This document shows positions 1 through 64,000 of a stretch of 64,000 nt of DNA, one piece after another (position 1 is the stretch's first letter; every line of letters begins with the position of its first letter). The translations under genes were made by a program, and so were the position numbers. The notes under the pieces are model-generated. The model was not told the DNA's origin, made no database searches, and worked only from the letters and a program-made list of their open reading frames with translations. This DNA comes from Terriglobales bacterium (GTDB taxonomy: Bacteria > Acidobacteriota > Terriglobia > Terriglobales > Acidobacteriaceae). Location: the NCBI GenBank assembly GCA_035573675.1, contig DATMAB010000012.1, forward strand, positions 62,001 through 126,000, written 5' to 3'.

Positions 1-1190
1 ATGCCGCCGCGGAACGCGTTACCCTGCGGATTGCCTGAGGTCTGGAGGTCCTCGATCACGGCCCGCCTGCGGCCGGGCGCTCCGCGCTCGCCGTCGTTGC
101 GGTTCGGAACTATGGGCTGCAGGCCGCTTCCCACGGGCACGACTGCGCCCGCCGACCGGGAAGGAGGGGCCGGCGCGGTGAAGCCGCGCGGCGCGCGGTA
201 CACCGGCGTCACCGTGTGCCAGTTGTTCCACCGCCAGCGGTTATGGCCCAGTTGCCAGCACCATCCGTAGCCCGACAGGTAGAACCAACCGCCGTAACGA
301 TAGGGCAGCCAGCCCCACGGATACGCCGAAACCCACATGTACCCGAAGCCGGGATAGTAAACCCAGGCGCCGTTCAGGTAGGGATTCCAGTATGCGTCCA
401 CGAAGAACGGACGCCACACGTAGCCGTACCCCGGCACGAAGATATAGTTCCCGTAGTAGTTCAGATCGCTCCAGCCGTAGCCCGCATACGAAGAGTAGCC
501 GCCGTACGACGAACCGTTGGAATAGCTGGACCGGGAGTAGCGTTCGCGGTAGTCGTCCCGGTCACGGTTCCACTGATCGTAGGAGCCTTCTTCGATGGAG
601 CGCGCCAGGTAGTAACGGCCCGGATCTTCAAAATCCAGGTTGAAGGTCTCGTTCTTACGCACGGCCACGACCGTGCCCGGCCCGGAAACGGTAACCTCGC
701 CCTTGTACACGGCCAGTTCCATCTGGCGCTGGCCCACGGTCAGGCGGAAGCGCGAATCCTTGCGCAGGGTGATTTCCTGGCGTCCCGCCAGCACGTGGAA
801 GTCGTCGTCGCGATTCTCATTCAGATCGAAGTAGGCCGTGCCGTCTTCCAGCAGGGCGACGGTATATCGCTGTCCGGAACCGCGCAGGCCCAGCTCTTGC
901 AGTTCGACCAGGGTGTTGGGCGTCAGCCGGATGGTGTCGCCGTCCTCGAACTCGACCTCGGCCAGGGCGCCATGTCCCGTCTGTACGCGGTTCCCGTGCG
1001 CCACCGGCATGTTCATCACGGCGCGCTCGAAACCGCGGCCGTCGCGGCGGTCCAGGTACACGTCGCCGTCGGCATAGCTCAAGCGCACAATGCGCACGCT
1101 GGAATCGGCAAACGCGGCGGGTACGAACAGGGTGGCGGCCAGCGCAACCAGCGCCACCACCGGTACAGGACCCAGCTTTCGGATGGTCAT
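1..1190 (-). CDS. FecR-domain secreted protein with aromatic DUF6600-like region (C-terminus beyond window)
   Basis: The reading frame is open from the start at 1190 to the window edge, about 396 codons, so the C-terminus is missing. Residues 1-26 form a signal peptide ending near AFA. Residues about 30-180 resemble a FecR domain: ribosyl-like beta-rich sequence with VYLDRRDGRGFERA, HGALAEVEFEDGDTIRL and YKGEVTVSGPG. From about residue 200 the protein becomes very rich in Tyr, Trp and Gly, with repeated units such as GYVWRPFF and GYMWVSAYPWGW, which is how DUF6600 regions of acidobacterial FecR proteins look. A GGGGG ribosome site lies just before the ATG. The likely place of action is the periplasm or cell surface. 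The molecular role is unknown; FecR homology is to the domain only and no sigma-factor gene is next to it. Confidence 0.8.
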   Translation of the reverse strand, partial: MTIRKLGPVPVVALVALAATLFVPAAFADSSVRIVRLSYADGDVYLDRRDGRGFERAVMNMPVAHGNRVQTGHGALAEVEFEDGDTIRLTPNTLVELQELGLRGSGQRYTVALLEDGTAYFDLNENRDDDFHVLAGRQEITLRKDSRFRLTVGQRQMELAVYKGEVTVSGPGTVVAVRKNETFNLDFEDPGRYYLARSIEEGSYDQWNRDRDDYRERYSRSSYSNGSSYGGYSSYAGYGWSDLNYYGNYIFVPGYGYVWRPFFVDAYWNPYLNGAWVYYPGFGYMWVSAYPWGWLPYRYGGWFYLSGYGWCWQLGHNRWRWNNWHTVTPVYRAPRGFTAPAPPSRSAGAVVPVGSGLQPIVPNRNDGERGAPGRRRAVIEDLQTSGNPQGNAFRGG

Positions 1191-1227
1191 AGGACCCCCT
1201 CTGTGCCCCGCTCTATTAGATACATTC

Positions 1228-1233
1228 ATTCTA
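1228..1233 (-). promoter_or_regulatory. Candidate -10 box for the FecR-domain gene
   Basis: TAGAAT reads on the minus strand 38 bases before the start codon at 1190. No convincing -35 box was seen. The same TA(C/G/T)AAT type of box precedes several other genes in this window. Confidence 0.3.
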
Positions 1234-1302
1234 ACCCCCGGATGCAGGAATCCACGCTCCAGAAGCCCGCAAAAGGGTGGGACAGGCCGCCGGGGGGCCA
1301 CT

Positions 1303-2043
1303 TTAGTGGGGGGCCGGCCCGGCCGCCGCGCCGCCCGGCATCGAGGCCAGCAGGCGCTCGGCACGCTGCCGGGCGATCTTCATCACAGCCGGGTCCTTGG
1401 CGATGGAGCGCAGCAGGCCCGCGATGGACTGCAATTCCGGCAGGCCCGCGGGCCTGCCCTTGACCTGTTCTTCCATGCTCCTCAGCTCAGCATCCAGACC
1501 CAAGCGGTCGTAGCGGCGCAGGAACTCCAGACGCCGCCCGAACTCCTGCGTGCTCCCGATGCCCATGAAGATGGTCGTCAGATCGTCGATGTACCCGTTC
1601 TCCGACCAGTTGTAGCTGGTGGCGATGCGCTCGGTGCCGTCCCACCACACCAGGGTCTTGCGTCCCATGTTGGCAATCTTCCGCCTGGTGTAGTCGAAAT
1701 CGCCCCGGAAAAGGTTCACGCTGTGAGCCAGCGCAAAGATGCGGTCGCGAGTGGGCGCCGAAACGAGAAAGCTTTTCCGATAAGGCTCGTCGAGCTCAGC
1801 GGGCTCTTCGGGAAACCCGTGGTCGCGCGACTCGTACACCGCCTGTCCGGTTGCATCCAGAGTAATGGAGAAGTAGGCCGGCCGGCCGCGGGGAAAATCG
1901 AACGTGAAGGTGATGGTGGGCGGCGTCAGCTTGGGGCCGACCGAGGCGGCCTGGCCCGTCTCATCCGCAACCGCAGCGCCTACAAGCACCAGTACGACGA
2001 ATGCGACGCAAGTCCGAGACTGCCGCACAGCCACTCCCCTCAC
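1303..2043 (-). CDS. Secreted protein of unknown function
   Basis: A 246-residue protein with a short signal peptide (VVLVLVGAAVADE). After it comes a beta-rich region beginning ITFTFDFPRGRPAYFSITLD and a helical C-terminal half with a possible low-complexity end (GGAAAGPAPH). I do not recognise a named family. The start at 2043 overlaps the ruvC stop by 4 bases (ATGA), so it is probably translated together with ruvC, although a secreted protein has no obvious link with Holliday-junction cutting. The next gene downstream on this strand is the FecR-domain gene, starting 113 bases further on. Confidence 0.7.
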   Translation of the reverse strand: MRGVAVRQSRTCVAFVVLVLVGAAVADETGQAASVGPKLTPPTITFTFDFPRGRPAYFSITLDATGQAVYESRDHGFPEEPAELDEPYRKSFLVSAPTRDRIFALAHSVNLFRGDFDYTRRKIANMGRKTLVWWDGTERIATSYNWSENGYIDDLTTIFMGIGSTQEFGRRLEFLRRYDRLGLDAELRSMEEQVKGRPAGLPELQSIAGLLRSIAKDPAVMKIARQRAERLLASMPGGAAAGPAPH

Positions 2044-2543
2044 GGCGCAACGCTCCGATGTTTCGCCATGGTGGCCGCGGTGTGCAAATGGCAGATGGCG
2101 ATGGCCAGAGCGTCGGCCACGTCCGGGGGCTCGGGCAGGGCCTCGAGATGGAGCAAGCGTGCCACCATCTGCTGCACCTGGGACTTCTCGGCCTTGCCGT
2201 AGCCGACCACCGCCGACTTGACCGCCAGCGGCGCGTACTCGGCCACGCCCAGGCCGGCGTGCGCCGCCGCCAGCATGGCCACGCCGCGCACGTGCCCCAG
2301 CTTGAGCGCCGATTTGGCGTTGGCGGCGTGGAAGACGTCCTCGATGGCCACCATCTCGGGCCGGTGCTCCACAATCACCGCGGACAGCTCCTGGAAGATG
2401 CGCTCCAAGCGGCGCGGCAACCCGTCGCGCACCGGCAACCGGATGACGCCCGCGGCCACGCAGTGCAGCGTACTGCCTACTCCCAACTCGACGACGCCGA
2501 ACCCGGTCCTCTCGCTGCCGCAGTCGATCCCGAGCACCCGCAT
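2040..2543 (-). CDS. ruvC: Crossover junction endodeoxyribonuclease RuvC
   Basis: RuvC cuts Holliday junctions as a dimer together with RuvAB during recombinational repair. The 167-residue product starts MRVLGIDCGSERTGFG, the usual RuvC beginning, so the start at 2543 is preferred to a longer frame that adds 17 residues. The four expected acidic catalytic residues can be placed at D7, E68 (VAIEDVF), D141 and D144 (DVADALAIAICH), and the length is normal for the family. ruvA and ruvB are not in the window. The stop overlaps the start of the downstream secreted-protein gene by 4 bases. Confidence 0.95.
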   Translation of the reverse strand: MRVLGIDCGSERTGFGVVELGVGSTLHCVAAGVIRLPVRDGLPRRLERIFQELSAVIVEHRPEMVAIEDVFHAANAKSALKLGHVRGVAMLAAAHAGLGVAEYAPLAVKSAVVGYGKAEKSQVQQMVARLLHLEALPEPPDVADALAIAICHLHTAATMAKHRSVAP

Positions 2544-2628
2544 GCAGGGAGTGTACCTCAGGTCAGGCGAGCATGGCCTTCCTCCCGAAACCAACGGTGG
2601 GTGGGGTACCCCCCTCCCCCTATTTTTC

Positions 2629-2716
2629 GCAAAATCGTCAAAAGAAGGGGTTTACGGGATTTGGGTGAGTCAAAATCCTGATGTCAAAGAACTTAAAAGC
2701 AAAATCGTCAAAAGAA
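2629..2716. repeat. Direct repeat pair in the region upstream of ruvC
   Basis: GCAAAATCGTCAAAAGAA occurs at 2629-2646 and again, identically, at 2699-2716, 70 bases apart. It sits in a 430-base stretch (2544-2976) that has no convincing gene and contains an A/T-rich part unlike the surrounding coding DNA. The rest of this stretch holds a GGTGGGGTACCCCCCTCCCCC block (2598-2618) and nothing else that I can name. It may be a dispersed acidobacterial intergenic repeat or binding sites upstream of ruvC. Confidence 0.6.
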
Positions 2717-2968
2717 ACGACTTAGCAGCGTCCTCGGACGCTATTTCCTTCTAGAAAACCATACATTAAACCCTATAGCACGACCAAGGCATCATGTCAA
2801 GCGGAAAAGTGTACAGATGAGAAGTTTTCTTTCGCGTCTAACGGCAGACCGACCGTGGACCCTTCGGAAGTCCCCTAACAGCGGTGTGGGCTGGCAGCGG
2901 CCGAGCGGGATGACCGGGAAGGAGGGTGAGGCTATAGGTCCCTTGAATTCGGCTCGCTTTTTCAGCGA

Positions 2969-2976
2969 CTTACGTG
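2969..2976. repeat. Left target-site duplication of the DUF3800 transposon
   Basis: CTTACGTG lies immediately outside the left inverted repeat. The identical 8-mer, in direct orientation, lies immediately outside the right inverted repeat at 4578-4585. IS1595-family elements are known to duplicate 8 bases of target. Confidence 0.85.
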
Positions 2977-3000
2977 GGCGATAATATACTTGCGGAATCA
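2977..3000 (+). repeat. Left terminal inverted repeat of the element
   Basis: The repeat starts GGCGATAATATACTTG and continues through AATCA. It pairs with the right end at 20 of 24 positions; the differences are at base 4 and bases 17-19. Confidence 0.8.
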
Positions 3001-3103
3001 CGCCCCCCCGGAGAATAATGGCACCAAGGGACGTAGGCGGGGGGGTGCGGTGAACCGCCTTGCGGAACTGATGAGAACACCGCACGATTGCCCTCCGGAG
3101 TGG

Positions 3104-3877
3104 ATGCTTCTGTTAACTGCGTACATAGACGAAAGTGGCTACGGCGACCAGGGCATTATTGTCATGGGTGGCTTCTTTGGCAGAGATGCCGACTGGGGTC
3201 TTTGTGGGCGGGAATGGCGGAGCGCACTAGGCCAACGCAAGGGCCTCCACATGTCTAAACTCCGCTGGAAAAACACCAAACGCATTCAGGCGCTGCTCAA
3301 GAGATTGGGCCCAATACCGCACGAGTGTGGGTTGATTCCAGTGTGGGCGCGGTTGCGTGTTTCCGACTACTCCGACCTCGTTGAGCAAACTACTCTAAGC
3401 AGAAAGCTCCAGCACGGATATTTTGTCGCCGCAGAATTCCTTGGTCTAATTCTCATGAATTACGTCCGGCTGCTGGACGAGAGAATAAAGATCGTCTTTG
3501 AGTACAACGAGCATTTTGACCGGATAATTCCGGTAATCCTTAAGGCTTATTCGATGGCTTTTCCCGCCTTTGTCAATCACGGCGTCCCGTGCTTGGCTGG
3601 GGTCGAGTTCGTGCCGAAAGATTCCACCTGCCTTACGCAGCCCGCCGATTATCTGACGTATGCTCGCCTACAGGAAATGCGCGATCCCAATTCGCTGCGA
3701 ACTAGGTTGTGTTCGCCAATATTGGAACGCCAGCCTGGTGTTCACGTGGATGTAAGCAGGAACGCTATACGGCAACTCATGTCCTCCAAATCACAACAGG
3801 AATTGCGGGAGTTGGCGCGGGAGATGGAGCCCCACATACAGATGCTGAGAAAATTGCACGGCAAACGGAAGAAATGA
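3104..3877 (+). CDS. DUF3800 domain protein
   Basis: A 257-residue protein with the DUF3800 hallmarks: N-terminal AYIDESG (D9, E10), a central VFEYNEHFD segment (E133, E136) and C-terminal QPADYLTYARL (D182). The spacing of conserved acids recalls RNase-H-fold nucleases, but DUF3800 has no proven activity that I can cite, so that is inference. The ATG at 3104 has GGAG four bases upstream and gives the usual short N-terminus; GTG at 3050 (after a GGCGGGGGGG run) and ATG at 3071 are alternatives. It is the first gene of a pair inside the transposon-like unit, and the next gene starts directly after its stop. Base composition is more A/T-rich than its neighbours outside the element. Confidence 0.85.
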   Translation: MLLLTAYIDESGYGDQGIIVMGGFFGRDADWGLCGREWRSALGQRKGLHMSKLRWKNTKRIQALLKRLGPIPHECGLIPVWARLRVSDYSDLVEQTTLSRKLQHGYFVAAEFLGLILMNYVRLLDERIKIVFEYNEHFDRIIPVILKAYSMAFPAFVNHGVPCLAGVEFVPKDSTCLTQPADYLTYARLQEMRDPNSLRTRLCSPILERQPGVHVDVSRNAIRQLMSSKSQQELRELAREMEPHIQMLRKLHGKRKK

Positions 3878-4039
3878 ATGTCGGACCAGTACAAGATGTT
3901 TGACCGAGCGATGCGGCGACTATTGTCTGTATCACACGATGAGATCAGGGCGAAGCTAGACGCAGAGAAGCGGACTAAAGCAGAGAAGCGGAAATCTAAG
4001 ACTTCCGCTTTAGGCCGCGCTTCCCGCGCCAAGCGCTAG
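3878..4039 (+). CDS. Small basic 53-aa protein coupled to DUF3800
   Basis: The ATG follows the DUF3800 stop with no gap (TGAATG), and a GGAAG site sits 10 bases upstream, so the two are probably translated together. The product begins MSDQYKMFDRAMRRLLSVSH, then has a Lys/Arg/Glu-rich helical part (DAEKRTKAEKRKSKTSA) and ends ASRAKR. The pattern F(D)xAMxxLLSVSxxE followed by a charged helix resembles small proteins I associate with DUF3800 genes, from memory only. It could be a partner, an antitoxin-like factor or an RNA/DNA-binding accessory protein. Its stop overlaps the end of the convergent zinc-ribbon gene by 4 bases. Confidence 0.6.
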   Translation: MSDQYKMFDRAMRRLLSVSHDEIRAKLDAEKRTKAEKRKSKTSALGRASRAKR

Positions 4040-4515
4040 AACGGCGTCGTTTCACCAACTTTGCCCGTGAGCTCGGCATAGGTGAGGCGCTTAACTTCTA
4101 CTCCGCTTGGGCCACCCAGCTTCCGCTGAATGACCCAGCCACCCCCCTTCGTGGCGAGGCGAATGCGGTGGAGCATAAACCATGCCGACTTCTGGGTGAC
4201 GCCGATAGCCCTGCCGAGTTCATAGCTGCTGATGCCGTTCTTGCAGTTGACCAGCATCCAGACTGCGGTGAGCCACTTATCCAGGGGGATCGGGGAGTCC
4301 TCAAAGATGGTTCCGACCTTCACACTGAACTGCCGCTTCTTGTGAACGCTCTTGCACTGCCACCTCCGCTGATTCTTGAGGAACACGGCATCAGTCCGAG
4401 CGCAGATGGGACAAATCGGAACGCCGTTCGGCCAGCGCAACCTAGCCATATAGGCCAAGGCGTTGTCGGGGTCTCCGAAGTACCGGATAGCTTCTTGCAG
4501 GGTCTTGGGCTTCAT
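4036..4515 (-). CDS. IS1595-type zinc-ribbon/HTH protein without catalytic domain
   Basis: A 159-residue protein. It has an N-terminal region starting MKPKTLQEAIRYF, a zinc ribbon with C35-x2-C38 and C54, then QFSVKVGTIFEDSPIPLDKW and a helix-turn-helix (SSYELGRAIGVTQKSAWFML, residues about 97-115). All of this is typical of the N-terminal half of IS1595 transposases. In complete enzymes the sequence goes on VEVDETFIGG with the first catalytic Asp. Here it diverges after GVEV (141) and stops 18 residues later. The ATG at 4515 has AGGAG at a good distance. A TTGACA-type -35 lies in the right inverted repeat. It may bind the element ends, or be a truncated relic. Confidence 0.85.
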   Translation of the reverse strand: MKPKTLQEAIRYFGDPDNALAYMARLRWPNGVPICPICARTDAVFLKNQRRWQCKSVHKKRQFSVKVGTIFEDSPIPLDKWLTAVWMLVNCKNGISSYELGRAIGVTQKSAWFMLHRIRLATKGGGWVIQRKLGGPSGVEVKRLTYAELTGKVGETTPF

Positions 4516-4537
4516 GGCCTTGCTCCTAAACAAGGCG

Positions 4538-4564
4538 ATACTACCCTCGCCACTGATTTGTCAA
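4538..4564 (-). promoter_or_regulatory. Promoter of the zinc-ribbon gene, inside the right inverted repeat
   Basis: TTGACA (4559-4564) and TAGTAT (4538-4543) read toward the gene, 15 bases apart, with the -10 box 22 bases before the ATG at 4515. The -35 box is part of the terminal repeat, so binding of the ends by a protein could repress the gene. Confidence 0.45.
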
Positions 4565-4577
4565 GTATATTATTGCC
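4554..4577 (-). repeat. Right terminal inverted repeat of the element
   Basis: Read on the minus strand it starts GGCAATAATATACTTGACAA and ends ATCA. It matches the left end at 20 of 24 positions. Confidence 0.8.
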
Positions 4578-4585
4578 CTTACGTG
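4578..4585. repeat. Right target-site duplication
   Basis: CTTACGTG, identical and in the same orientation as 2969-2976. The remaining stretch to 4747 shows no gene. Confidence 0.85.
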
Positions 4586-4747
4586 TCCAGCCACGTTCCG
4601 GAAGGAGTCCAGACGGCGTCCATTGACCCTGCTAGCGAGTTGGGTGAAGGTGGCCGCCGTGAGCACACAGGAGGTGGGCAATGAACGGCTCGAACCGGCA
4701 ACTAGCGCAAAATGAGCGGGCACGATGCCCGATTGGCGGTCCCCTCT

Positions 4748-5083
4748 TCAGGCCGCGGGCCCACGGTCGCGCTCCAGCCACGGACCGAGGCGCCCGGTCA
4801 GCATCAGGCCCAGCATGCGGAAGTCGCTGAGGAACGACCACAGGGGATGGCCGAAGGTGGCGGGCTTGTTGTGCTCCAGCAGAAAATGGCCGGTCCAGGC
4901 GAAGCCGTAAGCGATGGGGATCCAGAGGAAGGCCCAGAGTGGTTTGCCCAAGGCCAGCGCGACGATGACAGTGAGGATGCCCGAGGCGGTGCCCACGGCG
5001 TGCAGGGCGCGGTTGCCGGGGTGGCTGTGCTGCTGCACGTAGAAAGCGAAGAACTGGTCGTAGTTCTTGAACTCGCGAGCCAT
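4748..5083 (-). CDS. Mpo1-like (DUF962) integral membrane protein
   Basis: A 111-residue protein beginning MAREFKNYDQFFAFYVQQH, with HPGNRALHAVGT and two to three hydrophobic segments (ILTVIVALALG, LWAFLWIPIAYGFAW). The histidine pattern HxxPxNRxxHxxG and a later H in GHFLLEHNKP fit the DUF962/Mpo1 family. The yeast member is a membrane dioxygenase that removes one carbon from 2-hydroxy fatty acids with iron held by histidines; the bacterial substrate is unknown. The start at 5083 is chosen because GGGAGGG lies 6 bases upstream, whereas for the in-frame ATG two codons earlier it would be too close. It follows the TldD-like pair on the same strand after a 16-base gap. Confidence 0.85.
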   Translation of the reverse strand: MAREFKNYDQFFAFYVQQHSHPGNRALHAVGTASGILTVIVALALGKPLWAFLWIPIAYGFAWTGHFLLEHNKPATFGHPLWSFLSDFRMLGLMLTGRLGPWLERDRGPAA

Positions 5084-5099
5084 TCGCATCCCTCCCAGT

Positions 5100-6758
5100 T
5101 CAGTGGCCAGCGACAGCGGTTCGCATACCCGGCGGCGGATAGGCGGGCAGCGTCTCCTGCAGCCGGGTGTTGCGCCGCACTTCGAGTTCCTCGAACAGCA
5201 CCGAGGGGTTGATGACCGCCTTGGGGATGGCCTCGTTGCTGTTATCGGCCTGCAGGTCGTCGCCGGCGGCAATGATCGAGTTGCGCAGCGTCCGCATGTC
5301 CAGCTCGGCGAAGGTGCCGCCGCGCACCAGTTCCATGCGCCCATCCGCGGCCCACACGCGGTACATCAGTTCCGGCACGACGTTGTTACCCGAGGCGGCG
5401 CTGTAGACAAAATAACCGTACGGCTTGTCCTGCTGCCTGCATAATTCGATCAGCTTCCGCTTCAGCTCCTCGAGCGAATAGCCGGGATTGGCGCGCACGA
5501 AGAGGTTGGCGAAGCTGGCCACCGGCGCTCCACCCGGGGCTGCCCGGCCGTGGCCGTTGGAATGCGGAAAATCGCGGATGGGCCGCCGCCCGACCAGATA
5601 GTTCACCAGCATGCCCTTCTCGACCACGGTGACGGGAACGGCCGTGACCCCTTCGTCGTCCAGTTCGTAGTTCCCGACCAGCGTGCGCCCGTTGAAGCTC
5701 GTGGCGGTAGGGTCGTCCACGACGCTCAGAAAATCCGGGAGAACGCGGCTCTTGTAGTACGTGGCCCAGGGGCCGGTGGTGCGGGCGGAATCGCCGGGGG
5801 CCGGCTGGTCGCCGGTGATGGCGGGGCCGACCAGGTTCCAGAAGATCATCTTGGCGGCGTCGGCGGCAAACAGCACGGGGCCGCGATAGTCCTCGACCAC
5901 GGGCGCCTGGCGCAGGGCCGCCAGGTCCGCGACCAGCTTGCGCGCCGCTTCCTGCACCACCCTGGCGGGCGGAAGCTCTTCACCGCGGGCCATGACCCAG
6001 TCGCGGCTGAGGTTGAGGCGCATGCCGTCCGGCGCCTGCGTGGAGGCAGTGAAGTACAGGGTGTAGTTCTCCCGGCCGCTGCGACCGACCGTGCCTTCCG
6101 TATTCAGGAAATACCGGTTCACGCCCCGATACTCATAGTGAACGTTGGCGGAGTCGATCTTCGGGTCCGAGCGAAAGAGGGCGGAAATCGAGCGCGCGAG
6201 GTCCCGCCGGCCTTCGGGATCCTTCTCACCCGGAACCAGGGGGCCAAGAGAGACGGTGCTGGGTTCGCGTGAGAAGTCGTCCACCGAATGTTCGACCACG
6301 AGGTCCTTGAGCATGGCCTGCTTGGCGCTGCGGGCCGCCAGGGCGTTCTTGTAAGCGGCGTCGGTGGCCAGCCAGAGCTGGAAGCGCAGGGCCAGCTCAT
6401 CGTCGCCTACGGTGGCAAAGGCCACCTGGCCCTGGCCGGGGCCGAAGTAGCTGTCGTCCTTGTAGTCGCCGACGCGCACGACGGCGCGGATCAGGCGGCT
6501 GCGCTGACGGTTCTCCTGCAACAGCGCGCCGAAGGCGGCATCGACCGAATGCTCCTCGGCGTCGGTCACCGAGTATTCGATGTAGTACGGGCGGTCGAGC
6601 TTTTCCAGTTGCAACCGCGCGCGGGACCGCTCCAGTTCGGCGCTCATGGCGCGCAAGACGGGATCGTCACCGGCGCCGGGGGCGGTCTGCTGGGCGGGCG
6701 CGGAGCACGCAACTGCGAGGAGGGCGATTCCGGCCAGAAGGCGGGCGCTGCGCTTCAT
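5100..6758 (-). CDS. Secreted TldD/PmbA-like protein lacking the HExxxH site
   Basis: A 552-residue protein with a lipoprotein-like or Sec signal (MKRSARLLAGIALLAVACSA). It shares the TldD/PmbA fold markers with the gene upstream: LPDFLSVVDDPT, LVGNYELDDEGV, a NGHGRA segment and C-terminal INPSVLFEELEV. Where the active partner has FFHEVLGHRLEG this protein reads MIFWNLVGPAITG, so both histidines and the glutamate of the metal site are gone. That resembles the TldD/TldE division of labour, in which only TldD has the zinc site. Its start overlaps the stop of the active gene by 4 bases (ATGA). It probably forms a heteromer with that product outside the cytoplasm; the substrate is unknown. Confidence 0.85.
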   Translation of the reverse strand: MKRSARLLAGIALLAVACSAPAQQTAPGAGDDPVLRAMSAELERSRARLQLEKLDRPYYIEYSVTDAEEHSVDAAFGALLQENRQRSRLIRAVVRVGDYKDDSYFGPGQGQVAFATVGDDELALRFQLWLATDAAYKNALAARSAKQAMLKDLVVEHSVDDFSREPSTVSLGPLVPGEKDPEGRRDLARSISALFRSDPKIDSANVHYEYRGVNRYFLNTEGTVGRSGRENYTLYFTASTQAPDGMRLNLSRDWVMARGEELPPARVVQEAARKLVADLAALRQAPVVEDYRGPVLFAADAAKMIFWNLVGPAITGDQPAPGDSARTTGPWATYYKSRVLPDFLSVVDDPTATSFNGRTLVGNYELDDEGVTAVPVTVVEKGMLVNYLVGRRPIRDFPHSNGHGRAAPGGAPVASFANLFVRANPGYSLEELKRKLIELCRQQDKPYGYFVYSAASGNNVVPELMYRVWAADGRMELVRGGTFAELDMRTLRNSIIAAGDDLQADNSNEAIPKAVINPSVLFEELEVRRNTRLQETLPAYPPPGMRTAVAGH

Positions 6759-8491
6759 CGCTGCACCTCCGGGGGCCGGACACCGGTCTCGAAGGCCGGC
6801 GGCGGCAGAATCGGGGGGCGGTTGCGTGACACCGCTTTCTTCTGCACTTCGATCTCGGAGAACAGGATGGCCGGGGCCGAAGCCGACACCGGGATGTTGC
6901 CGCTTTCCGCGCCACAGATGCCGTTGAAGACCTGGGTGGTATCGCCGGTCACGATCAGCCGGTTCAGCGCCACCAGGGGCGTGCCCACGATGTCCACGCC
7001 GCGGACCAGCTCGTCCGGTCGTCCGTCGGGATAGACGCGCCACACCATGATGGGGAGGATCTGGAAGGCTTGCGGCAGGAAGCGCGTAGTCAATGTAAAG
7101 CCGCCGGCGATGTCCTCGAAGTAGAGCCCGTAAGGCTTGTTCTGGCGCTTTACTTCGTCGATCAACTTCTGGCGAAGCTGTGCGTCAGGGACGGTGTGCG
7201 TGGAAGTGACAATGAGGTTGGCCTGGCGGCCCACGGGCATCAGCCCTTCCTGGGCACGTCCATGACCGTTCGACTCGGCAAAACCCTGGACCGGCATGCG
7301 AGACATAAGGAAGCCCTTCAGGACGCCGTCTTTCACCACCTCCGCGCGCTGGCCTGGAACGCCCTCGTCGTCGAACTGGTAGTAGCCGTTGAGCTCCACG
7401 CCGCCCAGGGTCTTCAGGGTGGGATCGTCCACGACGCTGAGGAAGTCGGGCAGGATCTTCTGATTGACTTTCTTGGCGAAGGTCTGGCCTTCCTCATCGC
7501 CGCGCTGCCGCTGGCCCTCGAGACGATGCCCGAGCACCTCGTGGAAGAACACGGCCGCCGCGCGTCCGGAAAGCAGCGCGGGCCCGGCGTAGGGCTCGAC
7601 CAGCGGGGCCTTGCGCAGCGCGCGCAGGTCTTCGGCGAGCTTGCGGACCTTGGCCGTGACCTCCGCCTGCGGAGGCAAGCCGTCGGGCGTCGAGGCATCG
7701 AACGTCTCGGCCCGGAACAGCTCCATGCCGTCGTCGGTGCGCGTTTCCGCGTAGACCACCAAGCGGCTGAGCGACTCCGAGGTCATCACGCGCGAGCCTT
7801 CACTGCTCACGAAGTAGCGCGTGGAAGCGTCCACCACGAGGGTGACGTAAGAACCGTAAATCTCTGGATATTCCCGCAATATCCCGGAGAGTCGCCGCAC
7901 ACGCTCCTGCCACGCGTTGCGGTCGAGCTGTGGAACCGGGGCCGGTTGTCCGATATGCACGTGCGGCTTCTGCTTGCTGAAATCCGGCGAAGAGTCTTCC
8001 TCCTCGGCTTTGACCTGGTGCTCGGTCTGCACCTCAAGGAGCGCACGCGACGCAATCTTGTACTGGCGGTCGGTGGTCAGCCAAAGCGCCCGGGCGATGG
8101 CCTCCCGGTCGTCCTCGATGGGGAGCAGGGTCGAGCCCAACCCGCTGGGGCGGCGGTGATTGTGTGTGTTGTCGAGCTGATGGCCGCCCACCCGTACCGT
8201 CACATCCACCGAGCGCACGCGACGGGACAAGGGGTTGAATAGATCACCCTGGCTGCCTGAGACCACCTCAAGATTGTGCTCGGAAGCGGCGTAGCTGATG
8301 TAGTAGGGCGCAGGCTCCGCTTTGGACAGTTCCTGCATCGCCCGGTTCAGTTCCTGCTCGAGCGTTTCCAGGAGCAGAGCCGAGGAAGCGTCAGGGGCTG
8401 CTGGCTTCGCCGCCATGCCGCCGGTGGCCGGCATGGAAAACAGGGTCCAGAGGAGGAGGAGTACAACAGGACGAGAACGAAACACGCTCAT
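6755..8491 (-). CDS. Secreted TldD-like metalloprotease with intact HExxxH
   Basis: A 578-residue protein with a signal peptide (VVLLLLWTLFSMPATG). The active-site motif HEVLGH is at residues 317-322 in AAVFFHEVLGHRLEG, followed by ILPDFLSVVDDPT, NGYYQFDDEGVPGQ, NGHGRA and a C-terminal NGICGAESGNIPVS close to the TldD end signature. Classical TldD/TldE act in the cytoplasm on peptides, so export of both partners is a variation. It is the first gene of a tight two-gene unit with the degenerate paralogue downstream (4-base overlap). The start at 8491 is chosen because it begins the signal peptide; no good Shine-Dalgarno is visible. A divergent gene begins at 8652. Confidence 0.85.
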   Translation of the reverse strand: MSVFRSRPVVLLLLWTLFSMPATGGMAAKPAAPDASSALLLETLEQELNRAMQELSKAEPAPYYISYAASEHNLEVVSGSQGDLFNPLSRRVRSVDVTVRVGGHQLDNTHNHRRPSGLGSTLLPIEDDREAIARALWLTTDRQYKIASRALLEVQTEHQVKAEEEDSSPDFSKQKPHVHIGQPAPVPQLDRNAWQERVRRLSGILREYPEIYGSYVTLVVDASTRYFVSSEGSRVMTSESLSRLVVYAETRTDDGMELFRAETFDASTPDGLPPQAEVTAKVRKLAEDLRALRKAPLVEPYAGPALLSGRAAAVFFHEVLGHRLEGQRQRGDEEGQTFAKKVNQKILPDFLSVVDDPTLKTLGGVELNGYYQFDDEGVPGQRAEVVKDGVLKGFLMSRMPVQGFAESNGHGRAQEGLMPVGRQANLIVTSTHTVPDAQLRQKLIDEVKRQNKPYGLYFEDIAGGFTLTTRFLPQAFQILPIMVWRVYPDGRPDELVRGVDIVGTPLVALNRLIVTGDTTQVFNGICGAESGNIPVSASAPAILFSEIEVQKKAVSRNRPPILPPPAFETGVRPPEVQR

Positions 8492-8606
8492 GCCAGTTAT
8501 TGAGTGTACAGGAAGCGCGGAAGTTCCGTCGCGTCCTGTGACGGCCCCCCGGGCAGCGCTCCCAAATTCCGGGGACAAGTCGGCCCCAGCAGCGCCCGCC
8601 AGAGAG

Positions 8607-8612
8607 TATAAT
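8607..8612 (+). promoter_or_regulatory. Candidate -10 box TATAAT before the phosphodiesterase gene
   Basis: A perfect TATAAT in GAGAGTATAATTTTTG, 39 bases before the ATG at 8652, in the 160-base divergent gap. No clear -35. Confidence 0.4.
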
Positions 8613-8651
8613 TTTTGAGGTTTGCAACTTCGTCCTCTGGGGGTTTGTTTC

Positions 8652-9896
8652 ATGTCGAAGCGGTTGAGATTCATGGGTTTGGCGCTGCTGGCGGTGTGCG
8701 TCCTCGGGGCTTGGCTGGTGGCGGACACTGGGGCCCAGGCTTCCAAGGCGAAGCCAAAAGTCATGGTAATCGGGGTGAACGGAGCGGAGTGGGACTTCCT
8801 GCGTCCGCTGCTGGTGAGGGGCGAACTGCCCAACCTGGCCCGTTTGATCGAGAACGGAACGTCGGGCTACTTGAAGACCCTCTCGTCGCCCAATTGTCCC
8901 AAGGTCTATACGACCTTCTTTACCAGCACGCCTCCGGTCGAGAACGGAGTGACGGGGTTTGTGGTGAACGGCCAGACGGCCAACACCCACATGCTGAAGC
9001 AGGAGCCCATCTGGTCCATCCTCTCGAAGAACGGCGTCTCGGTGGGCATGGCCAACGTGCCGGGTACGTTCCCGGTGATGCCGGTGAACGGCTACATGGT
9101 CAGCGGCATGCTGACGCGGGGCAAGGACTGCGAGGATGGCGTCCTGTGTTCTCCGAAACTGACCGAGGTGCAGGGCGGCGATCCGGTGTATCCGGCGGCG
9201 CTCAAGGATGAACTGCTGGCCAACGTGGGCGATTTCTACATCGACTGCGCGCGCATCCCGAAGAACGAAGCTCTGGCCGGACACGAGGCGGAAGCCATCA
9301 ACCAGTGGCTGGCCAAGGTGGATACCATCCGCGCTCAGCAAACCAAGTTGTTCGACTACCTGCTGACCAAGTATCCCAAGGATTTCACGTTCCTGGTCCA
9401 ATCCTGCGAAGACCGCACGGGCCACTGGCTTTATCCCATCCAGCCGCACAACGTGGGATACAACGCGAAGATCCACCAGGCCCGTGTGGACGCGTTTCCC
9501 AACCAATATCGCGCTTTCGACAAGGTGCTGGGATCGATCCTGAAGCACGTGGATGAGAACACCTACGTGTTCATCGTGTCGGACCATGGGATCAAGCCGC
9601 TGCGCTACAGCGACCACCACGAACACATGGATCACCCCATGGATAGCGTCATCGCCAAACACGACTTCAACGATGGCGACGAAGTGCCGGGAGCATTCAT
9701 CGCGGTCGGACCGGGCATCAAGAAAGGCTTCCAGTTGCAGGGTCTGCCGGTCAGCGCCTTCGACATCGCGCCTACGCTGCTGCACCTGTATGGGATTCCG
9801 CAGCCAAAGCAGATGAAAGGCCGCGTGCTCACGGAAATCTTCGAGGACGGCACCAAGGTCGCGGAAGCTGCCGCCAAGACAGAACACGCCCACTAG
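8652..9896 (+). CDS. Alkaline-phosphatase-superfamily phosphodiesterase/pyrophosphatase-like, secreted
   Basis: A 414-residue product with a signal peptide (LALLAVCVLGAWLVADTGAQA). The fold is that of type I phosphodiesterase/nucleotide pyrophosphatases. It has VMVIGVNGAEWDFLRPLL (first metal Asp position replaced by N in GVNG), NLARLIENG, a nucleophile region KVYTTFFTSTPPVENGV, and FIVSDHGIKPL plus HHEHMDHPMD for metal ligands. The ATG at 8652 follows GGGGG by 8 bases; an earlier in-frame TTG would lengthen the n-region unnaturally. The substrate is not predictable. It is convergent with the sulfatase/TPR gene, with a shared hairpin terminator. The substitution of the usual first Asp in the VxGxDG motif is unusual and could reduce activity. 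Confidence 0.8.
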   Translation: MSKRLRFMGLALLAVCVLGAWLVADTGAQASKAKPKVMVIGVNGAEWDFLRPLLVRGELPNLARLIENGTSGYLKTLSSPNCPKVYTTFFTSTPPVENGVTGFVVNGQTANTHMLKQEPIWSILSKNGVSVGMANVPGTFPVMPVNGYMVSGMLTRGKDCEDGVLCSPKLTEVQGGDPVYPAALKDELLANVGDFYIDCARIPKNEALAGHEAEAINQWLAKVDTIRAQQTKLFDYLLTKYPKDFTFLVQSCEDRTGHWLYPIQPHNVGYNAKIHQARVDAFPNQYRAFDKVLGSILKHVDENTYVFIVSDHGIKPLRYSDHHEHMDHPMDSVIAKHDFNDGDEVPGAFIAVGPGIKKGFQLQGLPVSAFDIAPTLLHLYGIPQPKQMKGRVLTEIFEDGTKVAEAAAKTEHAH

Positions 9897-9918
9897 ACCA
9901 GAGCAGTCCGATCGGAAC

Positions 9919-9944
9919 CAGGCGCCCGTTTTTCAGGGCGCCTG
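9919..9944. terminator. Bidirectional hairpin terminator
   Basis: CAGGCGCCC at 9919-9927 pairs perfectly with GGGCGCCTG at 9936-9944 around a T-rich loop. ATTTTCTTT follows on the plus strand. It serves the gene ending at 9896 and overlaps the last codons of the convergent gene ending at 9933. Confidence 0.75.
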
Positions 9945-11876
9945 ATTTTCTTTGAGCAGGGATGCGGCCTGCGCTTCCGCGCGCTTTGCTTCTTCCACTC
10001 GTCCCAGACCGCGATACGATTCGGCCAACAGGCGGTAGACGTCGGCGGTCGGCGCTTCCCCCTGCGAGGCCCGTTCCAGCTGGCTGGCTGCGTCGGCATA
10101 CCGCTTCTCAGCCAGGAACATGCGCGCCAACTCGACGCGGGCCGCGGCGGCTTTAGGACGCAACAGCGTCGCAGCCTCGAACTGATCGCGGGCGGCAGCG
10201 GCATCCCCCAGGCGCGCATAGACGCGTCCCAGGAGCACGCGGGCATCGTATTGGCCGGGAGCAAGTCGCAGGGCCTCGTTCAAAGCGTCGCGGGCGCCGG
10301 CCAGGTCGTTCAGCTTTTCGAGCGCCTGGCCGTGGTACCAGGCTGCCGCGGCGTCGTTGGACCGCAAGGCGCGGGCTCGTGCCAGGTGCTGCGCCGCCTT
10401 GGCGTAATCACCCTGCGCCAACTCGATCTGGCCCAGTTGCAGGAAGGCGACGGCGGACGTCTCATCCAGCGCGATGGCCTTCTCCAGGGCGGCCCGGGCG
10501 ACGTCGGGTCGCCCGCCCTCGTCGGCCATCAAGGCGCGATGCAGCAGATTCTGCAACTCGATCTTGTCCTTAGGATCAGGCAGCAGCGATGGCTCGGGCA
10601 CGTTGGTCTGGCCAGGATCGCTGCCCAGGTATCCCAGCGCCTTCAGGTGCTCCAGCGTCTCCTGAGGAACCTTCCCCGCGCTCCCTGGTTCGGCGCCGGC
10701 GCGGAACTCCGCCAGCAGCGCGCGGGCCGCCTGCACCTGGGGATTCCAGGGCTCGTATCCATTGCGTGTTTCGCCCGGGTCGGCCACAAGGTCGTAGAAC
10801 TCAGGACGGGGAGCCTCGATGAACTTCGAGTTCTCCCAGCGCACAGATCGCAGCGGCGCCCAGCCGAAACGCAGCGGATAGTCGGTTTCTCCAATGGCCG
10901 GGATCTCCGGCAGAGACTCTCCCTTCAGCGAGGGTGTGAGCGAGCGACCCTGCAGCTCCTTGGGTATGGGCAACTGCAACTGCGCAAGGACGGTCGGCAG
11001 GATGTCGATGGTGCGCACCTGATTGTTGTTGACCGTGCCCGCGCGGGCGGCGCCCGGCAGCTTCACGATCAGAGGCACGTGCAGGGTGGAATCGTAGAGG
11101 AAGATGCCGTGCGTCTCCTCGCCGTGCTCGCCCAGACCTTCGCCGTGGTCACCTACGACGACGACCAGCGACGAGCGGTACCGCGCCTGGCGGTCCAGAT
11201 AGGTCAAGAGCCGGCCCAGCGCAGCATCCGCATAGGCTATCTCGCCGTCGTAGGGGGAGTTCTTGTATAGCTGGTCGTAAGGCGCGGGGGGCTCGTAGGG
11301 ATCGTGTGGGTCGAAGAGATGCACCCACAGGAATCGTGGACCGCTGCGGTTCCGTCCCATCCACTCGATGGCCCTCTCGACCACATCCATGCCCCGGCGC
11401 TCCACCCTGCCCCAGCGCGGCGCGGATTTGGGCAGGTTGGGGAAGTTGTCATAGAAGTCGAAGCCGCGGTCCAGTCCGGGCGCCAGCGAGGAGCTGTCCA
11501 GAATCACGGCTCCGATGAAGGCCGCGGTCCTGTAGCCGCGCTGCTTGAGCATCTGCGCCCAGGTGGCGTGCGCAGCGCCGAGCGGCACGCCGAAGTCGGT
11601 CACGCCGTGGGTGCTGGGCAGAAGTCCAGTGAGAATGCTGGCGTGTGAGGTATTGGTAATCGGGCTGGGAGTGAAGGCCTGGGAGAAGCGGATGCCGTCA
11701 CGGCACAGGCGATCGAGAGCCGGAGTCTGCGCCCGGCCGTAGCCGTAGCAGCCGACGTGGTCGGCGCGCAGCGTGTCGATGGTGATCAGGACGACGTCGG
11801 GCTGCGTTTGCGCCGCGGTGTAGGGGGTCGTCGCCAGCACCCACAGAAAGAAAAAAAGGAAGCCACGCAATCGCAT
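9933..11876 (-). CDS. Sulfatase-fold/TPR fusion protein, secreted (paralogue A)
   Basis: A signal peptide (MRLRGFLFFFLWVLATTPYTAA) is followed by a sulfatase-fold domain of about 400 residues: VVLITIDTLRADHVGCYGYG, LWVHLFDPHDPY, VVVVGDHGEGLGEHGEETHG. A C-terminal TPR array (about residues 430-640) has repeats such as AVAFLQLGQIELAQGDYAKA. True sulfatases need CxPxR (or SxPxR) for formylglycine; here the nucleophile region is SPITNTSHASILTG, so formylglycine chemistry is unlikely and a Thr/Ser nucleophile, as in phosphotransferases of this superfamily, is more probable. ATG 11894 is an alternative start. It is divergent from paralogue B. Confidence 0.85.
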   Translation of the reverse strand: MRLRGFLFFFLWVLATTPYTAAQTQPDVVLITIDTLRADHVGCYGYGRAQTPALDRLCRDGIRFSQAFTPSPITNTSHASILTGLLPSTHGVTDFGVPLGAAHATWAQMLKQRGYRTAAFIGAVILDSSSLAPGLDRGFDFYDNFPNLPKSAPRWGRVERRGMDVVERAIEWMGRNRSGPRFLWVHLFDPHDPYEPPAPYDQLYKNSPYDGEIAYADAALGRLLTYLDRQARYRSSLVVVVGDHGEGLGEHGEETHGIFLYDSTLHVPLIVKLPGAARAGTVNNNQVRTIDILPTVLAQLQLPIPKELQGRSLTPSLKGESLPEIPAIGETDYPLRFGWAPLRSVRWENSKFIEAPRPEFYDLVADPGETRNGYEPWNPQVQAARALLAEFRAGAEPGSAGKVPQETLEHLKALGYLGSDPGQTNVPEPSLLPDPKDKIELQNLLHRALMADEGGRPDVARAALEKAIALDETSAVAFLQLGQIELAQGDYAKAAQHLARARALRSNDAAAAWYHGQALEKLNDLAGARDALNEALRLAPGQYDARVLLGRVYARLGDAAAARDQFEAATLLRPKAAAARVELARMFLAEKRYADAASQLERASQGEAPTADVYRLLAESYRGLGRVEEAKRAEAQAASLLKENQAP

Positions 11877-11941
11877 CGCAGGCCAGACTAGCATAGCGCC
11901 AAGCTGTGACGAAACCGGCGGCCGGTCGTGCGGCCGCGCGA

Positions 11942-11947
11942 TATAAT
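11942..11947 (+). promoter_or_regulatory. Candidate -10 box TATAAT before the sulfatase-fold pair
   Basis: TATAAT in GCGATATAATGTCAG, 58 bases before the ATG at 12006. Confidence 0.4.
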
Positions 11948-12005
11948 GTCAGTTGTCTGCGCGCGGCCCGAATGTGTTCGTCGGACGCACGCACCTTGAC
12001 CCTTG

Positions 12006-14006
12006 ATGTCCGTGTCGAATCCCAGGATCCCACACCTCCGAAGCTTGGCATTCGTGTGCATGCTGCTGGCGGCAACCGCCCCGTCGGGGTGGGCCCAGGC
12101 GGCGCGCCGGCCGGCGCGTTCCGTCGCGCCCAACGTCGTCCTGATCACCATCGATACGCTGCGTCCCGACCACTTGAGCTGCTACGGCTATGAACGGCTC
12201 CGCACCCCCAATATCGACGCCTTGGTCGCCGACGGAGTGCTGTTTGAAAAAGCCTACACGGCGGTTCCTATCACGCTGCCGTCGCATGGCTCGTTGCTGA
12301 CCGGCACCTATCCCATGTACACCGGGCTGCACGACTTCAGCGGCAATCGCTTAAATCCGCAGCAGCCCACCCTGGCCACCGTGCTGCGTCGTCGCGGGTA
12401 CGCCACCGGCGCGGTGGTAGGGGCGGCGGTGCTGGATTCGCGCTTCGGGCTGGATTCCGGCTTCGATTTCTACTACGACAATTTCGATTTCAATCGCATG
12501 CTGGAGACCAACCTGGACGCCATGGAGCGTCCCGGCAACGTGGTGGCCGACGAGGCCCTGGCCTGGCTGCGCAAGAACGCTCACCGGCGCTTCCTGCTGT
12601 GGATGCACCTCTACGACCCGCATCATCCCTACAACCCGCCCGCTCCCTATGACCAGCAGTACAAGGACTCCCCTTACGACGGTGAAATCGCCTTTGCGGA
12701 TGCGCAGGTGGGACGGCTCATCTCCTACCTGAAGCAGCAGGGACTTTATGGACGCACGCTGATTGTGCTCGCCGGGGATCATGGCGAAGGACTGGGAGAG
12801 CACGGCGAGAAGACGCACGGGTTTTTCATCTACAACACCACCATGCACGTGCCGCTGATCGTCAAGCCTGCCGGCCGCGATGCCACGGCGCCGAAACGCA
12901 TTGCGGAGCCTGTGAACCTGGTGGACGTGCTGCCCACCACGCTCGAACTGCTGAAGCTGCCCGTGCCCGCTGAAGTCCAGGGGCGGAGCCTGCTGCCGCT
13001 GTTTCAAGGCAAGTCGAGCGAGCGCACAAGCCATTTGTATGGAGAGTCCTTCCTGCCGCGCCTGCATTTCAATTGGAGCGAGTTGCGCGGCATCCAGGTG
13101 GAGAACTATCACTTCATCGACGCGCCCAAGCCGGAGCTGTACGACCTGTCCGCCGATCCCGGCGAGCGCACGAACCTGTTCGAGCAGAAGCCCGCAGTGG
13201 CCAGCGAACTCCAGAAGAAACTGGCCGACGTGATCCGGAACTATTCGGCGGGTAAAGAGATGGCGGAAAAGACCGGACTGGACCCCTCGATGGCCGAGCG
13301 GCTTCAAGCCTTGGGCTACGCAGCTTTTTCCGGCGGCGGCAACCCCACCATCAGCAACCGCGAGCTGCCGGACCCGAAAGACCGCATCCAGATGTACGAA
13401 CTGGTTTCGGAGGCGCTCAATCTGAGCCAGCGTGGACGCTACGACGAATCCATTGCCAACCTGAAGGCGGCCGTGGAGATCGAGCCGACTTCGGTCCCGA
13501 CCCACTACCTGCTAGGGCTGAACTACTATCGCAAGCAGGAGTGGGCCAATGCCGCGCAGGAGTTCGAGCTGGTGCTGAAATCCAGCCCTGATTACACACT
13601 CGCGGTCTTCAACCTCGGCCTGGCCAAGGCGCGGCTGGGAGAGCGGGAAGAAGCGTCTCGACTGCTGCGCCGCACACTCGAGCTCGATCCCAACAATTTC
13701 ACCGCCGCTTTTGACCTGGGTGCGTTGCTGATCCAAATGGGGCGCGCGGAGGAGAGCCTGGAAGCCTTCCGCCAGACACTCAAGATCCTGCCCACTTTCG
13801 GACCGGCTCACCGCGCCATCGGCGAGGTCCTCCTCTATCAGGGCAAGCCGGATGAGGCACTGCCAGCTCTGCGCACCGCCCTTCGCTACATGCCCAACAA
13901 TTCAGCGGTTCGCGTTTCCATCGCCAAGGCCCTGCAGATGAAGGGCCTGCACGAGCAAGCGGAAGAGGAACTGCGCAAGGCGCGGGCAGGTAATTCTTCG
14001 CAATGA
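12006..14006 (+). CDS. Sulfatase-fold/TPR fusion protein, secreted (paralogue B)
   Basis: A 666-residue protein. After a signal peptide ending near GWAQA comes the sulfatase-fold core: NVVLITIDTLRPDHLSCYGYE, LLWMHLYDPHHPYNPP, IVLAGDHGEGLGEHGEKTHGF, ENYHFIDAPKPELYDLSADPGE. At least five TPRs follow from about residue 470 (DESIANLKAAVEIEPTSVPT and so on). The nucleophile region AVPITLPSHGSLLTG has no CxPxR. The ATG at 12006 is taken rather than a TTG one codon earlier. The stop overlaps the start of paralogue C by 4 bases, so B and C form an operon, divergent from A. The substrate is unknown; the C-terminal TPRs suggest docking to a partner. Confidence 0.87.
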   Translation: MSVSNPRIPHLRSLAFVCMLLAATAPSGWAQAARRPARSVAPNVVLITIDTLRPDHLSCYGYERLRTPNIDALVADGVLFEKAYTAVPITLPSHGSLLTGTYPMYTGLHDFSGNRLNPQQPTLATVLRRRGYATGAVVGAAVLDSRFGLDSGFDFYYDNFDFNRMLETNLDAMERPGNVVADEALAWLRKNAHRRFLLWMHLYDPHHPYNPPAPYDQQYKDSPYDGEIAFADAQVGRLISYLKQQGLYGRTLIVLAGDHGEGLGEHGEKTHGFFIYNTTMHVPLIVKPAGRDATAPKRIAEPVNLVDVLPTTLELLKLPVPAEVQGRSLLPLFQGKSSERTSHLYGESFLPRLHFNWSELRGIQVENYHFIDAPKPELYDLSADPGERTNLFEQKPAVASELQKKLADVIRNYSAGKEMAEKTGLDPSMAERLQALGYAAFSGGGNPTISNRELPDPKDRIQMYELVSEALNLSQRGRYDESIANLKAAVEIEPTSVPTHYLLGLNYYRKQEWANAAQEFELVLKSSPDYTLAVFNLGLAKARLGEREEASRLLRRTLELDPNNFTAAFDLGALLIQMGRAEESLEAFRQTLKILPTFGPAHRAIGEVLLYQGKPDEALPALRTALRYMPNNSAVRVSIAKALQMKGLHEQAEEELRKARAGNSSQ

Positions 14007-16120
14007 GGCAGAACACGGCCAACTTCTCGCTCGATGGCATCAGGAGTATGGCGGCAGCAGTCTTCGCGGTCCTGCTGGCGCTGCCGGCAATGGCCCAGCC
14101 GCCGGCGAAGCGCGTTTCGCGCCTGCCTGCCCGGCCCAACGTGCTGCTCATTACGGTGGACACGTTGCGCGCAGATCGCATCGGCGCCTACGGCGCTACC
14201 AACGTCTTCACGCCCGCCGTCGATGCGCTGGCCAAAGACGGCATTCTGTTCGAGCGCGCCCTTGCGCAGGTGCCGCTCACGCTTCCTTCCCACGCCGGCA
14301 TTCTCACCGGCATGTATCCGTTCTCGAACGGAGTGCAGGACTTCACCGGGCAGCCGCTGGGACCGCAGTTCCGCACTATCGCCCAGAGCCTGAAGCAGAA
14401 CGGCTATGCCACCGGCGCCATCGTCAGCTCGTTCGTTCTGGACCGGAGCTGGGGGCTCTCACGCGGCTTTGATTTTTACTTCGACATGTTCGCCGGCACC
14501 AGCTTCCTGACCCATGACCTGGCGCTGGTGGAACGCAAAGGCGACCGCTCGACCGACCGCGCCCTGGAATGGCTGGGCAAGAACGCAGCCCGGCCCTTCT
14601 TCCTGTGGCTGCACCTCTACGATCCCCACAGCCCGTACGATCCGCCGGAACCGTTCCGCAGCCAGTACGCCGGCCGTGCTTACGACGGCGAGGTGGCGTT
14701 CGCCGATGCTCAGGTGGGTCGGGTGATGGAGTGGCTGAAGAAGCGCCGCCTCTATGACAACACGCTCATCATCCTGGCGGCCGATCACGGCGAGTCGCTG
14801 GGCGAACACGGAGAGAACGAGCACGGCTTCTTTATCTACAACTCCACCGTGCATGTGCCGCTCATCGTCAAGCCGCCGGCGCGCCCGACTAGAAGTGAGC
14901 GGCGGATCAAACGGCCGGTAGAGATCCTGGCGATTGCGCCCACCATCGTGGGTATGCTGGGCATCCGCGACGAGATCCAGAAGCAGTTCCAGGCCCCGAG
15001 CCTGCTGGAACCCACTTCCGACGATCGCCCGGCTTATAGCGAGACCTTCTACCCTTTCAGCTCATTCGGCTGGAGTCCGCTGCGCAGCCTGCAGACCGAG
15101 CGCTACCAGTACATCGATGCGCCCAAGCCGGAGTTGTATGACCTGGTTACGGATCCCGGGCAGAAGGAAAACCTGGTCGGGCGGCAAGCCGCCGTGGCTG
15201 CCGTGCTCAAACAGAAGCTGGCAGAATTGCAGCGCCGCTTCCCTGCCCCGACCCAGCAGCCCGGCGCGGGCGGCCTGGACGCGGAGACGATCGAGAAGCT
15301 GGGCGCGCTCGGTTACGTCGGCTTCCGAACGTCAGTCACGGCAGAACAACTTGCCGCAGGCCTGGCCGATCCCAAGGATCGAGTGTGGGAGTTCAACACC
15401 ATCCTGCGCGCCATTGACCTGGCGCAATTGAAAGAATTCGAGAAGAGCCGCCTGCTGCTGGAGCAGGTTCGGGAAAAGGAACCCAACATGTACGTCATCC
15501 CGTTCATGCTGGGCGAAGCAGCCTTACAGCAGGAGGACTGGGTGACCGCTGCCCGTGAACTCCAGCGCTGCCTGGAGCTGAATCCTAACTTCGACCAGGC
15601 GATGACGGCGGTGGCGCGCGCCCTGCATGCTCTCAATCAGACCCAGGAAGGCACGAAGTGGCTCGACAAGGCGCTCAAGCTCAATCCTCAGAACACACGC
15701 GCCTTATACCAGCTCGGCTGGATGCAGTTGAAAGACGATCCCGACGCGGCCGCCAGGTCGTTTCAGAAAGTGATTGATATCCAGCCCCATTTCGCATTGG
15801 CACGCCGCGACCTGGGCATCCTGCGCATCCGCCAGCAGCGGTATGTAGAAGCAGCGCAGCATCTCGCTGAGGCCTACAGATTGGGGCTGAACGATTACCG
15901 CCTGCTGAATTTTTTGGGCATTGCCTACGGGCAAACCGGACAAACCCGAAAGGCGGTCGGAGTCTATAGGACCGCCATCCGGGAGAAGCCGGATTTCGCC
16001 GAAGCCCATCTGAACCTGGCCGCAGCGCTGGAAAGGCTCAAGCAAACGCAGGCGGCGCGGGCGGAATATGAAGAGGCCTGCCGGCTGGAATCGAAGTTCT
16101 GCCAGTACGTACCGCGCTAA
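14003..16120 (+). CDS. Sulfatase-fold/TPR fusion protein, secreted (paralogue C)
   Basis: A 705-residue protein translated from an ATGA overlap with paralogue B. A signal peptide (MAAAVFAVLLALPAMAQ) begins at residue 16, so ATG 14048 is also possible. The core reads NVLLITVDTLRADRIGAYG, LWLHLYDPHSPYDPPE, IILAADHGESLGEHGENEHGF and TERYQYIDAPKPELYDLVTDPG. Five to seven TPRs occupy about residues 480-700. The nucleophile region VPLTLPSHAGILTG again lacks CxPxR. It ends 11 bases before the stop of the convergent TPR gene. Three clustered copies in one 6-kb stretch indicate local duplication. Confidence 0.87.
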   Translation: MRQNTANFSLDGIRSMAAAVFAVLLALPAMAQPPAKRVSRLPARPNVLLITVDTLRADRIGAYGATNVFTPAVDALAKDGILFERALAQVPLTLPSHAGILTGMYPFSNGVQDFTGQPLGPQFRTIAQSLKQNGYATGAIVSSFVLDRSWGLSRGFDFYFDMFAGTSFLTHDLALVERKGDRSTDRALEWLGKNAARPFFLWLHLYDPHSPYDPPEPFRSQYAGRAYDGEVAFADAQVGRVMEWLKKRRLYDNTLIILAADHGESLGEHGENEHGFFIYNSTVHVPLIVKPPARPTRSERRIKRPVEILAIAPTIVGMLGIRDEIQKQFQAPSLLEPTSDDRPAYSETFYPFSSFGWSPLRSLQTERYQYIDAPKPELYDLVTDPGQKENLVGRQAAVAAVLKQKLAELQRRFPAPTQQPGAGGLDAETIEKLGALGYVGFRTSVTAEQLAAGLADPKDRVWEFNTILRAIDLAQLKEFEKSRLLLEQVREKEPNMYVIPFMLGEAALQQEDWVTAARELQRCLELNPNFDQAMTAVARALHALNQTQEGTKWLDKALKLNPQNTRALYQLGWMQLKDDPDAAARSFQKVIDIQPHFALARRDLGILRIRQQRYVEAAQHLAEAYRLGLNDYRLLNFLGIAYGQTGQTRKAVGVYRTAIREKPDFAEAHLNLAAALERLKQTQAARAEYEEACRLESKFCQYVPR

Positions 16121-16131
16121 CGACAGGCCTG

Positions 16132-17160
16132 CTACTGGCTGGGTGGTTTCCCGGCTGCTCCTTCCAGCCGAGCCAGCACCTGTCTCGCCCGGGGCGCCAA
16201 CGCATCCTCAGGGAATACCTCCAAAAACACCTTCAACTCATTGATAGCCTCAGCTTTGCGCTTCTGGCGGAGGTAGACGTTGACCATCTCAAGGTGCGGC
16301 CGTGACTGAAGGGGATCGAGGCGTAAGGACTCGCGCAATTCACGCTCCGCATCCATCATCCGGCCCATGCGCGAGTACACCGACCCCAGTAGAAAGTGGC
16401 CGAATGGATGATTGGGCTGCTTCTTAAGGCCTTCCTCCACCATAGGAAGTGCCTCCGTTAGCCGTCCCGTTAGCAAGAACACGTTGCCGAGGTTCAAGTA
16501 ACCGGCGGCATCGGTCTGATTCAGACGTATGACTTCCTCGAACTGCTCCTGTGCGCCGGCAAACTCGCCCTTCCCGGTGAGCAGTGAGCCCAGATTATTC
16601 CGCGCGAAGTAAAAATCCGGCGCCATCCGCACGACCTTTTCGTAGCGCTCCATGGCCTCATCGGTCTTGCCACGCTGCTCGGCACGTAACCCACGCTCGT
16701 ATTCCTTGCGTACGTCCTTGGGATAGCGATTGAGGAATTCGGCCACATTGACGACGTTGGGATTGGCACCGACAATGCCCGCTGCCACCGGCTCTTCTCG
16801 CGTCGCCAACGGCTGCAGTGTAAGAAACACGGACGTGTTCTGTCGTACTGCGGGCATGACGATTACCCGTTCTTCGATGCGCCGATACCCCTCTTCATCA
16901 ATGACCAGAATGTACGGGTTGGCGGGAAGATTCTGAAAGACAAAGCGCCCGCTGTCGTCGGTGTAGATGGAATCGACTTGAATACCGCGCGTATAGAGGC
17001 TCACCCTGATGCGTTGCGGGGGCAGGTCGCCACGCGCCATCCGAAGCTCGCCTAGGATGTTCGCAGTGTCAGTCTGTTGGGCGATCAGCACGGTCGGGCA
17101 GATCAGCGCAGTAAGCAGAAGAACTACGCCGGCGTGCCGCTGTCCTAACGGACCAGGCAT
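16132..17160 (-). CDS. Secreted TPR protein with carboxypeptidase-regulatory-like N-domain
   Basis: A 342-residue protein. The signal peptide VVLLLTALICPTVLIAQ is followed by a beta-sandwich of carboxypeptidase-regulatory type (ILGELRMARGDLPPQRIRVS, DDSGRFVFQNLPANPYILVI; about residues 33-110). Next is a linker and four TPRs (about 150-330: AMERYEKVVRMAPDFYFARN, AGAQEQFEEVIRLNQTDAAG, TEALPMVEEGLKKQPNHPFG, MDAERELRESLRLDPLQSRP). It lies directly downstream of the first Oar receptor on the same strand, 68 bases after it with a hairpin between, so it may be a periplasmic partner of that receptor, expressed by read-through. Confidence 0.8.
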   Translation of the reverse strand: MPGPLGQRHAGVVLLLTALICPTVLIAQQTDTANILGELRMARGDLPPQRIRVSLYTRGIQVDSIYTDDSGRFVFQNLPANPYILVIDEEGYRRIEERVIVMPAVRQNTSVFLTLQPLATREEPVAAGIVGANPNVVNVAEFLNRYPKDVRKEYERGLRAEQRGKTDEAMERYEKVVRMAPDFYFARNNLGSLLTGKGEFAGAQEQFEEVIRLNQTDAAGYLNLGNVFLLTGRLTEALPMVEEGLKKQPNHPFGHFLLGSVYSRMGRMMDAERELRESLRLDPLQSRPHLEMVNVYLRQKRKAEAINELKVFLEVFPEDALAPRARQVLARLEGAAGKPPSQ

Positions 17161-17182
17161 CGCACCTCACCGAAAGGGGAAT

Positions 17183-17210
17183 GGGGCGTGACCCATGCGG
17201 GTCACGCCCC
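17183..17210 (-). terminator. Strong hairpin after the first Oar receptor gene
   Basis: GGGGCGTGACCC and GGGTCACGCCCC form a perfect 12-bp stem with a 4-base loop, 18 bases after the stop at 17229. No T-run follows on the minus strand, so it may be a partial terminator or an RNA 3'-stabilising hairpin. Confidence 0.6.
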
Positions 17211-17228
17211 AAGTCTAGCACCGCTCAA

Positions 17229-20200
17229 CTAGAAGGTCAGCTTCAAGCCGAACTGCAGGTTGCGCGGGTTAAACGTACCGCCGGACTTACCGAAGTTCGC
17301 CCTGCGGATCTCGTTGTTACCGGCACCCTGGGCGCCGGGAAGCTGGAAGTTTGTCCGGTTGAAGGCGTTGAAGAACTCGGCGCGGAACTGCAGCCCCACC
17401 CGCTCCGTGATCTTGAAGTTCTTGAACACCGAGGGATCCCAAACCCACAGGTTCGGGCCTACGAACGTGTTGCGACCCAGATTCCCCGGGCTGCCAAGAG
17501 GCGGAGCAGAGAACACCGAGCCTGTGGGGAATCGCCACTGCGCGGCGCCGAAGCCGTTGGCCCACATATTGTGGGTAGCGGAATCGAACGACGGGAAGAT
17601 GGAATTCGGCCGCTCGTTGGCCTCTGCGTCCCGGTTAAAGTCACACGCACCGCGGCTGCTGCAGAACGGACTCCAGTGAGCGCCGGTCTGGTAGCTCATG
17701 ATGCCGTTGAGCTGCCATCCACCGAACACCGCCTCGACGAATCCGCCGCGCCCCTTGAAGAAGGGCATCTCCCACACATAGTGGAAGACGATGCGGTGCC
17801 GGATGTCGAAGATCGAGTTGCCGCGATCCAAATCCGGCAGCGTCATGTCGGTGGTGTAGCCTTCACCCGCGGCTGCACCGTTGGCGCTGGTGGCGCCACT
17901 GTGCCAGGTCGAACCACCATCGAGCGAGTGGCTCCAGGTGTAATTGAAGGTGAAGGTCAGGCCCTTGGACATCTGTTTGCGCAGCGAGGCCTGCAAAGCG
18001 TTATAGGCAGAACTCACCGAGTTTCGCCAGTTGCGCAGACGTCCATAGTTGGGGTTGAGCCGGCCACCCGTACCGGTTAGTGTACGGCCGAAGATATCGA
18101 CCACCGTCGTACCAGGAGCCAGGGCACTTCCCGGAACGCGGTTGATCTGCTCGGCGCGGAACAGCTTGGTTCCCTTGGTGCCGACGTAGTTCACCTCAAG
18201 CACCCACTTGGGAGCCAGCTCCCGCTGGATGCCGAAGAACCAGTTCTGCACGTAGGGATCGCGGATGCCTTCCGGCAGAACAATTCCGGTCAGGAAGCCC
18301 AGGTTCGGATTGGTAGGATTCCAGGCCTGGATGTTGCCCACGGCGGTTGCGTCACCCGGGTTACCCTGGAAGTTGTTCGGGTCTGCGTCGCCGGTATAGG
18401 AAGGAGCCACCGCACACTGCGGGCAGGTACCGCCACCGGTCTGAGGACCGTACGGGGCTTCGGGTCCTCCTCCCGTGTCAGCCGTGAACGCGAGGTTGAA
18501 CGAATAGTACGGCAGGTTCCAGCGGGAGTTGGAGAGCGGGTTGTACAGCGTGCCCTCGTAGGAGATGCCGTAGCCGCCGCGCAGGGAGGTCTTGCCGTCG
18601 CCGAACACGTCCCAGGCGAAGCCGACGCGCGGACCCCAGTTATTGTGGTCGCCCGCACCCAGCGAGTCCGCCGGAGAGAAACCGCCCGGACCGCAGACCC
18701 CGGCCAACTGCGCAAACGGGATCTGGGTAACAGGGTCGTCGCACCCAGGAGAGCCCGCAGGGATGTTGGCATCGCGGATCTGTCCGGCATGCGTGGTGAC
18801 GTCATCCACCAGGTTATTGCCCGGTCCGAGCAGGAACGTGGTTTCGAGTTCGTTCAACTCGTTATGACGCGCATACAAGTCGTAACGGATACCCAGATTC
18901 AGGGTCAGGTTACGGGTCACCTTCCAGTCATCCTGGAAGTAGAACCCATACTCCCAGTTGCGCCAGTGCCGGATGTTGCTGGAAAGGTGCGCTGGGTTGC
19001 CGGAGACGATTCCTGGGTCTACACCAGCCACGATTCCGTACGGAGCATCCACAGCGAAGTGCAACGGGTCGATGAAGTAGTACGACGGCCGACCGACGTT
19101 GAACTCGCTGTTCTCGATGTTGCGGCGGATGTCCGCACCGATCTTCAGACTGTGGTTCCCCTTGGTGATGGAAACCATGTCGGCGTAGCTGTAGATGTGC
19201 TCCTTGAAGAACTGCGGGTAGCCGTTGTAGGAGCCGAAGCCCATCGTGCCATCTGTGATGTAGATGGAAGGCACACCGGGAATGCCAGCGACGTAACGCG
19301 AGTAGCTGCCCGCGTACCCGAAGCGAAATTCGTTCAGGATGGTGGGGCTGAAGGTGTGGATGTAGTTGAACTGCCCGTTAGGGAAAGTGAAGCGGGTGGG
19401 ATTGGTAAAACCGCGACCGCCGGTGGTGCCGCCCAGGATGTCGTTCTGCTGTCCGTAGGCGAACTGGGCGAAGATGCGGTCATTCGTCCCCACGTTCCAG
19501 TCGATGCGGGCCGAGTACTCGTTGCCGTCCCGCAGATTGGCCTGCAACCTGCTGGGGGCGATGTTGAGTCCCTCATAGAGGTAGTTGGCGGTGCGACTGA
19601 AACTCCCCAGAGGAGCCTGGATGGCCGGGATTGTCGTGCAACCTGCGGCTGCCAATGCTGTCTGGTCCGCCGCGGTCACGCCAATCAGGTTCGCGATATT
19701 GGCGCTCGTTACAGCGTTGCCAGTGAAGTCAGGACAGAGACCGAAGTACCCATCGCCAACCAGGTCGTTGAAACTGCCGATGGGGTTGCCCTGAGCGAAG
19801 GGAAGGAAATCGCCATACAGCAAGGCAGAAACAGAACCATTCGCTCCACCACCGGCAGTACCGGGTCCGAACGTCGAGAGCACGGCCGAACGGAACTCCG
19901 GACCTTCAAGCGTGACCGGCACAGGATTGCTGAAGGTGCGGAAGCGGTTGCCCTGATAGGACAGGAAGAAGAACAGCTTGTCCTTCAGGATGGGCCCGCC
20001 GAAAGTGCCGCCGAACTGGTTGAAGCGCAGCGGGCACTTGAGGAAGTTTGGAGCGTCGCCACCCTGGTTGCAAGGAGCCGCTGGATCGCCCGCCTCGCTG
20101 GCGAAGAAGGGTTTGGCGTCGAACACGTCATTGCGTACGAACCACCAGGCGCTGCCATGGAAAGCATTGGTACCGCTCTTGGTTACCAGGTTCGTGACCG

Positions 20201-20900
20201 AGCCGGCGCTGTTGCCGTACTGTGCGGAGTTGTTGAGGGTCAGGAGCTGGAACTCGGCCACCGTATCCTCAATAGGACGGTTGATGGCTCCGCCGCTCAG
20301 GCCCTTGTTGGAAACGCCGTTGATGAGGAATCCGTTGAAGTTCAGACGCGTCCCGTTCACCACCGCGTCCTCACCGTTCTCAGTGACGACTGAATCAACG
20401 TTCACCGCGCCGGGTGCGAGCTGAAGCAACTGAAACACGTTGCGACCGTTCAGCGGCAGGTTCTGAATCTGTGTGGAGCCGACGGTAGCGGCCAGCTTGG
20501 AATCGACGGTGTTGACCGGGGCTGCTTCCTCGGTCACTTCGACCACTTCCGTGGCCCCGCCGACTTCCAGTTTGATGTCCAGCCGGTAAGTGACGCCGGC
20601 GTTCACCTCGACGCCTGTCTTGCTCGAGGTCTTAAAGCCAGCGGCTTCGACCGTCACCTTGTAGGTGCCAATCTGCAGCTCGCGGATCAGGTAGCTGCCA
20701 GTGTTGCTGGTTTCCGCGGTGGTGGTCAGGCCGGTGCCGACGTTGGTCGCCGTCACCTTGGCGTTGGGCAGGGCGGCGCCAGTCGGGTCTGTGACCGTGC
20801 CGGTGATCTGCCCGTTCTGCACCTGGGCCACGGCGGCGGTGGCAAACGTCAGTACGGCCACCAGCACCAGGCTAAATCGCACTCCCTTGTGCATTCTCAT
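17229..20900 (-). CDS. Oar-like TonB-dependent receptor (copy 1)
   Basis: A 1223-residue outer-membrane protein. A signal peptide (SLVLVAVLTFATAAVAQ) leads into a carboxypeptidase-regulatory domain (QITGTVTDPTGAALPNAKV, residues about 30-110) and a TonB plug with STQIQNLPLNGRNVFQLLQL. A very long beta-barrel follows, ending NPRNLQFGLKLTF with the terminal aromatic that targets outer-membrane beta-barrels. The architecture is that of the Oar family, abundant in Acidobacteriota; the ligand is unknown. The first of two close ATGs is preferred because GGAGGGGG is 9 bases upstream. The second copy lies upstream on the same strand, beyond 467 bases of non-coding DNA. Confidence 0.93.
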   Translation of the reverse strand: MRMHKGVRFSLVLVAVLTFATAAVAQVQNGQITGTVTDPTGAALPNAKVTATNVGTGLTTTAETSNTGSYLIRELQIGTYKVTVEAAGFKTSSKTGVEVNAGVTYRLDIKLEVGGATEVVEVTEEAAPVNTVDSKLAATVGSTQIQNLPLNGRNVFQLLQLAPGAVNVDSVVTENGEDAVVNGTRLNFNGFLINGVSNKGLSGGAINRPIEDTVAEFQLLTLNNSAQYGNSAGSVTNLVTKSGTNAFHGSAWWFVRNDVFDAKPFFASEAGDPAAPCNQGGDAPNFLKCPLRFNQFGGTFGGPILKDKLFFFLSYQGNRFRTFSNPVPVTLEGPEFRSAVLSTFGPGTAGGGANGSVSALLYGDFLPFAQGNPIGSFNDLVGDGYFGLCPDFTGNAVTSANIANLIGVTAADQTALAAAGCTTIPAIQAPLGSFSRTANYLYEGLNIAPSRLQANLRDGNEYSARIDWNVGTNDRIFAQFAYGQQNDILGGTTGGRGFTNPTRFTFPNGQFNYIHTFSPTILNEFRFGYAGSYSRYVAGIPGVPSIYITDGTMGFGSYNGYPQFFKEHIYSYADMVSITKGNHSLKIGADIRRNIENSEFNVGRPSYYFIDPLHFAVDAPYGIVAGVDPGIVSGNPAHLSSNIRHWRNWEYGFYFQDDWKVTRNLTLNLGIRYDLYARHNELNELETTFLLGPGNNLVDDVTTHAGQIRDANIPAGSPGCDDPVTQIPFAQLAGVCGPGGFSPADSLGAGDHNNWGPRVGFAWDVFGDGKTSLRGGYGISYEGTLYNPLSNSRWNLPYYSFNLAFTADTGGGPEAPYGPQTGGGTCPQCAVAPSYTGDADPNNFQGNPGDATAVGNIQAWNPTNPNLGFLTGIVLPEGIRDPYVQNWFFGIQRELAPKWVLEVNYVGTKGTKLFRAEQINRVPGSALAPGTTVVDIFGRTLTGTGGRLNPNYGRLRNWRNSVSSAYNALQASLRKQMSKGLTFTFNYTWSHSLDGGSTWHSGATSANGAAAGEGYTTDMTLPDLDRGNSIFDIRHRIVFHYVWEMPFFKGRGGFVEAVFGGWQLNGIMSYQTGAHWSPFCSSRGACDFNRDAEANERPNSIFPSFDSATHNMWANGFGAAQWRFPTGSVFSAPPLGSPGNLGRNTFVGPNLWVWDPSVFKNFKITERVGLQFRAEFFNAFNRTNFQLPGAQGAGNNEIRRANFGKSGGTFNPRNLQFGLKLTF

Positions 20901-21320
20901 TTACCGTTACCCCCTCCCGGAGGTGGATCCGGGGTCGGTTCTAAACATACGGTTAAGGTTGGGTACCCCAAAATGGACACAACAAGCCTAGAAAGCCTGC
21001 CGTCACACATGCATGTGACAGACCTAAGTTTGCACGTTGAAAACAAAAGAGTTAGTTAAGCTTATGAACTTGTCCACTACAGTTTAAGGGAGGCCATCGT
21101 CGCGTCACATACCAGATTTCATATTTTCAACGCAGCTGTGGGCTAAGTGGCTTGTTTGCAGGTTCAAAGCGCCACCCAGTCGGGATGGAAGGCGTTCACC
21201 CACAACAAACACACCCCTTTTGCGCCACCGACACATCCCCCGCTTGAGTGAAGAGTGTCAGGGACGGGGAGGCTTCTGTAGCCTGGATTCCGAGGATGGA
21301 ATGCGGTATGCGGAGGCAGC
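20901..21320. other. Non-coding gap between the two Oar genes with a 12-base palindrome
   Basis: No convincing gene. A perfect palindrome CACATGCATGTG lies at 21006-21017, 106 bases upstream of the Oar copy 1 start, and could be an operator. The stretch is more A/T-rich than the genes and probably carries the promoter of copy 1. Confidence 0.4.
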
Positions 21321-21354
21321 CCCAGGCCCGGCTGCAGCACCTGCCGGGCCTGGG
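21321..21354 (-). terminator. Hairpin terminator after the second Oar gene
   Basis: CCCAGGCCCGGC (21321-21332) pairs perfectly with GCCGGGCCTGGG (21343-21354) around a 10-base loop, 13 bases after the stop codon at 21368. No T-run. Confidence 0.6.
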
Positions 21355-21367
21355 AAGTGACGTGGAC

Positions 21368-24300
21368 CTAGAAGCTCAGCTTTAGTCCGAACTGCATGTT
21401 GCGCGGGTTGAACGTCCCCCCTGCCTGTCCGAAGTTCCCGGCGTTCACCCTGAGGTTGGTGGCGCCGCTGGCTCCGGGAAGCTGGAAGTTCACCCGGTTG
21501 AAGAGGTTGAACATCTCCGCCCGGAACTGCAGTCCGACCCGCTCGGTCAGGCGGATGTTCTTGAAGAACGACATGTCGACGCCGAAGAAATCGGGGCCGA
21601 CGAAGGTGTTGCGGCCGAGGTTGCCGACGCAGCCCAAACACGGCGTGCTGAAGAATCCTCCGCCGATCTGGAACTGCGGGCCCCAGCCGTTCGCCCACTG
21701 CGAGTGTGAGGGACTGAAGTTGTTCGCGATGGCGTTCGGACGGTCGTTGCGTTCTCCATCCAGGTTGAAGTCACCGGCATCGTTGAGGCACAGACCGGCC
21801 AGGATGCCCGCCTGCGAACAATCGCCCGAGAGGGCGCGGTTACGCCGGTCGAACGGACTCCAGTGCGCGCCGGTCTGGTAGCTGACAATGCCGTTCCACT
21901 GCCAGCCGCCGAAGACCGCCTCGAGCGCTCCTCCGCGCCCCTTGAAGAAAGGAAGCTCATACACGAAGTTGGCCACAAAGCGGTGGCGGATATCGAAGAT
22001 GGAGTTCCCGCGATCCAGACCGGGGATGGTCTGGTCCGTGGTAAAGCCTTCTCCGCCCGCCTGCTGGTTGGAGGTGGTGGCGCCGCTGTGCCAGGTGGAG
22101 CCGCCATCGATGGAGTGGCTCCAGGTGTAGGCCACGTTGAACATCAGGCCCTTGCTCATTTGCTTGCGCAACCCGGCCTGCAGAGCGTTGTAGCTGGAAT
22201 TCACCACGTTCTTCCAGACACGCAACGTGCCGTAGTTGGGGTTGAGGCGTCCCAGCGGGTTCAGGGCATCTACCTGACTGCACAGCGTGCGGCCGAAGTT
22301 GTCGGTGGTGCAGGTGCCGGCCGGCAGGCGGCCACCGGCGATGCGGTTCACGTTCTCGGCGCGGAACAGCTTGTGTCCAGCCGTGCCGACATAGTTGAGC
22401 TCCAGCACCAGCTTGCTTGCAACCTCGTGCTGGATGCCGAAAAACCAGTTGTGGACGTAGGGATCGCGGATGCCTTCCGGGTAGATGATGCCGGTAAGGA
22501 ACGCCGCGTTGGGATTGGTAGCCACCCATCCCGACAGGTTGCCTACGGCCTGCGCGCCCACGCCCTGGCCGGGGTTGGTGGCGGGACCGTCAAAGTTCGG
22601 CAGTTCGCCCGGATTCTGCGGCCCGTAGACCACAGTGTCCGTTCCTCCAGCCAGGAAGTTCACCGCGGCGTTGAAGGAGTAAAACGGCAGATTCCAGCGG
22701 GAGTTCGAGAGCGGGTTATACAGCGTGCCCTCATAGGAAATGCCGTAGCCGCCGCGCAGGGACGTTCGGCCGTTGCCGAATACGTCCCAGGCGAAGCCGA
22801 CCCGCGGACCGAAGTTGTTGTGGTCGGCGCCGCCCAAAGTCTCAGCCGCCGCAAAACCGCCCGGCCCGCAAACTCCTGCCAACTGCGCCAGCGGAATCTG
22901 GGTGACAGGATCGCTGCAACCCGCGCCGCCGGCCGGAGCGTTGGCGTCGTGAATCTGCCCGGCACCGGTGGTGATGTCGTCAATCTCGGCCCGGCCCGGC
23001 CCCTTCAGGAACGTGGTCACCAGGCCATCCAGCTCCGTGTGCCGGCTATAGAGGTCGTAGCGAAGACCGAGGTTGAGCGTCAGGTTGCGCGTGACTTTCC
23101 AGTCGTCCTGGATGTAGAAGCCCAGCTCCACGTTCCGCCAGTGGCGGTTGTTGGAAGCCAGTTGCGCCGGCTGTCCGGAGATGATGCCCGGATCGACGCC
23201 CGCCGTCTCGCTGTAGGGGGAATCGGCGGCAAAGAACAGGGCATCGAAGAAGTAGTACGACGGGCGGGCCACGTTGAATTCGCTGTTTTCGATATTCCGC
23301 CGGACCTCCCCGCCAATCTTGAGGTTGTGGTTCCCGTGGTTGACGGAAACCATGTCGGAATAGGTGTAGACGTGCTCCTTGAAGAACTGGGGATAGCCGT
23401 TATAGGAGCCGAAGCCCATCAGTCCGTCGTCGAAGCGCAGGTCGGGCACGCCCGGCAGGGCGGTCTTCACCGTCTGTACCAGCGAACTGTAGCCGGCGCG
23501 GAACTCGTTCAGCACCGTGGGACTGAAGGTGTGGATGTAATTGAACTGGAAGTTGGGCGTGATCTGGCGCGATGGATTCAAAAACGCCGGCCCCCGGCCC
23601 GCGCTGTTGTTGCCGTTCGGCGGTCCGAACGAGTTGTTGATGCGATTCCAGTTGAACTGGGTGAACAGCCGGTCGTTGACGCCGATGTTGTAGTCAATGC
23701 GCGCCGAGGCCTCGTAGCCGTTGAACAGGTTGCCGGTGCCGGTGCCGAAGCTGGTCTGGTCCTGCGAGCCGTTGAAGGCCAGTGTGTTGACCAGGAACGG
23801 CAGCGAACGGTCGAAGGTCCCGGCTTGCAGCCCCGGAATCACGCTACAGCCGGCGGCGGTCAGGTCAGCCTGGTCCTGCGCCGTGACGCCGATCACGTTG
23901 GCGATGGCGGACGCGATCGCCGGGCTGCTGTTGTCCTGGCACAGATAGTCGGCAAGGCTGCCGAATCCCGAACCGGACACGCCGCTGGCAACATAATCAG
24001 CCAACGTCCCGGCGGGAGTGCCGGCCACGGTGGGAGCAAAGTTGCTGTATAGCAGGGCGGCGGTGGAGTTCGGCAGCGCGGCAATCACCGCGTTGCGCCA
24101 TGCCTGGGATTCCGCCTGCAGCACGGTGGGCGGCGCCGACTCGCGGAACCGATCCCCCTGGTAGGACACGAAGAAGAACAGCTTGTCCTTCTTGATGGGG
24201 CCGCCGAAAGTGCCGCCGTATTGATTGAAGCGGAGCGGCTGCTTTTCAATGCCCTGCTGGTTCAGGAAGAACGAATTGGCATCGAACACGTCGTTGCGGT

Positions 24301-25069
24301 TGAACCACCAGGCGCTGCCATGGAAGCTGTTGGTGCCCGACTTGCTCACCAGATTGGTGATGGAAGCGGCGCTGTTGCCGTACTGCGCCGACATGTTCAG
24401 GGTGAGAAGCTGGAATTCCTGCACGGTGTCTTCCACCGGCTGGTTCACGGCGCCGCCGCTCAGCCCTTTGTTCGATACGCCGTTAAGCAGGAAGCCGTTG
24501 AAATTCTCACGCAAGCCGTTGACGACCGTGTTGGCCCCGTTCTCCGCCACGACGCCGCGCACGTTGACCGCGCCCGGAGCGAGCTGGATGAGGTCGTAGA
24601 CGTTGCGGCCGTTGAGCGGCAGGTTCTGGATCTGGGTGGAATTCACCGTGGCCGCCAGCTTGGAATCCACGGTGTTGACCGGAGGCGCAGCATCGGTCAC
24701 CTCGACCGTTTCGGATGCCTGACCGATCTGCATCTTGAAGTCGGCGCGTTGAATGGTTCCGGCGTTCAGGGTCAGCGACGAACTGGTGGCGCGCTTGAAA
24801 CCTGAGGCCTCGACCTCCAGGTTGTACGGGCCGGGCGGAAGTTCGCGGGCGTTGTAGATGCCGGCCTCGTTCGTGGTCACGGTGGTCGTCAAGCCGGTGC
24901 CGGTGTTGGTGATCTTGACGGTGGCATTGGGGATGGCGGCGCCGGACGGGTCCGTTACCAGGCCGGTGAAGTGGCCGTTCTGGATCTGGGCGGCCGCCGT
25001 GAAGGTGAAGGTCAGTGCCAAAAACAGGCAAAAGCAGCGGACTGCAAGCGCAACGTTACGTTGCTTCAT
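21368..25069 (-). CDS. Oar-like TonB-dependent receptor (copy 2)
   Basis: A 1233-residue paralogue of the receptor ending at 17229, with the same order: signal peptide (CFCLFLALTFTFTAAAQ), carboxypeptidase-regulatory domain (HFTGLVTDPSGAAIPNATV), plug (STQIQNLPLNGRNVYDLIQL), barrel and terminal NPRNMQFGLKLSF. Long blocks are nearly identical to copy 1 (for example GYPQFFKEHVYTYSDMVS), while loops facing the outside differ. This points to duplication with diversification of ligand-binding loops. AAGGGGA is 7 bases before the ATG. It lies 114 bases downstream of a UnbV/FG-GAP gene and a TPR gene on the same strand, which may be co-expressed surface partners. Confidence 0.93.
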   Translation of the reverse strand: MKQRNVALAVRCFCLFLALTFTFTAAAQIQNGHFTGLVTDPSGAAIPNATVKITNTGTGLTTTVTTNEAGIYNARELPPGPYNLEVEASGFKRATSSSLTLNAGTIQRADFKMQIGQASETVEVTDAAPPVNTVDSKLAATVNSTQIQNLPLNGRNVYDLIQLAPGAVNVRGVVAENGANTVVNGLRENFNGFLLNGVSNKGLSGGAVNQPVEDTVQEFQLLTLNMSAQYGNSAASITNLVSKSGTNSFHGSAWWFNRNDVFDANSFFLNQQGIEKQPLRFNQYGGTFGGPIKKDKLFFFVSYQGDRFRESAPPTVLQAESQAWRNAVIAALPNSTAALLYSNFAPTVAGTPAGTLADYVASGVSGSGFGSLADYLCQDNSSPAIASAIANVIGVTAQDQADLTAAGCSVIPGLQAGTFDRSLPFLVNTLAFNGSQDQTSFGTGTGNLFNGYEASARIDYNIGVNDRLFTQFNWNRINNSFGPPNGNNSAGRGPAFLNPSRQITPNFQFNYIHTFSPTVLNEFRAGYSSLVQTVKTALPGVPDLRFDDGLMGFGSYNGYPQFFKEHVYTYSDMVSVNHGNHNLKIGGEVRRNIENSEFNVARPSYYFFDALFFAADSPYSETAGVDPGIISGQPAQLASNNRHWRNVELGFYIQDDWKVTRNLTLNLGLRYDLYSRHTELDGLVTTFLKGPGRAEIDDITTGAGQIHDANAPAGGAGCSDPVTQIPLAQLAGVCGPGGFAAAETLGGADHNNFGPRVGFAWDVFGNGRTSLRGGYGISYEGTLYNPLSNSRWNLPFYSFNAAVNFLAGGTDTVVYGPQNPGELPNFDGPATNPGQGVGAQAVGNLSGWVATNPNAAFLTGIIYPEGIRDPYVHNWFFGIQHEVASKLVLELNYVGTAGHKLFRAENVNRIAGGRLPAGTCTTDNFGRTLCSQVDALNPLGRLNPNYGTLRVWKNVVNSSYNALQAGLRKQMSKGLMFNVAYTWSHSIDGGSTWHSGATTSNQQAGGEGFTTDQTIPGLDRGNSIFDIRHRFVANFVYELPFFKGRGGALEAVFGGWQWNGIVSYQTGAHWSPFDRRNRALSGDCSQAGILAGLCLNDAGDFNLDGERNDRPNAIANNFSPSHSQWANGWGPQFQIGGGFFSTPCLGCVGNLGRNTFVGPDFFGVDMSFFKNIRLTERVGLQFRAEMFNLFNRVNFQLPGASGATNLRVNAGNFGQAGGTFNPRNMQFGLKLSF

Positions 25070-25183
25070 ACCGAATCCCCTTTCGACTCTTAAGGTCGTT
25101 GTTCGAGAACACCGTGCCCCGGATACACCTCTCCCGATTTCCGATGTTCAGGCGCGCACTTTTCCCCGGAATGAGGAGGTTGG

Positions 25184-26974
25184 CTACAACTTTGGGACGG
25201 GACGGCGCTCCGCAGGGACAGATTGCCCGGCGGACGTGGCCGTCTCCTGTGAAGGAACCGGCACGATTCCCTTTCCTTCTTCTATGACGATTTCCTGATC
25301 GGCGGGCACGTCGCGCAGGGTGTCGGTCGCACCCGAGGGCCAGCGGACGACGATGCGATCGGCTCGGCTGGATTTGCCCAACCCGAAATGCAGCCGGGTA
25401 TCGCTGGAGGAAAGGTAGCTGCTGGACGCGCGAACCTCGTCCGATTGGACGAGCGCGCCGGTAGTGACTTCGATGCGAGCTCCAAAAGCATCACGGTTGC
25501 ACTTGGCGCCTATCGTCCGGAGCCTCAGCCAATGGCCGGAACCTCGAGCCACGTTGCGCAGGAGCGTGGGAGAATCATCCAGGTTGGTGAGCAGGAGGTC
25601 CAGGCGCCCATCGTTGTCGAAATCGGCGACGGCCAGGCCGCGGCTGACGCGCTTGCCCGCGAGCGCGCGTCCGGCACGCTCGCCTATCTCCTCCAGCCGT
25701 CCGTTGCCCAGGTTCCGGAACAGCAAGCTGCGCTGGGCGTAGGTCACACCAAATGAATGCTGGTCCACCTGGGGATTGACGTGGCCGTTGGCCACGAAGG
25801 CATCCTTCCACCCGTCGTTATCGAAGTCCAAGAAACGCACCCCGAAGCCGAGCAAAGGGACGCTGACCGGCCCGAAGCCGGAAGGCCCGGCCATATCGGT
25901 GAAGCTGCCATCGCCGTTGTTGCGGTAGAGGTTGTTGCTGTCGTCCGAAAAATTGGTCTTGGCGAGGTCGGGGCGGCCGTCGTTGTCGTAGTCGCCCAGG
26001 TCGACGCCCATGCCGGCTTGCTCGCGGCCATCCTCGCTGTAGGCCACACCTGCGGTGATGCCCGTTTCCTTCAGGCCGCCCTTGCAGTCGCCGAGATACA
26101 ACAAGCTGGGTGAGGAATCGTTGGCGACGTAGACATCCTGGCAGCCATCGCCGTTGACATCGCCCCAGATGACTCCCAGCCCGTAGTAAGCCTGCGGGTC
26201 GATCTTGAGTTTCTCGGTGACGTCGGTGAAGGTGCCATCGCCGTTGTTGCGGTAGAGGCGGTCGCGCGACCCCGCGAGTCCGCGCGGTCCGCAGGAAACC
26301 GCGATGCCCCGATACTGGCAGAAAGGGCCGCTCCCGAAGGCCGGCAGGCGGTCGAGATCGAGGTCCACGTAGTTGGCGATATAGAGGTCCAGAAAACCGT
26401 CGTGGTCGTAGTCGCCGAAGGCGGCACTGGTTCCCCACCGGCCTTCGTTGCCCACGCCCGCGGCGGCGGTGACATCCGCGAAGGCGGCCTTGCCGGTGTT
26501 GCGGAACAGCCGGCCCCCGGTGAAATAAGTGACATAGAGGTCCGGCCAGCCGTCGTTGTCGAAATCGCCCACGGCGGCGCCATGCCCCCAGCCGGCCGCG
26601 GTGAGCCCCGCGGCATCAGTCACGTCCGTGAAAGTGCCATCCCGGTTGTTGCGATACAGCTTGCTGCCCGGATGCTGGCCGTTGCGCAGTGCCTCCAGGG
26701 TCGAACCGTTGACCAGAAAAATGTCGGTCCAACCGTCGCGGTCATAATCGAAAAGAGCTACGCCCCCGCAGAGCGTCTCCAGGATGTAGAGCTTCTGGGT
26801 GGAGCCGCAGGTGAGATGAAACCGGATTCCCGCTTTCGCGGTCACGTCCTCGAATACCGTCTGCGCGGCGGAAGGACGTGGCTGGGGCTTGCGTGCCACC
26901 TGGGCGCGTGTGGGCGCGCAAAGCACCGGAGCGATGCCGGCGATCAGCATCAGGCGGCCGAGGACTTGCCTCAT
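25184..26974 (-). CDS. Secreted FG-GAP repeat protein with ASPIC/UnbV C-terminus (CRTAC1-like)
   Basis: A 596-residue protein. The signal peptide MRQVLGRLMLIAGIAPVLCA is followed by FEDVTAKAGIRFHLTCGS and a propeller of about seven FG-GAP/VCBS repeats with calcium-type DxDxDG loops (DYDRDGWTD, DFDNDGWPD, DYDHDGFLD, DVNGDGCQD, DYDNDGRPD). The ASPIC/UnbV domain (NRDAFGARIEVTTG ... SSYLSSSDTRLHFGLG) is near the end. Such proteins bind calcium and act outside the cytoplasm; the ligand is unknown. The start at 26974 forms an ATGA overlap with the TPR gene upstream, so a longer open frame reaching 27271 is rejected. Confidence 0.88.
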   Translation of the reverse strand: MRQVLGRLMLIAGIAPVLCAPTRAQVARKPQPRPSAAQTVFEDVTAKAGIRFHLTCGSTQKLYILETLCGGVALFDYDRDGWTDIFLVNGSTLEALRNGQHPGSKLYRNNRDGTFTDVTDAAGLTAAGWGHGAAVGDFDNDGWPDLYVTYFTGGRLFRNTGKAAFADVTAAAGVGNEGRWGTSAAFGDYDHDGFLDLYIANYVDLDLDRLPAFGSGPFCQYRGIAVSCGPRGLAGSRDRLYRNNGDGTFTDVTEKLKIDPQAYYGLGVIWGDVNGDGCQDVYVANDSSPSLLYLGDCKGGLKETGITAGVAYSEDGREQAGMGVDLGDYDNDGRPDLAKTNFSDDSNNLYRNNGDGSFTDMAGPSGFGPVSVPLLGFGVRFLDFDNDGWKDAFVANGHVNPQVDQHSFGVTYAQRSLLFRNLGNGRLEEIGERAGRALAGKRVSRGLAVADFDNDGRLDLLLTNLDDSPTLLRNVARGSGHWLRLRTIGAKCNRDAFGARIEVTTGALVQSDEVRASSSYLSSSDTRLHFGLGKSSRADRIVVRWPSGATDTLRDVPADQEIVIEEGKGIVPVPSQETATSAGQSVPAERRPVPKL

Positions 26975-28011
26975 TCGCGGACCCGTCCCGTGGCCATTCC
27001 CCCGCTCTGCTGTTGCTGCGCCTTCAGGTCCTGAAAGCGGGCGAGGTGTTGCTGCGCCTCCTCTATGCGCCCGGACTTTTCCAGCGCACGGGCCAACTGA
27101 AAGTGCGAACTGGCGTCCTTGGGATCGAGTTCGAGCGCCCGCCGGAGCGCGGCGATCGCTCTTTCCACGTCGCCCAGCAGCAGCCGCGCCTTGCCCAGGT
27201 CGTAGTGCGCGGCCTGGCTCGCAGGATCGAGTGCGACCGCACGTTCCAGATGTTGTGCGGCTTCCTTCCATTCGCCGGATTCGAGCAAAGTGTGGCCCAA
27301 CTGATAGAAGACCTCGGGATTATCCTGACGCTGGGCCAGTTCCTTGCGGTATTCAGCCATGGCTTCCTGGTTCCGGCCCAGGGCGCCGTAGGCGAAGCCG
27401 AGATGATAGTGGCCCAGGGGCAGGCGCGGGTCGAGCGCGAGCGCTCTGCGGAATACGCGGATGGCGTCGAGCGTGCGGTTGGAATTGAGGTACGCGCGTC
27501 CCAGCAGGACGTGATCAATGGCCGAGCGCGGGCTCAGCGTGATGACTCTTTCAAGATGGTCGGCCGCGGGCGCGTACTGCCGTTCGGCGAGATAGACGAG
27601 CGCCAGATCATGATGGATGTCTGCGCTGCGCGGCGCGAGCAGCGCCGCCTCGGTCAACTGCTCAAGAGCCGGCTGATTGCGGCCGGTCTGGAAATACGCC
27701 AGGCCCAGCAGATGACGAAAGCCCGGGTCCCGGGGCCAGCGCCCCACCGCGTCGGCTCCCAGCACTGCCGCCCGGTCGGGACGCCTGCCCTGCAGACACG
27801 CCAGCAGCAGAGAGCGCGCGATCCCTGGGTCGGCGGGCGACAGGCGATACGCTTCCTCGAGCCTGGCCATCGCCGTGCCGGGGTCGCCGGCGTCGAGTGC
27901 GCGCCGGCCCTCGGCGGCCAGCGCGCCCGCATTCTGTGCTGCCGAGAGCGGAGAAGCCGGGGGCAGCGTCAGAATCGCGAGGAAGACTACCCGGCAGGCA
28001 CAGCGAACCAT
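26971..28011 (-). CDS. Secreted TPR-repeat protein
   Basis: A 346-residue protein with a signal peptide (VVFLAILTLPPASPLSAAQ). Tandem TPRs (about eight) fill the rest, for example ALEQLTEAALLAPRSADIHH, AADHLERVITLSPRSAIDHV and AIAALRRALELDPKDASSHF. The short Gln-rich tail is AQQQQSGG. It overlaps the UnbV gene by 4 bases, so the two are a translationally coupled unit. The giant gene at 38131-41736 has TPRs and UnbV fused in one chain, which supports a physical interaction between these two separate products. Confidence 0.85.
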   Translation of the reverse strand: MVRCACRVVFLAILTLPPASPLSAAQNAGALAAEGRRALDAGDPGTAMARLEEAYRLSPADPGIARSLLLACLQGRRPDRAAVLGADAVGRWPRDPGFRHLLGLAYFQTGRNQPALEQLTEAALLAPRSADIHHDLALVYLAERQYAPAADHLERVITLSPRSAIDHVLLGRAYLNSNRTLDAIRVFRRALALDPRLPLGHYHLGFAYGALGRNQEAMAEYRKELAQRQDNPEVFYQLGHTLLESGEWKEAAQHLERAVALDPASQAAHYDLGKARLLLGDVERAIAALRRALELDPKDASSHFQLARALEKSGRIEEAQQHLARFQDLKAQQQQSGGMATGRVRE

Positions 28012-28060
28012 CGCCTAGACCTTACAGGAAGGCGCCCGAGGGAGCAACCGCGGCCGCTCG

Positions 28061-28420
28061 CTACTTGCTGGTTCCCCGCAGATAGGCATCGTCGCCCTGA
28101 AGCCAGTCGGCGCGGGGAGGACTGAAGACGTCAAGGACGATCGTATCCTCCATCGCCTCCGCGGCATGCGGCAGGTGAGGCGGGATGCAGGCTACTTCGC
28201 CGGCCCGCACCACGACCTCGCGTCCGGGAAAGATGAGCTTGAGCGCACCCTCAAGGACGCTGGTGAGCTGCTCGTTGACGTGGCTGTGCTCGGGAATCAC
28301 CACGCCTTTGCGCAGCCGGAAGCGGGCCAGGGTCACGTTCTGGGTGGTGACGAACTGGCGTTCCAGCAACGGGCTCAAGGCTTCCGGCTTGATGTCGCTC
28401 CAGCGAATGTGACGTTCCAT
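28061..28420 (-). CDS. Small cupin-domain protein
   Basis: A 119-residue single-domain cupin: HIRWSDIKPEALSPLLERQF, cupin motif 1 around GVVIPEHSHVNEQLTSVLEG (H, H, E ligands) and motif 2 around VACIPPHLPHAAEA. Metal binding is likely, but the substrate is not predictable. ATG 28420 is chosen because it begins the typical MERHIRW; GAGGAG is only 3 bases upstream, so ATG 28435 is an alternative. It is divergent from the AhpD-like selenoprotein candidate. Confidence 0.8.
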   Translation of the reverse strand: MERHIRWSDIKPEALSPLLERQFVTTQNVTLARFRLRKGVVIPEHSHVNEQLTSVLEGALKLIFPGREVVVRAGEVACIPPHLPHAAEAMEDTIVLDVFSPPRADWLQGDDAYLRGTSK

Positions 28421-28546
28421 GATCTCCTCACCCATGGGTCGACCTTGGGCATCATTGCAGGCCGTGACAAAAAGGCAAGAGCCATCCGGCAATGGCCGCT
28501 ACACTACACCCCTATCCTAGAACGCTGAGAGGGGGATCACGACAGC

Positions 28547-29116
28547 ATGACCAAGATCAGGGTAGTGGAAGATGCGGAGGCCACCGGCGAGGTTGCGAAG
28601 GTCTATGACGAGTGGCGGAAGAAACGCGGACGGCGAATGGTGCCGGGCATCCTCAAGTGTTTTAGCGCACGTCCCGACTTCCTGCGGCAGGTGATCGAGT
28701 TCTCCGACTGCGTGCACTTCTCCGAGGGGCATCTTACTCGCCGCACCAAGGAGATGATCGCCACCTATGTTTCAGCCATCAACCACTGTCCGTATTGAGT
28801 GGACTCGCACGCCTACTTCCTGCGGGAACAGGGAGCCGATGAGAAGGTGGTGCAGGCGCTGGCGGCAGGAGACTTGGACGCCGCTCCTGTGTCCGACGCC
28901 GAGCGGGCGCTTCTGGAATTCGCCGAACTGGTGAGCGAGGCAGCCTACCGTGTCACGCAGGGTGACGTGGAAAAGCTGCGCCGGCACGGCTGGAGCGAGG
29001 AGCAGATCGCCGAGGGCGTCTACATCATGGCGCTGTTCGCCTTCTTCAACCGTGTGGCCGACGCGTTCGGCGTTGAACCGATGGGCTATTTGAAGCTTGG
29101 CCGAGTGACGCCGTGA
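28547..29116 (+). CDS. AhpD/carboxymuconolactone-decarboxylase-like protein, probable selenoprotein (CPYU)
   Basis: The frame is continuous over 190 codons except for one TGA at 28796-28798. The first part ends SAINHCPY and the second continues VDSHAYFLREQG, which together match the family motif CxxCxxSH exactly, with TGA in place of the second redox cysteine. Family members reduce peroxides through a CxxC pair. TGA at this precise position, with clear family similarity on both sides, argues for selenocysteine (residue 84) rather than decay. A hairpin fitting bacterial SECIS rules lies downstream. GAGAGGGGG is near the ATG. Automatic annotation would split it into 28547-28798 and 28799-29116. 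The alternative is a nonsense mutation or read error of TGC/TGT. Confidence 0.75.
28812..28832 (+). promoter_or_regulatory. Candidate bacterial SECIS hairpin (AhpD-like gene)
   Basis: CCT (28812-28814) and TTCC (28817-28820) pair with GGAA (28825-28828) and AGG (28830-28832), with a small internal loop. The apical loop is TGCG, with G as its second base. The loop begins 22 bases after the TGA, inside the 16-37 base range usual for bacterial SECIS. Confidence 0.5.
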
Positions 29117-29118
29117 GG

Positions 29119-29124
29119 TAAAAT
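29119..29124 (+). promoter_or_regulatory. Candidate -10 box TAAAAT
   Basis: TAAAAT lies 29 bases before the ATG at 29154. No clear -35. Confidence 0.25.
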
Positions 29125-29153
29125 CCAAGGCCAGAGAGAATTCGAAATTCCCC

Positions 29154-29657
29154 ATGGGAACATTGATTATTTCCATCCTGCTGGCGGTTCTGCCGCTCAT
29201 CATGGCCGGTTTCCTGCTGGCGACGGTCGAGAGGGTCACGGTGGACGGTTTGTTCACCAGCCTGATCCTGGTGACCATCTCCGGCATCTTCGGTCTGAAC
29301 GCCTTCCTCGACCTGCGACAGAAGGGCCTGCTGCCCGGTCGGCCGGGCGGGAAGAGAAAAGAAGAGGCCGGCACCACGACCCCGGCGCGTGCCGCGATCG
29401 CTGCTCCCGTGCCCATGGCCGCTGCGGCCGAGGGGACACACACCATCCGCGCCCGAGTGGAGAACGTCCTTTATTTCGAAGCGCCGGTGGGCCAGCCGAA
29501 CAAGTCGCTGGTCACGCTGGTGCGCGACGGCGCCGGCCACGAGCAGATGATCTTCGCAGGCGACGTCCGCAACGCGCTGCCCAAGGGGAAGCGGATGGAA
29601 ATCAAGTTCCGCGCCGCCGGCGAGTACAACACTCTGCTGGAAGCCCGCGACGCATAA
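29154..29657 (+). CDS. Small membrane protein of unknown function with soluble C-domain
   Basis: A 167-residue protein. Two transmembrane helices (ISILLAVLPLIMAGFLLATV and LFTSLILVTISGIFGLNAFL) are joined by a short loop. After them comes a basic, Ala/Pro-rich linker (GKRKEEAGTTTPARAAIAAP) and a beta-rich domain of about 70 residues (HTIRARVENVLYFEAPVGQP ... MEIKFRAAGEYNTLLEARDA). I do not recognise a family. It starts 37 bases after the selenoprotein candidate and may be read from its own promoter. Confidence 0.7.
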   Translation: MGTLIISILLAVLPLIMAGFLLATVERVTVDGLFTSLILVTISGIFGLNAFLDLRQKGLLPGRPGGKRKEEAGTTTPARAAIAAPVPMAAAAEGTHTIRARVENVLYFEAPVGQPNKSLVTLVRDGAGHEQMIFAGDVRNALPKGKRMEIKFRAAGEYNTLLEARDA

Positions 29658-29659
29658 CG

Positions 29660-29833
29660 CTACCCGCACGGCAGTCGCTTGCCTTCCCGGCTTCCGTGAC
29701 CGAAGCCGGACTCGTAGTCGGCGCTCACCTCAGCATCCACGTCTGTCGCTCGTGTCCGGCCCTCGAAGCCATCGCGAAAACCCCGCTTGAAGGCTTTATA
29801 GGACGGGGTGGGAAGCAGCTCCCAGTTGCTCAT
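29660..29833 (-). CDS. 57-aa protein of unknown function
   Basis: The product starts MSNWELLPTPSYKAFKRGFR and contains two similar aromatic-Gly motifs, FKRGFRDGFEGR and YESGFGHGSREG. It ends near the end of the convergent membrane-protein gene (2-base gap). The ATG at 29833 shares one base with the stop of a possible 35-aa ORF upstream, which in turn lies behind msrB. Function unknown. Confidence 0.5.
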   Translation of the reverse strand: MSNWELLPTPSYKAFKRGFRDGFEGRTRATDVDAEVSADYESGFGHGSREGKRLPCG

Positions 29834-29940
29834 CACGCTTCCGTCGGCCGCCGGTACAGCACGTGTTCGCCTGCGCCCAGAATCTCGAGACGCTTCTCCC
29901 GGACGTAGCACATCCGAACCAGTTGCGGCAGGTCGATCAA
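29833..29940 (-). CDS. Possible 35-aa ORF between msrB and the 57-aa gene
   Basis: Starting at TTG 29940 the frame reads LIDLPQLVRMCYVREKRLEI and ends RRPTEA. Its stop overlaps the next start (TGATG). Codon third positions are G/C-rich as in real genes here, but the start codon is weak and no family is known; ATG at 29907-29909 would give 26 residues. Confidence 0.35.
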   Translation of the reverse strand: MIDLPQLVRMCYVREKRLEILGAGEHVLYRRPTEA

Positions 29941-29950
29941 CTCCGTTGGA

Positions 29951-30358
29951 CTATTCCACGTCGCCCTTCTTTTCCAGCTTGAGCGCGGCCGAGTTGATGC
30001 AATAGCGCAGGCCGGTGGGCCTGGGACCGTCGGGAAACACGTGGCCAAGGTGCGCATCGCACCGGCTGCACAGGACTTCCGTACGACGCATGAAGAAACT
30101 GTCGTCCTCTTCCGTTTCCACGGCGTCCTCCGAGGCGGGGCGGAAGAAGCTGGGCCAGCCGGTGCCGGAGTCGAACTTGGCGTCGGAGGTGAACAGTTCC
30201 GCACCGCAGCAGACGCATCGGTACACGCCCTCGTCATGACAGTCGTGATATTCGCCGGTGAACGCGCGCTCCGTCCCCTTCCGCCGCGTGACTTCGAACT
30301 GCTCCGGTGTGAGAACCTGACGCCATTCCGCATCGCTCTTTCTGACTTTCTCACTCAT
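29951..30358 (-). CDS. msrB: Peptide-methionine (R)-S-oxide reductase MsrB
   Basis: This enzyme reduces the R epimer of methionine sulfoxide in proteins using thioredoxin. The 135-residue product has the complete pattern: zinc cysteines C48/C51 (CVCCG) and C97/C100 (CSRC), [18 protein letters not shown] and catalytic C120 in RYCINSAAL. No signal peptide, so it is cytoplasmic. The stereo-partner MsrA is encoded 4 kb away at 34392-34865, with the NHEJ genes between them. Confidence 0.96.
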
Positions 30359-30403
30359 TCGAAGACTCCTCAGGGTTCGTGGTGCAAGGGAAAAAGTTTT
30401 GGC

Positions 30404-32920
30404 TCACTTCTTGTTCATCTGACCTCGCCCTGCAGCGGCGTGCACCAGTTCGGCCAGCTTTTCGAGCGGCTCCTCCAGGCTCTGCGGCTGGGTCAGCACC
30501 GGCCGGAAGATGTCTCCCAGCCGCTGGAAGCGGTCGAGCACGTTGCCCAGGTGGAAACGCCCGGGAGAAAGGCCGGGCGCGACCTCGCGCCAGGCCAGGG
30601 GCGTCGCCACCGGTGCTCCGGGATACGCACGCAGCACGTAGGGCGCAGAGATGGTCTTGCCCTCCCCGTTTTGCAGGTGGTCGAAGTACACCTTACCTTT
30701 CTCTCGACGTGAGACGGCTCGCGGCGTTGTGAACAGGTCGGGCCGTTCGCTGGCCACCAGGCGGGCCAGTACTTCGGCGAACGTCCGTGTCTGCTCGAAG
30801 GTGTAGCCCGGCTCGACCGGCACATAGATATGCATGCCGTCTCCCCCGGTCGTCTTGGGATATCCCTCCAGGCCCACTTGCCCGAGCTTCCGGCGGATGA
30901 GCTGCGCGGCCTCCACAATGCGATCGAATCCGCAGTCGCTGGGATCCAGATCGATCAGGATGAAGTCGGGTTGGTCAATCGAGCCCACGCGGCTCATGGT
31001 GGGGTTCTGGTCGATGCATCCCAGGTTGGCGAGGCACAGAAGGCTGGGCCGGTCTTCGCACAGCACGAAGCGCGTGGGCTCCTGGTCGTCACTGAAACGG
31101 ACGGGCTCGACCCGCATCCACGCGGGGATGCCGGCGGGCGCTTCCTTCTGGAAGAAGTGCTCGCCTTCGATGCCGTCGGGGTACCGTTTGAGCGTGAGCG
31201 GCCGGCCGCTCAAGTGAGGCACCAGCAACTCGGCGACGGCGTCGTAATAGTTGATGAGATCGCGCTTGGAATATCCCTCGCGTGGGAAGAAGACCTTGCT
31301 CAGGTGCGTGAACTTCAGCCGGCGTCCGTCGACCTGCAGGGCTACTTCTTCCGGTCCGCCCGCCGGCAGTAGCACGGGCTTCGCCGCCGCGGCGGGCTCG
31401 ACCAGGGTTCCGGATTCCTCGCGGACGCACTGATCCGGGGGGACATCCGTTCGGATTCCCAGGAACACGGGCGCGCGCAGCCGTCCCTCCGGAGTCCAGG
31501 CAGCGAACTTGACCGTGCACACGACCTCCGGCTTGACCCAGGTGACTCCGTTCAGGGCTTCCGGAGGCTCGCTCAGCGGACTCTTCTTCTGCACCAGCGG
31601 CTCCAGCAGGCGGCCGACGAGCTCCAGGGTCTTGCCGTCGAAGCCGGAGCCGACATTGCCAGCCCAATGAAGCTTGCCCTCATCGAAATAGCCCAGGACC
31701 AGTGAGCCGAATGGCTTCCGCTCCCCCGCGAGCATGCCGCAGATGACAAACTCCTGCTGGCTTTGCACCTTGAGCTTGAGCCAGTCGGGACTGCGGCGGT
31801 GCTGATAAGGGCTGAGGGCGCGCTTGGCGACGATGCCCTCCAGGCCCGTGCCGCGCGCCGCCTGCATCAGTTCGGCTCCGTGGCCCACAAAATGCTCGGA
31901 GTAGCGCACCGGACCGCCTGGCCGCAGGATGCCGGAGAGCACTCGCTTGCGTTCGACGAGCGCTGTACCGCGCAGGTCGACGCCGTCACAGTACAGCAGG
32001 TCAAAAGCGAACAAAATTACCGGCTGTGAGCGGGCAAGCTTGCCGGCCGCACTGGCGCCCGCCATCATGCGCGGCTGCAGCAACGAAAAACTCGGACGGC
32101 CCTGCTCGTCCAATACCACAATCTCGCCATCCACAATGGCCGACTCCGCCTTCACCCAGGGCGCCAGATCGACCAGTTCCGGATACTGAGCGTCCATGGG
32201 ACGGCCGCTGCGCGAAACCAGGCGCACCTTCCCGTCCTGGAGAAAACACAGTACGCGCACGCCGTCCCACTTGACTTCGTAAACCCACTCGGCGCCTTCG
32301 GGCAAGCTCTGGCCGATCATGGCCAGCATGGGGGTGATGCGCTCGGGCATGGCCGCCCGCACCGCGCCCGGGATGCTCGCCAGGTCTTCCGGCGCGCTGG
32401 CCACGCTGCGCAGGTCGTCCTCGGCGTCCCAGCCGGGGCGGGCCGCAAAATCCTTCTTCTTGATGAGCAGCCACTCGTTCTTCTTGCCGCGGCCCTTCAT
32501 CCGCACCAGGGCAAAGTCACCCATCAGCTTCTCGCCGTGCAGTTGGAACTTCAGGTCGCCGCGCTGCCATTGTTCGGCGGGAGGCTTGTCCCCGAGCCAG
32601 GTATAGGTGCCGCGGTCCCACAACAGGACGCCGCCCGCTCCGTAGTTTCCCTCCGGGATGGTGCCCTCGAACTCGCCGTATTCCAGCGGATGGTCCTCCA
32701 CCATCACGGCCAGGCGTTTTTCTTTGGGATCGAGCGTCGGCCCCTTGGGGACCGCCCAGGACTTCAGTGTACCTTCGTATTCCAGCCTGAAGTCGTAATG
32801 CAGCCGTCGCGCCGTATGTCGTTGGACATAAAAGCGGTTGCCCGCTCCCCGACCCTTAGAAGGACGCGGTTCAGGTGTCTGCTCGAAAACCCTTTTCCGC
32901 AGGTATTCATCTAGTGACAT
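30404..32920 (-). CDS. ligD: Multifunctional NHEJ DNA ligase D
   Basis: An 838-residue enzyme for end processing and sealing of double-strand breaks with Ku. Domain order is phosphoesterase (about 25-150: FYVQRHTARRLHYDFRLEYE, GTIPEGNYGAGGV), ATP-dependent ligase (about 190-500, with nucleotidyl Lys K217 in YEVKWDGVR) and polymerase/primase (about 545-830: LSKVFFPREGYSKRDLINYY, ILIDLDPSD with the metal-binding Asp pair). This PE-LIG-POL order differs from the POL-PE-LIG order of the mycobacterial enzyme and is known in other bacteria. It is divergent from ku with a 77-base gap, so a common control region is likely. Confidence 0.96.
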   Translation of the reverse strand: MSLDEYLRKRVFEQTPEPRPSKGRGAGNRFYVQRHTARRLHYDFRLEYEGTLKSWAVPKGPTLDPKEKRLAVMVEDHPLEYGEFEGTIPEGNYGAGGVLLWDRGTYTWLGDKPPAEQWQRGDLKFQLHGEKLMGDFALVRMKGRGKKNEWLLIKKKDFAARPGWDAEDDLRSVASAPEDLASIPGAVRAAMPERITPMLAMIGQSLPEGAEWVYEVKWDGVRVLCFLQDGKVRLVSRSGRPMDAQYPELVDLAPWVKAESAIVDGEIVVLDEQGRPSFSLLQPRMMAGASAAGKLARSQPVILFAFDLLYCDGVDLRGTALVERKRVLSGILRPGGPVRYSEHFVGHGAELMQAARGTGLEGIVAKRALSPYQHRRSPDWLKLKVQSQQEFVICGMLAGERKPFGSLVLGYFDEGKLHWAGNVGSGFDGKTLELVGRLLEPLVQKKSPLSEPPEALNGVTWVKPEVVCTVKFAAWTPEGRLRAPVFLGIRTDVPPDQCVREESGTLVEPAAAAKPVLLPAGGPEEVALQVDGRRLKFTHLSKVFFPREGYSKRDLINYYDAVAELLVPHLSGRPLTLKRYPDGIEGEHFFQKEAPAGIPAWMRVEPVRFSDDQEPTRFVLCEDRPSLLCLANLGCIDQNPTMSRVGSIDQPDFILIDLDPSDCGFDRIVEAAQLIRRKLGQVGLEGYPKTTGGDGMHIYVPVEPGYTFEQTRTFAEVLARLVASERPDLFTTPRAVSRREKGKVYFDHLQNGEGKTISAPYVLRAYPGAPVATPLAWREVAPGLSPGRFHLGNVLDRFQRLGDIFRPVLTQPQSLEEPLEKLAELVHAAAGRGQMNKK

Positions 32921-32997
32921 GGGGTAATCTTGAAGCGCTAGGATGGGTATGATATAGGGTGAACTTCCCCCGAAGACCCCCGGTTCCCTGAGGTTAC

Positions 32998-33846
32998 ATG
33001 GCCAGCACGGTTTGGAAAGGGCATCTTACATTCGGCCTGGTTTCGCTTCCCGTTCGATTGTACAGCGCGGCACGCAGCGAAACGGTCAGCTTCAACCAGC
33101 TTCACAAGGAAGACCACTCGCGGGTGAAGAACGTACTCTATTGCGCGCTGGAGGATAAGCCCATCGCCCGCACCGACGTCGTGAAGGGCTTCGAGTACGA
33201 GAAGGACAAGTACGTCGTGGTGCCCGATGAGGACATCAAGAAGGTCGCGCCCAAGACCGCCAAGACCATGGAGATCCTGGAGTTCGTGAAGTCGTCGGAA
33301 GTCGATCCGTTGTACTACGAGAGCTCCTACTACATGGCCCCGGAAGAGGCCGGCGAGAAGCCGTATGCGCTCCTGTTCGAGGCGCTGCGTCGCACGGGCT
33401 ATGTGGCGCTGGCCAAAGTGGCCATGCACAACCGCGAGCATGTGGTTCTGTTGCGGCCGGGCGAACAAGGCATCCTGATGCACACGCTGTATTACGTCGA
33501 CGAGATCCGCAAGGTGGATGAGTTCCGCACCAACTCCTCCCTCGTCAAAGAGAAGGAGCTGGACCTCGCCATCAACCTCATCGAGTCGCTGGCCGGGCCG
33601 TTCCAGCCGGAGAAGTTCAAGGACGATTATCGCGAGAACCTGAAGGCGCTCATCCGGGCCAAGGTCGAGGGGCACGAGACGGTGGAAGTGGCTGCGCCGG
33701 AGCGGCTGGCTCCGGTCGTGGACATCCTGGAAGCTCTGAAGATGAGCCTGGCGCAGGCCAAGAAGCCGGCGCGCTCCGCTTCCGGTGATGGCGCAGCCGC
33801 GGCGGAAAGCGAACCTGCAGAACGGGCACGCAAGGCGCGCCGGTAG
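32998..33846 (+). CDS. ku: DNA end-binding protein Ku
   Basis: A 282-residue homodimeric Ku: MASTVWKGHLTFGLVSLPVR, SFNQLHKEDHSRVKNVLYCA, GFEYEKDKYVVVPDEDIKKV, DPLYYESSYYMAPEE and a Lys/Ala/Arg-rich tail (AERARKARR) as in the extended C-termini of bacterial Ku. It binds DNA ends and recruits LigD, encoded divergently. A possible promoter in the 77-base gap (TATGATATAG around 32950-32960) cannot be assigned with confidence. The next plus-strand gene is a zinc-ribbon protein 100 bases downstream. Confidence 0.96.
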   Translation: MASTVWKGHLTFGLVSLPVRLYSAARSETVSFNQLHKEDHSRVKNVLYCALEDKPIARTDVVKGFEYEKDKYVVVPDEDIKKVAPKTAKTMEILEFVKSSEVDPLYYESSYYMAPEEAGEKPYALLFEALRRTGYVALAKVAMHNREHVVLLRPGEQGILMHTLYYVDEIRKVDEFRTNSSLVKEKELDLAINLIESLAGPFQPEKFKDDYRENLKALIRAKVEGHETVEVAAPERLAPVVDILEALKMSLAQAKKPARSASGDGAAAAESEPAERARKARR

Positions 33847-33946
33847 AATCGAAGTAACAAGGCGCTCGCCGGAGTGGTCGCGTTCCGGCGCGCAGCGAAT
33901 CCTCCCCGTAGGCCGTACACCGTCGTTCGACGGAAGGAGGCCGCCG

Positions 33947-34381
33947 ATGTCAGAACGCAAATACCGCCAGCGTGGCTACATGGACCGCTCTGAGGAAAGG
34001 GGCGCGCCCAAGGAAAAGCCCAAGAAGAAAGAAGAAACCTTCGGGCCGCGGGCGCTGCAGATGCCCGGCAAACGGGCCATCTCCCGCTGCGCGCAGTGCG
34101 GAACCGTCCTGGGTCCCGAGGTCGATCCGAGGGGTCAATGCCCCAAGTGTGGCGCGGCCCTGCACGCCTGCAAGCAGTGCTCCTTCTTCGACACGGGCAG
34201 CCGCTTCGAGTGTTCCAAGCCCATTCCCGAGCGCATCCCGCAAAAGGACGCCCACAACGAATGCCCGTTCTTCGAGCTCCAGGTGCGGGTGGAGCGTGAA
34301 ACCAGCGCCGGCTCGGGCGCCGTTCCCAGTGCCAGTCCTGACGACGCCCGCCGGGCCTTCGAGAACCTCTTCAAGAAGTGA
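33947..34381 (+). CDS. Zinc-ribbon protein of unknown function next to ku
   Basis: A 144-residue soluble protein. A charged, Lys/Glu-rich N-terminus (about 1-38) is followed by a double zinc ribbon: CAQCG, CPKCG, CKQC, then two more cysteines near ECSKPIPE and ECPFFEL. The C-terminus is Ser/Ala-rich and ends ARRAFENLFKK. AGGAGG with good spacing fixes the start at 33947, and the longer frame reaching back into ku is rejected. The plus-strand order ku then zinc ribbon suggests a link with NHEJ or transcription, but this is context only. Confidence 0.8.
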   Translation: MSERKYRQRGYMDRSEERGAPKEKPKKKEETFGPRALQMPGKRAISRCAQCGTVLGPEVDPRGQCPKCGAALHACKQCSFFDTGSRFECSKPIPERIPQKDAHNECPFFELQVRVERETSAGSGAVPSASPDDARRAFENLFKK

Positions 34382-34401
34382 CCGCTTCTGCCTAGAAGTG
34401 G
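34382..34401. terminator. Hairpin between the convergent zinc-ribbon and msrA genes
   Basis: CCGCTTCT (34382-34389) and AGAAGTGG (34394-34401) pair over 8 bases (one G-T) around a 4-base loop. It overlaps the end of msrA. No T-run. Confidence 0.4.
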
Positions 34402-34865
34402 CAGGCCTTCGCGCCGCGCTTCTCCAGGTATCGTTGGTGATATTCCTCGGCGCGGTAGAACGTGGCCGCCGGCTCGATCTTGGTCACGATCTGCCGCGAA
34501 AAGCGTCCCGATTTCTGCAGTTGTTCCTTCGAGGCCCGCGCTGCGGCTTCCTGCTCCGGTGAATGGAAGAAAATCGCGGAGCGATACTGGGACCCGTAGT
34601 CCGGTCCCTGTCGGTTCAACTGCGTCGGGTCGTGTATTTTCCAGAAAAGCTCGAGCAACTGGTTGTAGGAAACCCGGGCCGGGTCGAACGTGACCTCGAC
34701 CACTTCTGCATGCCCGGTCTGATCGCTGCACACATCGCGGTACGTGGGATTGGGGAAATGCCCCCCGGAGTATCCCACTTGCGTATCCACCACGCCCTCA
34801 ACCTCGCGGAACGCGGCCTCAATACCCCAGAAACATCCTGCTGCAAATGTCGCTTTCTCTGTCAT
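34392..34865 (-). CDS. msrA: Peptide-methionine (S)-S-oxide reductase MsrA
   Basis: A 157-residue cytoplasmic enzyme that reduces the S epimer of methionine sulfoxide. Catalytic C11 is in [12 protein letters not shown]. Other landmarks are [49 protein letters not shown] (split here only for length by its own motifs) and the C-terminal ...[17 protein letters not shown], with C155 as a likely recycling cysteine. Length is normal. It is convergent with the zinc-ribbon gene. Confidence 0.96.
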
Positions 34866-34952
34866 GAAGAATCACTCCGGGAAAGGTGCCATCTCTAAGA
34901 TGCGCCAGCGGCTGCCAGGTTGCGCCCAGGCAATTGTAGCGCGGCCACCGGC

Positions 34953-36236
34953 CTAGGCCCCGACCGGTGTCTGCTCACGCGTGCGGCCGGCGGCTCGAGA
35001 GGGGCCGGCTACCTCGACGCGATTGCGGCCGGTTGCCTTGGCGCGATAGAGCGCCTTGTCGGCCAGGCGAATCACTTCATCCGGCTGCCGGACCCGCGTG
35101 CCGGTTGCGGCCAGCCCGATGCTCACCGTCACCGACGTCCGGCGAGGTCCGATCGGAGCTCCGGCCCTCGCCCGCGTGCCGGAACGCCGCTCCTTTCTTT
35201 TTCTGTGGCTGCGGTCGGGACCACGCACGTGAAAGGTCGAAGCCGCGATCACCTTCCGTAACTCCTCGGCATGCGGATACGCCTCCCGCAACGAACTCTC
35301 CGGGAACAGGATGACGAACTCTTCGCCGCCGTAGCGGAAACCTTCGCCGCCTCCCCGAACCTGCCCAATGCGGGACGCCACCATGCGCAGCACCTGGTCG
35401 CCGGTATGGTGACCGTATTCGTCGTTGAAGCTCTTGAAGTGGTCGATGTCGAGCACGGCAATCGCGTAGCGATCGCCGAGGCGTTCCAATGCCTGCTGCA
35501 ACGCTCGCCTCGCAGGCAGGCGGGTGAGTTCGTCGTGGTAGGCGAGCCGGTACGACGTCTCCACCACGCTCACGGCCAGCACCAGGCCCGCCGTGGCCAG
35601 GTAGGCGGTGGCAATCCTGCCGTTCCCCATGGTACGCACCGCGAGAAACGCCGCGACTACGGCCCAGAAAAACCCGCCGTCCTGCGGCTGGCGGCGGAGC
35701 AGATAGCGCAGCAGGAACAACAGGGCTGCGGCAAGGAAGACAAGAAAGGGAACCTGCGGGACATGCGTCCAGGCCAGTAGTTGCGGCGGCAAGATCGGCT
35801 CGCGCACTACCTCCATCGCGCCCGCCAGTTCGGATCGCGAAACCACCGAGACCGCTCCGGCCTGCGCCGCCAGCAGCGCCGCCGGCACGCCCACCGACTC
35901 CAGCGAGAATACCGGATCGTCCGCCAGTGCGAGCATCGCCAGATTCAAAGGAAGCAACACGGCCAGCAGATCGAACATGGCCGATGAGCCCACGGATTGC
36001 GCCACAGCGACGCCACGGTCGGCAGCCAGCATGATCAGCAGCGCCAGAAATGCCCGCCTTGCCTGGAAACGCCAGCTCAGAAGCGCACCGGTCACCAGCG
36101 CGCCGTAGAGATAGAAGTCGGCGACGGCTGCCGGCAAGCCAGCGCCTCTTCCTTCCAGTACCGCACCGGCGCACAGGACGATGAGGCCTCCGGGAAGCAA
36201 GAAGGACAGCAGTGCTTTCCCGCGCCAGAAACTCAT
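34953..36236 (-). CDS. Membrane-bound diguanylate cyclase (GGDEF)
   Basis: A 427-residue protein that should make cyclic-di-GMP. Six or more transmembrane helices occupy residues about 8-225. The GGDEF domain starts after ETSYRLAYHDELTRLPARRA, with DIDHFKSFNDEYGHHTGDQV and the signature GGEEF at 303-307 (YGGEEFVILF). The inhibitory I-site RxxD expected just before the signature is absent (GGGE at that place). A basic insertion of about 30 residues (RSHRKRKERRSGTRARAGAP) interrupts the later part of the domain. No sensor domain is recognisable beyond the membrane part. Confidence 0.88.
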   Translation of the reverse strand: MSFWRGKALLSFLLPGGLIVLCAGAVLEGRGAGLPAAVADFYLYGALVTGALLSWRFQARRAFLALLIMLAADRGVAVAQSVGSSAMFDLLAVLLPLNLAMLALADDPVFSLESVGVPAALLAAQAGAVSVVSRSELAGAMEVVREPILPPQLLAWTHVPQVPFLVFLAAALLFLLRYLLRRQPQDGGFFWAVVAAFLAVRTMGNGRIATAYLATAGLVLAVSVVETSYRLAYHDELTRLPARRALQQALERLGDRYAIAVLDIDHFKSFNDEYGHHTGDQVLRMVASRIGQVRGGGEGFRYGGEEFVILFPESSLREAYPHAEELRKVIAASTFHVRGPDRSHRKRKERRSGTRARAGAPIGPRRTSVTVSIGLAATGTRVRQPDEVIRLADKALYRAKATGRNRVEVAGPSRAAGRTREQTPVGA

Positions 36237-36332
36237 GTGGCCCCCAAGGCTATTTACTGAAAGGGAATTATGGAACCCGCTGGCGGACGCGAGGAATAAC
36301 TACAAGGGTTCGGACAGAACGCATGGCGGCCA

Positions 36333-37490
36333 TCAGAGGACAGCCGTTTCCTCAATCATCCGGCCTTCGGCGAAGCGCTCCAGGTTGAGGAGCTCGGCGT
36401 CCACCAGATCAGTCCTGCCGCGGAGGATCAGATCAGCGACGATCTTCCCCGTCGCCGGAGCATGCATCACGCCGTGTCCACTGAAGCCGTTGGCCAGGAA
36501 CAAGCCGCGCACGCCGGGCGCCGGTCCCAAGATGGGATGATGGTCCGGGGTCATCTCGTACAGCCCCGCCCAGGCGCGCTTCGGATTCACTGCTACCTGT
36601 TCGAAGCAGGGCACCCGGCCGGCGGCGCGCGTCAGCACCTTCTCGATGAAGTTGGGATCGAAGTCCGTCTTGAATCCCGGCGTCTCTTCCGGGTCATTCC
36701 AGGCCAGCAGAAAGCCGAGCCCTTCCGGGCGGAAATGAAACCCATTCGACATATCGATGATCATGGGCGCTGTCCGTGGAAAGGCGTCGAACGGTTCCGT
36801 GGGCACCAGCATGCGGCGCAGGGGTTCGACGGGCAGCTCCACTCCGGCCATCTTCGCCACTCCCGCGGCCCATGCCCCTGCGGCGTTCACGACGGTCCGA
36901 GTGGCCACCGGGCCGCGTGTCGTCTCCACGCCTGAGATGCCCTCGCCGGCGCGCTTGATCCCCGTGACCTCGGTATTCCGCCACAGGCGCGCGCCCTGAT
37001 CCGCAGCTCGCGTCATGAAGCCCACCATGGCGCTGTACGGGTCTACGAATCCGTCTGTGGAGCAGAAACTGCCGCCGCGAATGTCGTCGGAACGCAGTTG
37101 GGGATACATGTGTGCGATGTCGTCGGCGGAAATCAGTCGCGCCGTCTTGAGTCCCATTGCCACCTGGCGTTCATAGTTGGCGCGCAAGTAGTTCAGGTGC
37201 GCGTCGCTGGTGGCGGCGAACAGGTAGCCCTGGGGCCGATAACCGGAAGGATGCCCCAGCCGCTCCTCGAACGAGGCGTAGAAAGGGATGGAGTACAACG
37301 ACATCTGAATGTTGACCGGGGTCGAAAACTGCGCTCGCACTCCGCCCATGCTCTTTCCGGTGGAGCCCTTGCCCTGATGGGTCTCGCGCTCGATCACCAG
37401 CACATCGCGGCACCCGGCTTCCGTCAGGTGATAAGCGATGCTCGATCCCACGATCCCGCCGCCGATGATGACGACTTCCGCCGTCTCCAC
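36333..37490 (-). CDS. FAD-dependent amine oxidoreductase (sarcosine oxidase beta/DAO family)
   Basis: A 385-residue flavoprotein with the dinucleotide motif [21 protein letters not shown] at the N-terminus, [15 protein letters not shown] for the flavin site, [17 protein letters not shown] and a C-terminal [20 protein letters not shown]. The family oxidises N-methyl amino acids such as sarcosine or dimethylglycine, or other secondary amines. The MttB-type methyltransferase and corrinoid genes 6 kb away on the same strand also point to methylated-amine use, but the genes between are unrelated. Confidence 0.88.
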
Positions 37491-37537
37491 GTTCCTGGTC
37501 GTGCCTCGCGAGGCAGCATTGTAGATGAGCGCGGGGA

Positions 37538-37543
37538 TAGAAT
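37538..37543 (+). promoter_or_regulatory. -10 box TAGAAT placed for a leaderless transcript
   Basis: TAGAAT ends 6 bases before the ATG at 37550, so the transcription start would fall on or next to the start codon. Confidence 0.4.
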
Positions 37544-37549
37544 GACGGC

Positions 37550-38320
37550 ATGGACGAGCGCTTCCGTCGCTGCCGCCCTTGCGTTCCAGGTCGCGGGCTG
37601 TCCAGGATCGCTGCTGCGGCCGCGATGTTCGCGTTGTTTGTTCCTACGCTCCGCGGTCAGAAGGCTTCGATAGCTGCGACGAATCTCGCCACGTCAGCGG
37701 TCAAGCTGAAGCAGCATGGCCTGCCCAACTTCGGACGCGTGAACGAGCGCCTGTATCGCGGCGGTCAGCCGGAGCCGGAAGGCTTGGACGCATTGCGCAC
37801 GCTGGGCGTCGAGATCGTCGTAAACCTGAATACCAGCCAAGAGGGAATTCAGCAGGAGCGCGCCGCAGTCGAGGCGCGGGGCATGCGCTACCTCAGCCTT
37901 CCCTGGAGTGCGAGATCCCTTCCCCAGAGATCTCAAGTCGAGGAATTCCTTCGCCTGCTGCGTGCTGAGCCGCAGACCACGGTCTTCGTCCACTGCCGCC
38001 ATGGCGCGGACCGGACCGGCGTGATGGTGGCCGCTTATCGCATGGCTTTCCAGGGCTGGACGCCGGACCAGGCCCTCGCCGAAATGGAACGCTTCAAGTT
38101 CCACGGCTTCTGGTATCGGCACCTGAAGCACTACGTACGCGATTTCCCCGCCCTGCTACGCTCCGATCCCGCGCTTACCTCCGCCCCGGACTCCCGTCCG
38201 CCGGCCGAACTAGGCGGGCGCTCACCATACTGGAATCGCAAGCTGGACGGCGTCGTGCCTCGATCCAGCCTAGTATTGAAGTTCAGCAGATACTCCAGCG
38301 CCGTGGCGTCGCTGGGATAG
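37550..38320 (+). CDS. Secreted or membrane-anchored tyrosine/dual-specificity phosphatase-like protein
   Basis: A 256-residue protein with a hydrophobic N-terminal segment ([17 protein letters not shown]) and a PTP core: [32 protein letters not shown] and the P-loop [13 protein letters not shown] with nucleophile C149 and R155. The fold is that of DSP/PTP-like enzymes, including bacterial phytase-like proteins. The catalytic core ends near residue 205 ([12 protein letters not shown]). The remaining 50 residues lie opposite the 3' end of the convergent UnbV gene, giving a 190-base antisense overlap. Confidence 0.85.
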
Positions 38321-41300
38321 GCCAGCGATGGCGGATACGGGTATGTGCCCATGCCGTGAAACGGCAAAGGACCCACGCTGTACGCCCGGGCGGCATAGAA
38401 ATCCATGTCCTTGGTGAAGCCATCGGCGTAGAAGAAGTAGTCGCGTTTCCAACCGGAGGGCAGGGGAGGCAAGCCGGCCGGATCGAACTCCAGCGCCACC
38501 TCATCCCCCGAACCCATCATCACAAAACGGTCTTCGGCTGCAGTCAGCAGCTCATGGACGTCCCCATACCGCGTGAAGCTTCCGGCGTGCCGGGCATACG
38601 GCCCGGTCGCACTCACCTGGGAATAGTCAAAGCGCGCATTGCCCCTCGGACGGCCCTCGACCAATCGCGGATAGCCCAAGTACGCGAGGTCCGCGCCCGC
38701 CAGTGGAACCTCGCTCACGTGCACCGCGGGTTCATCCCTGGTGCGATCAATCAGGATCTGGTCCCAATAGATGGCCAGATTCGTGCGGATGCGAATGCAT
38801 CGCGTGCCCCGCGGCAGCTTGCTGGAGAGATCCGTCGTCATGGTGCGCGCCAGGCCTGCCGGAAATCCCATCTCCTCCACTGCCTTCACCCAGCGGCCGC
38901 CCGCGTCCAGGGCTTCGACGTAGGGCACGATTGCGTGCACGCCCGCCTGGTTCGCCGCGTAGGCCGAAGTCGGGGTGAAGTAATCGATGTATCCGGTCAT
39001 GATCAGACGCAACGGCCCGCCCGCGTACGGCTCACCCAGGTCCAGCTCCAGGCTGTGCATTTCAGCAAAGCCACGGAACGACTGGCGCGCGAACCCATCC
39101 ACATAGCGTTGATCCCGATGCAGCAGTCGCGGCAGCACGTCACGACCGCTGTCGTCGTGCGCGGCAGCTGGAGGGTGAGCGTCTCGCGAAACAATCACCT
39201 GAAAATCCGGGAAGGGCGGCGTAATCCGGAATTGCTCATTGGGATAGACTTCAACATCCGCGGGATGATCCACGGCCAGCAAGCGGACCTGGTCCAGATA
39301 CACGGTCTCTTCCATCGGCTCGACGAACCGGAAGCTCAGCCGTCCGTTGCGCAGCTGTATGCGCTCGCCTTCCACCTTGAGGTACTCGGTGGGATCCGGA
39401 ACGTTCTGCTCGCCCGGCGCTACCCAGTGACCCAGGACTCCGGCGCCAATCATGTCGGTCACGAATTCGTAACGTTCGCCGTTCCAGGCGAACAGCACAG
39501 GGCACGATGACCCCCGGCGGTCGATCTCATCGACGGTTACCGAACGACGGGCTGCGAACTGGATTTCGTCTTGCAGCACTCCCGTAGGCCACAGCATGCG
39601 GACGATATCGGCGCGGCGCTCCTGCCCCAGCCCGGCCAGAATCTCCGGGGCGCTCTGTCCCAGATACCCCGAGGCGGACCCGACTTCCCATTTCTGCCAG
39701 AGTGTTCCGGCAAAGACCTCCACTTTGGTTCCTACCGCACTCTTGTTGTCGTTCAAGCCGCGGAACGCCAGCCGCAACCAGCCGTTGCGGTTGCCGCCGT
39801 CATTCCGCAGCAAAACAACCGGGCCGTTGTTCTGCGTCACCAGCAGGTCGGTGTCGCCGTCGCGGTCGTAATCGGCGGCAAGCACAGCACGTGGTTTCGC
39901 CAGTTTCAGATCCAACAGCCCCGTTCCGCGCGTGACATCCTCAAAACCCTCCGTTCCCTTGTTTCGCAGAAGCCTTACTTCACTCCGAGTGCTCGATTCC
40001 CCGGCGGCCACCAGGTCGATCCAACCGTCGTTGTCGTAATCCACGGCGGCAAGTCCCCAACCACGATGCCAGGCCAACTCGGGCAATGGAACCGGCTCCA
40101 AGGTCTTTCCTTTCAGGTTGCGCCATAGCGTCAGTCCCGGTGCCTGGGCATGCGTGAAGGCGAGGTCCATCCAGCCGTCCTTATCGAAGTCAAGCACGAC
40201 CGCGCCCACGGTCGGCCCCGGCATGGCCTGTGCCCATGGCCTCTCGGCCCGGAACATCCCCTCTCGCGGATTCAGGTACACGGTCGGCGCCGCGCCCGTC
40301 CCGGTGACGACCAGGTCCACGGCGCGGTCGGAGTTCATATCGGAGAGAACGGCCCCGAAACTCGGGCCTGAGCCTGCCAGGCCGGTCTGCTCGGTGCGTT
40401 CAGTGAAGGTTCCGTTACCGTTGTTGCGCCACAGGATGTTGCCCATGGAAGCACCAGATTGCGGAACTGGCTTGGTAGTGGCCCGATCACCAACCGGTTC
40501 GGTAAAGTAGCGCGTAGCGTACAGATCAAGATCGCCGTCGTGGTCGTAGTCCACGAAGGTCACGCCCATGAACACGCCCCGAGGCTCCGGATGCGCAGCC
40601 TGTGCGCCCGTCTCGAGTCCGGACTTGCCGGTCACTTCTTCGAACTTTCCGCCCAGGTTGCGGAACAGCCGGACTCCGGCCACGAAGCTCACCGCCAGGT
40701 CCGTCTTACCATCGTTGTCGTAGTCCCCGGCCGTACACGCGACGGCGTCGCCGTTCGACACAAGCCCTGACGTGCGCGTGGCATCCACGAACCGCCCCGG
40801 CGCGAGGTTGCGGTAGAGGGCGGTGGCGGACTTCCCGCCACTGCTCAGCAGGACGAGATCGGGGCGCCCGTCGTTGTCGTAATCGAGGAAGCACGCGCCC
40901 GATCCAAATTCTCCAGCCGCCTCAATCGTCGAGCCGTGGTGTATGAACCGCAGGCCGGGGGGCCGCGTTGCCGGAAGAAAGCGCACCAGAATCGCCGGCC
41001 TCGGCGCCGCGCGCCCTCCGCCGACCTCCTCCGCCAGCGAGTAGCGTCCCTGGTCGCCGTAAGCCAGGCTGATGGGCGCGCCCAGCTTCTCCTGTGTGAT
41101 GTGCTGGAATCGTGCCAGGTGTTGGCGAGCCTCGTCGGTCTGGCCGCGACGCTGCAGCGCCCGCGCCAGGCCGAACTCTGCCGAAGCGTGAAACGGATTC
41201 AGTGTCAGGGCGCGCCGGTAGGCCGCAATGGCGTCGTCGTACTTTTCCAACTGCGTCGCCATCCAGCCTAGAAAATATTGGCTGTCTGCGTCCTCAGGAT

Positions 41301-41736
41301 CGAGTTCCGCAGCGCGGCCGAAGGCCGCAAGCGCGGCCTCCGACTGTCCCTGCTGGCGGAGCAGGAGCCCCAGGTTGTACCAGGCGCGCACGCTCTCCGG
41401 GTGCGCTCGCGTCACTTCTTCGAGGATGGCCCGCGCCTCGTCGAACCGCTGCGCGTTGTAGAGCGCAATCCCCTGGTTCAACCGTGCCACCCAGAGCTCG
41501 CCATCCAACGCCGCAGCCCGCTCGAACTGCCGCAGGGCTTGCGGGAAGCGCTGCTGGCTCATGTACGCTGCGCCCAGGTTGTTGGCTCGTACCGCCGCTT
41601 CCATATCGCGCCCGGCACGCGCCGGTTGTGTCGCAAAAGCTCTTGCTTTCTTCTGCGCCTGGAACGGCGCCGCGTAAAGAAGACCGAGTAGCAGCAGTAT
41701 CAGCAGCAGGAAAAGAAACACTCGCAGCTTGTTCAT
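38131..41736 (-). CDS. Giant TPR + FG-GAP + ASPIC/UnbV protein
   Basis: A 1201-residue protein. A single N-terminal membrane helix or signal (VFLFLLLILLLLGLLYAAPF) is followed by four TPRs (about 50-190: ALRQFERAAALDGELWVARL, ALAAFGRAAELDPEDADSQY). A propeller of FG-GAP/VCBS repeats follows (about 250-640: DYDNDGRPDLVLL, DYDNDGKTDLAVS, DYDHDGDLDLYAT, DYDRDGDTDLLVT), then an ASPIC/UnbV domain (AVGTKVEVFAGTLWQ ... APEILAGLGQERRADIVRML). A long C-terminal domain of about 450 residues has no recognised family. It overlaps the convergent phosphatase gene by 190 bases; its last 30 residues are low-complexity. Confidence 0.87.
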   Translation of the reverse strand: MNKLRVFLFLLLILLLLGLLYAAPFQAQKKARAFATQPARAGRDMEAAVRANNLGAAYMSQQRFPQALRQFERAAALDGELWVARLNQGIALYNAQRFDEARAILEEVTRAHPESVRAWYNLGLLLRQQGQSEAALAAFGRAAELDPEDADSQYFLGWMATQLEKYDDAIAAYRRALTLNPFHASAEFGLARALQRRGQTDEARQHLARFQHITQEKLGAPISLAYGDQGRYSLAEEVGGGRAAPRPAILVRFLPATRPPGLRFIHHGSTIEAAGEFGSGACFLDYDNDGRPDLVLLSSGGKSATALYRNLAPGRFVDATRTSGLVSNGDAVACTAGDYDNDGKTDLAVSFVAGVRLFRNLGGKFEEVTGKSGLETGAQAAHPEPRGVFMGVTFVDYDHDGDLDLYATRYFTEPVGDRATTKPVPQSGASMGNILWRNNGNGTFTERTEQTGLAGSGPSFGAVLSDMNSDRAVDLVVTGTGAAPTVYLNPREGMFRAERPWAQAMPGPTVGAVVLDFDKDGWMDLAFTHAQAPGLTLWRNLKGKTLEPVPLPELAWHRGWGLAAVDYDNDGWIDLVAAGESSTRSEVRLLRNKGTEGFEDVTRGTGLLDLKLAKPRAVLAADYDRDGDTDLLVTQNNGPVVLLRNDGGNRNGWLRLAFRGLNDNKSAVGTKVEVFAGTLWQKWEVGSASGYLGQSAPEILAGLGQERRADIVRMLWPTGVLQDEIQFAARRSVTVDEIDRRGSSCPVLFAWNGERYEFVTDMIGAGVLGHWVAPGEQNVPDPTEYLKVEGERIQLRNGRLSFRFVEPMEETVYLDQVRLLAVDHPADVEVYPNEQFRITPPFPDFQVIVSRDAHPPAAAHDDSGRDVLPRLLHRDQRYVDGFARQSFRGFAEMHSLELDLGEPYAGGPLRLIMTGYIDYFTPTSAYAANQAGVHAIVPYVEALDAGGRWVKAVEEMGFPAGLARTMTTDLSSKLPRGTRCIRIRTNLAIYWDQILIDRTRDEPAVHVSEVPLAGADLAYLGYPRLVEGRPRGNARFDYSQVSATGPYARHAGSFTRYGDVHELLTAAEDRFVMMGSGDEVALEFDPAGLPPLPSGWKRDYFFYADGFTKDMDFYAARAYSVGPLPFHGMGTYPYPPSLAYPSDATALEYLLNFNTRLDRGTTPSSLRFQYGERPPSSAGGRESGAEVSAGSERSRAGKSRT

Positions 41737-41772
41737 GGATTCACGCAGACTAAACTCTCTTTGCGGACGACT

Positions 41773-43215
41773 TCAATCCTGGTGGAACATCGCCGGTCCC
41801 TGGAAGCCGAAGGCTCGATCAATCGCCGCGGCCACGGCCAGTGTCTCTTCCTCTTCCCACGGCCTTCCCACTACCTGCACCCCGATCGGCAGTCCGTCGG
41901 CGGAGCGACTCACGGGAACCACCGCGGCCGGGTTCCCCAGCACGTTGAAGTATTCCGCATAGGAAAAGGCATCGCGCTCGCGTCCGAGATACTCCACCAT
42001 GGCTCCATCCACCGTCCAGCGCCGTTCGCCATGGCGGAAGGCCGGGATGGCGCACACCGGGCACAGCAGCACCGGGAACTGCTGCATTTGCGCCAATAAC
42101 CGCAATCGCAGCACGTCGCGCTCCAGCCAGGCGTTCAGCAGGTCAGGGGCGGTGAGCGGGGTCTCCTCGCCGATCAGCGCCAGCAACTCCTTGATGATGG
42201 GGTGCTGGTCGCGTTCGCGCCCGGCGAGCATCGGCCCGAGCACCATTGCGCCGCAGCGTCCGAACATCACCCACCACGGCCGGCGCGCCTGTGGCAGGAC
42301 GTCCGGACAGAAGGGGGCGACGTCGAATCCTTGCTGAACTAGCGCATCGGCCGCCGCCCTGACCGCCGCTCGCGTCTCGGCTGTCACCGGGACGAGGCCA
42401 TCGTCCTCGAAGAAGCCCACGCGCAGCTTGCGGACCCCATCCTCGCCGACGTGTCGCAACGGCACGGGTGCGGCGCTGGTGTCGCCCCAGTTCGCCCCCG
42501 CCATGGCCTCGAACAGCAGCCGGACATCCGCAATCGTCCGCGCCATCGGTCCCACCACCCCCAGCGGCGCAAAGGGCCCCAGCGACTCCGGGAAGTGACC
42601 CGTGGCCGGCACCCGTCCGGGCGTCGGCTTCAGTCCGCAGATGCCGCTGAAGTGCGCCGGCACACGAATGGAGCCGCCCCCGTCCGAGCCTACACCGCCG
42701 GCTGAAAGTCCAGCGGCGATGGCCGCAGCCTCGCCTCCGCTGGAACCGCCGGGTGTGCGTTCTGCGTCCCAAGGGTTGTTCGTCCGCCCATGGAGCAGAT
42801 TGTCCGTCTCCCACGCCATCAGGAACTCGGGGACGTTGGTGTTGCCCAGCACGATGGCTCCTGCCGCCTTCAGGCGCTTGACCAGCGGCGCATCCTGCTG
42901 CGGCATGTTGCCGGCGCGGATCCTTGTCCCGGTCTCGCAGCGCAGCCCGGCAACGTCGATCGAGCTCTTGATGCTGACTGGAACGCCGTGCAGCGGCCCC
43001 AGCTTCTCTCCGCGCACCACCGCCTGTTCCGCTTCGCGCGCCGCCCGGCGCGCCCCTTGGGCGTCCACCGAAACGAACGCATTCAACTGCGGATTCAGCC
43101 GCTCGATGCGTGCCAGGTGCGCCTCCACCAGTTCGATCGGCGATATCTTCCGTTCACGCACCTGTTGCGCCATAGCGGCGGCGGACAAACGGGTCAGGCT
43201 GGACATGCTTTCCAT
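41773..43215 (-). CDS. Amidase-signature enzyme
   Basis: A 480-residue amidase with the full Ser-cisSer-Lys triad: K83 (VPVSIKSSID), cis-Ser in TPGGSSGGEAA (158/159) and nucleophile S182 (GSDGGGSIRVPAHFSG). The N-terminus LTRLSAAAMAQQVRERKISP is typical. The family hydrolyses amides or, in GatA, makes Gln-tRNA; the absence of gatB/gatC nearby and the sequence style favour a general amidase. ATG 43206 is an alternative start. A 223-base gap with a hairpin repeat separates it from the methyltransferase gene upstream. Confidence 0.9.
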   Translation of the reverse strand: MESMSSLTRLSAAAMAQQVRERKISPIELVEAHLARIERLNPQLNAFVSVDAQGARRAAREAEQAVVRGEKLGPLHGVPVSIKSSIDVAGLRCETGTRIRAGNMPQQDAPLVKRLKAAGAIVLGNTNVPEFLMAWETDNLLHGRTNNPWDAERTPGGSSGGEAAAIAAGLSAGGVGSDGGGSIRVPAHFSGICGLKPTPGRVPATGHFPESLGPFAPLGVVGPMARTIADVRLLFEAMAGANWGDTSAAPVPLRHVGEDGVRKLRVGFFEDDGLVPVTAETRAAVRAAADALVQQGFDVAPFCPDVLPQARRPWWVMFGRCGAMVLGPMLAGRERDQHPIIKELLALIGEETPLTAPDLLNAWLERDVLRLRLLAQMQQFPVLLCPVCAIPAFRHGERRWTVDGAMVEYLGRERDAFSYAEYFNVLGNPAAVVPVSRSADGLPIGVQVVGRPWEEEETLAVAAAIDRAFGFQGPAMFHQD

Positions 43216-43247
43216 CCGAACAGAGAAATGCCACGAAGACTACAACG

Positions 43248-43374
43248 GGTTTTCAAACATGGTTTTCGGAGGGGCACGACTTCAGCCGTGCCGTTGGAGA
43301 CCGCATGAACACTGGGCTTTAGCCCCTGAGGCAAATGCCTCCCAATTCCCCTCGAAAGCGCATTCTTGAAAACC
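43248..43374. repeat. 127-base hairpin-rich element with terminal inverted repeats
   Basis: GGTTTTCAA (43248-43256) is repeated inverted as TTGAAAACC (43366-43374). Inside are three hairpins: GGCACG/CGTGCC (43273-43292), GGGCTTTAGCCC (43314-43325) and GAGGCAAATGCCTC (43329-43342). It fills most of the gap 43216-43438, which has no gene. This looks like a small non-coding dispersed element (REP or MITE type). Confidence 0.7.
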
Positions 43375-43438
43375 ACCTCTCTGGACTCGTGCGGCCAGCC
43401 ATTGTCGCCGAACCGGAGTGTTCCGTCCAACCGGGAAG

Positions 43439-44887
43439 CTAGATGCCGGGCAAGGTGTGCAGTCCGGCACTCGCCGCACGCTCGCGTACGATCGCGAGCA
43501 GGTCCTTCTCTACATCGCCCGGAATCGCAGGGCGCGTGTAGTCCGCGACCAGGTCGCGCACGCGTTCTCGGGAACGAGCCAGCATGTCTTTGCCGCCGGA
43601 CTCCACCCACGCGCTCAGCGATTCGCGGTCGGTAACCGGGGAAGGCAGGAACTGTTCGCTGCGGAAGAGTCGACGAGTCTCGGGAAGTTTCAGAAAATCC
43701 GTCTGATGTTCCGCGGCACGGAACATCTCCACTGCCAGGCTGGCTCCGTGGGCCTCGATTCCCTGCACCAACCGCAACGCCGACCCGATGGCCTCCGCGT
43801 CCATCACCAGCTTCTCCGCGCTGTGGCAGGCCAGGAAGTCCAGCATGCCGGCCCCGGACACCATGTTGATTCCCGCCAGCGCAGCCAGCACCGCGGCCAT
43901 GCCGCTCTCCATGCCCGCCTGCGCGTCCGCGATCTTGCTGTCGCCGCCCACCAGGTAGCCGTGGGTCGGCAGACCCAGATACTTGCCCACCTGCGCGCAC
44001 GCGGCGTTCAACATGGCGGTCTCTACGGCGCCCATGGGTGTGGTGGCCGTGCGCATGTCGAGGATGGATGGCGCCCCGCCCCATACCACCGGCGCTCCCG
44101 GCTGCGCCAGTTGATGGATGACGATTCCGCTCAGGCATTCAGCCGCATGCTGAGCCACCGACCCGGCGAGCGTCACCGGAGCCGCAGCGCCCGCCACCGG
44201 CATCGCCACGATCTCCGCCGGTACGCCGGTGCGTGCAAGCTCCACCAGGCTCTGGCCGGCGAACTCCGACCACGTCAAGGGCGGTGAAGGACAAACATCG
44301 AACACTGCCCGCGGCTTCGCGCGCAGGCCTTGCTGACCGCCTGCTTCGGCGGCCAGCATGTCAATCATGAACGGCAGGTTCTCCAACCCGAAAGCGCCAG
44401 TGACCACGGGCTTCTCCGAGTGCCACAGCACCAGGAACAACCGGTAGAAGTCCTTGATCGTTTCGGGCACATCGTCGCACACCACCGCCGTCGACTGCGC
44501 CGCGTACTGCGGCAGCGACTCGGCCACCTGCACCAATCGCACCAGATCGGCAGAGATTGCCGGCCGGTGCTCGAACGTCTCCGCGTCCAGCACATGCAGG
44601 CACGAAGAACCGGGAGCGAAATGCACCGCGTCGCCCCCATAGTGGATGCTTGGCTTCCCCGTACGGTCGTGAAGCCAGAACTCCCGCGGCGCCGACGAAA
44701 CCGACCGGTGCGCCAGCTCTTCGGGAATCCGGGCCACGCCGTCCGCCACGCGCGCGCCATGAGCCGAGAGCAGTTCGCAAGCCGCAGCACTCTGCACGCG
44801 AACGCCTGGAGCGCACAGGAGCTGGAAGGCCTCATCCAGCACGCGCTCTACCAGGGCGGGTTCGAGCAGCTCAAGTCGCGGTCGCAT
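43439..44887 (-). CDS. MttB-family methyltransferase (non-pyrrolysine)
   Basis: A 482-residue member of the trimethylamine methyltransferase superfamily: MRPRLELLEPALVERVLDEA, GKPSIHYGGDAVHFAPGSS, ETIKDFYRLFLVLWHSEKPV, GHVAP-like HLGLPTHGYLVGGDSKIADA region and GAGMLDFLACHSAEKLVMDA. No in-frame TAG occurs, so it is of the widespread non-pyrrolysine type. Those that have been studied demethylate quaternary amines such as glycine betaine or carnitine and pass the methyl group to a corrinoid protein. The cognate corrinoid gene lies directly upstream on the same strand (10-base gap). Confidence 0.9.
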   Translation of the reverse strand: MRPRLELLEPALVERVLDEAFQLLCAPGVRVQSAAACELLSAHGARVADGVARIPEELAHRSVSSAPREFWLHDRTGKPSIHYGGDAVHFAPGSSCLHVLDAETFEHRPAISADLVRLVQVAESLPQYAAQSTAVVCDDVPETIKDFYRLFLVLWHSEKPVVTGAFGLENLPFMIDMLAAEAGGQQGLRAKPRAVFDVCPSPPLTWSEFAGQSLVELARTGVPAEIVAMPVAGAAAPVTLAGSVAQHAAECLSGIVIHQLAQPGAPVVWGGAPSILDMRTATTPMGAVETAMLNAACAQVGKYLGLPTHGYLVGGDSKIADAQAGMESGMAAVLAALAGINMVSGAGMLDFLACHSAEKLVMDAEAIGSALRLVQGIEAHGASLAVEMFRAAEHQTDFLKLPETRRLFRSEQFLPSPVTDRESLSAWVESGGKDMLARSRERVRDLVADYTRPAIPGDVEKDLLAIVRERAASAGLHTLPGI

Positions 44888-44897
44888 GACGAATTCT

Positions 44898-45554
44898 TTA
44901 GGTGGACGCCGAATCCAGCAGGGCCTTCACCAGAGCAACCGAACTGATGGCATCCTTGCCGTACCCGTCCGAACCGATCCCCTCCGCCCACTGCCGGGTA
45001 ACGGGCGCTCCACCCACGATCACCTTCACACGCGGGCGCAGCCCGGCTCGCTCGACCTGTTCGACGAGCTGCTTCTGGCCGGCCATCGTGGTGGTCAGCA
45101 GCGCCGAAGCGCCTACGACGTCGGCCTTGACTTCCAGCGCCTTGCGAATGAAGGCCTCCGGCGTCACATTCACTCCCAGATCGAAGACCTCGAACCCGTT
45201 AGCCGCCAGCAGGATGCCCACCAAGTTCTTGCCGATCTCGTGAATGTCCCCGTGCACCGTCCCGAGCACCACCCGTCCGCGCAGTTGCCGTTCCACGCCC
45301 CGCCGCCGCATTTCCGGCTCCAACACTTTCATCGCGGCCTTCATCGCCTCCCCGGCCGCCACCAGGTCCGGAAGAAAAACCTCCCGGCGCGCGAACTGTT
45401 CGCCGATGCGGTCCATGCCCGGCACAAAGCCGCGATTGATCGCTTCCAGCGGTTCCATGCCGTGTTCCAGGGCCCGGCGTGCCAGTTCGACCGCGCGCTC
45501 CGGCGCGCCGTCGAGGACACTCTGTTTCAGCGAGTCGAAAAAGTCTTCTGCCAT
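44898..45554 (-). CDS. Corrinoid (B12-binding) methyl-carrier protein
   Basis: A cobalamin-binding protein of MtbC/MtaC type. It has a helical cap domain (about 1-90: FFDSLKQSVLDGAPERAVEL, GMEPLEAINRGFVPGMDRIG) and a Rossmann B12 domain with the base-off motif GDIHEIGKN (lower-ligand His at 105), LGVNVTPEAFI, GASALLTTTM and VGGAPVT. It accepts the methyl group from the MttB homologue encoded downstream. ATG 45554 (MAEDFFD) is preferred; ATG 45578 would add eight residues. A reductive activator or a methyltransferase to folate is not seen in the window. Confidence 0.92.
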   Translation of the reverse strand: MAEDFFDSLKQSVLDGAPERAVELARRALEHGMEPLEAINRGFVPGMDRIGEQFARREVFLPDLVAAGEAMKAAMKVLEPEMRRRGVERQLRGRVVLGTVHGDIHEIGKNLVGILLAANGFEVFDLGVNVTPEAFIRKALEVKADVVGASALLTTTMAGQKQLVEQVERAGLRPRVKVIVGGAPVTRQWAEGIGSDGYGKDAISSVALVKALLDSAST

Positions 45555-45671
45555 CTCGCCATCCTTCGTCGGATGCATATGTTGAACGAGGCAACTCTCC
45601 TAGGGCTGTGACCTTCGTCACGCCACAACCCTGTACGCGGTAGGCGGATGAAGCAGTCCCCCGCCGTCCAC

Positions 45672-45677
45672 TACAAT
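45672..45677 (+). promoter_or_regulatory. Candidate -10 box TACAAT before the M28 peptidase
   Basis: TACAAT covers the first of three close in-frame ATGs, so one of the later ATGs (45688 or 45700) is likely to be used. Confidence 0.3.
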
Positions 45678-45687
45678 GACCAAAGAG

Positions 45688-47517
45688 ATGACTGAACTCA
45701 TGCCTCCCAAGTTCCTGCGCACTCTGCCTGCCCTGGCTTTGATCGCCGTGCTGGCCTGGCCCGCCGGCGCGGTTAGCGAGAAGGCCGACGCCGACCGCTA
45801 TCGTGGGCATGTGAAAGTCCTCGCCGCCGACCGTATGGAAGGCCGCGGCGCGGAGACCAAGGGACTGGCTCGCGCGGGCCGCTATATCGAGCGCGAGTTT
45901 CAGCGCCTCGGCCTCAAGCCGATGGGGGAGAACGGAACCTACGAGCAGTCCTTCCTGGTGACCACCGGGGCGCGGCTTCGTCCCCAGAACAGCCTGGTGG
46001 TGACGCGCAACGGCGCCCGGCACCAATTGAAATTGCGTGAGGATTACATCCCGCTCAGCTTCTCGTCCGTGGGCTCGGTCAGCGGTCCGCTGGCCTTCGT
46101 GGGCTACGGCGCTTCCGCCGAGGAGTTCGGCTACGACGACTACACCCACTTCGACGTCAAAGACAAGGTCGTCGTTGTGCTGCGCCGCGAGCCGCCTGCA
46201 TTCCACGAAAAGAGCGGCCGCCAGGGTCCCACGCACCACGCACACCTCATCACCAAAGCCATCAATGCCCGCAACCGCGGAGCTAAGGCCGTCATCCTGG
46301 TCAACGGCAATCTCGGCAAGGGCGAACAGGACCTTCTGCTGCGCTTTGAGAGGCTGGCCGGCCCCGAGGATGTCGGCATCCCCATCGTCCAGGTGAAGAA
46401 CGCTGTGGCCGACAGCTGGCTCGAAGCGGCCGGCGCTTCCCTTTCCCAGCTCCAGCGCGAGATCGACGAAAAGTCCGAGCCTCGCTCCCGCTCCCTGCCC
46501 GATTCGCTCCAAGTCTCGCTCCGCGTGGAGATCGAGAAATTGCGTTCACGCGTCCACAATGTCCTCGCCTACCTGCCGGGCAAGAGCGAGGAGTACGTGG
46601 TGCTGGGCGCGCATTACGATCATCTGGGCCGCGGTGGCGCCAACTCGCTTGCGCCTTCGCAGACCGGGCAGATCCACCACGGAGCTGACGACAACGCGTC
46701 CGGAACCGCCGGCTTGCTCGAGCTGGCCCGGGTCTTCTCTGTTGAGCGCGGAAAGCTCGAGCGCGGCATCCTGTTTGCCGCCTTCGCGGGCGAGGAACTC
46801 GGCCTGCTCGGTTCGGCGCACTGGGTCAAGCATCCCACCCTGCCGCTGGACAAGGCCGTTGCCATGCTCAACATGGATATGATCGGCCGCATCCGCGACG
46901 GCAAAGTCTACGTCGGCGGGGTAGGCACCGGTTCCAACCTGCGGCCGCTCGTGGAAGCCGCGCTCCGCCGGCACAGGCTCACCGTGGACTATTCCTCCAG
47001 CGGCTACGCCGCCAGCGACCACACTTCGTTCATCACGCAGCGCATTCCGGCGCTGTTCTTTTTCTCCGGTCTGCACTCGGACTATCACAAGCCCTCCGAC
47101 ACCTGGGAGAAAATCGACGCGCCCGCGGCTGCCAACCTCCTTGATCTGGTCGCCGACATTACGGAACAGCTCGCCGCCGCCGAGCGTCCCCAGTTCGTCA
47201 AAGTGGAAGCCGAGACGCGGGGCGCCGGTTCGCCTTCGGCGAGCGGAGGGTACGGTCCCTATTTCGGCTCCATCCCCGACTTCGGCGAAGTCGAGACCGG
47301 CGTGCGCTTCGCGGACGTGCGTCCCGGCTCCCCGGCTGCCAAAGCCGGACTCCTGCCGGGCGACATCCTCATCCAGTTCGGTGAGACCCCGGTCAAGAAC
47401 CTCTACGATTTCACCTACGCCCTGCGCCGCAGCAAAGTGGGGGATGTAGTCGAGGTTAAGGTCTTGCGCGGCGGCCAGACCGTCTCCGCCCGCGTCACGC
47501 TGGAACAAAGACGATGA
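45688..47517 (+). CDS. Secreted M28-family aminopeptidase with PA and PDZ domains
   Basis: A protein of about 609 residues. The signal peptide LPALALIAVLAWPAGAV is followed by an N-terminal region and a PA-type insert (SGPLAFVGYGASAEEFGYDD, about 130-270). The M28 zinc-peptidase core has the ligands in order: GAHYDHLG (His), HHGADDNASG (Asp), FAGEELGLLGS (Glu-Glu), NMDMIG (Asp) and HSDYHKPSDTWE (His). A C-terminal PDZ domain spans about 515-600 (GVRFADVRPGSPAAKAGLLP, DILIQFGETPV). All catalytic residues are present. It overlaps the TolB-like gene by 4 bases, which suggests joint expression. ATG 45676 and 45700 are alternatives. Confidence 0.93.
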   Translation: MTELMPPKFLRTLPALALIAVLAWPAGAVSEKADADRYRGHVKVLAADRMEGRGAETKGLARAGRYIEREFQRLGLKPMGENGTYEQSFLVTTGARLRPQNSLVVTRNGARHQLKLREDYIPLSFSSVGSVSGPLAFVGYGASAEEFGYDDYTHFDVKDKVVVVLRREPPAFHEKSGRQGPTHHAHLITKAINARNRGAKAVILVNGNLGKGEQDLLLRFERLAGPEDVGIPIVQVKNAVADSWLEAAGASLSQLQREIDEKSEPRSRSLPDSLQVSLRVEIEKLRSRVHNVLAYLPGKSEEYVVLGAHYDHLGRGGANSLAPSQTGQIHHGADDNASGTAGLLELARVFSVERGKLERGILFAAFAGEELGLLGSAHWVKHPTLPLDKAVAMLNMDMIGRIRDGKVYVGGVGTGSNLRPLVEAALRRHRLTVDYSSSGYAASDHTSFITQRIPALFFFSGLHSDYHKPSDTWEKIDAPAAANLLDLVADITEQLAAAERPQFVKVEAETRGAGSPSASGGYGPYFGSIPDFGEVETGVRFADVRPGSPAAKAGLLPGDILIQFGETPVKNLYDFTYALRRSKVGDVVEVKVLRGGQTVSARVTLEQRR

Positions 47518-48599
47518 ACGTGTCCGCGCACAGGAAAGCTGCGGAGGTGTGCACGGCGTTGGCTATGCTCGCTCTGTACGTCTCTGCCATGGCTCCGCTC
47601 GCCGCGCAGTCACCGGCGCCTTTGGCCCTTCCCTCGGAGACGCATCTGCGCAGCGTGCGCCAGCTTACCAACGGCGGAGAAAACGCCGAGGCTTACTTCT
47701 CGGCGGACGACAAGCAGCTCATCTTTCAGTCCTCCGGCGAAGGCGTCTTCTGCGACCAGATTTACATCCTGCCGGTTGGGGCGCCAGACGACGGCCGGAA
47801 AAAACTTGTTAGCACGGGGAAAGGCCGGACGACTTGCTCCTACTTCTTCCCCTCGGGAAAGCGCATCCTGTTTTCATCCACGCACCTGGCGGGCCCGGAG
47901 TGTCCACCCCGCCCCGACTATTCGCGCGGTTACGTCTGGCCCGTCTACTCCAGCTATGACATCTTCACCGCCCGTCCCGACGGCTCCGACCTTCGCCGCC
48001 TCACCGCGACGCCCGGCTACGATGCCGAAGCCACCGTCAGCCGCGACGGCAAGAAGATCGTCTTCACTTCCATGCGCGACGGCGACCTCGACATCTACGC
48101 CATGAACGCCGACGGCTCGAACGTCCGCCGCCTCACGCACGAACTGGGCTACGACGGAGGCGCGTTCTTCTCGCCCGATGGCAGAAGGATCGTCTACCGA
48201 GCACATCACCCCAAGTCTGCGGAGGAGATTGCCGACTACAAGGCCCTGCTGGCTGAAGGTCTCATCCGGCCCGGCAATCTCGAACTCTGGGTGATGGACG
48301 CCGATGGCTCCAACAAGCGCCAGGTCACCTCCAACGGCGCGGCCAACTTCGGACCGTTCTGGCATCCCGACGGCAAGCGCATCATCTTCGCTTCCAATAT
48401 GGCTGACCCCAAGAGCCGCAACTTCGACCTCTACCTGATTAATGCCGACGGTACCGGCCTGGAACGCGTGACCTATCATCCGGAATTCGACGGCTTCCCC
48501 ATGTTCACCTCCGACGGCCGCCGGTTGGTCTGGGCCTCCAACCGCAACAACGCCCGCCGCGGCGAAACCAACCTCTTCCTTGCTGATTGGGTGGAATAG
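47514..48599 (+). CDS. Secreted TolB-like WD40/PD40 beta-propeller protein
   Basis: A 361-residue protein with a signal peptide (LAMLALYVSAMAPLAAQ) and at least five PD40 repeats such as AEAYFSADDKQLIFQSS, DAEATVSRDGKKIVFTSMRD, GGAFFSPDGRRIVYRAHHP, FGPFWHPDGKRIIFASN and GFPMFTSDGRRLVWASNRN. The DGxx(I/L)xF repeats are those of TolB and of dipeptidyl-peptidase propellers. No peptidase domain is attached. The 4-base overlap with the M28 peptidase gene suggests that it assists or binds that enzyme, or forms a peptide-degradation set in the periplasm. Confidence 0.88.
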   Translation: MNVSAHRKAAEVCTALAMLALYVSAMAPLAAQSPAPLALPSETHLRSVRQLTNGGENAEAYFSADDKQLIFQSSGEGVFCDQIYILPVGAPDDGRKKLVSTGKGRTTCSYFFPSGKRILFSSTHLAGPECPPRPDYSRGYVWPVYSSYDIFTARPDGSDLRRLTATPGYDAEATVSRDGKKIVFTSMRDGDLDIYAMNADGSNVRRLTHELGYDGGAFFSPDGRRIVYRAHHPKSAEEIADYKALLAEGLIRPGNLELWVMDADGSNKRQVTSNGAANFGPFWHPDGKRIIFASNMADPKSRNFDLYLINADGTGLERVTYHPEFDGFPMFTSDGRRLVWASNRNNARRGETNLFLADWVE

Positions 48600-48639
48600 C
48601 GCTCGAATTGTCGCGCCGCGGCACAAGGTCGGGTCGTAC

Positions 48640-49130
48640 ACGTCAGTCACTGCGACCGCGTCAGTTCCGGAGAGCGTCCTTCCCTGCCCATCGCGCCGCG
48701 GGCTGCGGGGAGGCCGCAAGCCGCTTCTCCACCTTTCACCGCCGCAGCCTTAAGTTCAGGATTGCGTCTGCCCACTGCCTGTAACGCCCAATTGACGGCC
48801 TTCTTGACGAAGTTCCGCTCGTCGGTGGCGGCGGCTTCGACGGCATCAGCGTTCCATCTGCGCCGCCGTCACGCGCGCCGGTTCGTCCACGAACGCTGCC
48901 AGCATGCGCACCTCATGCCGGCCGGTCGCCCACCGGGCCTCGGCCAGATCGTGATTCCGCCCTAGGCGCTTGGCCAGTTGCCGCAGCCTGCTCACCGGCA
49001 AGCCGAATGCCTTCTGCGAAGGTATCGCGTACCGCGCTATCCCCTCGCGGTTGCGCTTGCTCCCGTGGGCCTTCAGCCATTTCACTATCGCCTCGGCCTC
49101 AGGCTTTGGAAAAAAGGAGTTGATGAGGCA
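48640..49130 (-). pseudogene. Remnant of an AlkD-like DNA alkylation repair gene
   Basis: Read on the minus strand, PKPEAEAIVKWLKAHGSKRN runs to AAFVDEPARVTAAQMER, which matches the N-terminal third of AlkD-like DNA glycosylases, and then a TGA follows. In another frame comes TDERNFVKKAVNWALQAVGR and RNPELKAAAVK, which is the typical C-terminal end of the same family. About 100 central residues with the DNA-binding and catalytic part are missing, and no normal start codon precedes the conserved N-terminus. The gene is therefore inactivated by an internal deletion and frameshift. The remaining bases to 49251 hold nothing recognisable. Confidence 0.8.
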
Positions 49131-49251
49131 TGCCTCAATCTAGACCACAATGAAGTGTACGGGCGGGCAACAATGTCGAGGGCCAAGCGCTAGGCCAACA
49201 GCAAGGCCGTTAGGATGACGCTCAGGCCGCTCATGACCTGGTAGCAATAGG

Positions 49252-49272
49252 AAAAGGGGCCTCTTCGGCCCC
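49252..49272 (-). terminator. Rho-independent terminator after tRNA-fMet
   Basis: On the minus strand GGGGCC and GGCCCC pair over 6 bases around a 5-base loop and are followed by TTTTCC. It lies 72 bases beyond the 3' end of the tRNA. Confidence 0.7.
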
Positions 49273-49343
49273 CGTTCCTGCTTAGTGCTCCCTTGTCCTC
49301 CCTCGCGGGAGGCCCGCTATCAGCGGCAACTCTATGATTGCGT

Positions 49344-49420
<77 letters not shown>

Positions 49421-49518
49421 CATTCATCCTAACAGAACAAGGAGATGATGTCAGCCGCGGATCGAGGAAAGCTGCGGAAAGCATGCGTGCGAGAGATCGA
49501 CTCCCTCGGCGCTCTTCG

Positions 49519-50064
49519 TCAGCTTTTCATCTTGGGGCGCTCGCAGGCGGTAACGATCTTGGTCGGGTCGATGGCTTCGCTGTCGAGCTGCATCTCGACG
49601 ACTTTGCCGCTCTTGTCGATGAGATAGGTGACGCGGCGCGCGGCCTTGTACTTCGGCTCGTAGACGCCGTAGGCGCGGGTGACGTCGCCGCCCCAGTCGC
49701 TGAGCAGCGGGAAGCTCACGCCGATCTGCTCGGCGAAGGCCTTGTTGGCAAACATGCTGTCCATGCTCACACCCAGTACCTGGGTGTCTGTGGCCTCCAG
49801 CCGGGCAAGGTTCTGCTGGTAGGCCTTGAGTTCCTTCGTTCAGCCGCCGGTGAAGGCAAAGACGTAGAAGGCGAGCACGACGTTTTTCTTGCCGCGGAAG
49901 CTTGAAAGGGTGACCTCCTTGCCGGCCTGATCCTTGAGCGTGAAGTCGGGTGCGACGCTGCCGACCTTGATCTTGGGCGGCGGAGGCGGAGCCGGTTTCG
50001 CCTCCTGGGCGAACGATGGGATGGACGCCGCCAACGACGCGGCCGCGAGCAGGAGCTTGCGCAT
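49519..50064 (-). CDS. Secreted peroxiredoxin (AhpC/TSA), probable selenoprotein
   Basis: The frame from ATG 50064 to 49519 (181 residues) is broken by one TGA at 49840-49842. Before it the protein reads signal peptide [35 protein letters not shown] and [13 protein letters not shown]. After it comes [20 protein letters not shown], then [20 protein letters not shown] and a C-terminal [10 protein letters not shown]. In AhpC/TSA proteins the residue at the TGA is the peroxidatic cysteine (FTxxCTxE). Sec75 is therefore expected; Sec peroxiredoxins are known in other bacteria. A strong SECIS-like hairpin follows. GGAGG lies 6 bases before the ATG. Annotation programs would give two fragments (49840-50064 and 49519-49770). 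Confidence 0.8.
49792..49825 (-). promoter_or_regulatory. Candidate bacterial SECIS hairpin (peroxiredoxin gene)
   Basis: In the mRNA GGCCT and CCAGC (separated by one bulged A) pair with GCTGG and AGGCC: 10 base pairs with a 13-base apical loop that starts AG. The loop begins 25 bases after the TGA. Stem length, loop size, G within the first two loop bases and spacing all fit the bacterial SECIS rules. Confidence 0.65.
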
Positions 50065-50408
50065 GAGTTCCTCCGAGGGAGAAAACCCAAGCGTACTCGC
50101 GGCGAACGTAGGCGTCAATCACAGCGGGGCGTTCACGCTTTGATCTTCCCAGGCTGTCGTTCAAAAACTGGCACAACAAGGGTGGGGAGCCGGCCATCCG
50201 AGCTCGCGCACTTCAAAGCTCGTGGCCGCCTTCTTGCTCACCTAGAGCCCTTGCAATCGCCATACGGAGTGAGAAAGACACGGTAATCCGCGGCCGGGTT
50301 GCCGGCGCCATGCAACCCCTTTTCGGCGGCGGGTTAACGAATTTTTCAACGCGTTGCGTGAATGAGGCCTCAGCCAGTAGAGTCAGAGAGGCAGGTAGCA
50401 GATCGCAG

Positions 50409-51050
50409 GTGGCGAAGCCGAAAAACAAAGTCGCAGAAGTCAGCCCGGCGAAGCGCAACACCAACGGCGCGGCCAAATACCAGCGCATCCTGGACGCTGC
50501 CATCGACGTGATCGCCGAGAACGGATACTTCCAGTCGCGAGTCTCGGATATCGCCGAGCGCGCGGGCGTCGCCGACGGTACCATCTATCTCTACTTCCGC
50601 AACAAGGAGCAGATCCTGACGGCAGCAATCGACGCCGCCTTCGCCGCTTTCCTGGAAAAGGCGCGGCGCGAAGTGGAGCAGGCCCGGGATCCGCGCGAGC
50701 GGCTGCGGCGCGTGGCGCTGCTGCACCTGAAAGCTATGGGCGAGCGTCGCAGTCTGGCGGTGGTGTTCCAGACCGAGCTGCGGCAGAGCGCCAAGTTCCT
50801 GGCGCAGTTCTCGCACCAGCGCCTGGTGGAGTATTTCGACCTGATCCGGCGCGTGGTGCGCGAAGGACAGGAGGCGGGCCTGTTCCGGCGGGATATGTCC
50901 GACAAGATCGCCGCCAACTGCTTCTTCGGGGCGTTGGACGAGATGGTGACCTCGTGGGTGCTGAGCGAGCGCGATTATTCGCTGGCCGGCGCGGCCGAGG
51001 CCGTGGCCGACGTGGTGCTGAAGGGCATGGAAACGCGGACGGCAGAATGA
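50409..51050 (+). CDS. TetR-family regulator (FadR-like)
   Basis: A protein of 213 residues starting at GTG 50409. The N-terminal helix-turn-helix is clear (KYQRILDAAIDVIAENGYFQ, SRVSDIAERAGVADGTIYLY, FRNKEQIL). The C-domain (VFQTELRQSAKFLAQFSHQR ... LVEYFDLIRRVVREGQEAGL) is like regulators of fatty-acid use that sense acyl-CoA. The stop overlaps the start of the acyl-CoA ligase gene by 3 bases (ATGA), so the ligand is probably the ligase product. ATG 50310 would add 33 residues of non-conserved sequence. Confidence 0.87.
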   Translation: MAKPKNKVAEVSPAKRNTNGAAKYQRILDAAIDVIAENGYFQSRVSDIAERAGVADGTIYLYFRNKEQILTAAIDAAFAAFLEKARREVEQARDPRERLRRVALLHLKAMGERRSLAVVFQTELRQSAKFLAQFSHQRLVEYFDLIRRVVREGQEAGLFRRDMSDKIAANCFFGALDEMVTSWVLSERDYSLAGAAEAVADVVLKGMETRTAE

Positions 51051-52831
51051 AACCGCAGACCATCATCGACGTCTTCTACGCCGCGGTGGAGCGCAACGCG
51101 GCGCGGGTGATGACCTACAAGCAGACTATCCGCTGGATCGACATCGCTTCGCACGAACTGTATCGCGACGCGGTGGGCACGGCGCGGACGCTGGAGGGCT
51201 GGGGCATCGGCAAAGGCGACCGCGTCGCCATCCTGAGCGAGAACCGGCCGGAGTGGGCGGTGGCGGATTTCGCCACGCTGCTGCTGGGCGCGGTGGACGT
51301 GCCGATTTATCCCACGCTGCCGGCCGACCAGGTGGCCTACATCCTGAACGATTCCGGCGCGCGGGTGGCCTTCGTTTCCACCATCGAACAGCTCAAGAAG
51401 GTCAATTCCATCAAGAGCCAGACGCCTCTGGAAAAAGTGGTGTGCATGGACTACGTGGGCTCGACCGAGGGCCTGCCCATGCACCGCATGATGCACAACC
51501 AGCCTCCCGGCCGGGACGCAGAATTCGACGCGCGCGCACGCCAGGTGCAGCCGGAAGACCTGGCGACCATCGTCTATACGTCCGGGACCACGGGGAGGCC
51601 CAAGGGCGTGATGCTGACGCACGGGAACCTGGCGTCGAACGTGAGTTGCTCGCTTGAGCATCTCGGCCTGGTGCCGGGCCATCTGTGCATCTCGTTCCTG
51701 CCGCTCTCGCACATCACGGCCCGCCATCTGGATTACGTCTGTTTCGCCTACGGCGTCACCCTGGCCTACTGCCCGAACATGGACCGGGTCTTCGACGTGG
51801 CGGCGGAAGTGCATCCCACTTTGTTCGTCGCGGTGCCGCGTATCTATGAAAAAGTGCAGGCGAAGGTGCAGCGCATGGCAGGCCGCGGGCTGAAGCGGTC
51901 CATTTACGAGTGGGCCCTCGCCACGGGACGCAAGCATCGTGAAGAGACGCTGGCCGGCAAACAGCCCACGGGACTGGCGTGGAAGGTGGCCGATGCGCTG
52001 CTCTACTCGAAGATCCGCAAGGCGTTCGGCGGGCAGGTGCTGGCCTACATCTCCGGGGGCGCGCCGCTCGGACGCGACCTGGCGGAGTGGTTTGCCTGCG
52101 TGGGCATCCGCATCTTCGAAGGCTACGGGCTCACGGAGACGTCGCCGGTGATCGCGTTGAATCATCCCCACGCGCATAAGATCGGCACCGTGGGCCGGCC
52201 GCTGCGCAACGTCGAGGTCCGCATCGCCGAGGACGGCGAGATCCTGGTGCGCGGACCCTCGGTCTTCAAAAGCTACTGGAACCTTCCGGAAGAGACGGTG
52301 CAAGCGTTCACCGCCGACGGCTGGTTCAAGACCGGCGATATCGGCACGCTCGACGCCGAGGGCTTCCTTGCCATCACCGACCGTAAGAAGGACCTGATCA
52401 AGACCTCGGGCGGGAAGTTCGTGGCGCCACAGCCCATCGAGAAGTTGCTGAAGGCCAATCCGCTGGTGGCGGAAGCGGTGGTCATCGGCGACAAGCGCAA
52501 GTTCGCCATGGTGCTGGTGGCGCCGCACTTCGAGATGCTGGAGAGCTGGGCCCGCGCCAACGACGTCCCCTTTGCTTCGCGGCAGGAACTGGTCGCGCAT
52601 CCCAAGGTGCAGGCGCTCTATGAAGGCATTGTGGCCGAGGTCAATCGGAACTTGGCGCAGTTCGAAGCTCTGAAGCGCGTGCTGGTGGTGGCGGACGAAT
52701 TCAGCGTCGCCGACGGCACCATGACGCCCTCCATGAAGCTGCGCCGGCGGGTCGTGGAAGAACGGTACCGGAAACAGATCGAGGAAATCTACGCGCAGCC
52801 GGCGCCGTTGACGCAGACTGCTACGGTCTAG
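51047..52831 (+). CDS. Long-chain-fatty-acid--CoA ligase (AMP-forming)
   Basis: A 594-residue ANL-superfamily enzyme that activates fatty acids to acyl-CoA via acyl-AMP. Visible motifs are the P-loop IVYTSGTTGRPKGVMLTHGN, FLPLSHITAR, YISGGAPLGRDLAEWF, GYGLTETSPVIALN, the hinge GWFKTGDIGTLDAEGFLAIT and DRKKDLIKTSGGKFVAPQPI with the C-terminal region that holds the adenylation Lys. The end VADGTMTPSMKLRRRVVEER is typical of the long-chain type. It is translated from an overlap with the TetR regulator. Confidence 0.93.
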   Translation: MKPQTIIDVFYAAVERNAARVMTYKQTIRWIDIASHELYRDAVGTARTLEGWGIGKGDRVAILSENRPEWAVADFATLLLGAVDVPIYPTLPADQVAYILNDSGARVAFVSTIEQLKKVNSIKSQTPLEKVVCMDYVGSTEGLPMHRMMHNQPPGRDAEFDARARQVQPEDLATIVYTSGTTGRPKGVMLTHGNLASNVSCSLEHLGLVPGHLCISFLPLSHITARHLDYVCFAYGVTLAYCPNMDRVFDVAAEVHPTLFVAVPRIYEKVQAKVQRMAGRGLKRSIYEWALATGRKHREETLAGKQPTGLAWKVADALLYSKIRKAFGGQVLAYISGGAPLGRDLAEWFACVGIRIFEGYGLTETSPVIALNHPHAHKIGTVGRPLRNVEVRIAEDGEILVRGPSVFKSYWNLPEETVQAFTADGWFKTGDIGTLDAEGFLAITDRKKDLIKTSGGKFVAPQPIEKLLKANPLVAEAVVIGDKRKFAMVLVAPHFEMLESWARANDVPFASRQELVAHPKVQALYEGIVAEVNRNLAQFEALKRVLVVADEFSVADGTMTPSMKLRRRVVEERYRKQIEEIYAQPAPLTQTATV

Positions 52832-52932
52832 GCATTGTTCCCATTCTGGAACGAACAGCTTGCCGCGATGGTCGGCTCGGCTTGACTTCCCCCCCCAACT
52901 CGCCCACACCTGCGGAAGCAGGAGGTGCTGAC

Positions 52933-53298
52933 ATGTCCACGATTCGACTTGTCCTAGCGTCCTTTGCTATGACATGGTTCCTCTCCGGAACCGTGTGGGC
53001 CGGACGTTGCCCTGGACCTCTACAGGGCTTCGCTGTTACATGCCAATATGGAAACTGCAGCGAGGAGATTCACACTTGGCGTTGCAGCTCGGCCTACGAC
53101 CGGGAAGTTGGCTGCGGGATGGCGCCTGAGACTTGCTGCGGCGGAGAGATTACCGTAGTAGCTCCACTTGGTTGCGGCTTCTATCAGGCAGGCCTCGACC
53201 GTGATGACATCCTAAAACTCGCCGAGAGCGTGCCTGAAGGTGCCTTTGTGCCGCTGTGCGAGGGCGGCTATGACGAAGTGGCGGTCGCTGCGAACTAG
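52933..53298 (+). CDS. Small secreted cysteine-rich protein of unknown function
   Basis: A 121-residue protein. The signal peptide (MSTIRLVLASFAMTWFLSGT, cut near VWAG) is followed by nine cysteines (26, 37, 42, 51, 61, 68, 69, 81, 109), enough for four disulfides. AGGAGG sits 8 bases before the ATG. No family is recognised. The gene overlaps the next one by 29 bases in another frame, which implies coupled expression. Confidence 0.65.
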   Translation: MSTIRLVLASFAMTWFLSGTVWAGRCPGPLQGFAVTCQYGNCSEEIHTWRCSSAYDREVGCGMAPETCCGGEITVVAPLGCGFYQAGLDRDDILKLAESVPEGAFVPLCEGGYDEVAVAAN

Positions 53299-54346
53299 GA
53301 AGGTCGCGGGCTGGTGGTATCCCGTTTGCATACTCCTGAGCGGAGTCTTGTTCGCGAGCTCCCTGCCAGTCCCTCGCTTAGAGCTGGAAGCCAAGCGCAA
53401 GGTGTCGGTTCCAACGGTGTATGCAGCGGTCCTGCTGGGGATTTCCCGGTGCGACGCGGATTCGTCCATTTACCTCCAACAGTACAGCCCGACCGGAACT
53501 CAGCCGATTCTGAAGGCGTCACGAGACGGGCAGAGAACAGTTCGCTTCAGCCTGGATGCTGTGCCGGAACTCCAGGCCGCAGACATAGTCAATTTTGCGC
53601 CCGATCGAAGCGGCCAGCTTTTCTTGCTCGTGAACCGAAAAGAGGAACACTTTGTCGCTCGGTTCGACCGGGATGGCAAGTATGTCAGTCGATTTAGGAC
53701 TCCAGAACCCCTGCTCCCTACTGGTCTGGCCGTCTTTTCTTCCGGGGACCTCATGTTGTCGGGTTACGAAGTCCTTGACGGCCGGTACGAAACGCGACAG
53801 CTGCGGCCGATGCTTGCGCTGGTTGATGACGACGGTAGGCTGATACGACGCGTAGGCACGGGCGGCGGCGACATTCGACACCCACAACCCGCGAAGCATG
53901 AACCGGTCGATGATCCACTTGAGAGTCCTGATGTCGAGTTCGCCCAGGCCATTGGCGGCAGTGTGCTTGAGTCCGGTGACGATGGCAACGTGTACGTAAT
54001 GCGCGGTACGCCACAAGGGCCGATTCTTGTAGTGTCCGCCGCCGGCGAACTGTTGAGAACTCTACAGCTGACGCCGCCCGAGAGCTTTCGGCTGAGGGAA
54101 ATCAAGGTTGGTCAGGGAAGAATCGCAGCCGTTTACACGCGGCGTCCCGACCGAAACAGAGGAGAAACAACGTCGGCCGTGACGATCGCAGTTATCGACG
54201 CCGTTACTGGCGAAAAGCAAGCGGAATACTTTCACCAATCGCCGGAACTCGGTCTGGGGTTAGCGTGCTATACGCCGGACACCTTCACATTCGTCGGAGC
54301 GGACCGTCAGGGCTATCTTGAGCTGATCCACGCCGCCGCTAAATAG
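53270..54346 (+). CDS. Secreted or membrane-anchored protein of unknown function, propeller-like
   Basis: A 358-residue protein. An N-terminal hydrophobic helix (WWYPVCILLSGVLFASSLPV) is followed by beta-rich repeats such as GQLFLLVNRKEEHFVARFDR, DGKYVSRFRTPEPLLPTGLA and DDGRLIRRVGTGGG that suggest an NHL- or 6-bladed-type propeller, though no named family is certain. It overlaps the Cys-rich gene by 29 bases. Base composition of the pair is lower in G+C than in neighbouring genes, so they may have been acquired together. Confidence 0.65.
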   Translation: MTKWRSLRTRKVAGWWYPVCILLSGVLFASSLPVPRLELEAKRKVSVPTVYAAVLLGISRCDADSSIYLQQYSPTGTQPILKASRDGQRTVRFSLDAVPELQAADIVNFAPDRSGQLFLLVNRKEEHFVARFDRDGKYVSRFRTPEPLLPTGLAVFSSGDLMLSGYEVLDGRYETRQLRPMLALVDDDGRLIRRVGTGGGDIRHPQPAKHEPVDDPLESPDVEFAQAIGGSVLESGDDGNVYVMRGTPQGPILVVSAAGELLRTLQLTPPESFRLREIKVGQGRIAAVYTRRPDRNRGETTSAVTIAVIDAVTGEKQAEYFHQSPELGLGLACYTPDTFTFVGADRQGYLELIHAAAK

Positions 54347-54384
54347 GCGCTTCTAGTCTGTGGCGTAGTAGATTTGCACGCACG

Positions 54385-55155
54385 CTATCGCACCACTCCC
54401 TCCAGGGGCGAACTGGCGGTGGCGTAAAGCTTCTTCGGCATGCGGCCGGCCAGATAGGCGGCGCGGCCGGCAAGGACGGCGTGCTTCATGGCTTCTGCCA
54501 TCCGCACCGGATCTTCGGCGTGGGCGATGCCGGAGTTCATCAGCACGCCGTCGTAACCCAGCTCCATGGCGATGGTGGCGTCGGAAGCCGTGCCCACGCC
54601 CGCGTCCACGATGAGCGGCACATCGGTAATCATCTCGCGCAGGATGCGCAGGTTGGCGGCGTTCTGAATGCCCAGGCCGCTGCCGATGGGCGCACCCAGA
54701 GGCATCACGGCGCTCGCGCCCGCGTCGACCAGACGCCTGGCAACCACCACGTCATCCGACGTATAGGGCAGAACCGTGAAGCCTTCCTTCACCAGCACGC
54801 GCGTGGCTTCGATGGTGGCCTGCACGTCGGGGTAGAGCGTGCGCTCATCGCCGATGACCTCGATCTTTACCCAGTCCGAGAGTCCGACTTCGCGCGAGAG
54901 CCGGGCCGTGCGCAGCGCGTCCTCAGCCGTGTAGCAGCCGGCCGTGTTGGGCAGCAGGAAATACTTTTGCGGATCAATGAAGTCGAGCAGCGATTCCTTG
55001 GAACGGTCGAGGTTAACGCGGCGCACAGCCACCGTGACCATCTCGGCGCCCGAGGCTTCGATGGCCCGCGCCGTCTCCTGCCCCGACTTGTACTTCCCCG
55101 TGCCCACAATGAGCCGCGAGCGGAACTCGCGGCCAGCGATGCGGAAGGAGTCCAT
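54385..55155 (-). CDS. thiG: Thiazole synthase ThiG
   Basis: ThiG makes the thiazole phosphate of thiamine from deoxyxylulose phosphate, dehydroglycine and ThiS-thiocarboxylate. The 256-residue TIM barrel shows [51 protein letters not shown], the Schiff-base Lys region VKIEVIGDE, and [20 protein letters not shown] near the phosphate site. Length and motifs are complete. The usual partners thiS, thiO/thiH and thiE are not adjacent. Confidence 0.95.
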
Positions 55156-55228
55156 AGAGATATTGTAGAGGTCTCAGGTCTCGGGTGTCAGGTCCCAGGT
55201 GGCGCCTATGCAATTCCATTCTGTGATT

Positions 55229-55267
55229 GTCATCCTGAGCCCGCCTTCAGGCGGGCGAAGGACCTAC
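55229..55267 (+). repeat. Left copy of inverted repeat flanking the GIY-YIG gene
   Basis: GTCATCCTGAGC and GCGAAGGACCTAC are separated by a small hairpin (GCCCGCC/GGCGGGC, 55239-55256). The copy overlaps the last codon of the GIY-YIG gene. Confidence 0.65.
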
Positions 55268-55581
55268 TCCGTCTCCCAAGGGGCGTGGTTGGGATTCTCG
55301 AACCACTCGGCCGCGAGGTCGAGCCAGTGCGGGTTCTCCGCTTCGATCAGAGCGACCTTGCATGCCCGCGTCCAGCCTTTCAATTGCTTCTCACGGCCGA
55401 TGGCACTGCGGGCATTCCGATAGCGCTCGTAGTACACGAGCCATGGGAGGTTGTACTGAGAGGTAAACCCTGGGAGGAGCTTATTCTTGTGTTCGAACAC
55501 GCGCTTGCGGAGCTTGCTGGTGATACCGATGTACAGGCGATGCGCCTTGTTTGACATGATGTATACGTAGTACCACTTCAT
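55264..55581 (-). CDS. GIY-YIG nuclease superfamily protein
   Basis: A 105-residue single-domain protein of the UPF0213/YhbQ type. It has WYYVYIMSNKAHRLYIGITS (the GIY-YIG motif as YVYI...YIG), the basic motif KLRKRVFEHKN with Arg and His/Tyr of the active site, and the Glu in SAIGREKQLKGWTR. It should bind and perhaps nick DNA. Inverted copies of a GTCATCCTGAGC...GAAGGACCTAC repeat bracket the gene, which is reminiscent of repeat-plus-nuclease mobile units. Confidence 0.87.
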   Translation of the reverse strand: MKWYYVYIMSNKAHRLYIGITSKLRKRVFEHKNKLLPGFTSQYNLPWLVYYERYRNARSAIGREKQLKGWTRACKVALIEAENPHWLDLAAEWFENPNHAPWETE

Positions 55582-55623
55582 GGCAGCACCGAACGGGTCC
55601 GAGTATACCCATAGGGAAACAGG

Positions 55624-55651
55624 GTAGGTCCTTCGCTTCGCTCAGGATGAC
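55624..55651 (-). repeat. Right copy of inverted repeat flanking the GIY-YIG gene
   Basis: On the minus strand it reads GTCATCCTGAGC, GAAGC, GAAGGACCTAC, facing the left copy. It lies 43 bases upstream of the GIY-YIG start. Confidence 0.65.
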
Positions 55652-55694
55652 ACCTCTAGTAGTTACGCTATTTCCAAGTATGTAACATCCCGCT

Positions 55695-56012
55695 ATGACC
55701 CTGGCCGAAACCCTGCTTTCCGTCTGGCAGCAGGTGCTGGTGGAGAAGACGGATGTCGTTCGGCTCGAGAGGAGAGCCTTCCCTGTGGACCGGACGCGCA
55801 AGAAAGGGTTGCGCACCGTGGATTTCTCCTACGGAGAGCACCAAGTCACCGGAATCGAGCAGAATCCACGCACACAGTCCCGCTGGGCGCAGATGGCGCG
55901 CCAAGGCAAACGCGTGATGCAGTTCTCTTCCAAGGGCCGCTACATCGGCGTGGTGGCCGAGGGACATCTGACGCGCTACGGGGCGTGGGAGCAGCTCGAG
56001 CTGCCGGAGTGA
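55695..56012 (+). CDS. Conserved-looking 105-aa protein of unknown function
   Basis: A 105-residue protein starting MTLAETLLSVWQQVLVEKTD with a mixed alpha/beta pattern (RTRKKGLRTVDFSYGEHQVT, KRVMQFSSKGRYIGVVAEGH). No membrane segment, metal site or known motif is apparent. Codon use is normal for the window, which supports a real gene. Role unknown. Confidence 0.6.
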   Translation: MTLAETLLSVWQQVLVEKTDVVRLERRAFPVDRTRKKGLRTVDFSYGEHQVTGIEQNPRTQSRWAQMARQGKRVMQFSSKGRYIGVVAEGHLTRYGAWEQLELPE

Positions 56013-56013
56013 G

Positions 56014-56045
56014 GCAGTTCTCAGTTCTCAGTTCTCAGTTCTCAG
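56014..56045. repeat. TTCTCAG heptad tandem repeat
   Basis: Four copies of TTCTCAG in tandem directly after the stop codon at 56012. The rest of the gap to 56232 holds GGTTAGTGGTCAGTG-like simple repeats and no gene. Confidence 0.7.
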
Positions 56046-56232
56046 ATTCCTATTCTTGGCGTCGAGTGTCAGCGGCAAGTCCGAGAATCTGCAAACGTTC
56101 GCGGCAGGGTTCAAACCGACGGCGGCTGGGGGGAGCGAGGCGAATCGTGCGGCGGCATTGGCCAGTGGTTAGTGGTCAGTGTCGCGTAAGAGGCTTATTG
56201 TGAACAGGTTGCGAGCATAGCCGCAGATAAGT

Positions 56233-56676
56233 CTAGCGCTTCTGGGCGGTGGCGGGGACGGCTGGAGGAGGTTCCTCGGCGGGCAGGACGTAGACCACTT
56301 CGCCTGGGCGGGCGTAGCGGAGTTGCTCGCGGGCTTCGCGCTCAATGGTCGCCGGATCGGTCTTGAGCGCCTTGATTTGCTGGGTGATGCGTTCGTTCTC
56401 CGCCTGGAGCTGCTGCACCTCTTTCTCCAGCCGCCGGTATTCGGAGCGCTTGCCGTAGTAGACCACCATGCCGTTGGCGCCGAAGACCACGTGCGCCGCC
56501 ATCAGGGCGGCCAACAGGGCGATGCCGGCGGTGGCCAGCTTGCGGCGCGCGGAAAAGAGCCGGTCGGTGAGGTCGTGAATCCGCGCCCGGAAAAGAGTCG
56601 CGGGCTTTTTCCCCGAAATCAGAGACTGGCGCCGTAGAGTGCGCAGGTTGCGGGATGGCGTGGCTTGCTTGTGCAT
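56233..56676 (-). CDS. FtsB/DivIC-type septum formation initiator
   Basis: A 147-residue single-pass membrane protein. The cytoplasmic N-terminus is basic (about 50 residues), the transmembrane helix is LATAGIALLAALMAAHVVFG, and the periplasmic coiled coil is YRRLEKEVQQLQAENERITQ ending in the conserved region EREAREQLRYARPGEVVYVL. These are FtsB/DivIC features; it links early and late division proteins. The start at 56676 is the first ATG that leaves the normal length. It lies 65 bases downstream of the phosphohexomutase gene on the same strand. Confidence 0.88.
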   Translation of the reverse strand: MHKQATPSRNLRTLRRQSLISGKKPATLFRARIHDLTDRLFSARRKLATAGIALLAALMAAHVVFGANGMVVYYGKRSEYRRLEKEVQQLQAENERITQQIKALKTDPATIEREAREQLRYARPGEVVYVLPAEEPPPAVPATAQKR

Positions 56677-56741
56677 GTTCTTTGAAACGTGCCGTCCCTT
56701 CGGGACCCGGCCTCTTCTGTTCCAGCTACCCGGCCATTCGG

Positions 56742-58154
56742 CTACGCGAAGATCCACTGCCTGGCCGCCGCGCTCAACGCTTCCAGGTCCTGCGGAGAGC
56801 GCGCCTCGGAATAGACGCGCACCACCGGTTCGGTCCCCGAGAGCCGGTAGCAGACCCAGGAGCCGTCGTCGAACACCAGCTTTAACCCATCGGTTCGAAC
56901 CACCCGGGCCACTCGCCGCCCGGCCAGTTCCCCGGGATCGCGGCCGCACTTAGCAGTGAACTTCTCCTTCACCTCCGGCGTCAAGCGGAAGTTCTGGCGC
57001 CGCGGGTAAAAGGAACCAACTTGGTCAAACAGGCGATGGAGCTGCCGGGAAAGACTTTGGCCGCGGCGCGCGACCATTTCGCAGGCCAGCAGGCCGGCCA
57101 GAATGCCGTCCTTTTCCGGGACGTGATGGCGGATGGAGAGTCCGGCGCTTTCTTCGCCGCCGATGACGATCTTATCCTGCTTGATGAGCTCGCCGATGTA
57201 CTTGAAGCCGACCGGAGTCTCGTGCAGCTCGACCTGCAGATGATCGGCCAGCGCGTTGATGAGGTTGGTGGTGGCCACGGACTTGGCCACGCCATTGCGC
57301 CAGCCGCGGGTCTCGACCAGATAGTCGAACAGGAGCGCGATGAGATAGTTGGGCTGGAGGAAGGTGCCGTCTTCGTCGAGGAGGCCGAAGCGGTCGGCAT
57401 CGCCGTCGGTGGCGATGCCGATACGCGCCCCGCTTTCCCGCATGGCGCGGCGCAGGTCTTCGAGCAGGTGCTCGTCCGGCTCCGGGGCGTGGCCGCCGAA
57501 GAGCACGTCGCGGCGGTCGTGGAGGGTGGTGACCGGGATCCCGGCCCCGTGCAGGAGTGAATCCGGATAGCCGCGGGCCGCGCCGTAGAGCGGGTCAAAG
57601 GCCACCTTGACCCCGGATGTGCGGATGACCTCCAGGTCCACAATCTCTTTCAGTCGAGCCAGATAGGCCGCGCGGACGTCAATCGTTTCACAGGCTGCCC
57701 CGCCTGCCTTGCCTTTCTCTGTGTCCTCTGAGTCCTTTGTGGTTAAGTTTTGGATTTCCGCCTCGATCCTCCGGGTCACTTCGGGCAGCGCGGGCGCGCC
57801 GTCCGGAGTGGAGAACTTGATGCCGTTGTACTCCGGAGGATTGTGGGAGGCGGTGAAGTTGATGGCGCCGTCCGCCCGCGAGCGGATCACGGCAAAGGCG
57901 ATGGCCGGCGTGGGCGCAGCTTCCGCCACCAGCAGCGGCGTGATGCCGTGCGCGGCCAGGAGGTCGCAGGCCAGGGCGCAGAAACTTTCGCCCAGAAAGC
58001 GCGGATCGCGGGCCACGATGACGCGCGCCCCCGCAGGCTTCTGTGACGCCACGTAGCGGGCGATCCCGGTCACGGCGCGGCGCACGTTGGCAAACGTGAA
58101 GTCTTCGGCCATAATCGCCCGCCAGCCGGAGGTGCCGAACTTGATCTGGGTCAT
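56742..58154 (-). CDS. Phosphohexomutase (phosphoglucomutase/phosphomannomutase)
   Basis: A 470-residue alpha-D-phosphohexomutase that interconverts sugar 1- and 6-phosphates. Active-site features are S103 in TASHNPPEYNG, the metal loop DGDADRFGLLDEDG, sugar loop GGEESAGLSIRHHVPEKDGI and phosphate loop RLSGTEPVVRVY. The start MTQIKFGTSGWRAIM is typical. Residues about 136-150 (NLTTKDSEDTEKGKA) are an unusual low-complexity stretch that corresponds to a repeat-like DNA sequence inside the gene. It is upstream of the division gene. Confidence 0.93.
   Translation of the reverse strand: MTQIKFGTSGWRAIMAEDFTFANVRRAVTGIARYVASQKPAGARVIVARDPRFLGESFCALACDLLAAHGITPLLVAEAAPTPAIAFAVIRSRADGAINFTASHNPPEYNGIKFSTPDGAPALPEVTRRIEAEIQNLTTKDSEDTEKGKAGGAACETIDVRAAYLARLKEIVDLEVIRTSGVKVAFDPLYGAARGYPDSLLHGAGIPVTTLHDRRDVLFGGHAPEPDEHLLEDLRRAMRESGARIGIATDGDADRFGLLDEDGTFLQPNYLIALLFDYLVETRGWRNGVAKSVATTNLINALADHLQVELHETPVGFKYIGELIKQDKIVIGGEESAGLSIRHHVPEKDGILAGLLACEMVARRGQSLSRQLHRLFDQVGSFYPRRQNFRLTPEVKEKFTAKCGRDPGELAGRRVARVVRTDGLKLVFDDGSWVCYRLSGTEPVVRVYSEARSPQDLEALSAAARQWIFA
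57714..57747. repeat. Repeat-like insertion inside the phosphohexomutase gene
   Basis: The plus strand reads TTTCTCTGTGTCCTCTGAGT followed by CCTTTGTGGTTAAG, a motif type that I know as a dispersed intergenic repeat in environmental bacterial genomes. Here it is in frame within a coding sequence. Confidence 0.45.
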
Positions 58155-58235
58155 ACTTTCGCCGCGGATGAACGCGGATACAACCGTGTGGGGCTTACTG
58201 GCTACTGACAACAGGCCACTGGCCACTGATTCTAT

Positions 58236-58568
58236 ATGACCGATAAGCGGATCGTGCTGACGACAACGGGAACGAAAGAAGAGGCGCAGAAGATCGCGCG
58301 CGGCCTGGTGGAACGGCGGCTGGCAGCGTGCGTCAATGTAGTGGGACCGGTGGAATCGGTGTATCGCTGGAAGGGCGCGGTGGAAGCGAACGCCGAGTTC
58401 CTGCTGCTGATCAAGACCACGGCCGGCGCGTTCGGAGCCGTGCGCGACGCCATCAAGGAACTGCACTCCTACGAACTGCCGGAGTGCGTGATGGTGACCA
58501 TCGAGGACGGGAGCGCGGAATATCTGGCGTGGATCGCAGACTCAATCGGGGAGGCGGACGAAATGTGA
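58236..58568 (+). CDS. cutA: Divalent-cation tolerance protein CutA
   Basis: A 110-residue trimeric cytoplasmic protein. Typical CutA segments are IVLTTTGTKEEAQKIARGLV, RRLAACVNVVGPVESVYRWK, FLLLIKTTAGAF and ELPECVMVTIEDGSAEYLAW. It is linked to copper tolerance in Escherichia coli, but its real biochemical role is unclear. It is divergent from the phosphohexomutase gene and convergent with the trans-sulfuration gene, separated from the latter by an imperfect inverted repeat. Confidence 0.95.
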   Translation: MTDKRIVLTTTGTKEEAQKIARGLVERRLAACVNVVGPVESVYRWKGAVEANAEFLLLIKTTAGAFGAVRDAIKELHSYELPECVMVTIEDGSAEYLAWIADSIGEADEM

Positions 58569-58571
58569 ACT

Positions 58572-58623
58572 GCGAGTGATGAACTGTGAACTTAGGACGA
58601 CAAGTTGGCAGTTCATAGTTCGC
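58572..58623. terminator. Long imperfect inverted repeat between convergent genes
   Basis: Left arm 58572-58593 and right arm 58602-58623 pair at 17 of 22 positions around an 8-base loop, with repeated GAACT units. It lies between cutA and the cystathionine enzyme gene and could end transcription in both directions. Confidence 0.45.
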
Positions 58624-58636
58624 GATTCGTAGCTCG

Positions 58637-59785
58637 TTACACGGCTTTCAGCGCCTTATCCAGGTCCGCGATGATGTCATCCACGTCTTCAATGCCGACC
58701 GAGATGCGCACCATGCCGTCGGTCAGTCCGATGGCCTTGCGGCCGGCCGGGCCAAGCGCGGCGTGGGTCATGGTGGCAGGATGAGAAATCAGCGTTTCCA
58801 CTCCCCCCAGCGACTCCCCCAGCGAACACACGCGCACCTTGGCCAGCATGCGCTTGGCGGCGGCGAGTGACCCCAGATCGAAGGTGATCATGGAGCCGAA
58901 GCCGGACATCTGGCGCTTCGCGAGCTTGTGCTGCGGGTGCTGCGGCAATCCCGGATAGTACACGGCCTTCACCTTCCGATGACGATGGAGGAAGGCGGCC
59001 ACGCGGCGTCCGTTGGCATCGTGGCGCTCCATGCGCACCGCCAGCGTCTTCACGCCGCGCAAGACCAGCCAGCACTCGAACGGCGAGAGGATCGCCCCCG
59101 CCGACTTCTGCAGAAAGGCGAACTTCTCCGCCTGCTCGGGACGCGTGCAGACGATCACCCCGCCCAGCCCGTCGCTATGCCCGTTCAGGAACTTGGTCGT
59201 CGAATGGATCACCATGTCGGCCCCGAGAGCGATGGGCTGCTGGAAGTAGGGCGACATGAAGGTGTTGTCGACCACGAGTTCGACTTTATGGCGGCGCGTG
59301 ATGCGGCTGATGGCGCCGATATCGGAGACCGACATCAGCGGGTTGGTCGGGGTTTCGACGTAGACGATTTTCGTGCTGGGACGGATAGCACGCCCGACGG
59401 CGGAGGCGTCGGAGGTGTCTACGTAGGTGAACTGCAACCCGAATTTGGCCAGCACCTGGTTGAACAGCCGGGGCACGCCCCCATAGACGTTGTGCGAGCA
59501 GATGACGTGGTCGCCGGCCTCGAGCGTCGAGCACATGGCATTGATGGCGGCCATCCCGCTGGAGAATACGTGTGCCGAACGCCCGCCTTCGAGCGACGCC
59601 AGGTTCTGCTCCAGGCGCGTGCGCGTGGGATTGGATACGCGGGCGTACTCGTAGCCCTTGTGTTTCCCGATGCCCTCCTGCACGTAGGTGGACGTCGCAA
59701 AGATGGGAACGACAACGGCCCCAGTGGAAGGATCGGGCTCCTGGCCGTCATGGATGGCGCGCGTGGAAAATCCGGGCGATTTCAT
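58637..59785 (-). CDS. Cystathionine gamma-lyase/gamma-synthase (Cys/Met PLP enzyme)
   Basis: A 382-residue PLP enzyme: FSTRAIHDGQEPDPSTGAVV, YEYARVSNPTRTRLEQNLAS, VFSSGMAAINAM, VYVETPTNPLM, the PLP Lys in MVIHSTTKFLNGHSD and SLGESLGGVETLISHPATMT. These show the Cys/Met metabolism family. Synthase and lyase cannot be told apart by eye. A cysteine synthase/cystathionine beta-synthase-type gene lies just upstream on the same strand (220 bases of repeats between), which favours a reverse trans-sulfuration set and so gamma-lyase. Confidence 0.9.
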   Translation of the reverse strand: MKSPGFSTRAIHDGQEPDPSTGAVVVPIFATSTYVQEGIGKHKGYEYARVSNPTRTRLEQNLASLEGGRSAHVFSSGMAAINAMCSTLEAGDHVICSHNVYGGVPRLFNQVLAKFGLQFTYVDTSDASAVGRAIRPSTKIVYVETPTNPLMSVSDIGAISRITRRHKVELVVDNTFMSPYFQQPIALGADMVIHSTTKFLNGHSDGLGGVIVCTRPEQAEKFAFLQKSAGAILSPFECWLVLRGVKTLAVRMERHDANGRRVAAFLHRHRKVKAVYYPGLPQHPQHKLAKRQMSGFGSMITFDLGSLAAAKRMLAKVRVCSLGESLGGVETLISHPATMTHAALGPAGRKAIGLTDGMVRISVGIEDVDDIIADLDKALKAV

Positions 59786-59818
59786 GGCTCTTAGATTTCT
59801 AGCGGCTGCTTTCCAGGT

Positions 59819-60000
59819 GCTGGTTTCTCGTTTCTCGTTTCTCGAGAGCAATCGCAGGCCACTCGCCAAATGGCCTTGGGTGACTTGGTTTCTAATTTCT
59901 CGTTTCTCGCTGTGGCGTTTCTCGAAGACTGTGAAACCGCGTTCTGACTCGTCTCCCATGGTTGATTGCTTCGAGAAACGCGAAACCCGAAACCAGAAAC
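59819..60000. repeat. TTTCTCG heptad repeat region with inverted counterpart
   Basis: About six copies of TTTCTCG-like units (59822-59935) are followed by the inverse type CGAGAAACGCGAAACCCGAA (59970-59989). It fills the gap between the two trans-sulfuration genes and has no ORF. Confidence 0.65.
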
Positions 60001-60005
60001 GGCCT

Positions 60006-60962
60006 TCACACTCCGCCTTCGAAAATCTTCTTGGAGAGATAACGCTCGGCGGAATCGGGAATGATGGTGATGACGCGCTTCCCTTCCCCCAGGCGGCGAG
60101 CGATTTCGACGGCGGCGTACACCGCGGCGCCGCCCGAGGAGCCGGAGAGCACTCCTTCCTCGCGCGCCAGACGACTGACCATGTCGAAGGCCTCCGGATC
60201 TTTGACCATGATGACCTCATCGGCCACCGAGGCGTCGTAGGTTTCCGGGATGAAGCTGGCGCCGATTCCTTCGACTTTGTGCTCGCCCGGCGCGCCCCCG
60301 CCGATCACCGACCCTTGGCTCTCCACTGCGACAGCCAGCACTCGCGGCAAGCGCTCCTTCAGGAAGCGGGCCACGCCGGTGAACGTTCCCCCGGTACCCA
60401 CGCCCAGCACGACGGCGTCGATCTGTCCCTGCATCTGGTCGAAGATTTCGCGGGCGGTAGTTTCGTAGTGGAAGTCGGGATTGGCGGGATTGGAGAACTG
60501 GCCGGCAACGAAGGAATCCGGAATGGCTTCCGCCATCTCGCGGGCGCGACGGATCGCGCCCTGCATGCCCTCCGATTCCGGTGTGCGCGTTACTTCCGCG
60601 CCCAGCGCCTGCATGATCCTCACCTTTTCCTGCGAGAACTTCTCCGGCACGAACAGGACCACTCTGTAGCCGCGCTGGATGCCGATGAGGGCCAGCCCGA
60701 TGCCGGTGTTGCCGGCCGTGGCTTCGACGATGGTCGAACCGGGGCGCAGGCGGCCTTCCTCCTCAGCGCGGCGGATGATGCCGATGGCGGCGCGGTCCTT
60801 CACGCTGCCCCCGGGATTCAGGTATTCCAGCTTGGCGAAGAGAGCGGCCGCGCCGGCCGGAACCACGCGCCGCAGGCGCAGAAGCGGAGTCTCGCCCACC
60901 AGTTCCGTGATGTCCTCGGCCACGCGCAGGCGAAGCGCTTCCGCCGATTTGACGGATCTCAT
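60006..60962 (-). CDS. Cysteine synthase / cystathionine beta-synthase-like PLP enzyme
   Basis: A 318-residue fold-type II PLP enzyme with LVGETPLLRLRRVVPAG, the Schiff-base Lys in EYLNPGGSVKDRAAIGI, substrate loop TAGNTGIGLALIG, PLP phosphate loop VGTGGTFTGVARFL and SGSSGGAAVYAA near the end. Both O-acetylserine sulfhydrylase and cystathionine beta-synthase fit; the neighbour suggests beta-synthase in reverse trans-sulfuration. The ATG at 60962 removes 13 unlikely residues from the longest frame. Confidence 0.9.
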   Translation of the reverse strand: MRSVKSAEALRLRVAEDITELVGETPLLRLRRVVPAGAAALFAKLEYLNPGGSVKDRAAIGIIRRAEEEGRLRPGSTIVEATAGNTGIGLALIGIQRGYRVVLFVPEKFSQEKVRIMQALGAEVTRTPESEGMQGAIRRAREMAEAIPDSFVAGQFSNPANPDFHYETTAREIFDQMQGQIDAVVLGVGTGGTFTGVARFLKERLPRVLAVAVESQGSVIGGGAPGEHKVEGIGASFIPETYDASVADEVIMVKDPEAFDMVSRLAREEGVLSGSSGGAAVYAAVEIARRLGEGKRVITIIPDSAERYLSKKIFEGGV

Positions 60963-61068
60963 GCCGAGTTCAAGGGTAAGGGAGCGGCAGGAACGCGTCA
61001 ATCAGAGGTTGGCGGAACCCAGGGGGCAATCGCTATCGGTTCGGTGCCTGGACCGATGGCCGCCAGAC

Positions 61069-62073
61069 TCACGGAGTCGCCGGCGAGCTGGAAGAAACCT
61101 GGGGTGTGTTGTAGTACCCGCTGCGCGTGCGCACCTGCAGGTTCTTGAAGCCCTGAGCGCGCGCCGTCACACGCACGCTCTTGTAGCCGGGCCGCTCGGG
61201 ATGCGAGGGCTTGTAGCCGATGGTGTACTGGCTGCGGATTTCGCGGGCGACGTTGCGGGTGATGGCGTCCACTTCCTCCATATCGTCAGGAAAAAACCAC
61301 AGCCCGCCGGTCTGCTGGGCAAAGGCCTTGAGGGCCCGCCTGGCTTTCTTGGCGCCACGTCCCAGGCCCTCGCCCCGGGATTCGAAAATGCCGATGGTGT
61401 AGACGGTGGGGCCTTCGTTGTCCTGCACACGCCGGATGGCCTGCTCCAGGCTGAACATGGAGGCGTTGTCCTCGCCGTCGGTCACTACCAGCAGGACCCG
61501 CTTGCCGAGCTTGGCGTGCTGCTTCAGGTGGTCGGCGGAGGCGATGACGGCGTCATACAGCGCGGTTCCGCCCCGGGACGAGATGCGCTCCAGCGCTTCC
61601 TTCAGCTTGGCGACGTCGCTGGTGAAATCCTGGTCGAGGTAATACTCGTCGGCGAAATTGACGATGAAGACCTCGTCCTGCGGATTGGAGGCGCGCACCA
61701 GGTTGATGGCCGCCTGATTCACCGCCGACCGCGAGCGCATCATGGAGGCGGAATTGTCGATCACGATCCCCAGGGACACGGGAATGTCCTCCCGCCGGAA
61801 CGACGTGATCTTTTGCGGCTCGCCGTCCTCGTACACCGTGAACGCCTCGCGGGGAAGATTGGTCACCAGGCGCTGGTGCTGGTCTACCACGGTGGCGTGC
61901 AGGATGACCTCTTCCACTTCCTTGCGGAAGGTGAACTGGGAATCGTCGTTGCGCGGCCGCTGCGCGGGAGCCTGGGGCGTGGTGGCCGCCGGAGGCTCCT
62001 GCTGTGCGAACCCGGCGCAGAGCAGGAAGAGCAGGAGAAAGCCAAGCGGGACGGCGCTACTCCGACGGAGCAT
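61069..62073 (-). CDS. Secreted VWA-domain protein (acidobacterial VWFA-related), copy 1
   Basis: A 334-residue protein. The signal peptide LGFLLLFLLCAGFAQ is followed by a Pro/Ala/Gln-rich linker and the VWFA-related region: VILHATVVDQHQRLVTNLPR, EAFTVYEDGEPQKITSF, MIDAS motif DNSAS (106-110), VLLVVTDGEDNASMFSLEQA and IGYKPSHPERPGYKSVRV. This protein type is almost a marker of Acidobacteriota; the role is probably calcium/magnesium-dependent adhesion or assembly at the surface. The start lies inside the end of the gene of copy 2 (17-base overlap). Confidence 0.9.
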   Translation of the reverse strand: MLRRSSAVPLGFLLLFLLCAGFAQQEPPAATTPQAPAQRPRNDDSQFTFRKEVEEVILHATVVDQHQRLVTNLPREAFTVYEDGEPQKITSFRREDIPVSLGIVIDNSASMMRSRSAVNQAAINLVRASNPQDEVFIVNFADEYYLDQDFTSDVAKLKEALERISSRGGTALYDAVIASADHLKQHAKLGKRVLLVVTDGEDNASMFSLEQAIRRVQDNEGPTVYTIGIFESRGEGLGRGAKKARRALKAFAQQTGGLWFFPDDMEEVDAITRNVAREIRSQYTIGYKPSHPERPGYKSVRVTARAQGFKNLQVRTRSGYYNTPQVSSSSPATP

Positions 62074-63121
62074 AGTAACCGGACTTGGCGTAGACCTGCA
62101 GCGGTGGAAGTCCCTTGGGGGGAACCAGCTTCACCTTGATCTTACGCCACTTGCCGTTGCGCAGGATGTTGGTGGGCTTGTAGCCGAGCACGTACTGATT
62201 GCGCAACTCGATTCCGATCTTCGTCGCCACATCCGCCAAGTCGTTGGGGCTGTTGATGGTGAACGTGCGCCCTCCGGTGACTTCTGAGATCGCAGCCAGC
62301 GTGGACGGGCCTGTGCGCTCCTCCGGGGTGGTGGGGAAAAGATCAAAGATGCCGATGGCGTAGATCTGCACGTCGGCTTCCTTGACCAGGTCCTCGATCT
62401 CGGACTCGGTGTAGCGGCTGCGATTATCGCCGCCATCGGAAATGATCAGCAGAGCCTTCTTGGAATATTGCGCGTCCCGCATCTTGGTGACGCCGAGATA
62501 GATGGCATCGAGCAGCGCCGTCCGCCCTTTGGGCACGGCAAACACCAGCTTGTTCTGCATGTCTTCCACCGAGCGCGTGAACTCCGCCAGGATCTCGGGG
62601 CGGTCGGCGAAGGTGACCATGAAGAATTCGTCCTGGGGATTGGCGGTCTTGAAGAACTGCACCACAGCCTCGCGGGCCTTCTCGATCTTGTTGGACATGG
62701 ACCCGCTCAGGTCGAAGATCACGCCCAGGGAAAGGGGCGCATCCTCGCTGGAAAAGTGCCGCACCTGCTGCGGCTGGTTGCCTTCAAAGATGCGGAAGTG
62801 TTCCTTCTCCAGGCCGGTGACGAGCCGGTTCATCGGATCGGTAACGGTGACGTTGACCAGGACCAGGTCCACGTCCACGGAGAGCGAGCGGCCGCCATGC
62901 GTCTTCAGCTTGGGATCGGGCGGAGCTTCGGTCTTGGTGAGAGGCACAGCCCGGGGCTGGATATGAACTTCCTGGGCGGCTGCTAGCGGCAAGAACAACG
63001 GGAGCAGCGCGCACAACCCGAAGACCCAGGAGGCCCGCCGGACGCGGACCCGTCCGGAAGCGTGGGGAGCCGGGGTCGAGTGAGCCTTCGCGCACCCGCC
63101 CTCACCGTTGCGGGCCATCAT
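62057..63121 (-). CDS. Secreted VWA-domain protein (acidobacterial VWFA-related), copy 2
   Basis: A 354-residue paralogue. It has an N-terminal basic part, hydrophobic signal (VFGLCALLPLFLPLAAAQ at about 33-50), then VDLVLVNVTVTDPMNRLVTG, HFRIFEGNQPQQVRHF, MIDAS DLSGSMSNK (D137, S139, S141), LLIISDGGDNRSRYTESEIE and VLGYKPTNILRNGKWRKIKV. The n-region before the hydrophobic segment is long, so a GTG near 63046 may be the true start. It is the first gene of a pair with copy 1 and overlaps it by 17 bases. Confidence 0.9.
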   Translation of the reverse strand: MMARNGEGGCAKAHSTPAPHASGRVRVRRASWVFGLCALLPLFLPLAAAQEVHIQPRAVPLTKTEAPPDPKLKTHGGRSLSVDVDLVLVNVTVTDPMNRLVTGLEKEHFRIFEGNQPQQVRHFSSEDAPLSLGVIFDLSGSMSNKIEKAREAVVQFFKTANPQDEFFMVTFADRPEILAEFTRSVEDMQNKLVFAVPKGRTALLDAIYLGVTKMRDAQYSKKALLIISDGGDNRSRYTESEIEDLVKEADVQIYAIGIFDLFPTTPEERTGPSTLAAISEVTGGRTFTINSPNDLADVATKIGIELRNQYVLGYKPTNILRNGKWRKIKVKLVPPKGLPPLQVYAKSGYYAPSE

Positions 63122-63250
63122 GCGCCACTCCAGAAGCAGATACTACCACCATCAACTACAAGATTCGAGTAGAAAGGGAAGGATGCAGGTTGCGCGGAGC
63201 CCTGCGGGAAATCGCGGAGCACGGCCGCCGGTTTTTTCGCGCCGACTTGT

Positions 63251-63256
63251 TACAAT
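63251..63256 (+). promoter_or_regulatory. Candidate -10 box TACAAT
   Basis: TACAAT 17 bases before the ATG at 63274 in the divergent gap; predicts a leader of about ten bases. Confidence 0.3.
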
Positions 63257-63273
63257 CGACCTGTCGAATCTCG

Positions 63274-64000
63274 ATGGCTCGCGTCTTTCCCTTCCGCGCG
63301 CTGCGCTACGATCCCACGAAAGCTTCTCCCGCAGCTGTCCTGACGCAACCCTACGACAAGATCACGCCCGAGATGCAGGAGCGCTACTACGGACTGAGCC
63401 CGTACAACCTGGTACGCATCGAGCTGGGCCGCAGCCAGGCGGACGACGACGAGCGCGATAACGTCTACACCAGGGCCGCCGCCTGCTTTCATGAGTGGCG
63501 CCAGCAAGGCGTACTGGTCCAGGATCCTGAGCCCTCGTTCTATGTGTATGGGCAGCGGTTCCGAGCGCCGGGAAGCGATGTGGAACTCGAACGCCGCGGC
63601 GTCATTGTTGCGGGTGCGCTGGAGGAGTACGGGAAAGGAGTCGTGTTCCGCCACGAGCAAACTCATGCGGCGCCCAAGGCTGACCGTTTGAACCTACTGC
63701 GCGCCACGGGCGCATACTTCGGCCAGCTCTTCCTCTTGTACAGCGATCCCCAGCGAGAAGTCGAAAGCGTACTCGAGCCGCGGAAGGAACCCGAGGTCGA
63801 GTTCAGGGATGAATACGGAGTCGAGCACCGGCTGTGGCGCATCGCAGACCCGGACGTGATCGGGTGCGTGCAACGGCGACTGGCCGACAAGCCGCTCATC
63901 ATCGCCGACGGCCATCATCGCTACGAGACGGCGCTCCGGTACCGGGACGAACGCCGGGCCGCCAACCCGGCGGCCGGGCTGGATGCTCCCTTCGAGCGGA
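63274..64000 (+). CDS. DUF1015 family protein (C-terminus beyond window)
   Basis: 242 codons to the window edge. The sequence starts MARVFPFRALRYDPTKASPA and has the DUF1015 landmarks AAVLTQPYDKITPEMQERYY, SPYNLVRIELG, FYVYGQRF, RHEQTHAAPKADRLNLLRAT and IADGHHRYETALRYRDER. The full family length is about 400-450 residues. The biochemical role is unknown; HxxT and DGHHRYE motifs suggest an enzyme. No operon partner is visible before the window ends. Confidence 0.9.
   Translation, partial: MARVFPFRALRYDPTKASPAAVLTQPYDKITPEMQERYYGLSPYNLVRIELGRSQADDDERDNVYTRAAACFHEWRQQGVLVQDPEPSFYVYGQRFRAPGSDVELERRGVIVAGALEEYGKGVVFRHEQTHAAPKADRLNLLRATGAYFGQLFLLYSDPQREVESVLEPRKEPEVEFRDEYGVEHRLWRIADPDVIGCVQRRLADKPLIIADGHHRYETALRYRDERRAANPAAGLDAPFER

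Follow-up and report, generated by a model that had tools for sequence, protein, structure and literature searches.

The 64-kb window, by which we mean the whole stretch of DNA that was analysed, contains an element of 1601 bp (2977–4577) in which a DUF3800 gene and a 53-aa gene, here called S, lie beside a gene for a shortened IS1595 transposase. The features of the locus are listed below by position, strand and content.

2969–2976, no strand: left copy of the 8-bp target duplication CTTACGTG, identical to 4578–4585
2977–3000, + strand: terminal inverted repeat on the cargo side, GGCGATAATATACTTGCGGAATCA; the motif also ends related elements
2990–3877, + strand: DUF3800 open frame (P0001), the cargo; PF12686 at 24 bits, cut-off 21
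3878–4039, + strand: small gene S, 53 aa, starting right after the DUF3800 stop
4036–4533, − strand: internally deleted IS1595 transposase (P0002), 165 aa; Zn_ribbon_IS1595 (PF12760) at 41.1 bits, cut-off 25.4
4087–4104, − strand: junction of the in-frame deletion, between ...GPSGVEV and KRLTYAELTGK..., from alignment with full-length relatives
4554–4577, − strand: terminal inverted repeat on the transposase side, reverse complement GGCAATAATATACTTGACAAATCA; pairs with 2977–3000
4578–4585, no strand: right copy of the target duplication CTTACGTG, identical to the left copy

The inverted ends agree at 20 of their 24 bases, with one mismatch in the outer 16, and are flanked by perfect 8-bp repeats, which confirmed base for base what the sequence-only reading had described. 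The three genes it named, for DUF3800, the 53-aa protein and a zinc-ribbon IS1595 protein, were likewise present, with PF12686 and PF12760 above their cut-offs. The repeat CTTACGTG occurs only twice on both strands of the window. When the window was scanned for places 300–5000 bp apart with an 8-bp direct repeat outside ends matching at 13/16 or better, the element was the sole pair that combined a perfect repeat with matching inverted ends, and no such pair arose in 20 shuffles of the letters within 200-base blocks. IS1595 elements are known to generate 8-bp target duplications, and the outer ends (GGCAATAATATACTTGAC...) as well as 8-bp duplications are common to the related elements described below, in agreement with the earlier reading of a mobile IS1595-type element whose ends and target duplication are genuine. 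The target duplication suggests, at the sequence level, that the element moved as one unit. No empty site was seen, as distant genomes had only stretches of the flanking genes in common with the window and in the one same-genus assembly seen (G001) contigs end on both sides of the insertion region. The flanking genes are presumably ruvC and an Mpo1-like gene, judged by resemblance, and the G+C content is 55% for the element versus 63% for the window. To the left of the element, the motif CAAAATCGTCAAAAGAA lies at 2630–2646 and 2700–2716, with no other plus-strand copy in the window.

The DUF3800 cargo gene

The DUF3800 protein scored above the curated cut-off of PF12686. The first start codon of its frame, TTG at 2990, falls within the inverted end, and the true start is therefore probably further in, at GTG 3050, ATG 3071 or ATG 3104. 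Residues D47, Q217 and D220 were invariant in all 22 aligned DUF3800 proteins. An AlphaFold2 model based on 22 sequences had a mean pLDDT of 75.4 and a pTM of 0.73, and its only Foldseek match under E 0.001 was RNase HII (1eke, E 5.7e-4), with low TM scores of 0.36 and 0.44. In a second structure comparison, the top 15 rows were all RNase HII, H2 or HIII, the best with a Z score of 10.0 and an rmsd of 3.2 Å over 168 residues. From this model the cargo is predicted to be an RNase HII-like nuclease, and its role would most likely be in defence or persistence. A sequence search of solved structures with the DUF3800 protein gave no match at E up to 1, and PADLOC returned no match for P0001 or P0003 and an E value of 0.075 for the 165-aa P0002. 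DUF3800 is presented as an RNase H-fold nuclease in passages of PMC10910872 and PMC12669027; the DUF3800 nucleases of rare CRISPR loci belong to PF12686, as does the window's protein. According to the same passages, however, those nucleases are linked to TPR domains and class 2 CRISPR effectors, whereas the window's DUF3800 is transposon cargo.

We also looked for structured RNA before the DUF3800 gene. DUF3800 families exist in Rfam, as stated in a passage of PMC11701678. Nothing in the window came near a gathering score, only SAM riboswitch and tRNA reached it across 18 loci, and the GC-rich leader of the gene folded no better than shuffles (z −0.04). A plasmid origin of the cargo was rejected, with 0 matches to P0001 among 72,556 plasmid records.

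Related elements and the small gene S

Searched with the 165-aa protein, genome_contigs (84,980 species) yielded 478 relatives, and the best 80 were retained. A closed stop-to-stop frame of at least 290 codons was found at 70 of these 80 loci; at 5 the frame ran off the contig, and at the other 5 (L038, L041, L045, L065 and L075) it was closed but below that length. Elements were delimited by ends matching at no fewer than 18/26 positions and 12/16 outer ones, GG as the first two bases and a duplication of at least 7/8, which yielded 56 unique elements of 1.6–4.4 kb; 55 of them were tabulated, namely the window's own, L121 and 53 from among the 80 loci. The other 27 loci failed this rule, a number that pools contig ends, decay and differing ends. 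The duplication was 8/8 in 55 of the 56 elements, a frequency that is partly circular because the duplication was part of the delimiting rule. Among the 56 target duplications, C came first in 36 and G last in 29, with mostly A/T between, a weak target preference. The intact relatives of the window's element form a widespread family.

DUF3800 was found in 25 of the 55 elements and had no match in the other 30. It was accompanied by S in 23 elements, while S without DUF3800 occurred in 28, DUF3800 without S in 2, and neither gene in 2. The gene set had been regarded as unusual, but all three genes occur in those 23 elements, 21 of which have a transposase frame of at least 290 codons. Nor do the genes always travel together, a point that had been suggested as a check: 28 of the 51 elements with S lack DUF3800, which is replaced there by AIPR, RelA/SpoT, RhuM, GmrSD or unknown genes, and 2 of the 25 with DUF3800 lack S. 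We searched the 39 non-DUF3800 cargo proteins of at least 140 aa against Pfam (E 0.001) and found AIPR and RelA_SpoT twice each, with single matches to RhuM, Clp protease, AAA_15/21/23, GmrSD_N, a proteasome subunit, PemK, DUF6941 and HTH_3, while at least 27 of the 39 had no Pfam match. PADLOC placed AbiU, NsnA, NsnB and several candidate groups among the 25 families listed of 126 matched; these PADLOC and Pfam figures are raw matches from the cargo proteins alone. With the DUF3800 protein as the query, 6 of 299 class genomes matched at E 1e-12, the window's own (G000) included, and the closest relatives in the other five were 35–46% identical over the matched part. Two of these relatives (L208 and L209) sit in delimited elements with a full transposase and S; two others (L210 and L211) showed no ends under the delimiting rule.

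S starts directly after the DUF3800 stop in the window and has homologues in 51 of the 55 delimited elements. No Pfam family describes it, a weak match in 1 of 22 being the sole exception. A separate search of 121 class genomes found S-like matches in 27, the window's own included, and an IS1595 transposase match lay nearby in 21 of the 30 S-like loci that were fetched. Where S stands as a separate frame (48 elements), the closest upstream frame on its strand was cargo in 40, the transposase in 4 and absent in 4; 26 of those 40 cargo frames overlapped S, 9 ended 0–30 bp before it and 5 farther away, figures that depend on the chosen start codon. The transposase and S overlapped by exactly 4 bp in 29 of 44 convergent cases, as they do in the window's element. 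DUF3800 and S form one fused frame in L004, L016 and L040, suggesting that S and its cargo partner work jointly.

The internally deleted transposase

The 165-aa frame is convergent to S, and the two stops overlap with 4 bp shared. Its product consists of the zinc ribbon, a helix-turn-helix region and the last ~18 residues of the full transposase, with the remaining tail reading KRLTYAELTGKVGETTPF; some 160 codons, covering the catalytic DDE domain, are missing in frame. PF12762, the IS1595 DDE domain, was not above cut-off when this product was searched for domains, and NF033547 reached 42.8 bits over residues 80–129 only, under its cut-off of 75, whereas three full-length relatives scored 129–140 bits for PF12762 and 177–180 bits for NF033547. 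The protein had been taken for the DNA-binding half of a transposase, which is right in that the DDE domain is absent and the zinc ribbon present, but not for the C-terminus, whose last ~18 residues are retained. Nor is it naturally DDE-less, since alignment with full-length relatives revealed an internal-deletion derivative. Because the DDE domain is absent, the window's element is a non-autonomous IS1595 derivative and not a full member of the family.

Such a shortened form with a retained tail is seldom seen. The tail of the 165-aa protein, to residue 157 or beyond, was matched by 67 of the 80 loci, and only one of the 80, L038, combined it with a short transposase. There the in-frame deletion is similar, not identical, with the same N-terminal part and tail and another junction; the ends of L038 lack a matching duplication. 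The joined C-terminal part served as query against 396 phylum genomes, with at most 14 candidates scored per genome at an E limit of 1e-15, and the full join was found in the window's own genome only. The truncation is a different one in L121 (G013), whose element has an 8/8 duplication and whose 164-aa transposase lacks PF12762; many other short transposases had their remainder in a second frame or were located at contig ends.

The genome of the window (99% complete, 28 contigs) offered no helper, as the whole of it had 0 matches to PF12762; the only match to the 165-aa protein there was the protein itself. A second element in this genome (L118 1635–3815, G000:C20:139134–141314) has the duplication GTTAGGGG and ends matching at 21/26, and contains a DUF3800 gene of its own, additional open frames and, of the transposase, only an N-terminal stub (MMKPKPLQEAIRCYCPACLG...). 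It also has an extra internal end-like copy in direct orientation, with 2 mismatches, at G000:C20:140048–140063, as if part of the element had been duplicated or nested. Genome G007 gave 14 matches resembling the 165-aa protein, and a 1487-bp element in it (L240) holds DUF3800 and S between ends matching at 23/26, with a 7/8 duplication; no transposase was found in L240. DUF3800 units without a working transposase thus recur.

Transporter IS (tIS) with passenger genes are described in passages of PMC11891212, which cites Siguier et al. 2009 for them and gives ISNha5 of the IS1595 family as an example, and in PMC7986276. The window's element resembles the IS1595 tIS in its zinc ribbon, 8-bp duplication, GG-starting ends and cargo beside the transposase, and differs in the deleted DDE domain and in a cargo of DUF3800 with a small gene directly behind. 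It is best read as a variant of these already known passenger-carrying elements, and our literature search found no paper naming both DUF3800 and IS1595. The nearest transposase is that of L002 (Acidobacteriales bacterium LS_FP_2_bin.54), the same as in G005, which belongs to the window's family; the host is accordingly probably an acidobacterium. Transposase, S and DUF3800 have the same order and orientation in L002 and G005 as in the window, the transposase part is 79% and 81% identical to the window's, respectively, and the first 25 bp of the transposase-side end of L002 are identical to those of the window's element. In contrast, the transposase of L002 is full-length with PF12762, its target duplication is its own (GAAGGTAA), and the DUF3800 of L002 and G005 is 17% identical to the window's.

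We consider it highly probable that the window's element is a non-autonomous derivative of a passenger-carrying (transporter-IS) element of the IS1595 family, which last moved in trans and is now stranded. The ancestral order would have been end, transposase, S, DUF3800, end, with the DDE domain lost afterwards, and a full-length relative would have acted in trans on the intact ends to bring about the last move of the unit, which would now stay in place unless a helper enters. DUF3800 would be cargo and not transposase, in a slot that is occupied by other, sometimes defence-like, genes in sister elements. What is left of the transposase, the zinc-ribbon/HTH part, may still recognise the ends, in which case it could compete passively. 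Neither the own genome nor the matches listed of 300 genomes contained a further copy of this very version, so that movement after the deletion is only presumed; the duplication could also predate the deletion, the DDE domain having been lost in place.

The shortened transposase might instead be a kept regulator that binds the ends and represses or titrates transposition, or controls the promoter of the cargo, close to the opposite end, which we regard as unlikely. The window's protein and L038 have in-frame deletions with different junctions that leave the same N-terminal part and tail, with the zinc ribbon above cut-off in both, and a frame-keeping deletion, as in L038, would also be expected under selection for the remaining protein. 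Furthermore, comparison with L002 over 157 codons, some 15 of which are misaligned tail, gave a dN of 0.25 against a dS of 1.9, and the terminal branches of the window's transposase and of L002 in the transposase tree are equal (0.21 each). However, dS is near saturation and dN/dS mostly reflects the time before the deletion, and the short form with its tail is rare, being confined to the window among the 396 phylum genomes (at most 14 candidates scored in each) and to L038, with its unmatched flanks, among the 80 loci. It is very improbable that the transposase is split, with the RNase H-fold DUF3800 supplying the catalysis missing from the zinc-ribbon/HTH protein and the element being autonomous. 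The DDE domain has an RNase H-type fold, so that the lost domain and the predicted fold of DUF3800 are of one general type, and both coding sequences lie inside one element. Against this, DUF3800 and S accompany a full-length transposase frame in 21 elements, 30 of the 55 elements have no DUF3800 match, and the nearest solved folds are those of RNase HII and not of transposases. DUF3800 is also found in CRISPR loci, according to the passages of PMC10910872 and PMC12669027 cited above. Unrelated genes caught between fortuitous repeats, by chance or misassembly, would fit the single copy in the own genome but can be practically dismissed, since the pair is the only one of its kind in the window, the shuffles gave none, and identical layout and ends occur in dozens of contigs from other genomes.

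Exchange of cargo between elements

Small IS elements are known to carry passenger genes. In a tree of 53 transposases, which includes one very long branch (L043), the DUF3800 label changed 14 times, against a mean of 17.7 for shuffled labels, and 29 of 500 shuffles were as low; the label thus changes often, slightly clustered and not quite random. Close pairs of elements showed how the two arms behave. L003 and L009, which come from one MAG on two contigs, share 89% identity across their first 1128 bp, reaching into S; past the break within S the DNA is unrelated until the last 27 bp (96% identical), and the cargo proteins had no significant match to each other (E 0.31). Similarly, L042 and L060 are 84% identical over ~1180 bp and identical in the last 25 bp, with unmatched cargo proteins, and L006 (AIPR) and L016 (DUF3800–S fusion) are 74% identical over ~1100 bp with different cargo. 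L030 and L045, on the other hand, kept their cargo, with DUF3800 proteins 59% identical, while L042 and L071 have distantly related cargo (25%, E 7e-14) and L004 and L005 both have DUF3800 (25%, E 1e-8). The close pairs therefore give a mixed picture of cargo exchange. At the DNA level, less than 20% of the right arm aligned in each of the 297 pairs of elements whose left arms are homologous; here the close pairs are the informative ones, as distant pairs would show less than 20% anyway.

We compared the DNA of the window's element with 300 genomes of the family, 115 of which, the own included, had a match. Among the matches listed outside the own genome, all start at element position 964 or beyond, where the last part of S and the transposase arm lie, and none covers the DUF3800 gene, which agrees with a modular picture of the window's element. 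The differences in cargo between sister elements argue that the passenger gene may be dispensable for transposition.

Taken together, a joint reading that we put forward only tentatively, as less likely to hold than to fail, is that these IS1595 elements serve as a cassette platform. A constant arm, made of one end, the transposase and the 3' part of S, would be joined to an exchangeable arm comprising the start of S, one or few cargo genes and the 25-bp end. Recombination inside S and at the far end would bring about the exchange, and S would serve both as the swap point and as the coupling tail of the cargo operon, which it overlaps, adjoins or is fused to. The slot would gather defence-like genes, and non-autonomous versions like the window's would spread cargo in trans. 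Pairs with near-identical transposase arms, unrelated cargo and visible break points may make capture and exchange readable from sequence, and DUF3800 nucleases are now tied to mobile elements and to the small protein S, with which they are fused in three elements.
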